Below are positions 1 through 26,590 of a stretch of 26,590 bases of DNA, in pieces. Both the position numbers and the translations under genes were made by a program. A model generated the notes under the pieces. It was not told the origin of the DNA and did no database searches. It saw nothing but the letters and a program-made list of their open reading frames with translations. Source of the stretch: a virus; IMG/VR virus record IMGVR_UViG_3300030106_004536, positions 1-26,590 of that record; one strand, written 5' to 3'. Each line of letters begins with the position of its first letter. Position 1 is the first letter of the stretch.

Positions 1-1
1 A

Positions 2-70
2 ACTACGGACGACCGAGAGAATCTGATCCCTCTGTTCACTGCCAAGCGCAAGGAACTGCGGGGTGAATAG
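2..70 (+). CDS. C-terminal fragment of an unidentified upstream protein
   Basis: An open frame enters from the left edge and stops at TAG 68-70. It encodes about 22 residues ending in the highly charged sequence KRKELRGE. Its stop overlaps the GTG start of the next small frame by one base (TAGTG), the close packing seen throughout this window, which supports it as the end of a real gene. Too little is visible to name a family. By position it belongs to the plus-strand replication/recombination block with SSB and RuvC. Confidence 0.45.
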   Translation, partial: TTDDRENLIPLFTAKRKELRGE

Positions 71-183
71 TGGAAACTACAATCGCAATCCTGTTCGTAG
101 CTTGGTTAATCTACGACGTTATCTGGTGGTCGATATGCGACTACTACCGAGACTTTAAACAATGGAGGTCACGTAATGGCTGA
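70..183 (+). CDS. Small single-pass membrane peptide (37 aa), hypothetical
   Basis: A GTG start at 70 overlaps the preceding TAG, and the frame runs to TGA 181-183, overlapping the SSB start by 8 bases. The peptide has a hydrophobic segment at about residues 4-20 (IAILFVAWLIYDVIWW) and then a charged, tyrosine-rich tail (CDYYRDFKQWRSRNG). This is the layout of a one-helix inner-membrane peptide. No strong Shine-Dalgarno sequence is present; a G-rich GCGGGG precedes the start, and translational coupling to the upstream gene is likely. I do not recognise a family. The main alternative is an intergenic leader with a chance open frame, but the overlap pattern and clear hydrophobic/charged split favour a gene. 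Confidence 0.4.
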   Translation: METTIAILFVAWLIYDVIWWSICDYYRDFKQWRSRNG

Positions 184-592
184 TCTAAATATCATCGCGC
201 TGAGCGGGAACCTAACTCAGGATCCTGAACTTAAGCATACTTCCAACGGAACGCCACTGTGCAAGGGACGCATGGCAAACAACGGCTTCGGTCGGGATAA
301 GCCCGCTATGTTTATTGACGTTACCTGCTGGGGCAGGGACGCCGAGTACATGGCTAAGAACTGCAAGCGAGGGACAACAATCCAAGTCTCTGGTCGCCTG
401 GAGAGCAACAGCTACACCGACAAGAACGGGAACAATCGAACCTCGTTCTCGATCAACGTGAGGGACCTGTACGTAAAGAGGGCGCCTGCTACAGATAGTT
501 ATGAAGAGTTCGCAGACCTATCTCCGAGCACAACTAACAAGTCAGGATTCAGTGGCGTCGAAACCCTACCTGAAGATGGGATTCCATTCTGA
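176..592 (+). CDS. ssb: Single-stranded DNA-binding protein
   Basis: This 138-residue protein is a typical bacterial/phage SSB. The N-terminal OB fold spans about residues 3-102, with the family-like opening LNIIALSGNLTQDPELK and the core strands FIDVTCWGRDAEYMAKNCKRG and IQVSGRLESNSYTDKNG. A short, poorly ordered linker leads to the acidic tip EDGIPF at residues 133-138, which matches the DDDIPF-type tip that recruits partner proteins. It would coat single-stranded DNA during phage replication and recombination. A GGAGG ribosome site lies just upstream of ATG 176. Its stop overlaps the ruvC start by one base, so the two are probably co-translated and functionally linked. The length is shorter than E. 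coli SSB (178 aa) because the linker is short. Confidence 0.93.
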   Translation: MADLNIIALSGNLTQDPELKHTSNGTPLCKGRMANNGFGRDKPAMFIDVTCWGRDAEYMAKNCKRGTTIQVSGRLESNSYTDKNGNNRTSFSINVRDLYVKRAPATDSYEEFADLSPSTTNKSGFSGVETLPEDGIPF

Positions 593-1131
593 TGAACGTA
601 CTAGGAATCGACCCCGGTTTCGCCTCGATGGGTTGGGCTATCATTTCCTTCGGGGATGATGGTCCAGCCTGTCAGAGTGCGGGACTCATCAAAACCAAGC
701 GTGACCCTATACAGTCCAAGCATGACGACAACCTGTACCGAATCCAGAAGATTGCTCAGAGCCTGGAGAGAATCGAAGGTTTGTTCGCTCCGTCCTTCGT
801 GGCATGCGAGGCGATGTCGTGGACAAGGCACGCCAACGCTGACCGGGCTGTTGCTATGGCATGGGGGGCAATCGGAACCGCTTTGCTCGAAGTACCCATT
901 ATCCAGATTTCACCAGTCGATGTAAAGGACAGGCTCTGTGGGATGAAGACGGCATCAAAAGCCCTGGTCGAAGAGAGGGTCATTGACCGCATAAAAGGAG
1001 CGGGTGGCTGGCTGGATAGAGTAGCGAAGACCCAACGCAATCACGTTGCTGATGCTATGGCTGTGGCTCTGGCGTGCAGTGAGCACACCTCATTCAAGAT
1101 GGCTCGGAGGATGCTGAGAGATGAGAGTTAG
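592..1131 (+). CDS. ruvC: RuvC-type Holliday junction resolvase
   Basis: A 179-residue RNase H-fold nuclease. The opening motif GIDPG places the first metal-binding aspartate at D7, the second acidic residue is E73 in ACEAMSW, and the C-terminal motif HVADAMAVALA supplies H151 and D154. These match the RuvC catalytic layout. It would resolve four-way junctions or branched concatemers before packaging; in phages this often substitutes for a T7 gp3- or T4 gp49-like enzyme. The start codon overlaps the ssb stop (TGATG). The next small gene starts inside its 3' end, so the three form a coupled cassette. The length is normal for RuvC (about 160-190 aa) and no catalytic residue appears to be missing. 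Confidence 0.88.
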   Translation: MNVLGIDPGFASMGWAIISFGDDGPACQSAGLIKTKRDPIQSKHDDNLYRIQKIAQSLERIEGLFAPSFVACEAMSWTRHANADRAVAMAWGAIGTALLEVPIIQISPVDVKDRLCGMKTASKALVEERVIDRIKGAGGWLDRVAKTQRNHVADAMAVALACSEHTSFKMARRMLRDES

Positions 1132-1288
1132 CGAGTTTGTACACCGGGCATGTATTGCCTGCGGTAATATTTACTTCGGACCTATCAAGTGCAGTGAGTG
1201 CGGAGAGCCAGGTGAGCCGCTCATTTTCTTTGGGGGCAAAGAAGAGAGCCCTATGAACGACGACCATGAGCAAGCACCTAAACTTTAA
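1121..1288 (+). CDS. Small zinc-ribbon protein (55 aa)
   Basis: The frame starts at ATG 1121, inside the last 11 bases of ruvC, and ends at TAA 1286-1288. The protein contains two CxxC knuckles, CIAC at residues 11-14 and CSEC at 24-27, separated by nine residues. This is the spacing of a small zinc ribbon or rubredoxin-like treble clef. A CGGAGG ribosome site at 1105-1110 sits 10 bases before the ATG. The acidic C-terminus (GKEESPMNDDHEQ) overlaps the next gene by 23 bases. Zinc binding is inferred from the four cysteines; a nucleic-acid or protein adaptor role is possible but not shown. Confidence 0.7.
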   Translation: MRVSEFVHRACIACGNIYFGPIKCSECGEPGEPLIFFGGKEESPMNDDHEQAPKL

Positions 1289-1559
1289 TGATCCAGAGTA
1301 TGTCCCTTGCAGGACGTGCCGAGATCGAAAGCACATACAAACTGAACTAATAAGAACCTCAAGGAAACTAGAGAGACATGAGCAGCGACACGAAGAACAA
1401 ATCACGGACCTCAAAGAGACAATCAAGGCGCTCAGGAAAAACGCAAAACAGCGACGTGCAGAACTGGATAAACAAGAGGCTGAAATCATCTACCTACGAA
1501 AGCAAATCAGATCTCTCGTGTATAGCATTGAATCAGGTAGAGATGGACCTAGTGTTTGA
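1266..1559 (+). CDS. CxxC plus coiled-coil protein, hypothetical
   Basis: A 97-residue protein with one CxxC pair at C15/C18 (PCRTCRD), followed by a long, highly charged helical region at about residues 22-85. The Leu/Ile spacing there (LERHEQ, ITDLKETIKALRK, EIIYLRKQIRSL) suggests a parallel coiled coil. The single CxxC could dimerise to bind one zinc, or form a disulfide. It overlaps the zinc-ribbon gene at its start and the next small frame at its end, so it belongs to the same cassette as ssb and ruvC. No enzymatic motif is visible and I do not recognise the family. No strong ribosome site precedes the ATG, which suggests translational coupling. Confidence 0.65.
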   Translation: MSKHLNFNDPEYVPCRTCRDRKHIQTELIRTSRKLERHEQRHEEQITDLKETIKALRKNAKQRRAELDKQEAEIIYLRKQIRSLVYSIESGRDGPSV

Positions 1560-1668
1560 GGCAATTGAAAGCGCCATAAGGATTACTGAGAAGATGGAAG
1601 GGGACATCAAGGACTTTGCGTTGCCGATGTTCCGAGACCTGCGCCAGAGGTTTGCTCAAGCCCCATAA
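1543..1668 (+). CDS. 41-aa acidic helical peptide, hypothetical
   Basis: I choose ATG 1543, preceded closely by AGGTAGAG, rather than the longer in-frame start at 1378. The extra N-terminal part of the longer frame is Ser/Lys/Arg-rich and lies entirely over the coiled-coil gene in another frame, which looks like a shadow. The short product is mostly helical and acidic (MDLVFEAIESAIRITEKMEGD). It is the last gene of the plus-strand cassette and ends 6 bases before the hairpin at 1675. The function is unknown. Confidence 0.5.
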   Translation: MDLVFEAIESAIRITEKMEGDIKDFALPMFRDLRQRFAQAP

Positions 1669-1692
1669 AACAAAGGACCCCGTTCGGGGTCC
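1665..1692 (-). terminator. Rho-independent terminator for leftward late transcription
   Basis: GGACCCC (1675-1681) pairs perfectly with GGGGTCC (1686-1692) around the loop GTTC. Read on the minus strand, the hairpin is followed by TTTGTTTTAT, a T-rich tract. On the plus strand the hairpin is followed by CCTGTAGG, which has no T-run. It is therefore best oriented to stop transcripts of the minus-strand late operon after they pass under the AP2-like gene. The A-rich upstream side might give weak bidirectional function for the ssb-ruvC transcript. Confidence 0.7.
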
Positions 1693-1789
1693 CCTGTAGG
1701 AAAGGAAAGGTGGACAACCAAGAACCACCTATTCCCTTATACGCTGATCATTTATATTTATTCAAGTTCACAGAATCATAAGAGAAATC
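1693..1789 (+). promoter_or_regulatory. AT-rich leader of the AP2-like gene, possible weak promoter
   Basis: This non-coding stretch separates the hairpin from the lone plus-strand gene at 1790. It becomes AT-rich from about 1735 (CTTATACG, ATTTATATTTATTC). I see a TGGACA hexamer at about 1711, but its distance to TTATAC is about 20 bp, too long for a good sigma-70 promoter. The ribosome site is weak (AAGAGAAATC before ATG). A promoter is expected here because the gene is isolated, but the sequence does not define one clearly. Confidence 0.25.
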
Positions 1790-2035
1790 ATGCCTCACAA
1801 CCCAGGAAATATGCCCTACCAGCCACCGCAACTGCGCCAGTGGAACAAGGTGGGAGCACATCGAGCCGTTGAACGCTGCATCACACCCACGGAAAGGGGG
1901 AGGTTCAAAGTTCAGATATGGGACGGGGAGAGGCGTAGGTACATCGGCATTTACGACGACATCGAAGAAGCCAGAGAAGAGCGGGACAAGTTCGAGGCAC
2001 AGATGCGCCCTGTAGATGGACGCAGCCGCAAGTAG
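1790..2035 (+). CDS. AP2-like small DNA-binding protein
   Basis: An 81-residue basic protein. Residues about 35-70 (GRFKVQIWDGERRRYIGIYD, then IEEAREERDKFE) follow the AP2/ERF pattern of three short strands packed against one amphipathic helix. AP2 domains are common in phage proteins, usually attached to HNH homing endonucleases; here no HNH motif (paired His/Asn) is present and the domain stands almost alone. The N-terminus is Pro/Gln-rich and probably disordered. It would act as a sequence-specific DNA binder, perhaps a regulator. Its stop lies 2 bp from the stop of the converging late operon, so late transcripts run antisense across the whole gene before reaching the terminator at 1675-1692. 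Confidence 0.6.
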   Translation: MPHNPGNMPYQPPQLRQWNKVGAHRAVERCITPTERGRFKVQIWDGERRRYIGIYDDIEEAREERDKFEAQMRPVDGRSRK

Positions 2036-2037
2036 GG

Positions 2038-2415
2038 CTACTGGTTTCTTCTGGCTTCCAGAGCAGCGTAGTGCTGACGCATTTCACTGAGACCTGTGCT
2101 CACTGCTGCGCCCACCCTCTCGATCTTCTCGTTCACATCGTGGAGGCCCTGGACAGTGTTGTCGAGGTTGCTTGTCACCCCTTGGAGCAGGGTGTCACGT
2201 TCCTGATTGTAGCGCTCGACCACGCCATCATACCGAATGCGGATGTCTTCTTCTTTCTTGTCGCAGCGGTCCTGCATCTCTCGGAGTTGCTCCTGAAACG
2301 AGGTGATCAACTGCTCTCGCTTCTGAGTTTCCTTGATATACAGCCATGCCACGAAGGCAGCAGAGATGCCCAAGGGTCCGTACGATTCAATGATGCTGAC
2401 CCATGTGGGGTCCAT
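2038..2415 (-). CDS. N-anchored membrane protein with coiled coil (BhlA-like holin or i-spanin candidate)
   Basis: A 125-residue protein at the 3' end of the late operon. One hydrophobic segment lies at about residues 9-27 (ESYGPLGISAAFVAWLYI), followed by basic residues (KETQKR) and a long charged helix to the C-terminus (QEQLREMQDRCDKKEED, NLDNTVQGLHDVNEKIERV). This resembles BhlA/UviB-type holin-like proteins, and also inner-membrane spanins (one TM, then a periplasmic coiled coil). No paired outer-membrane lipoprotein is seen. The ATG overlaps the preceding stop (TGATG), so it is translationally coupled. A lysis role is inferred from topology and from its position in the same segment as the endolysin and holin candidates. 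Confidence 0.6.
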   Translation of the reverse strand: MDPTWVSIIESYGPLGISAAFVAWLYIKETQKREQLITSFQEQLREMQDRCDKKEEDIRIRYDGVVERYNQERDTLLQGVTSNLDNTVQGLHDVNEKIERVGAAVSTGLSEMRQHYAALEARRNQ

Positions 2416-2570
2416 CAGTATCCCCCGACTCTCCTTTGAGCGACTTTCTTTGCCTTATCAGCAGTACGCATAGCAATAGCAACTGCCTGTTTTTGTGGTT
2501 TTCCTGCCTTCACCTCGGTTGAGATGTTCTTCTTGATGGTCTTCTTAGAGTAACCCTTTTTCAAAGGCAT
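2415..2570 (-). CDS. Small basic KAGKPQKQA-type phage protein (51 aa)
   Basis: A short frame from ATG 2570 to TGA 2415, overlapping both neighbours by one to a few bases (ATGA at 2570 and TGATG at 2415), which strongly supports it as a real gene. The product is a Lys/Arg-rich small protein beginning [16 protein letters not shown]. Its core [14 protein letters not shown] occurs in many short phage hypothetical proteins that I recall from dsDNA phages, with no known function. The core resembles the basic tails of the LysM protein (25757-26380) and of the 96-aa protein (25464-25754). A nucleic-acid-binding or virion-packaged role is possible but only inferred. Confidence 0.75.
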
Positions 2571-2935
2571 CAGGATGTCCCCTTGGCTAAACCATGACGG
2601 CTGTACTGCCTGCCGGCCCTGGTGGCCGCTCTCTTAACGGCCGAAGCCCTGGCTAACTTTCGTCTACCCTTCTCTGTAGACTTGAGGCGCTCACGCTTCT
2701 CCTTGGGCAGGTACACGCTCTTGCCCTTCTTCCCAGCGTAGCCCCAGTCCTGCTTGCTCCACTTACTGAGCGAGGTCTTGCCTTTGGCACCGCTGTAGCC
2801 GCCACCACGCTTCTTGTAGATCTTAGTGGCAAGTTGCATGGCTCGGGCGGAATGCTTGCCACCCATTCGAGCCTTGGCTACCCGCTTCGCTTCTTCCCAG
2901 AGTTTAGGCTTGGTCTTTGTTGCAGTCTTAGCCAC
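2570..2935 (-). CDS. DUF5872-like basic protein
   Basis: A 121-residue, very basic protein. It opens after the GTG start with [20 protein letters not shown], followed by [21 protein letters not shown] and [20 protein letters not shown]. The Trp-Glu opening, the ARxxQLAxxxYK segment and the SLxKWxxQDWG motif match my memory of the DUF5872 family, found in bacteria, phages and large eukaryotic viruses. No enzymatic residues are known for the family. The start overlaps the preceding gene by 8 bases and the end overlaps the next ATG. It sits directly beside a DUF6321-like gene; I recall these two domains occurring together or fused in other genomes. A nucleic-acid-related role is plausible from charge alone. 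Confidence 0.65.
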
Positions 2936-3269
2936 GCTTCACCCGCTTCTCGGCTATGCTCTTAGCCCTCTTCAATAGGTTGCGACCCTTCTCTGCAATA
3001 CGACGAGCAGCAGCCTGCGTAGTCGGTACAGGCTCTCCCCATGCGTTTGCCTGGAGGGCGTGCCGGGTGGGTCTACCCTTGTCGTCCTTCAGGGGCTTGG
3101 CTTTGCCGCCATAGTGACGGACTGCCCAGCTTCCCTTGCGGCGCATCTTCTCAGGTGTATCAGCGGCACCCTTGACCCCAGGCTTGAGGTTGGCACCCTC
3201 GGTGCGCTTGAAGTGAGCCCTACCCGCAGCGGTCAACCCGCCCTTGGGATTCTTGTGCTCCTTCTTCAT
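2928..3269 (-). CDS. DUF6321-like basic protein
   Basis: A 113-residue basic protein with the motif series NPKGGLTAAGRAHFKRTEG, LKPGVKG, ADTPEKMRRKGSW, GRPTRHALQANAWGEPVP and a Lys/Arg-rich C-terminal helix. These match my recollection of DUF6321, a short family in bacteria, phages and giant-virus genomes with no proven function. The start overlaps the stop of the small membrane gene (ATGA), and the end overlaps the DUF5872-like gene. The adjacency of the two DUFs suggests a joint role. This is family recognition from memory, not a database search. Confidence 0.65.
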   Translation of the reverse strand: MKKEHKNPKGGLTAAGRAHFKRTEGANLKPGVKGAADTPEKMRRKGSWAVRHYGGKAKPLKDDKGRPTRHALQANAWGEPVPTTQAAARRIAEKGRNLLKRAKSIAEKRVKRG

Positions 3270-3451
3270 GACTCACCACCTCCACTTGAGTCCTGCCGTT
3301 GCTTGCCAGTTTGGGTCTTGTCCCCACTCACCTGTTGCCAATAACCCCGCCGTAAGATCGAGTTTCTTATCAAGTCGGTGACGCAGATCAGCAGAAGCAC
3401 TCCACCTATCAGTGTTCCCGCCGAGAGAAAGATCAAGCCCCCCGGATTCAT
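3266..3451 (-). CDS. Small single-pass membrane protein (61 aa), hypothetical
   Basis: A hydrophobic segment spans about residues 4-27 (GLIFLSAGTLIGGVLLLICV), followed by a positively charged stretch (RNSILRRGYW) and a polar, Ser/Gly/Gln-rich tail. It is a one-helix inner-membrane protein with its C-terminus probably cytoplasmic by the positive-inside rule. It lies between the holin candidate and the DUF6321-like gene and overlaps the latter by 4 bases. It could be an accessory lysis or antiholin protein, but nothing in the sequence proves it. Confidence 0.55.
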   Translation of the reverse strand: MNPGGLIFLSAGTLIGGVLLLICVTDLIRNSILRRGYWQQVSGDKTQTGKQRQDSSGGGES

Positions 3452-3463
3452 CGTCAGCTAGAA

Positions 3464-3703
3464 CTAGGCTTCTGGCTGATCGGATGAGGGGGCCGGGGAG
3501 TTTCCCGATGCAGCCTCAACCGCAGCACGCTTCTGCTTAGCCACGTCTTCGAGGGAGATGCCCATGACACCGGCCACAGCACCCAAGGAAGAAGCGATGA
3601 TCGCCTCGGTAGGCAGGCTGGGGAAGAAGTGCTTAGCCAGGATAGGCAGCACAGCAGCCAGGATCGACAGCCACAGTTTGCGGCTCTTCATCTTATCAGA
3701 CAT
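3464..3703 (-). CDS. Putative holin, two hydrophobic segments
   Basis: I choose ATG 3703 (79 aa) over the in-frame GTG at 3715 because GGAG lies 6 bases before the ATG. The protein starts MSDKMKSRK, then has a first hydrophobic stretch (LWLSILAAVLPILAKHFF, residues about 10-27) and a second (AIIASSLGAVAGVMGI, about 34-49), with a charged Ala/Ser/Pro-rich tail. Small size, two membrane spans, a charged N-terminus and a polar C-terminus fit a class II-type phage holin, which would form membrane lesions that let the endolysin reach the wall. The upstream gene's TAA is one base away. The M15 endolysin lies about 2 kb upstream in the same operon. Confidence 0.65.
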   Translation of the reverse strand: MSDKMKSRKLWLSILAAVLPILAKHFFPSLPTEAIIASSLGAVAGVMGISLEDVAKQKRAAVEAASGNSPAPSSDQPEA

Positions 3704-3704
3704 C

Positions 3705-4040
3705 TTATTCTCCACTCAGAACTGCGACGAGTTCTGCTTTACGCATATCAGAGTAGCCCTCGATCCCACGCTCACGGCACAGGTCACGGAGTTCACGCAC
3801 CAGCATCGAGGCGTAGTCTACTTCCTCTTCTTCGGCACCTTCGATCGTCAAGCCTGCCTCTGCCGCAGCAGCAGCGGGACTGTCGGCACTAATCACCCAG
3901 CCCTGAGCGCCGATCTGACGCAGAAAGAAGTTGAAAGACTCACCCTCGACCACGTTGTGGGTGCCAGCGTCAGCACAGACGGTAGCTTTGCCGCCCAGCT
4001 TCCACATGTATTCCTTCTTAATAACTCCGTAGATCTTCAT
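3705..4040 (-). CDS. SAP/Rho-N-like domain protein, putative virion-associated
   Basis: A 111-residue protein in two parts. Residues 1-55 form a small beta-rich region (MKIYGVIKKEYMWKLGGKAT, then QIGAQGWVIS). An Ala/Glu linker (AAAAAEAGLTIEGAEEEE) leads to residues about 79-108, LVRELRDLCRERGIEGYSDM followed by RKAELVAVL. This last helix-turn-helix pattern matches SAP and Rho N-terminal (HeH/LEM-like) domains, which bind nucleic acid. SAP-like tails are common on small phage head-region proteins. The gene lies between structural and lysis genes of the late operon. The exact role is unknown. Confidence 0.55.
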   Translation of the reverse strand: MKIYGVIKKEYMWKLGGKATVCADAGTHNVVEGESFNFFLRQIGAQGWVISADSPAAAAAEAGLTIEGAEEEEVDYASMLVRELRDLCRERGIEGYSDMRKAELVAVLSGE

Positions 4041-4048
4041 GGCTTCTC

Positions 4049-4348
4049 CTACTTAAACCAGACAACGCTGTAAGTGCCGGTATTAGCAGCAGCAAAGACG
4101 TGAATCTCTGCGTCATCTGCTACCGGGAACTCAAGGGACGCACCGGGCTCAACAAGGATGCCCTTAGCTGTACCAGAGCCAACACTGCCGACCCGGATAT
4201 TGATCGGACCCAGGTTGCTGATGATGCAATACTTCCCCTGCACCGTAACCTGCTCGAACGTATTGTTCGGGGTGGTATCGTCGTTGATCGTTACTGTGTC
4301 GCCACCCCAAACAAAGTTATTGCGGATGACTCGGCTGTTAATATCCAT
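4049..4348 (-). CDS. Small beta-rich virion-like protein (99 aa)
   Basis: The sequence is almost entirely alternating hydrophobic/polar strands (TVTINDD, EQVTVQGKYCIISNLGPINI, GILVEPGASLEF, YSVVWFK) with few charged helical segments. This fits a compact beta-sandwich of the kind found in phage decoration, head-fibre or tail accessory proteins. It follows the adhesin and a 69-aa protein in the operon and ends 8 bases before the SAP-like gene. No specific family is recognised. Confidence 0.5.
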   Translation of the reverse strand: MDINSRVIRNNFVWGGDTVTINDDTTPNNTFEQVTVQGKYCIISNLGPINIRVGSVGSGTAKGILVEPGASLEFPVADDAEIHVFAAANTGTYSVVWFK

Positions 4349-4350
4349 CT

Positions 4351-4560
4351 TTACGGTTCCTCATTCCATTCAGGCTTTGCTACTTCCTCAAGTGCTTCAG
4401 CATGTGTTAACTGTGTACACCCAGTCGGAACCGGGTCTAGTTGCGTTAGTCTCTTGGTGATACCTTTGTCATCAGATGACAACCGGACCCAAGGCGTTTC
4501 TGTGATAGCCTCTACAGCATCCTTCGGCCCAAGGTAATAGTAATGAGGCGGGTAACTCAT
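4351..4560 (-). CDS. Hypothetical protein (69 aa)
   Basis: The start ATG overlaps the stop of the LamG gene by 4 bases (ATGA), supporting real translation. The protein opens with a Tyr-rich segment (SYPPHYYYLGPKDAVEAI) and ends in an acidic stretch (EALEEVAKPEWNEEP). No membrane segment, metal site or known motif is visible. It may be a small chaperone or cap for the adjacent LamG protein, by position only. Confidence 0.55.
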   Translation of the reverse strand: MSYPPHYYYLGPKDAVEAITETPWVRLSSDDKGITKRLTQLDPVPTGCTQLTHAEALEEVAKPEWNEEP

Positions 4561-5555
4561 CCGTTCCTGCCAATCACGATACCTGCATTGCGAGCAATCT
4601 CGTCAGTCGTAAGGTGCCTGGTCCATGCTCTAAATGTATCCAACTCGCCTGGAAGAAAAGAGTTCTTAAGAGAGTCACAGCCCAGAAAGAAAGCACGCTG
4701 TTGCGCTACTACTGCAAGAGCATGCGGTCCCACATTAAAAGTAATAGTACCAGTTCCTGTATAATTAGATCCGAGCATACTGGTATCACCAAAGCTAAAG
4801 CTATTCGCATCTATCCTTGAAACTGGAAGCGTTTGCCCATTAAGCATGGTTCCCCAAGGGCCAGCCGCCAGTCCTGAAAATGTAACCCAATTGCCCGTAG
4901 CAAGACCGTGCCCCGTGCAGGTAACTACGCCAGGGTTTGCTGCGGTAATGCCTGTAATAGTTTTAGTTTGGCCCTTGGTGTCCCCAACCTCAACACCATC
5001 TTTGTACACAATCGCATACCCGCCAGGAGATGCATTTGTAATAACCCAGTTAACAGCAATATGAGTCCACTTGTTTAACTCAAGCGTTGAGCCCATAGAA
5101 ATGTCCCAACCAAAAGAACCATTATGAATATACATACTCAACGTAGAACCATTGGGTCGAATAACAACGTTGTAATTCCAACCCATCCACTTTTTAAAAC
5201 CGGTTAGGTTCGAGGGTCTAAATGCAGCTTCAAAGCACCGACTTGCTGTAAAGTAACCGCCACCTAAGTCAGTGTAAGCGGAGATCGGATTGGTGGCAAA
5301 ATTGGAGTAATTGCCGTTTAAGACGCCTGGGGAAGCAAGCCCCTGACCTGAGCCTGAATGATCATTAACACCGTCAAAGACAGGCCAGTCCCCAGCAGAC
5401 ATAACCATGTTGCCATAATCAATATCGACACCAGTTAGGTTCGCCAGGTTGTACCATTTAAGGTTGTCACTATCCCCAGATGCACGCTCGAAACGCAGAC
5501 CTAGATCCCCATTAGTCAAAGGACGCTTGCGATTTAAACTTCTGCGCCTGGGCAT
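4557..5555 (-). CDS. LamG/concanavalin-like adhesin with an inserted FCCH-like domain
   Basis: I choose ATG 5555 (332 aa), overlapping the endolysin stop (TGATG) with AGG five bases upstream; an in-frame GTG at 5561 is the alternative. Residues about 55-195 look like a LamG jelly-roll (FTASRCFEAAFRPSNLTGF, KWTHIAVNW, YAIVYKDGVEVGD). Residues about 202-275 form a separate unit with PGVVTCTGHGLATGNWVTFS, LNGQTLPVSRIDANSFSF and GTGTITFN. That is the FCCH-like pattern (G-V-V, HGL-x-xGD, LNG, DANSF) common in phage tail proteins. LamG then resumes (RAFFLGCDS, PGELDTFRAWTRHLTTDEIA, residues 287-322). LamG domains bind carbohydrate or protein, so a receptor-binding or virion-decorating role is likely. 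The basic N-terminus (PRRRSLNRKR) is odd for an exposed fibre and may anchor it. Confidence 0.65.
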   Translation of the reverse strand: MPRRRSLNRKRPLTNGDLGLRFERASGDSDNLKWYNLANLTGVDIDYGNMVMSAGDWPVFDGVNDHSGSGQGLASPGVLNGNYSNFATNPISAYTDLGGGYFTASRCFEAAFRPSNLTGFKKWMGWNYNVVIRPNGSTLSMYIHNGSFGWDISMGSTLELNKWTHIAVNWVITNASPGGYAIVYKDGVEVGDTKGQTKTITGITAANPGVVTCTGHGLATGNWVTFSGLAAGPWGTMLNGQTLPVSRIDANSFSFGDTSMLGSNYTGTGTITFNVGPHALAVVAQQRAFFLGCDSLKNSFLPGELDTFRAWTRHLTTDEIARNAGIVIGRNG

Positions 5556-5935
5556 CACCACCTCGCCTTCGTTGGGCGGATGTCATAATGCACGAATGTG
5601 TCGTATAATCCAAGGCCACCTTCGGGTATGCGAGTAGAACGAACAAGGTCCTCGATGGCTTCGTGTAACTCGTCCGGGGACAAACCCCGTGGCTTCAGAT
5701 CGGCAGCGATACCCAACTTGTGCTTAGACTGGGGGGCTCCACCCACCCGCTGGTTGTGGGATGGGCACCTGTATGCGCTGTTTATCTTGATAGGAACGTT
5801 GACCAGATCACGAATCTGCTGGAGCACCCAAGCCAGGTGACGGGTAGCAGCAGGGTCGGGCGGCTCACCAGAGCAGCGACCGCACTTGCAGTAGAACTCT
5901 TGAGGCCGGAAGTTCTTAGGGTATCCGTCGCTCAC
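5555..5935 (-). CDS. M15 family zinc peptidase, putative endolysin
   Basis: A 126-residue peptidase of the M15 (VanY/M15A-type D-Ala-D-Ala carboxypeptidase or L-Ala-D-Glu endopeptidase) group. The zinc motif SKHKLGIAADL gives H72 and D79, and the C-terminal FVHYDIR gives H116. The SAYRCPSHNQRVGG segment before it is the usual substrate-side loop. An N-terminal CxC..C cluster (C16, C18, C21) occurs in many small M15 phage enzymes. The GTG start overlaps the stop of the 1403-aa gene (GTGA), and AGGGGG lies 7 bases upstream. There is no signal peptide, so it would need the holin for export. It cuts peptidoglycan cross-links at lysis. Confidence 0.88.
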   Translation of the reverse strand: MSDGYPKNFRPQEFYCKCGRCSGEPPDPAATRHLAWVLQQIRDLVNVPIKINSAYRCPSHNQRVGGAPQSKHKLGIAADLKPRGLSPDELHEAIEDLVRSTRIPEGGLGLYDTFVHYDIRPTKARW

Positions 5936-8900
5936 TTCTTAGCCCCCTTCATAATAACTTGCCTTAGCTCAACTATGGACTTCTTGATTTCCCTGTATTC
6001 TTTTTTGGCTGCCTGGTTCATTCGGCGATAACGATCCATGCCGTCACTGTATTGCTCTCGGTCTATTGTGCCATCTTTGAGTTGTCTTTTCAGTCTTCGT
6101 TTCTCGGCTGCGGCAGTTTCATTTATAGTTTTGTTAACCCTATCTAAATATTTGTTAAACATATTGTCTTTGCCAGACAGCGCAATAGGCTTCCAAGCTA
6201 TACCAAACAGGTGACGAGTAACAAACTGCCCCATGTCTTCTGGGGCACGAGGATGATTGTGAGTATTGCGAAGAGCGCTGCTGTACTGACCATCCCTGAC
6301 GAAAGTCTCCATGGCTAGATCCATGGCTCTACCTGCCGTTGCGGTACCGGCTCTTCCGAGAGGCACCATCAATGGTAACAGATACCTACGAACAATTTCA
6401 GGGTTACTATCTTTCTGCCCTCGAATGTTCGGCTCGCCGCCAATTGTTCTAAATCCTGTTGAGACGCCCTTCCATATATCCCCCAAAGCACCACCCTCAA
6501 GACCAACAAGGCGGAGTGCCTGAGACCCGCTCATTAACTCACCACGGCGATCCATTGCGAGCAACTTGTCTCGCTCAGAGTTGGGTGTAAATCCAGGCAG
6601 CAAGCTGGCAACTGTTGCACCCGCCCTCATCACATTCATAGCTGGACCTGCAAAGTTCATAGAGTCAACATCATCAACACCGATGAGAGTGGGATCACCT
6701 AGAGCCGTATACAACTGCACCCGTGGCATAGATGGATCATACGCTAGTACCTGATCTAGCACGTCTCGGTTTTCCATCATTGTTGACCGTATGCCGTTAA
6801 GAATAAGGTTGCGATTAGCAGTCTGAAAAGCAATCTGCATACCCTGTCGAATCATAATCTCAGGATTGCTCGACCTAATGAGTGGTTGTGGACTGATTGC
6901 TCGGGCAAGAAGGCTGCGCCCTCCAATACCCATAGCCTTCCATGCCCATGTGAGAAACGGAGAGGCAAGACTCAATGGCCCCGCAGCACGGAGCGCCTTC
7001 AGTGCGCCGGGTACTTGGGCATAGTCAACAAACAGATCCATAGCCCTGTTTCTGGCCGTGGCGGTAAAGGCTCTATCTAATCTTTCCCTGCCCTTGCCTA
7101 CAAACCTCCCGCCTCTTGAGAGCCGATCTTTGCCAATAAAGATGTCGCCAGACGCATCCTTGCGAATACGTGTCTTAGTGATACCTGAAGTCTGAATATC
7201 CATAGACTGGCCCGGCTTTAAGTCATCGAGCGATCGGTACAGATCACGCATAGACTTGGCTGCTTCGTCGATCTTAAATATCTGATCACCCCAACGATAG
7301 CCCTTGGCTGCTCGCTCACGGAGACGATCCATGACTCTTCGACCAGGCACCTTCATTCCAGGCTGAACAACATCCAGCAAGCCGTACCCAGCTACACTGT
7401 CAATCTCCACCCCAACGAGGTCACTGTCGATTAGTTTCATCTCGTCGATCGACTCGTAAATGCGCTGGTCTCGATTGCCGCCTACTTGGTTTAAGTCTTT
7501 CTTCCGACGAGCACCCTTACCACGCCTCCAACCAATATAGTTCTTCGTTTCTCTAGCTGCTCCAGCCAACAAAGACGCCGGGTCAACACCCCGTCGAATA
7601 GCCTGCAAACTTACGTTCGACATGAAGTTATTAAGATGAACAGCGGGGTTCATCACAGTAAGATTCATCTTCATGTAGGAGTTTAACCTGCCCCAGAAGC
7701 TGAGCATATTCATGTTGAACCTGTTAGCCCAGGCATCGGTAGCCCTAAGACCGTCTGACAAGTACCTTGTAGCGTTCGGATTGGCCGATGACTCCCTGAT
7801 CGCCTTAACCATTTCATCTGCGCCACGACGAGTGATCGTACCAGGGGCAAGGTTCCAATCTTCATTGATGAGACGTGTTAGTTCAGCCGGAGACAAACCC
7901 TCGTTATTGAGTATCTCTTCTCCGTACTTGCGAAGATCCTCAGCCATTTCACGCACAATGTCGGGCATCATGCTGCGCTCTTCGTCCGTAAGTTTACGCC
8001 CCAAGCGCTTGGCAATCGAGTTCTCTAGCTTATTGTTTCTGAGGCCCGAGTCTAGTGCGCCAATCAGAGCGCTGGGTTCCATGCCACGAAGAAGGGTTTG
8101 GTTTATAGAGTCACCCTGAATCATTCTGCCGGCAGCCATTGCAAAAGCGTAGTCTTCTGGACTAAGGTCTCCGGTTCTTGCTAACTTCTTTTGCTCATCG
8201 GTGAGGAACTTCATTGCCTCACGATCCATGGCCCGCTGCCTAGATCGAACAGCAATACGGCTTTCTAGGTTAGCAAACTCATCTACAATCAGGTCAGACT
8301 GAATCCTGCGGGTTTGTTTGTCCCCAAGTTCACTTAGGGCATCATCGACTAACTGCTTTAAGTTCAAGCCAGATACGGGACGATTTAACATGTCCGATAG
8401 ATCTATGACTTGGAAGTCGATGTTCTTAGATGCTTGTTCCAAGGCGGCCATCACTTGGGGTTCGTACTTAGCTCGATTTTTTCCGCTGCCTTCGAGTATC
8501 TTTTTGGCAACTGCTGCACGGACTGTCGGAGATGCCAAGATTGCTGGTCCGCCCTGCACAATGTCTGCAAGGTTTGACCGTACTGCACTCTTAGCATTAT
8601 CGCCAAATCCAAGATCGTCTAGTAGGACATCAAGACGATCGCCTAGATCTTTTGCCCTTGGGGATGCAAACTGAGGCTGAACAGCTTCTAGTGCAACTGC
8701 GTCACCAGATAGTTTTATTTGTCTCTGTTGCGGTCCTACAATATTCCCAGTTTCTGCTTGCTCACGAGCCAGGCCCTCTGCAATCGCCTTTACCTTGGAG
8801 ACATCTCTCGCAGCATCGTCACGAAGATCTCGAACAGCACGCTCCATAGCCATGCCACGCTGCGCTGAGGTGTGAACAACCAGTCTCCTTACCTTGGCTG

Positions 8901-10143
8901 CTGCCTCGGCAAAGCCAGGGCTGTTCATGCCAACACCGTAAAGAGTGCGAACCAAGGGAGCTATTGCTGCCATCTCTCCAGGCATTCCGATAAGCATGCC
9001 GTAGCCAAAACCCTTAGCTGATGCCCCCGTAACATCTCCGACCGTTAGGCGACCCTCTCCCTCCTTCAGGCGCTGGACACCTGGGGCAGGCTCGTCTCCG
9101 CCCTTAATTAATTCTGTCCGCTTCCTAGTCTTGCCTTTTAAGCCGGGCACCTCCCAAGCGCCTGCCTTCTGCATTGCGGCCGCCAACTTAGAATACCCAG
9201 GGACAGAACTTAAAGCCTTCATTGCTCCTAGTCCTTGGAGCGCAGGCACCAGTCCGACCAGGGTCATAACAGTCATGCCAGGAGTCGCTTCTATAGTTTC
9301 TACAGGAGCCTTCATGAGACCCATAAGGATTCCACTCGTGCCGCCAACTGTTCCACCAACTAGATTGCGAGCTAGTTTTCGGCGCTGGTCATACGCTACA
9401 TCGAGATACTTATCCCAGTCTTCTAGCTCTTTCCGCTCGGATGGGGGCACCGTGGTGAATACAATTTCCTTAAACAACCCAGGAAAGGCACGGGCGATGT
9501 CGTTCACGTCCTTAACCAAGTTATCAAAAGTGCCACGCCCCATACGCAAACGAGAACGTATGATCTCTGCCTGGTCCTCCTGAGATTGCGCTACGGAGTT
9601 GCTCTTAATCTTATTTTGAGCAGACTCTAGCCTCTTAACCAAGCCTTGGCTTTGCTCAAACAGCGGGGTAAGTAGCCTGTCCTTTTCCTCGTTTGTTAGG
9701 TCTTTAGAGTTCTTGATCCTATCGAACTGCTCGTTGAGGGGTTTCAACTGAGCGTTGATTTTATTAGTTTGCTTTGCGTAATCAAGCACCTGACCAGGGT
9801 ACATAGCAACGTCGGCCACACCCTCCGCCGCACCGTGTGCTGCACCAGCTAACCCGTAACCGAAACCAGCTATACCCTTGGCCCCAACCTCAAGAACGCC
9901 CGGTTCCTCTTCGGTCTCAACTGCGGGAGCAACTGGCTCTTGGGGTGGGGGATCAACTACTCTAGGTGCGGGCGCTGCCTCGTCAGGCGTAGTATCAACT
10001 TTTGCAAAATTTAGAATGTCCTGATCTAAATCTTCCTCAGTTATCTCACGATTAAATTTGTTCGACAGAAACCTGCGGGCAGCAGTTTCATCCATGGCAC
10101 CACTAGATGTAATGCCAGTGATTGTTTCTCTTAGGGTCGCCAT
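5932..10143 (-). CDS. Very large internal virion / DNA-ejection protein (1403 aa)
   Basis: The largest gene here. Visible regions: an acidic N-terminus with a Pro-rich linker (residues 52-80); a Gly/Ala hydrophobic patch at about 85-113 (GIAGFGYGLAGAAHGAAEGV); a second at about 260-310 (GGTVGGTSGILMGLMKAP, then TVMTLVGLVPALQGLGAMKA); and a third near 370-400 (GFGYGMLIGMPGEMAAI). A long helical body follows. It contains MNPAVHLNNFMSN, which resembles segments of large phage polyvalent/internal virion proteins, and a basic coiled-coil C-terminus. I see no transglycosylase or protease motif. Size, amphipathic patches and position after two other ejection-like genes suggest a T7 gp16-like ejectosome role, packaged in the capsid and inserted into the host membrane. 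The family is not firmly identified. Confidence 0.6.
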   Translation of the reverse strand: MATLRETITGITSSGAMDETAARRFLSNKFNREITEEDLDQDILNFAKVDTTPDEAAPAPRVVDPPPQEPVAPAVETEEEPGVLEVGAKGIAGFGYGLAGAAHGAAEGVADVAMYPGQVLDYAKQTNKINAQLKPLNEQFDRIKNSKDLTNEEKDRLLTPLFEQSQGLVKRLESAQNKIKSNSVAQSQEDQAEIIRSRLRMGRGTFDNLVKDVNDIARAFPGLFKEIVFTTVPPSERKELEDWDKYLDVAYDQRRKLARNLVGGTVGGTSGILMGLMKAPVETIEATPGMTVMTLVGLVPALQGLGAMKALSSVPGYSKLAAAMQKAGAWEVPGLKGKTRKRTELIKGGDEPAPGVQRLKEGEGRLTVGDVTGASAKGFGYGMLIGMPGEMAAIAPLVRTLYGVGMNSPGFAEAAAKVRRLVVHTSAQRGMAMERAVRDLRDDAARDVSKVKAIAEGLAREQAETGNIVGPQQRQIKLSGDAVALEAVQPQFASPRAKDLGDRLDVLLDDLGFGDNAKSAVRSNLADIVQGGPAILASPTVRAAVAKKILEGSGKNRAKYEPQVMAALEQASKNIDFQVIDLSDMLNRPVSGLNLKQLVDDALSELGDKQTRRIQSDLIVDEFANLESRIAVRSRQRAMDREAMKFLTDEQKKLARTGDLSPEDYAFAMAAGRMIQGDSINQTLLRGMEPSALIGALDSGLRNNKLENSIAKRLGRKLTDEERSMMPDIVREMAEDLRKYGEEILNNEGLSPAELTRLINEDWNLAPGTITRRGADEMVKAIRESSANPNATRYLSDGLRATDAWANRFNMNMLSFWGRLNSYMKMNLTVMNPAVHLNNFMSNVSLQAIRRGVDPASLLAGAARETKNYIGWRRGKGARRKKDLNQVGGNRDQRIYESIDEMKLIDSDLVGVEIDSVAGYGLLDVVQPGMKVPGRRVMDRLRERAAKGYRWGDQIFKIDEAAKSMRDLYRSLDDLKPGQSMDIQTSGITKTRIRKDASGDIFIGKDRLSRGGRFVGKGRERLDRAFTATARNRAMDLFVDYAQVPGALKALRAAGPLSLASPFLTWAWKAMGIGGRSLLARAISPQPLIRSSNPEIMIRQGMQIAFQTANRNLILNGIRSTMMENRDVLDQVLAYDPSMPRVQLYTALGDPTLIGVDDVDSMNFAGPAMNVMRAGATVASLLPGFTPNSERDKLLAMDRRGELMSGSQALRLVGLEGGALGDIWKGVSTGFRTIGGEPNIRGQKDSNPEIVRRYLLPLMVPLGRAGTATAGRAMDLAMETFVRDGQYSSALRNTHNHPRAPEDMGQFVTRHLFGIAWKPIALSGKDNMFNKYLDRVNKTINETAAAEKRRLKRQLKDGTIDREQYSDGMDRYRRMNQAAKKEYREIKKSIVELRQVIMKGAKK

Positions 10144-10145
10144 GT

Positions 10146-12155
10146 TTACCGAGGTTTAGCTTGCTGACGCAACGTTTCTGGAGTTTCTAGTTGATTTGTG
10201 TCCCATAGGTTTTTTAGGTACCCACCAGGGTCGTTTTCAGAAACATAACTGAGAAGTGCTACCACGTCCTGATAGGGGATTCTTCTTGGGTTATTGTAGT
10301 CCTCTACACTCCTATTCCTAACACCTGCGCTCTTCGCAAACTTAGTGAAGTGCTCTTTAAATAACTTCGTATTTTGGTATACAGGAAGAAACAAATCCAA
10401 AATTTCTTTCTCTGATAGAACTCTGAGAATCCTTGCTTCCTCTTCTCTCTGTTTTTGTGCAGCTTGCTTTTTGGCTTCCCTTACCAAATCCTCGGCCTGT
10501 TTCTTGCTTCTTGCCTTCGCTTGCTCTGCTGCGATTTTTCGACCCCTCCTGACAGTTAAAGACTCGCCAGACAGAACACGCTGTTCTGCTAACTTGTCCC
10601 ATAGTCCTGGGTTGAAATTGCGGGCCGCCTGATCACCCAGGGCACCCAGTTGTGAAGCCTGTTTTCTCAAGTCGTCTAGTTCTGCTGACTGCTTCGTGTA
10701 ACTTGTTCTGGTATCAAAGTCTCCAAGCGCCTTTCGTGCCCTGTCAGCACGCTTCTTCACTTGTTGAAATGCGGCGTCATCGATTAAGGCATCGTCCAGT
10801 GACTTCTTCGCTTCTCTCTCTTCTGTTTCTGCAACATTAACTAGATCTTTCAACCTGCGGTACTCAGCACGGTTTGCCTCAATAGCAGTGCTGCGAGAAC
10901 TGATTTGCTTCTTAATTTGACTGACCGCCTCGTCGGTACGCTTAATGAACAGGTTTCTACCTCGATTGCCCGTGCCCTTGGTGCCGCCAAGCAGCTTTTT
11001 CTTTTCTGCTTTTACCTTATCAGTTTGCGACTCCCTCAGTTTAGTGCCTGCCCGGTAATAATCCGCCTTAGCTTTATCGAGATCGCTCACAGGCTTCGGA
11101 GCAGCCTTGAGTTTCGGGAATAATCCCATGATCTCCTTGCGGAATCGATCCTTGTGAGCGCCAGTGAGGAGATCGCCAATGGTACGGGGTGGCACCTTGA
11201 CTAGATCCATGGCGCTCAACACCATCTTCACTTCTTCCTCAGTGTCCGCAAACTTCGCTGTGGCTCTCATGAAGTCCATATCACCACCGAACTTATCAAA
11301 CCCAGCGTCGGCAACAGCCTTCTCAAATCTCATAGCCTTCGTGACAGGTGGCGCTTCAGGAACATTAGCCTCGAACCTCGGCGCAACCCCAAGAGACTCA
11401 TCAGCTTCGGCTGGCTGACGCGTATCAACAGGTTGCTCTTCTGCTTGTGCAGGTTGCGGCGCTGCGGGTGCAGGTTGCGGCGCTGCGGGTGCGGGTGCGG
11501 GCTGCTGCGCTGCCGCTTCGTTTTTCCTATCAGCCTCTCTCTTTGCTAGTGCCCTTCTGGTTTTGCGCCCAAAAATTCCTGGACCTGTCTTCCAATCTTC
11601 TGGGCTTAAATAGGGCTTTCCGTCGCTACCCAGGGTGCCTGCCAACTCCACTTGTAAATTATACGTCTCTGTTGTTGCCTGTGGGCTCGTTGCCATTGGC
11701 GGCAACCCACCACTAAACGCAGATGCTCTGGTTGCTGCCTCCGAGAATTTTTCGCTTTCTGGCGAGCGGGCTTTTGCAAAACGAAGTGAATCGTATGCTT
11801 CCTCTGACATGGGTTGGGGTTGTGCTAATTGCGGTGTTCTAGTGAGCCCTGCCTTAGCACCCTGACCAGGGGTGCCCTGCATCACAAGGCTACCAACTCT
11901 TTTAGCTGCAATTTCCTGAGCCGGCGTAGGCTGCGGAGTAATCCCATCCCCCTTTGGCTCTTTGTCCTCCTTCATAAAATACTTAGACACAGCTTCTGGG
12001 ATTGGTATTGAACCAATCAGCGAAGCGGTCTGTGCAATACCTCTAGGACTAAGGTACTGCCGAGCTAGACTCTCATCGATTGGAACCCGCTGTGGTAGAT
12101 TGCGACGCTCAATCTTCGGATTGAATACGCCACCGCCAGAAATAACGCGTCCCAT
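10146..12155 (-). CDS. Internal virion protein with peptidoglycan-binding-like segment and coiled coil (669 aa)
   Basis: Residues about 164-206 (TYNLQVELAGTLGSDGKPYL to GPGIFGRKTRRALAKREA) resemble a PG_binding_1 helical repeat, with the LQ..L..LG opening and the closing G.FG..TRRAL motif. A low-complexity PAPAAPQ linker follows (residues about 219-238), then long Lys/Glu/Ala/Arg-rich coiled coils (about 360-600), and a C-terminal globular end (IPYQDVVALLSYVSENDPGG). The protein lies between the 202-aa coiled-coil gene and the 1403-aa gene, the position of T7 gp15-like ejection proteins. A role bridging cell wall and DNA during ejection is inferred. The PG-binding match is by eye and needs a profile search. 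Confidence 0.55.
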   Translation of the reverse strand: MGRVISGGGVFNPKIERRNLPQRVPIDESLARQYLSPRGIAQTASLIGSIPIPEAVSKYFMKEDKEPKGDGITPQPTPAQEIAAKRVGSLVMQGTPGQGAKAGLTRTPQLAQPQPMSEEAYDSLRFAKARSPESEKFSEAATRASAFSGGLPPMATSPQATTETYNLQVELAGTLGSDGKPYLSPEDWKTGPGIFGRKTRRALAKREADRKNEAAAQQPAPAPAAPQPAPAAPQPAQAEEQPVDTRQPAEADESLGVAPRFEANVPEAPPVTKAMRFEKAVADAGFDKFGGDMDFMRATAKFADTEEEVKMVLSAMDLVKVPPRTIGDLLTGAHKDRFRKEIMGLFPKLKAAPKPVSDLDKAKADYYRAGTKLRESQTDKVKAEKKKLLGGTKGTGNRGRNLFIKRTDEAVSQIKKQISSRSTAIEANRAEYRRLKDLVNVAETEEREAKKSLDDALIDDAAFQQVKKRADRARKALGDFDTRTSYTKQSAELDDLRKQASQLGALGDQAARNFNPGLWDKLAEQRVLSGESLTVRRGRKIAAEQAKARSKKQAEDLVREAKKQAAQKQREEEARILRVLSEKEILDLFLPVYQNTKLFKEHFTKFAKSAGVRNRSVEDYNNPRRIPYQDVVALLSYVSENDPGGYLKNLWDTNQLETPETLRQQAKPR
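11449..11490 (+). repeat. Two tandem 21-bp repeats coding PAPAAPQ
   Basis: Two perfect copies of a 21-base unit (11449-11469 and 11470-11490) lie inside the 669-aa gene and encode repeated PAPAAPQ. Related CGGGTG-type triplets extend the repeat to about 11505. In the protein this is a flexible Pro/Ala hinge between the putative peptidoglycan-binding segment and the coiled coil. Copy number is likely to vary between relatives by slippage. Confidence 0.85.
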
Positions 12156-12764
12156 TTACACGTCCTCCCGACCCGACTCAATCTCGTCAGCACGGGCAAG
12201 TAGAGCAGTGCGCGCATAGGGTGTCTTAGCACTAGCAGCTAGCCTGCGTGCTTCCTGCGCTGTCTTCCTCTGTTCTCCGATGACGCCAGATGATTGAGCA
12301 AACACATTTAACTGCTGGTTTAGCTCCGCCAACTCCCCAACAGCATCAGGTGTTGCTTCGGCCTCAAGCTGTAGTGCTTCCAACTCCCTCTTCTCTGCTT
12401 CAACATCCTGCTGGCCGGCTGCCTGCGCTCCTCTTACCCTGAACGCAGCAACATCCTGAGCACGCTTCCGACCTGCTTGCTGAACAGCACCGATTCGAGC
12501 CCCGCTTACAGGGCCTGAGTCAAGCTGCGCTGCGAGTGCTTCCTGGGATTGCCGAGCAAAATCCTGAGCCCCCTGCTCAATAGCCTGCCTTGTTGCATCA
12601 GCACTTCTCCTGCTTGCCGCCGAAACACGTCTGGCCTGCTGGATGCCACGCTCACGCAAGGCCCTTTGGCGCTCAAGTTCCTTTTCTCTCATCCCAGAAA
12701 AAGCCACACCGCGCCCAACGGCGCGTGCCATGTCGCTTTCCAGTTCTTCCAAGTTAGTGGCCAT
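12156..12764 (-). CDS. Coiled-coil internal virion protein candidate (202 aa)
   Basis: The sequence is almost wholly helical, with dense Ala/Gln/Arg/Glu content (REKELERQRALRERGIQQAR, AIEQGAQDFARQSQEALAAQ, VEAEKRELEALQLEAEA). It has no membrane segment and no enzymatic motif. It opens the group of three helical genes (202, 669 and 1403 aa) that lie between tail-like beta proteins and the endolysin, the arrangement of T7-type gp14-gp15-gp16 ejection proteins. The stop is directly followed by the ATG of the 669-aa gene. The assignment rests on position and composition, not on family recognition. Confidence 0.5.
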   Translation of the reverse strand: MATNLEELESDMARAVGRGVAFSGMREKELERQRALRERGIQQARRVSAASRRSADATRQAIEQGAQDFARQSQEALAAQLDSGPVSGARIGAVQQAGRKRAQDVAAFRVRGAQAAGQQDVEAEKRELEALQLEAEATPDAVGELAELNQQLNVFAQSSGVIGEQRKTAQEARRLAASAKTPYARTALLARADEIESGREDV

Positions 12765-12771
12765 AACTACC

Positions 12772-14454
12772 TCACGCTAAATGCTTTTTGCCGATGATAA
12801 ATACCCAATGACCGCCGTGACCGACAATCGCCCCATTGTTAGGGTAAGAACTACCGGTCCCCATACCTGAAGCATCTTGGATATTCCAGCGTACCTCGAT
12901 AAACTGCTCCCGACCAAAGTTGGCGGCGGCACTACTGTTTGTACCTAGAGCCTGTGCTGATCTTGTAGATTCTTTGCTATCAGTCTGACCTACAAAATAC
13001 GGGTGCCCCTGATTGGCTCCCCCCGTAGTAACCGAAGGGTACCCCTTGCTTGAGGCCGCACCGGCCACGTAGGTGATTGGAATAGCCATTAGATCCCAAG
13101 TATGGCCAGTGTTCCCATCGCTGCCAATCTGATCGATCCTGACAGCCGCTATACTTGTGGCGCTGTTGTGCTGCCATCCACCAAGAGCTACCTGGCGATA
13201 CTCTCGACCATCAGACCTTAGACCGTTACCAATGCCGACTCCTACAGTATTCACAACATTAGCTGTCATTGGCCGGTACGCTGCGGATGGGATGAGTCCG
13301 GCGCCGCTTTTGCTGCTAGTCTGTGTATAGTTTACACAGGCAATGACGTGGTGAATCGTCATAGGGTAATGAAGCGGTATGATCCTCCTGTCACCAGTTT
13401 CACCCTGAAACGGCGACGACCCTGTATATGGTAAGCTATCTGCGTCTGTTGTACCGCCACGAACAGCGTATCGATTACCAAACATAGGAACCGCAATAAC
13501 CTCGTAGCAGGCTGTGTCGGCAATGCGCTCCGCATCAGCCCTCAGACTCTTAGAATTATAGCCAGCATTAAGTTTGTTACGGAAAACTGTATCGATTGTT
13601 TCCATAACCGTGCTGACGCCCGTGCTGGCGTTATCGGCTGTGATAACATCGGACAGGCCAGGAGCACTAATTGTAACAGGTGTTGTATTTAAGGCTCCAT
13701 TGTGAGGCGGCATGTTTTGAACAACCGACCCGCCAGAATTGACATCACGACTTAGAAGACGAGACCTAAACCGCAGGCTTACCAAGAGGCTACAGACCTG
13801 CAAAGGTGGCGCTGTCTGTTGCGGTAGATCCGTAAATCTAACCTCAAGCATATAGGTTCGATAGGGGTCGATAACCTTTTCTAAGTCGGGAGTGGACAGC
13901 GGGTTCAGGCGCAGTTTGTTACCGCCAAAAAACTCTACCCCAGAAGCCTCTAGGTTATACTCAAGACTAGTTAACTCTGTTGCCGACGCACCGGACCAGA
14001 TCTGCATTTCTTTAGAGAATAAAGAAAGGCGAAGGTTTAACTTGTCGGTTGCAGCAAAATCAAGTTCGCCTTCTTCAGATGACACACCGCCATGGCTATA
14101 GTACTGCGTTATTGCCGCACCCTCACTACGCTGATCGAAACTAACACAAACTTCCTCAAGGACGATTTGTGGCGTCGTGGCGTTCGGTGCTCCCGTTGCG
14201 CTCCAAAACTCCTGCAAGGGAGGCAGTGTAAATGGTACTGACACGCTACCGTGGCTTTTGGCACCTGTCTGATCATCACCGGGCAACCAAGGAACTGACA
14301 AGTTAACCCGAAAGGTCCCCTCGCCCCGCTCAAGATTGTCTTGTGCGACACCAGTATTAGTCAGTCGGGCTAGACCCGTAGAAATTTGGGTGTGTATATG
14401 ATCCCGCAATAACGCCACGCCACGAGAAAGCCGTTTAAAGTTAATCTTAGGCAT
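12772..14454 (-). CDS. Beta-rich structural protein, probable tail fibre or tail component (560 aa)
   Basis: The N-terminus has a basic amphipathic helix (NFKRLSRGVALLRDHIHTQI) and then turns into beta-strand/turn-rich sequence (TFRVNLSVPWLP, SHGSVSVPFTLPPLQEFW, ITQYYSHGGVSSEEGELDFA). Charge is low and Gly/Ser/Thr/Asn content is high, as in phage fibres and virion surface proteins. The start overlaps the end of the 276-aa gene by 8 bases, so the two are translationally coupled and may form one structure. It lies downstream of the tail hub and upstream of the ejection proteins. No specific receptor-binding fold is recognised. Confidence 0.55.
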   Translation of the reverse strand: MPKINFKRLSRGVALLRDHIHTQISTGLARLTNTGVAQDNLERGEGTFRVNLSVPWLPGDDQTGAKSHGSVSVPFTLPPLQEFWSATGAPNATTPQIVLEEVCVSFDQRSEGAAITQYYSHGGVSSEEGELDFAATDKLNLRLSLFSKEMQIWSGASATELTSLEYNLEASGVEFFGGNKLRLNPLSTPDLEKVIDPYRTYMLEVRFTDLPQQTAPPLQVCSLLVSLRFRSRLLSRDVNSGGSVVQNMPPHNGALNTTPVTISAPGLSDVITADNASTGVSTVMETIDTVFRNKLNAGYNSKSLRADAERIADTACYEVIAVPMFGNRYAVRGGTTDADSLPYTGSSPFQGETGDRRIIPLHYPMTIHHVIACVNYTQTSSKSGAGLIPSAAYRPMTANVVNTVGVGIGNGLRSDGREYRQVALGGWQHNSATSIAAVRIDQIGSDGNTGHTWDLMAIPITYVAGAASSKGYPSVTTGGANQGHPYFVGQTDSKESTRSAQALGTNSSAAANFGREQFIEVRWNIQDASGMGTGSSYPNNGAIVGHGGHWVFIIGKKHLA

Positions 14455-15277
14455 CGGCTAGTGGCTCCAACAAACTTAGCGTCAAGTTAGGGCATGAAAT
14501 TTTCCAAGGAGCGTCGGTCCACTTCGTCTGCTTCGATCCCGATGAGTATCTGGGGATAGTAACTGAAATACGCACCCGAGAGTCTTTATGAATTGGTATG
14601 CCAAGATTAGACAAGTTGACTGCAATGCCCTTGTTGTTTCCTCCAGGGAACGCAGGCTGCATATCAGTAGTAGCGGCTCCAACAGTAGTGTTGAACTGCC
14701 AATATGTATCAGAGAAATTATACTTATGAATTTCCATATCCGCCTGAGTTCTATCTTCGGGCGACCATGGGTTATCTACTGAAATTTGTATGTCTATATC
14801 TTGAGTTGTGTCAGTATTTCCAAAGTCATATTCTTTTGACCCGATGGTATCCTGCATTAAGAACAGGTCGAGGGCATATATAATTGACGGTCTAGTTAGT
14901 TGTATGGACTGAGTGAAGGCATACTGGGTAGCGCTTGCAATGGCCGAATAGGCAGAAGCATCAATACCATCAACCTTTGTGCCTTTTAATCTATATGCGT
15001 TTTGCGAAAGCGTAGTTGTGTGAGATCCAAACTCATCACTTAGCGTGTTGTATATACGCAGCCAGGGATGTGCGCCCTCCGATGCAGCAGACCCTGTAAA
15101 AATAGTTATTGGTGCCCACCCTGCTACTATTTGAGTTTGCATCCATCTGTTTTCAACGTCACCATCAGGAACAGTATCAAGGCGCTCTTCAAGTGCCTGC
15201 ATTGCCGCTTCCAGGCGGTTGCCGTCCATGGTTGTACCATCGGCAAACTGTTCGTCTGTAAACACCCTGATAGACAT
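14447..15277 (-). CDS. Beta-rich tail-associated structural protein (276 aa)
   Basis: After a short amphipathic helix (DGNRLEAAMQALEERLDTV) that could trimerise, the protein is strand-rich (APITIFTGSAASEGAHPWLR, RPSIIYALDLFLMQDTIG, VRISVTIPRYSSGS). This matches an N-terminal attachment helix plus beta domain, as in tail fibre or collar proteins. Its start overlaps the stop of the beta-helix gene (TAATG) and its end overlaps the 560-aa gene. I do not recognise a family; virion structure is inferred from context and composition. Confidence 0.55.
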   Translation of the reverse strand: MSIRVFTDEQFADGTTMDGNRLEAAMQALEERLDTVPDGDVENRWMQTQIVAGWAPITIFTGSAASEGAHPWLRIYNTLSDEFGSHTTTLSQNAYRLKGTKVDGIDASAYSAIASATQYAFTQSIQLTRPSIIYALDLFLMQDTIGSKEYDFGNTDTTQDIDIQISVDNPWSPEDRTQADMEIHKYNFSDTYWQFNTTVGAATTDMQPAFPGGNNKGIAVNLSNLGIPIHKDSRVRISVTIPRYSSGSKQTKWTDAPWKISCPNLTLSLLEPLADA

Positions 15278-15891
15278 TAAATTATTCCGGTTGAGATGCT
15301 ATTAACAATAGCCCATGTAGTGTGGTTTACAGAGCCAATAATGTTGCAATCTAGCGCAGCATTACCCGCATTGTTAATGATAATACTGCCTGATCCATTC
15401 ATTACGCCATAGGTAGATGGATTATTAGAGGAAGCAAAGGTGCATCCAAGAAAGATTGCCTTACCAGCAAGGTCTATCGTTGCGTATGTTTTTGATACCG
15501 GGGTGCTATAGTTTCTTTGAAACCGACAGTTAATAAATAGCGCCTTAGCCCCAGACTGCACGGTTACTAAACTTGCCTGCTCAATATCCAAGGTGTCAAA
15601 CACACACCCAACAAACGTGGCGTGCTTGCCAACTACCACTCGCCTGTCAAACGTGGCACCGATAGCGCCATCGACTTGGGTGCCCTCCTTCTCAACCCTA
15701 AACCCACCATGGCTGCCGGAAAGAGCGTATACTAAGTTGTTTGTGTTTCGATCCTCAATAACGGGGCTACCACCTCTGCTTATTGACTCGCCAAGCTGAC
15801 TGATTACATCAGCCACCGAACTAGTCAGGGTGTCGTTAGCCGTCTCAGACAGTGTGCGCTCTTCCGCTAAAATTTTGCGGAACTCGCTCAT
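15277..15891 (-). CDS. Short beta-helix-type protein, possible tailspike-like component (204 aa)
   Basis: Residues 1-40 are helical and polar (FRKILAEERTLSETANDT) and may be the virion-binding part. From about residue 85 the sequence has stacked rungs with a repeated motif: ATFVGCVF (91-98), ALFINCRF (117-124) and AIFLGCTF (145-152), about 27 residues apart, with a weaker rung near 179. Such G/N-C-x-F ladders are typical of right-handed parallel beta-helices found in phage tailspikes and pectate-lyase-like domains. No catalytic acidic cluster is obvious, and the helix is short compared with depolymerase spikes, so a structural or binding role is more likely than an enzyme. It overlaps both neighbours by a few bases. 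Confidence 0.55.
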   Translation of the reverse strand: MSEFRKILAEERTLSETANDTLTSSVADVISQLGESISRGGSPVIEDRNTNNLVYALSGSHGGFRVEKEGTQVDGAIGATFDRRVVVGKHATFVGCVFDTLDIEQASLVTVQSGAKALFINCRFQRNYSTPVSKTYATIDLAGKAIFLGCTFASSNNPSTYGVMNGSGSIIINNAGNAALDCNIIGSVNHTTWAIVNSISTGII

Positions 15892-18554
15892 CGCCCTGTC
15901 CTCCTGCGACCACCAGCCGTTTTGACGGCTGCTCTCATGCTATCTATAAGCAGCTTCTCAGCCCTATTCATAACAAACCCAAACGCCATGTGGCTGAGGT
16001 ATTTGCCTTTGACGGACAGAGACGTAGCGATAATATCTAACTCTTCGTTATCAATAAGATAGCTGCCATACTTCAAGTTGTTGTTGAAGGTTCTGTCTTT
16101 CAAAACAGACGCCGCATCTCTCGCACGGGTTCTTATAGATGACTTGTTTGTTTGGAATGTAATGTTCCCATTGGTTTGATCTAAAACTTGAGTTGACCAG
16201 TCCTTCCAGTCTGACCCCATAACAACATTGTATAAACCCCAGAGCCAGTTTGATACTAAGGGGTTTGTTGCTTTCCCGTGACTCAAAAGACGAGCGTAGA
16301 TACCTCTCGATCTAACCTGCCGCTGCTCGTCTATTCCAACCTGAACTGACTTATACGCCCAGTCTACAGGTTGGGCTACATCATCATCCTTGTGCCGATC
16401 TGGAGTTCTGAGGGTGCGATGAGCAACAACATCAACCTGAATGTTTCCTGTTCCGCCAACATCATAATCAGCAACAAGACCAGTCGAAGAAAATCCAAAA
16501 CCCAGTGCGGATGAAGTTAAAGACTGAGGAACAAACGTTATATAAAACAACGGGTTAGGATACTGAGCCATAAGATTTAGCTCACTCAGGGACGAAGACG
16601 CATGATCCCATCGTATCCTAATCTGATCACCAGATGCCGACGGCGTTGGCCCAGAGGAATCGTATACTTGCGCTTCTGATGTACCAGCAGAAGGAGCCCC
16701 CAAGCTATATCCATCCATGCTCAATATTCGCTCTGGTGGGAACTCAAGGTCGATAACAGCAGTGGCCCCGACCGTTAAAGGTTTCCACAAGGTATTGTTG
16801 AACTTAATTACCAAATCAAAGTGAGTGGGTTTAGGATTGGCCGGCTGTGTTACCATCTCTACCAAAACACGGTAGTTGCCATTTGCTAGAACCTCTGGCT
16901 TACGAAAGTAAAACCTAGAGTCTGCCTGGCCGGAGTTATTCGACACGATGACATTATCGTCAGCGAAGACCCGGCTGTCCTCATCCTCGACGCTGCGATC
17001 CAGTCCGCCCCCACGGCCCAACCTAAGTAACTGGTAACTTTTATTAATTAGAGTTTGAGAGGCTACTGCATCAGTCACTGATTGAGTTTCTAAACCACTA
17101 ACCAACATAATTGTGTTGTCGCCAACAACAACAAATGGATTAGTTATGTTCCTAGTAACGCCAACCTTCGACGCACCACCGGACACCGACACAAGTGATT
17201 CAGTTGGCCACATTGACCACTCACCCACTCGGTAGTACCAAACGCAATTTAACTCATCGACCGAGAACAGCAGAGAGTCGGTCTGTTTATCATATCCAAT
17301 ACTAATAGTTTCAGTACCATCAATACCGTAGGATGTTCTGGGTTGCTCATTGCCGATCGTTGTAGCTCCGCTCTCTTGGAAGTATGATGATACTGGAGAG
17401 GTGATCTGACCACCAAAGAAGTCGTCAATAGGCGCTGAAATGTTTGCTATCTGCAACCCGTTCGAGGTCGAGTAAACACCGTTGGCGTCTACCCAGTACA
17501 CAACGTCACCCTCTGCGCTCACCGCAGAACCACTTAGGCACCCAATAGACCTGCTGACAGGCGACAGGCGACCACCTGAAACAATACTTCCGCCACGGTT
17601 GGGTTGATAAAGAAAAGTTTCAGATGATGTAAAAATTATTAAATTGTCATTTATAGGCGCTATAGCCGTAATAATATCCTTGCTCGGCACCTCAATGAAA
17701 TTTGGCGCAGCAAACTGATTTGATTTACCAGAGTCTGAAAAGTAGACTGTGCGATCATCGGCAACAACAAAGTGCCCCATCATGTGGGAAGCAACACGAG
17801 GGCGAGGGAATGTCGTTTGGTTCAAATAAACAAATGCTGCATCGAGCACCCCGTCAACCGGGACAACAGGGTGAACAAGGCTCGACTCAGAATAACCTGT
17901 AACCCACTGATGTCGATCAAGCGCCGGGACTTGCTTGGAGCGCAAGTTTCTAAAGTCAGCAGGGTGATACGAAAGCAATCCGCTTCTTTGGTTTCCAAAA
18001 TAAAGCACGCCGTTGAAGAACTCAAAGAAGAACGGCTCGGATGTAGCTGCTACATAAGCCTGTCTATCCTGGCTCTCATTAGACTCATAGCAACCATACC
18101 ACTCGTCCATGTTTAAAGTTTCGCCATCGTTCTCCGAAGTGTGACGATGCAGAACCTCTTCCCATGACTTATTCGTTTCCAAATCATAGATGCGAACACT
18201 GTAATAGTTTCCAAATCGCTCAGGGTTTCCACTTGGATAAGTTACATTACTAGGAAACTGGTCGTGAGAAGACGCTGTAGATGCTCGCATCAGGAACACC
18301 GAAATAACCTGCTGATGGCCAAAATCCGTTACAATAGCCTTGCTGCCGAGGTGCTCACGATAGAGAAAATCAGATGACGTAACATGAGAAAGCAGCGTAG
18401 TGTCAAGCTGGTCTACCTGGCCAAACCCAGGTCTTGTTTGCCACGCACTAGTACCTGAAGGATTCCAGAGGTTCTGAACCCATTCTGGTTTAGATGTTTC
18501 TGTAAGGGACATCCCACCCTTAGCAAGTTCAACCTCTACGGTAGTGGCAGCCAT
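15888..18554 (-). CDS. Large beta-rich tail hub / stabilisation protein (888 aa)
   Basis: The opening region (KGGMSLTETSKPEWVQNLWN, then WQTRPGFGQ) resembles the start of phage DNA-stabilisation or tail-hub proteins, which begin with a short loop and an RPGFG-like motif. The body is a long series of beta segments with repeated hydrophobic strands (VVADDRTVYFSDSG, ITAIAPINDNLIIFTSSETF, GDVVYWVDANGVYSTSNG) that look like propeller blades. A basic helix closes the protein (KTAGGRRRTGR). It sits between the head-tail adaptor gene and the tail-fibre-like genes, the place of P22 gp10-type or T7 gp12-like nozzle proteins. The assignment to a hub/nozzle is from position and fold-like pattern, not from a confirmed family. 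Confidence 0.6.
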   Translation of the reverse strand: MAATTVEVELAKGGMSLTETSKPEWVQNLWNPSGTSAWQTRPGFGQVDQLDTTLLSHVTSSDFLYREHLGSKAIVTDFGHQQVISVFLMRASTASSHDQFPSNVTYPSGNPERFGNYYSVRIYDLETNKSWEEVLHRHTSENDGETLNMDEWYGCYESNESQDRQAYVAATSEPFFFEFFNGVLYFGNQRSGLLSYHPADFRNLRSKQVPALDRHQWVTGYSESSLVHPVVPVDGVLDAAFVYLNQTTFPRPRVASHMMGHFVVADDRTVYFSDSGKSNQFAAPNFIEVPSKDIITAIAPINDNLIIFTSSETFLYQPNRGGSIVSGGRLSPVSRSIGCLSGSAVSAEGDVVYWVDANGVYSTSNGLQIANISAPIDDFFGGQITSPVSSYFQESGATTIGNEQPRTSYGIDGTETISIGYDKQTDSLLFSVDELNCVWYYRVGEWSMWPTESLVSVSGGASKVGVTRNITNPFVVVGDNTIMLVSGLETQSVTDAVASQTLINKSYQLLRLGRGGGLDRSVEDEDSRVFADDNVIVSNNSGQADSRFYFRKPEVLANGNYRVLVEMVTQPANPKPTHFDLVIKFNNTLWKPLTVGATAVIDLEFPPERILSMDGYSLGAPSAGTSEAQVYDSSGPTPSASGDQIRIRWDHASSSLSELNLMAQYPNPLFYITFVPQSLTSSALGFGFSSTGLVADYDVGGTGNIQVDVVAHRTLRTPDRHKDDDVAQPVDWAYKSVQVGIDEQRQVRSRGIYARLLSHGKATNPLVSNWLWGLYNVVMGSDWKDWSTQVLDQTNGNITFQTNKSSIRTRARDAASVLKDRTFNNNLKYGSYLIDNEELDIIATSLSVKGKYLSHMAFGFVMNRAEKLLIDSMRAAVKTAGGRRRTGR

Positions 18555-19237
18555 CAGAACACCTCAATAAGTCGCTGAGTGCTTTGCGCTACACCACCCC
18601 TCCAGAAGCGTGTGAGCCAAGTCTTTAACTCTCTAATCTTTTCCTGCCGCCTGCGTTCCAGAGCAGTATTCTCAGCGTTGTCTCGTACCTCGTAATACTT
18701 AGCAGCCATTAAAGCGATCAGCGGATGAAATTGGTCAAGATTGTCTATAAAGCCACTAGCAGCATCAAAGTCTACCGTGTGATAAGGAACAAACTCAATA
18801 CGCATAGTTTCAGTGTAATCGTAACCGAAACAAATATTGGTCCCCTGCCGAGCGTAATCATCGCCACATAAAAGCTCGACGTTGTTTCGTGGGTTTAAAT
18901 ATTGCGTCACTTGATTGCTTGTTGTGCTATCAATCCTAGCAATACGAACCAGTCTTTGAATTTTAAACTCAGATGTAGCGCCGCCATTGGAAGCACTACT
19001 GAGAAACTTGATGTTTGGAGGCGCTGTATCAGGAACTGTTAAATCATATTTATTAGTATTGTTCAGCGTGATGAACGCTTGTTTCGTGAAGACATCAGGC
19101 TGAATACTAACCACAAGGTCTCGAAACTCACGATAAGCCTCCGACAGCATCGTTACCGCCTGGGCTTTTGTTAGAAATGTTTCATCGTCCTCGTCAATTA
19201 AAGAACGAAAGAAGTTGTATACTTCGCCTGTATTCAT
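18554..19237 (-). CDS. Head-tail adaptor / connector protein candidate (227 aa)
   Basis: The N-terminal half has two helices (TGEVYNFFRSLIDEDDETFL, AQAVTMLSEAYREFRDLVV), followed by a beta stretch (KQAFITLNNTNKYDL, FKIQRLVRIARID, TMRIEFVPYH) and C-terminal helices rich in Arg (ENTALERRRQEKIRELKTWL). This pattern is seen in podovirus adaptor proteins (T7 gp11- or P22 gp4-type) that bind under the portal. It lies directly after portal and before the tail hub, with overlaps on both sides (portal stop and 888-aa start). Function is by synteny and fold impression. Confidence 0.6.
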   Translation of the reverse strand: MNTGEVYNFFRSLIDEDDETFLTKAQAVTMLSEAYREFRDLVVSIQPDVFTKQAFITLNNTNKYDLTVPDTAPPNIKFLSSASNGGATSEFKIQRLVRIARIDSTTSNQVTQYLNPRNNVELLCGDDYARQGTNICFGYDYTETMRIEFVPYHTVDFDAASGFIDNLDQFHPLIALMAAKYYEVRDNAENTALERRRQEKIRELKTWLTRFWRGGVAQSTQRLIEVF

Positions 19238-21153
19238 CCGCCACCGCCCATGTTGGTCATGGCAATGCCACGTTCAGGGTTTGCTTCCCCGTCCATTTGC
19301 TGGCGGAACGCCTTTCTAGCGCTGAACTCACCATGAGCCTCGGCTGCTTGAACTGACGCTGCGGGTGCTCCATACGAAGCCATCAGCTTTGTAGCGTCCT
19401 CACGCTGTCGCTCCTGACGAGGGAAGACAGTTCTTTCGAGCATCTGACTGCGTGCTTCTTCGTCCGCCTGACCAAACGTCTGTAAAGAAACAAAGACATC
19501 ACGGATGTACTGCTGAATCTCTGGGTCTAGCGTGTAGTACGTTTGACTCTGGATGAAGTCGCCAAAGACCTGCTTGAACGCTTCGAGGTCGTCAGTAGCA
19601 AAGATCTCAATAGTGTTGCCCTGGGTGGCAGCAATCAAGAGTTCCTGTGCGTGACTCATCGCTCGCATGCGCTTGGTCACATAGCTGCTACCAGTGCGGA
19701 AGTTGATCTCACGCTGTGCATCCTGCGGCGAAATCAAACCAGCCTGCATAAGGTCTAAGACCCGCTTCTCACGGTCTTGGATCTCATCACGGAACAGGGA
19801 GCCAACTTCGACACGGATCTCTGGATCTTCAGCGATGTCAGTATCTTTGAGTTGCTGGTACACCATGATCCCGGTGTCATCCATCATACGGATGAGACGT
19901 GACTCTTTATAGTGAGCCTTCATCAGAGCCAGAACAACCTTACACAGATCAATGAACGCATCCTCGATGCCATCCTGTGTAACCTGCAACTGGGTCATAT
20001 CCATCGCTGACAAGTTCTGGATAGCTTGCCCGGAGTGAATACCGATGGCCCGCTTGCCCAAGGTCGTCGAGTGGATGCCCATAATGTCGCCGACCTCAGA
20101 TTCAAGCTGGGCAATGTTTTGGGGGACGTAAGCGGGAAGTCCGGGCATCTGGACCGGGCTAGGAGCCCGCCCGCCGCTATCGTCATAAAAGATCTCATTA
20201 CCAGGCTTGCCAGTAATCATACCAGCCTGCACCCCGGAAGAGTTTGGAATCATCCACGGTGGGTTGGCGGTGAGAAGCGTGTTCTCAATCACCTGCTGAC
20301 GAGATCTATTATAATGGATTTGGACATCGATGACCGGCTCAATGGCACCCATGCCCCAGAGGATACCCTCTGTTACTGTATGGCGAATGAACTGAATCGG
20401 GAATGTCTTACCAGGCCACTTCGTCTCGAACAGCATATGTGGACCCATAATCACACAATGACGGCCATCCTTGTAGTACACCTGATGAATATCTACCGTG
20501 TTCTTAATCGGCTTCTGCTGTTGGATCTGAGAACCGAAGTAACTGCGTAATCCGTGGGGTGGGCCTGCCTCGGACTGCTCTTTGATCTGCTCTTTGTGGT
20601 CCGGGTACGCTTCTTCCAGATCCTTCTTCTTTACTATCTGGCGGATAGCAACAAATGAAGATTCTTCAATTTCTGTGGCACCGGGCTCGAAGTACAGGTC
20701 GTAAGGTGCGATTACCTCTGTAACCACCTTGTCCTTCTGCTTGCTGTATCGGGTAAGAACACCCACGTTGCCGGTCATCAGAATCCAGCGGACCATCTTG
20801 CCCACTAGGCTCTTCATCTTACTATCGTACCAATAGTAGGACAGAGCAGCCTCGCTCGACTCAGCCTTGAGAATATCCTCTACGCTGTCCGATGCTGGCG
20901 CTACCGCTACGGAAGGATAAGCCGCAATCAACTTAGCCTGTAGGTTTCTAAACGGGTTGACGATCTTATTAGCCGTAAAGGTGTTGCGAGCACGACGAGC
21001 CACAAACCTCCGACGGGCATCATCATACCTAAGATGCTGTTGGTTGTTGAGAAACAGAGCGCACATGTCCCAGATGCGCTTGTACCGATCCTTATCGGTA
21101 TCGCACTCCTGAATCATGGCTAGGACGGCTTTCGCCTTCTTGTCCTCTTTCAC
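19234..21153 (-). CDS. Portal protein, P22-like
   Basis: A 639-residue protein starting with GTG at 21153, with GAGAG six bases upstream. Signs of a P22-type portal: the N-terminal helical region with LFLNNQQHLRYDDARRRFVA and TANKIVNPFRNLQAKLIAAY; the clip/stem region TEGILWGMGAIEPVIDVQIH and RSRQQVIENTLL; and a C-terminal part rich in Gln/Glu helices (LDLMQAGLISPQDAQREINF). The dodecameric portal forms the DNA entry channel and the docking site for terminase. It is placed downstream of the capsid gene rather than next to terminase, unlike the usual TerL-portal-scaffold-MCP order. The stop overlaps the adaptor start by 4 bases. Confidence 0.85.
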   Translation of the reverse strand: MKEDKKAKAVLAMIQECDTDKDRYKRIWDMCALFLNNQQHLRYDDARRRFVARRARNTFTANKIVNPFRNLQAKLIAAYPSVAVAPASDSVEDILKAESSEAALSYYWYDSKMKSLVGKMVRWILMTGNVGVLTRYSKQKDKVVTEVIAPYDLYFEPGATEIEESSFVAIRQIVKKKDLEEAYPDHKEQIKEQSEAGPPHGLRSYFGSQIQQQKPIKNTVDIHQVYYKDGRHCVIMGPHMLFETKWPGKTFPIQFIRHTVTEGILWGMGAIEPVIDVQIHYNRSRQQVIENTLLTANPPWMIPNSSGVQAGMITGKPGNEIFYDDSGGRAPSPVQMPGLPAYVPQNIAQLESEVGDIMGIHSTTLGKRAIGIHSGQAIQNLSAMDMTQLQVTQDGIEDAFIDLCKVVLALMKAHYKESRLIRMMDDTGIMVYQQLKDTDIAEDPEIRVEVGSLFRDEIQDREKRVLDLMQAGLISPQDAQREINFRTGSSYVTKRMRAMSHAQELLIAATQGNTIEIFATDDLEAFKQVFGDFIQSQTYYTLDPEIQQYIRDVFVSLQTFGQADEEARSQMLERTVFPRQERQREDATKLMASYGAPAASVQAAEAHGEFSARKAFRQQMDGEANPERGIAMTNMGGGG

Positions 21154-21154
21154 G

Positions 21155-21502
21155 CTAATCTCTCAACGCTTCGGCCAATAGAGCCAGATTTGTTTTGCCG
21201 TCTTCGTTTCGCTTGATTGCGGTTCCGATGGTCTCCATCGTCCCCTCAGCAAGGTTAGCGCCCATTTGATTACCACCACCCGCTGCGCTCCCAATTGCAC
21301 CGCCAACCGTGCGACCGAGGGCGGACCCCAAGGCAGCCCCCGGCGGACCTCCAACTACATTGCCGATGAGCCCACCCGCAAGAGCGCCGACACCCTGGCC
21401 TGTTTGCGCTGACTGCTGCTCTCTTTGAGCCGCCATTTGCTGACCCCGACGAGCCATTGCAATCCGTTTAGCTTGCGCCGTTGGGTCCATACCGAAAGCC
21501 AT
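21155..21502 (-). CDS. Glycine-zipper / membrane-active virion protein candidate (115 aa)
   Basis: After a basic N-terminus with many Gln and Arg (AQAKRIAMARRGQQMAAQRE), residues about 36-76 form a Gly/Ala-rich stretch with small residues every 3-4 positions (GVGALAGGLIGNVVGGPPGA, ALGSALGRTVGGAIGSAAGG). This glycine-zipper pattern packs helices in or against membranes and occurs in small phage internal virion proteins. The remaining part is amphipathic (MGANLAEGTMETIGTAIKRN). It lies between the capsid/membrane-protein genes and portal. Its exact role is unknown; a membrane-inserting ejection peptide is a reasonable reading. Confidence 0.55.
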   Translation of the reverse strand: MAFGMDPTAQAKRIAMARRGQQMAAQREQQSAQTGQGVGALAGGLIGNVVGGPPGAALGSALGRTVGGAIGSAAGGGNQMGANLAEGTMETIGTAIKRNEDGKTNLALLAEALRD

Positions 21503-21693
21503 TAGATGTCCCCCCGCAGATAGTTGATGCCGTAGTAGGCATCGTCAATGTCGTCGTTGTCCCCAGCCCCCCCGCTGAACACGGGGAGGTCAAGGGACCT
21601 TTGACGAAGCCGCCGAAGACCCCACCAGATCGCAGCCAAGAACCATAACTGGCCAAGGCTGACGATCAGGAGGGATACTTCGAGCCACAACAC
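21502..21693 (-). CDS. Small membrane protein with acidic tail (63 aa)
   Basis: The GTG start at 21693 overlaps the TAG stop of the capsid gene (TAGTG) and the stop overlaps the next ATG (TAATG), so it is embedded in the operon. A strongly hydrophobic segment (LWLEVSLLIVSLGQLWFLAA, residues about 2-25) is followed by a basic cluster (RRLRQRS) and an acidic C-terminus (GDNDDIDDAYYG). It is probably one TM helix with its tail in the cytoplasm. A small membrane protein directly after the capsid gene is unusual. Alternative reading frames in this region are shorter or lack the overlaps. Confidence 0.5.
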   Translation of the reverse strand: MLWLEVSLLIVSLGQLWFLAAIWWGLRRLRQRSLDLPVFSGGAGDNDDIDDAYYGINYLRGDI

Positions 21694-23015
21694 TAGTTTG
21701 CGACGCCAACCAGAACGCCGTTGGCATTCGGACGCTTAGCAACCAAGTTGTGGTAGTAACGAGCAAACGCCTCGTACACATCCTTAGAAGAGGTACTGCG
21801 ACTAAGAACGCTTCCATCAAGATCGGCCATGCCAGGATCTTTGAGCGTGACATGAGCCCAGGTGCTCGGAGCCAGGGCAATCACGCAGCCCTTCGGAGCG
21901 TGACGACTAGCACGGAACGGAATTCCGCCGTAGCTCATCTGCTGGGTATTGAAGCCAGCGTCAGCGCCCTTGCCAGATTCATTGCTGGTAATACGGAAGT
22001 TGCTACCCGTGACCTGCGTCAACGTCTTAACGTAAGCGTCCATGAACCCGTGCTCGACGAAGAACATCTCTGGGCGCTTGTTGCTTTGACGCTGAATCTT
22101 GGTGAGCAACTTTTGAAGGTGCCCACTTTCAAAGTCAACGCCGGTACCAGCCGCAGCACACCCACTATGAAAGCTGGAGCGCAAAGCGCTGTAATCAGGA
22201 ACCGCCCCACCAGGGTTGGTACGATCCAGGCCGAACAGGCTTTCCTTGCAAAGGTTAGTAAGGATACCGGAGGGCTGCTCTGCAACCGTTTCAGTGCCAC
22301 CTGCACTAACATCAGCGTAGCTTGCAGCCTGGTCAATAATAACAGCAATCGGCACGTCGTTGGGAATTACCGGAGCCGCACTGTTACCTGCACCCAGAAT
22401 CACTTCGGCGCTCGACGTAGCAGAACTTGCATTGGCCGTCAGTTTGACCGTGGTCGCACCATTGGTAATTAGAGCGTATGTGTCCATACGAACCAACCGG
22501 CAAGCGATAGCGGCGCCACCAAACGCAGGCAGATGCTCAGCGTTCCCGAAGAAGTCGGCAGCAGCAGCGTTCAGGTTAGCGTTCTTACGCATGACGAAGC
22601 CGATGCAGCCACCACCCGAAAAGAAGTACTGATTGGCACGGTTAGAGAGAGACTCCAAGCAGCCGTCAATTTCTTCCTGAAGGGTTGCCTTCAAGCCCTG
22701 GGGGTTGTTCCGTCCAGACTCAATAGCAGGTCCGGTCAACTCCATGCGGCTGTAGAGATACTTAGCGTCGACACTCATACGAGCACGACCAATTTCCCCA
22801 GCGTCCGGGATTGTTTGGTTTTCGCCACGATAACCAGCGGAGGTGTTACGTGCGTAGTTAATGGGAACGATCGCTTGTCCGTCGGTAAAGCCAGTGTTGT
22901 GCTGCTTAAACAACTCGACGGCGAGGATCTCGCGATTCAACTGATCTTCGACCTTGGAGACGAACGTGTCGTTCATCCAATTACGAATGTCAGTAATAGT
23001 TACTGGTGTAGCCAT
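21693..23015 (-). CDS. Major capsid protein, HK97-fold
   Basis: A 440-residue protein directly after the scaffold gene. The N-terminal arm (ITDIRNWMNDTFVSKVEDQL) leads into an E-loop region with SMELTGPAIESG-type sequence (YSRMELTGPAIESGRNN), then the spine-like helix (LQEEIDGCLESLSNRANQYF) and the P- and A-domain strands. The late part (PEMFFVEHGFMDAYVKTLT, FNTQQMSYGGIPFRASRHAP, VYEAFARYYHNLVAKRPNAN) matches the C-terminal A-domain of podovirus capsids. AAGGA lies about 9 bases before the ATG. It would assemble the icosahedral head around the scaffold. Expression should be high; the only sizeable promoter-like gap lies just upstream of the scaffold. Confidence 0.88.
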   Translation of the reverse strand: MATPVTITDIRNWMNDTFVSKVEDQLNREILAVELFKQHNTGFTDGQAIVPINYARNTSAGYRGENQTIPDAGEIGRARMSVDAKYLYSRMELTGPAIESGRNNPQGLKATLQEEIDGCLESLSNRANQYFFSGGGCIGFVMRKNANLNAAAADFFGNAEHLPAFGGAAIACRLVRMDTYALITNGATTVKLTANASSATSSAEVILGAGNSAAPVIPNDVPIAVIIDQAASYADVSAGGTETVAEQPSGILTNLCKESLFGLDRTNPGGAVPDYSALRSSFHSGCAAAGTGVDFESGHLQKLLTKIQRQSNKRPEMFFVEHGFMDAYVKTLTQVTGSNFRITSNESGKGADAGFNTQQMSYGGIPFRASRHAPKGCVIALAPSTWAHVTLKDPGMADLDGSVLSRSTSSKDVYEAFARYYHNLVAKRPNANGVLVGVAN

Positions 23016-23030
23016 TTTATTAAATCCTTA

Positions 23031-23777
23031 TCAGGTTAGGCCGAACAGCTTATCCAGGCTGTCCTGCCATGATTGTTTATTTTGGCCGGCCTGCCCCGAG
23101 GATCTTCTCCCCGTTTGAGAACCGACTTCCGGGGGAACGTCGGGGGCTGCTTTGTTCTCGGCGAGATACCGAGCGATAGCACCCTCCTCAATTTCTGCGA
23201 GGCGCTGAGAATACATAGCGCCAAACGCATTGAGGTCCGCATGTGGATCACGGTTGAGAGCCTCGTAGAACGCCTCTTCCGGTACGCCGGGGTTGCCTGC
23301 AACAGCGTGCTGGACCTCCCGCAGTACATTCTGAGTCTCTACATCGACATCTCGGTTGTAAGCCAACTGCTCATACTGCTGCTGCAAAGCGTTGAAACGC
23401 TGGGCAACCATCGGGTCTAGGTAGTCATCTTCGGCCTGGGTAACGGCAGGCTGTGCCGACTGCTGTGGTTGCATTTGTTCCATAAAGGAACGGAAGCGCC
23501 TGGCTTCCTCTAGCTCCTGTTGCAGCGAAGCGACTTTCTCCTCGACACCGCTCAGTTTTTCCTGAGCCTCGTTGCGAGAAGCAATGACCTTCGAGAAGCG
23601 GGAGTACGGCACGTTGTGCCCGGTTTCCGGCTCCTCTGTTGCAGTTTCGACCTGGGGGGCAGCAGCTTCAGGTGCTGGAGCCTCTTCGGTCTGGACCTCG
23701 TTGGAGCCCGAAGGCTCGGCTTCATTCGACCCGGCGAAAAGTCGATCCATGTCCGCATCAGTAATTTCGATGCCCAT
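23031..23777 (-). CDS. Scaffolding protein
   Basis: A 248-residue acidic protein. The N-terminus is Glu/Pro/Ala-rich and disordered (residues 15-52). The motif NVPYSRFSKVIASRNEAQEK at about 55-74, followed by a Gln/Glu coiled coil (LSGVEEKVASLQQELEEARR), is typical of phage scaffold proteins. A Gln-rich middle, a second helical region (LAEIEEGAIARYLAENK) and a basic C-terminus (GRRSSGQAGQNKQSWQ) follow; the basic end usually binds the capsid protein. A strong GGAGG lies 6 bases before ATG. The gene starts 87 bp after terminase, the only large gap in the late operon, and precedes the capsid gene by 15 bp. Confidence 0.85.
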   Translation of the reverse strand: MGIEITDADMDRLFAGSNEAEPSGSNEVQTEEAPAPEAAAPQVETATEEPETGHNVPYSRFSKVIASRNEAQEKLSGVEEKVASLQQELEEARRFRSFMEQMQPQQSAQPAVTQAEDDYLDPMVAQRFNALQQQYEQLAYNRDVDVETQNVLREVQHAVAGNPGVPEEAFYEALNRDPHADLNAFGAMYSQRLAEIEEGAIARYLAENKAAPDVPPEVGSQTGRRSSGQAGQNKQSWQDSLDKLFGLT

Positions 23778-23783
23778 TTAACG

Positions 23784-23788
23784 CCTCC
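23784..23788 (-). promoter_or_regulatory. Strong ribosome binding site of the scaffold gene
   Basis: GGAGG on the minus strand with a 6-base spacer to ATG 23777. This is one of the best Shine-Dalgarno sequences in the late block, where many genes rely on stop/start overlaps instead. It fits high-level translation of a fresh transcript beginning in the gap. Confidence 0.8.
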
Positions 23789-23831
23789 AAAAGAAAATCG
23801 TGTTTTACGGCCACGCGCACGAGTGGGGTGG

Positions 23832-23861
23832 GTATTACCTGCCATTTTGGCAGGGTGTCAA
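23832..23861 (-). promoter_or_regulatory. Sigma-70-like promoter with an embedded palindrome (putative operator)
   Basis: On the minus strand, a perfect -35 hexamer TTGACA occupies 23861-23856. After an 18-bp spacer comes TAATAC at 23837-23832; alternatively GGTAAT at 23839-23834 gives a 16-bp spacer. The spacer holds the inverted repeat CCTGCC (23854-23849) AAAAT GGCAGG (23843-23838), a perfect 6-bp dyad with a 5-base centre. No T-run follows it, so it is not a good terminator. A regulator bound there would block or activate the promoter that feeds scaffold and capsid. The element starts 3 bp after the terminase stop and lies about 55-80 bp before the scaffold ATG. Confidence 0.6.
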
Positions 23862-23864
23862 GTA

Positions 23865-25463
23865 TCAGGACATTTCCACAAATGGCTGGAGGTCGTTGTC
23901 TCCCTCTGCCACATAGGCTCTGCCGTTGCGACGCTCCCAGGTAAGCATCTGCTCAATGCTTCTGGGCTTGAATGCCTTAGCTGCATTTGCCTTGATTCCA
24001 TGGATCTGATCTAGGCCCATAAGTGCTAGACCGAAAGCGAATACCATGTCGTCGTGATTGCCTGGTGATGCTTCGACTCGACCACGTTTATTGTAGATGA
24101 GCGAGTTGGCTTCCCGCAGGAAAGTTGGGCATGTCATCTTCACCCAGCCTCGGGTGACATATTCGTACACCCGTGACAAAAGCTGCTGTCTCGAACTGGC
24201 ATTTGTATTGAAGCCAAGTAGCTCCGTCCACTTGCCGCCCGTCTTCTCTTCCTTGGTTCTTCGGTACAGCCGTCGATGCTCGTGCCTCAGCTTCTCGATA
24301 ATGGGCACACCGTAGCCACCAGTTGTCTCAACAACCACAAGGCATTGATGTCTCATGCCTTTTTGGTCGTGATACTTGGCAACTTCTTTATCTACGATTT
24401 CCTTGAATAGTGCGGGCTCTACTCGGTCGTAGAAGGAGGAGCACACTTTGATGTCGTGTTTTTTGGTAACATCCAATACCATAAACGCGCTGTAGTCCCC
24501 CCCAGGAGACCCAGACGCAGTATCGACCCCCATTGTGTAGATTCTGTAATCTAAGGGTTTGTGCCACTGCTCGTATCCTTCTCTGATCTTTGTGTAGGGA
24601 AACGGGGTCTTGAAGAAGCGAGCCCCTGAAACAATGAATGAAAGTTCTGGTGATGCTGGGTGCTCTTGGTTGAAGACATCCCAGTTGTTGCCACACTTGG
24701 TGCGTAGCTGCTTAGACATCCAGTTCTTCTGGCCTGCGTCTAGCTTGTAGTCTTCTGCATACTTGTTTTCGAGGTCGCTAAACTCTTTATAGGGCTGCTC
24801 CTCCATGGTCATACGTGGGTCGGACAGCCAGTTGAGGAAGATCTTATTCCAGCCGTTGTCCTTGATCCATAGTTCATGAGCATCGTTCAGTCCGTTGGCT
24901 GTGGACTCCATGATGACTTTAGCTTCCTTGCCGGCAGTGCCGAACAGGGCGCTCATGGTCTTTTGAGGATCTTTCCAGAATGCGTACTCAGAAGCGTGTA
25001 TGTACTGGTAAGTTTGGGACCGCCATCGCTCAGAGTCTGCCGTACCCACTTTAATTTGCGATCCTGTCTTGAAGCGCATTTCGTCGGAACGGGACTTGAT
25101 GGTTGGGATTTGAAACTGCTTCGGAAGGTGGCGATAAGCGAACTTATAGATTTCAAAGATTTCTTCCGCTGACTTGTCGTCATGGGCGACGACAGCGCAC
25201 TTGGTGTTTCTCCAGAAGAGAACCTTCCAGAGGAAGTAGAGAGCGATGACAGTGGACGACCCGAGTTTACGGGCCTTGAGAATCATTACGTTGTTGTGGG
25301 TGTTGAGCCCGGAAATAATCTCTTTCTGTGCATCGAACGGGTCGATGGTGCAGATCTTACCGTTGATGTCTGACAGCTTGGCGTAGCGGGTAGCGAAGTA
25401 CCAGAAGTTGTTACGACAGGCTTCGACTTCCTTGCGGAGCCTGAGTGCTCTGTCGTTAATCAT
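23865..25463 (-). CDS. terL: Large terminase subunit (TerL)
   Basis: A 532-residue packaging motor. The ATPase half shows a Walker-A-like loop (ILKARKLGSST, residues 61-71), the Walker B region (YIHASEYAFW, with E159) and the coupling motif MESTANG (185-191). The nuclease half shows an RNase H-fold acid triad: D314 in GVDTASG, E379 in VVVETTGGYG, and D471/D472 in NHDDMVFAFG. It drives ATP-dependent DNA packaging and cuts concatemers. The ATG follows the upstream stop directly (TAGATG), and the GAA/GAG-rich end of the preceding gene serves as a purine-rich ribosome site. No small terminase is recognisable next to it; the two small genes upstream are the only candidates. Length and motif order are normal. 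Confidence 0.93.
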   Translation of the reverse strand: MINDRALRLRKEVEACRNNFWYFATRYAKLSDINGKICTIDPFDAQKEIISGLNTHNNVMILKARKLGSSTVIALYFLWKVLFWRNTKCAVVAHDDKSAEEIFEIYKFAYRHLPKQFQIPTIKSRSDEMRFKTGSQIKVGTADSERWRSQTYQYIHASEYAFWKDPQKTMSALFGTAGKEAKVIMESTANGLNDAHELWIKDNGWNKIFLNWLSDPRMTMEEQPYKEFSDLENKYAEDYKLDAGQKNWMSKQLRTKCGNNWDVFNQEHPASPELSFIVSGARFFKTPFPYTKIREGYEQWHKPLDYRIYTMGVDTASGSPGGDYSAFMVLDVTKKHDIKVCSSFYDRVEPALFKEIVDKEVAKYHDQKGMRHQCLVVVETTGGYGVPIIEKLRHEHRRLYRRTKEEKTGGKWTELLGFNTNASSRQQLLSRVYEYVTRGWVKMTCPTFLREANSLIYNKRGRVEASPGNHDDMVFAFGLALMGLDQIHGIKANAAKAFKPRSIEQMLTWERRNGRAYVAEGDNDLQPFVEMS

Positions 25464-25754
25464 CTACTCTTCTTCTTCTTCCTCTTCCATCTCGTCTTCG
25501 TGGAGGTAGCCTTCGTCCTTCAGCTTGAGATGCTCTTCGTAGGTCTTCACTTTGACCTTCTTGCCGGACTCTGGGTCGATCATGATATGAGGCTCGAAGT
25601 TCTCACGCTCGGCTTCTTCCTTGGCTTTCTTCACAGCGTCCTTACGGGACTTGCCAGCCTTCATGCCTTTCTTAGACATAGGCATGCCTAGCATGATGGT
25701 GATCGCCATGCCCTTGCCGTGAGGGTTGCCCTTCTTCTTTTCACCATACCCCAT
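25464..25754 (-). CDS. Charge-segregated small protein (96 aa), possible packaging accessory
   Basis: The N-terminal half is Lys/Gly/Met-rich (YGEKKKGNPHGKGMAITIML) and holds a KAGKSRKDAVKKA helix at residues 32-44. The C-terminal half becomes acidic and ends in a run of seven Glu (positions 90-96). The KSRK-A helix with the preceding I-T-I-M-L-G strand closely resembles the C-terminal tail of the neighbouring LysM protein, suggesting a shared or duplicated module. Its position just before TerL fits a small-terminase or packaging accessory role, but it lacks the helix-turn-helix that TerS proteins usually have. The stop is immediately followed by the terL ATG. Confidence 0.6.
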   Translation of the reverse strand: MGYGEKKKGNPHGKGMAITIMLGMPMSKKGMKAGKSRKDAVKKAKEEAERENFEPHIMIDPESGKKVKVKTYEEHLKLKDEGYLHEDEMEEEEEEE

Positions 25755-25756
25755 AA

Positions 25757-26380
25757 TTAATACTTACCACCTTTTCTCATGGCAGTTGCATTTTTGATTG
25801 CCTGCTTGCGAGACTTAGAGGCTTTTTTGCCTTTCATTCTAGCCGGACCCATGACCATGCTAATAGGAATCTTCGGAGGCTTGTTGCCCTTAGCTGTCAG
25901 GGGTAGCGTAATTTTCTGACCCACTTTAATCTTGTTCTTATCTTCGATCTGCGGGTTGAAGCGCATAAGAGCAGAAACCGTGGTGCCATACTTTTTAGCC
26001 AAGGCTGAAAGCGTATCACCCGACTTAACGGTGTGCTGTTGCTTCCGACCCGCCGCTGCTCGACCCATCGCCGATGCCACGCGCTCTTTCACGGGAGCCC
26101 GCTCTTTAAAACTATCGCTGGCCTTTCGGGGAAGCGTGACCTTATCACCAACTTCGATCTTATCTAAGTCTTCAATTTGAGGGTTGGATTTAGCGAGTTC
26201 CCCAAGTGAAACACCATAACGCTTGGCAATACGAGATAGCGTCTCGCCTTTCGATACGGTGTGCTGCAACTCTTCCCCCTTGAGGCGGCGCTCAAATGTT
26301 GCACCCACGCGCTCTCGCACCTCGGGAGACATCTGACTAAGACTAGCTGAAATTTTTTCGGAATCTGTTTTCTCTGCCAT
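25757..26380 (-). CDS. Two-LysM-domain protein with a basic tail
   Basis: Residues 39-84 and 115-160 are two clear LysM repeats (QHTVSKGETLSRIAKRYGVS and QHTVKSGDTLSALAKKYGTT, each with a following NPQIED and a closing VGxKxTLP). LysM binds N-acetylglucosamine-containing glycans of peptidoglycan. A helical N-terminus (SPEVRERVGATFERRLKGEE) and a Lys/Arg-rich tail (KKASKSRKQAIKNATAMRKG) flank them. There is no signal peptide or catalytic domain, and it sits upstream of terminase among virion genes, so it is more likely a virion or packaging-associated peptidoglycan-binding protein than a secreted lysin. AGGA lies 6 bases before the ATG. The tail is homologous-looking to that of the next gene. 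Confidence 0.8.
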   Translation of the reverse strand: MAEKTDSEKISASLSQMSPEVRERVGATFERRLKGEELQHTVSKGETLSRIAKRYGVSLGELAKSNPQIEDLDKIEVGDKVTLPRKASDSFKERAPVKERVASAMGRAAAGRKQQHTVKSGDTLSALAKKYGTTVSALMRFNPQIEDKNKIKVGQKITLPLTAKGNKPPKIPISMVMGPARMKGKKASKSRKQAIKNATAMRKGGKY

Positions 26381-26388
26381 GACTGATC

Positions 26389-26589
26389 CTAACTGTTAGC
26401 GACGGCTTCCGCCTCTTTCTGACTTGTACGGGTATCGATGAGAGTCAAGCAAGCCTTGATCCAAGGAACAAAGTTCTCGCAGAAGCGCTCTACTTCTTTG
26501 GGTTTCTCGTGAATGTGAGCAGGGAACGTCTCCAGGCAGTTCATAAACTCTTTGGTCTTGTGCCAGAGCATACGGTGCCGATCGTTCAT
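26389..26589 (-). CDS. Small helical protein at the window edge, hypothetical
   Basis: A 66-residue helical protein if it begins at ATG 26589; the true start may lie beyond the edge. It shows Phe/Trp/Cys-containing helices (MNCLETFPAHIHEKPKEVER, FCENFVPWIKACLTLID) and a polar tail. No motif or membrane segment is recognisable. It is the first late-operon gene visible and ends 8 bases before the LysM start. A role in packaging is possible by position only. Confidence 0.5.
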   Translation of the reverse strand: MNDRHRMLWHKTKEFMNCLETFPAHIHEKPKEVERFCENFVPWIKACLTLIDTRTSQKEAEAVANS

Positions 26590-26590
26590 G

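Follow-up and report, generated by a model that had tools for sequence, protein, structure and literature searches.

A perfect 17-bp dyad (CCTGCCA-AAA-TGGCAGG), located between the terL gene and the putative scaffold gene of an uncultured virus of bacteria, was conserved in the relatives having the same gap and was found again, in two relatives, at the head of the late operon. Comparison of these sequences supports the dyad being a late-gene control site present at two places, and not a feature of one promoter. A protein that times virus assembly probably docks there. With a probability of roughly 55%, it would be the DNA operator of a dimeric, probably phage-encoded HTH protein that controls late transcription from the two places.

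The window (the whole stretch of DNA analysed, 26,590 nt) is a 26.6-kb viral contig from IMG/VR. According to the ORF list, its minus strand contains a single continuous late operon, which runs leftward for 24 kb from position 26589 to 2038 and includes LysM/endolysin, terL, putative scaffold, major capsid protein, portal and tail-region genes. The terL gene (23865..25463, minus strand, 532 aa; phrog_2 terminase large subunit, E=1e-32) is followed by a gap of 87 bp (23778-23864), the putative scaffold gene (23031..23777, minus strand, 248 aa) and the major capsid protein gene (21693..23015, minus strand, 440 aa; phrog_14242 major head protein, E=4e-28). No match was obtained for the scaffold gene against PHROG, and it was assigned only from its position between terL and the major capsid protein, where it is kept in relatives. 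As described in the earlier note, the late operon is otherwise almost without intergenic DNA; this gap is the sole sizeable one and the others do not exceed ~16 nt. The identity of TerL to named phages was 26% at most, and no TerL relatives were detected in a prophage/host search of 84,980 genomes. Of the early operon, the window contains no more than the 3' end. Past the last late gene, a perfect 7-bp hairpin (GGACCCC-GAAC-GGGGTCC, 1675-1692, minus strand) followed by TTTGTTTT was visible; it is likely the terminator separating the convergent early and late operons, and a tail resembling that of this hairpin was found in the relative G008 (G008:9823).

Read on the minus strand, the terL stop codon (TGA, 23867-23865) is followed by tac, the -35-like hexamer TTGACA (23856..23861), a single c, the dyad (23838..23854), the hexamer TAATAC (23832..23837), the stretch ccaccccactcgtgcgcgtggccgtaaaacacgattttctttt, a GGAGG ribosome-binding site (23784..23788) and cgttaa, after which the scaffold gene begins (ATG, 23777). 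The ribosome-binding site, 6 nt before this ATG, is kept in relatives. TTGACA, the perfect dyad and GGAGG had been correctly identified and placed in the earlier note, and the 6+5+6 palindrome described there proved to be a genuine palindrome with arms of 7 bp and a centre of 3 bp. TTGACA, one base upstream of the dyad, coincides with the sigma-70 -35 consensus at 6/6 positions and was kept (6/6) in G001, G002/G003 and G007; the exact hexamer occurs six times in the window, both strands included. No -10 hexamer near TATAAT was found at 16-18 bp from it. TAATAC, which had been proposed as the -10, lies after a spacer of 18 bp and matches TATAAT at 3/6 positions, no better than chance; the TTGACA/TAATAC site was not listed by the consensus promoter scan, and in the other clade TAATAC is replaced by TAGATAC with an indel, neither sequence nor register being conserved. 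The notion of an operator in the spacer of a sigma-70 promoter was therefore sustained for a sequence-specific control site, which is conserved and recurs at the late head, and for TTGACA, but not for the -10, which leaves half a promoter.

Downstream of these elements, a 32-nt block (CCCACTCGTGCGCGTGGCCGTAAAACACGATT, 23796..23827, minus strand) was identical in all five sequences with the gap (32/32 between clades whose fourfold-degenerate sites are 59% identical), a conservation that exceeds that of the dyad flanks. This block, which occurs once per genome and gave no match against Rfam, is probably a leader or an element close to the promoter. The first 30 codons of the scaffold gene show unusually high conservation as well (87%, window versus G003), so that local recombination could account for part of the conservation of the block. 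A promoter for a T7-like phage polymerase was rejected, since the block is not repeated and the search for a T7-type RNA polymerase (PF00940) found none in these partial contigs, where the control was silent as well.

When arms of 7 bp or more and a centre of 3-8 nt are required, the window contains 14 perfect inverted repeats, i.e. one per ~1.9 kb, and ~0.05 would be expected by chance in 87 bp. Given this ~5% chance of a dyad in the gap, the dyad alone is weak evidence, and it was counted as real because it is conserved and recurrent. Relatives were found via the TerL and capsid proteins and via pattern search, and sampled the gap in only two clades and the late head in only two contigs. TerL identity to the window was 98% for G001 and 90% for G002 and G003; G007 contains a partial TerL. 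The pattern TTGACA-N2-CTGCCA-NNN-TGGCAG was present in the five gap-bearing contigs (the window, G001, G002, G003 and G007), so that conservation of the dyad in relatives with the same gap, the check suggested in the earlier note, was confirmed in all four of the other contigs. A search seeded on the conserved downstream block alone recovered the same four contigs, indicating that the sampling was unbiased by the dyad.

Between the window and G003, 59% of the fourfold-degenerate sites were identical, whereas TTGACA was kept at 6/6 positions and the dyad arms at 12/12. In the same comparison the outermost pair of the dyad changes from C/G to A/T on both sides, and the bases flanking the invariant TTGACA vary across the two clades. 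The centres found in the different copies (AAA, TTT, TTC and GAT) vary while the arms are constant, as expected of a dimer contacting half-sites. The central triplet of the gap dyad (23845-23847 in the window) reads AAA in three contigs (the window, G002 and G003) and TTT in the other two (G001 and G007). It flips in both clades, with the rest of the dyad and the within-clade flanks unchanged, as if the core had been inverted at least twice; core inversion is a familiar kind of change at palindromes, and the AAA/TTT flip is neutral for a symmetric duplex site. The motif was not present in the distant relative L005/G004 (73% TerL and 45% capsid identity). An unrelated perfect dyad (GACGAAA-N6-TTTCGTC, L005:2702-2721), which begins within the terL stop codon, was observed in its terL-scaffold gap, and it could represent another operator specificity or chance (about 5%). 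A literature search on the dyad letters yielded nothing related.

The G003 contig carries genes upstream of terL that are absent from the window. Upstream of its first late gene (ATG at L152:3936) the dyad is present twice, as ACTGCCATTCTGACAGT (3854-3870) and CTGCCATTTTGGCAG (3885-3899), with centres 30 bp apart; CTGCCATTTTGGCAG lies 44 bp and the other copy, which has one mismatch (CTGCCATTCTGACAG), 74 bp before this ATG. In G008, whose right end overlaps the window end, the one-mismatch copy CTGCCATTCTGACAG is located 64 bp before the first late gene, within a 53-nt block that is the same as that of G003 except for one variable base, and the divergent early and late genes have a perfect copy (CTGCCAGATTGGCAG) between them, 396 bp further upstream. 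With one mismatch allowed at most, the consensus CTGCCANNNTGGCAG was found three times in G003 and twice in G008, the Markov expectation being 0.03-0.13 per contig. Recurrence at the late-operon head points to a shared late-gene site. The second G003 dyad contains the -35-like hexamer TTGGCA, 18 bp before TATGGT, and would therefore overlap a -35; the distance of the dyad to any plausible -10 differs between the gap and the late head. To call the gap the key control point, as had been done, was an overstatement, since the late-operon head carries one or two copies of the dyad in relatives. Judging from these relatives, the gap is a secondary control site, and the late-operon head lies outside the window. 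The idea that G001 and G008 are two halves of one genome was discarded, as their tail-region genes differ. A separate element was observed in G008 (L162, 14481-17954, minus strand), where a near-identical GTGTGAATAAAT-N10-13-CGTCTAA, with 16-17 bp from GAAT to CGTC, stands before each of six early genes. It resembles an ECF-type sigma promoter and is absent from G003.

The best candidate for the regulator is an early, Mor/C-like HTH protein, which suits this role better than the AP2-like protein put forward earlier. It is encoded in the two relatives whose contigs extend over the early operon, at G003:11993-12433 (P0011, 146 aa) and G008:13155-13505 (P0012, 116 aa), and both proteins, which are 32% identical, gave weak yet consistent matches to Mu-type late activators (phrog_836 late transcriptional activator, E=1e-4, and phrog_532, E=0.014, for G008; phrog_532, E=0.012, for G003). 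What links this protein to the dyad is their co-occurrence in these two contigs. The scores against Pfam Mor (PF08765) were 14.3 and 14.5 bits, under the curated cut-off of 24.9. When the two proteins were aligned with Mu Mor, with Mu C and with five relatives, the G-x-x-Y-[IV] strand motif and the HTH proved to be common to them; the C-terminal HTH is preceded by G-x-x-Y-[IV]-P, the proline being absent from P0011 (VYVGA). Comparison with the Mu Mor/C alignment by hhalign gave 89% over 44 columns, confined to the HTH region, and similarity among HTH domains is widespread. The AlphaFold model was confident in the HTH only, and Foldseek provided no significant fold match. The early HTH protein is not classed as a member of the Mor family. 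A MarR_2-like protein in G003 and TerS, which also has an HTH, remain alternative binders. Plus-strand ORFs of the window (3558-4537) were rejected as regulators because they look like shadow frames of minus-strand genes.

A dimeric HTH protein would bind the dyad as a double-stranded DNA operator. Control would be exerted at the promoter before the first late gene (terS operon) and at an internal promoter in the terL-scaffold gap, which would provide extra transcription of the scaffold and capsid genes. The site would most likely work as in Mu Mor/C, with the dyad at the -35 region of a weak promoter. Activation is more likely than repression because both places have poor core promoter elements: a good -35 with no -10 in the gap, and a dyad over the -35-like TTGGCA, with TATGGT 18 bp downstream, at the late head. 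The motif, its conservation and its recurrence at the late head in relatives were observed; the binding itself, the identity of the protein, the sign of regulation and the start sites are inferred. Tentatively, the highly divergent early Mor/C-like protein may bind CTGCCA-NNN-TGGCAG dyads at the late head and inside the TTGACA internal promoter, turning on the whole late operon and boosting scaffold and capsid separately, internally from the -35/-10 spacer; in this complete form the proposal is more probably wrong than right. If true, such a late-gene switch in an uncultured phage lineage would be previously undescribed.

The dyad could act as DNA or as RNA. As RNA, the gap dyad forms a hairpin of -11.4 kcal/mol (z=-4) located 11 nt after the terL stop in the transcript, which might protect or process the terL 3' end, or attenuate read-through into the capsid genes. 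The two-sided change in the outermost pair preserves this hairpin, and L005 has its unrelated 7-bp hairpin right at the terL stop, although the latter could be due to chance. However, a U-tract is present on neither strand, and an intrinsic terminator was rejected for this reason; a known RNA family was likewise rejected, as there was none for the gap and the sole Rfam match, located elsewhere, was at chance level. No late gene precedes the late-head copies, and the copy kept in both G003 and G008 is the one in which a C-A mismatch breaks the RNA hairpin (fold z=0.21), which favours recognition of DNA half-sites over RNA structure. In addition, the exact sequence of the arms recurs, which is needless for an RNA stem. 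Exact arms and a site upstream of the first late gene fit a DNA-binding dimer better, and we regard a function as RNA element as improbable.

Among the readings of the dyad as DNA, a repressor operator that blocks RNA polymerase at the late-operon and internal capsid promoters until the repressor is removed is unlikely. The dyad lies within the core promoter at both places (the -35/-10 interval in the gap, over TTGGCA at the late head), and the core promoter region is the classic place for occlusion; moreover, TTGACA is a full consensus -35 and the perfect G008 copy is located in the early/late divergent region. On the other hand, with such poor -10 elements there would be hardly any activity for a repressor to block, the sampled parts showed no lysogeny gene and the best candidate protein resembles activators. 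That the phage captured the sites of a host regulator is quite unlikely; phages often use host factors, which as general knowledge is the only point in its favour, but the full pattern TTGACA-N2-CTGCCA-NNN-TGGCAG (not the bare dyad) was found in 13 contigs among 84,980 species, approximately the number due to chance. These 13 matches are inside reading frames, five of them in a conserved stretch of an MlaF-like ATPase gene, and a host-wide promoter class was rejected on the same grounds. Packaging (pac) sites or binding sites for the terminase small subunit would agree with the late-head copies being directly upstream of terS, with the HTH of TerS and with a gene order that suggests a circularly permuted genome, but they leave the gap copy between terL and scaffold and the adjoining TTGACA unexplained, and this is very improbable indeed. 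The operator of a dimeric HTH protein is the preferred reading.

Dyads of the same consensus were also observed in other viral contigs. In L079 (260-12658), and also in L014, L024, L025, L076, L083 and L098, they occur in pairs with a start-to-start spacing of exactly 29 bp (92 counts, versus 4 at most for any other spacing). The pairs are repeated every 400-900 bp with small ORFs between them, and L079 has 20 pairs over 13.5 kb. Next to the array, L076 and L025 encode a protein that matches Sigma70_r2 weakly. These arrays look like a cassette array or a set of promoters or terminators, and they look more unusual than the gap dyad itself. In a second set (L035, L043, L122, L056, L104, L118, L020 and L040) the dyad of this consensus is single, and a conserved GTAAGTCCTTATA-like stretch comes after it, in most cases at a distance of about 15 nt; each contig has several copies of this arrangement.

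To our knowledge, the timing of capsid production in uncultured phages is almost never known. The control system described here is sensible and fairly ordinary, and what is new is the presence of the dyad at the late-operon head of G003 and G008. With a specific site of 15-17 bp, its placement in the relatives and a candidate regulator that can be named, an anonymous operon becomes a regulatory circuit open to testing. Should the Mor/C-like reading be correct, this activator family would reach past Mu-like phages into a different architecture.

Three known systems provide a comparison. Lambdoid repressor operators are 17-bp sites with 7-3-7 symmetry that are repeated at a few control points, and the 17-bp 7-3-7 dyad is likewise present at a few control points; unlike them, it would control late and not early genes, and no repressor or lysogeny gene was found. 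In MerR-type promoters a dyad between the -35 and the -10 fills a spacer of 19-20 bp. The gap dyad is similarly placed between the -35 and the proposed -10, but the spacer is 18 bp and the late-head dyad is not in a spacer; the early operons that were examined yielded no MerR gene, and the only MerR matches were weak HTH matches to TerS, below cut-off. Mu Mor binds as a dimer to a dyad formed by two 5-bp repeats in a 16-bp element centred at -43.5, replacing the -35 (PMC4390567), and Mu C binds over the -35 at mom (Pmom), where the promoter elements are out of phase (PMC4461284). The dyad studied here differs from these sites in its CTGCCA/TGGCAG arms with a 3-bp centre and in lying, in the gap, downstream of an intact TTGACA; the candidate protein is under the Pfam Mor cut-off, and the terL-scaffold-capsid layout of the phage is not Mu-like in the sampled parts. 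As in the Mu Mor/C system, however, several late positions have a dyad of similar size on or beside the -35 of a promoter whose core elements are poor, and the strand motif and HTH of Mor/C can be aligned with an early HTH protein.
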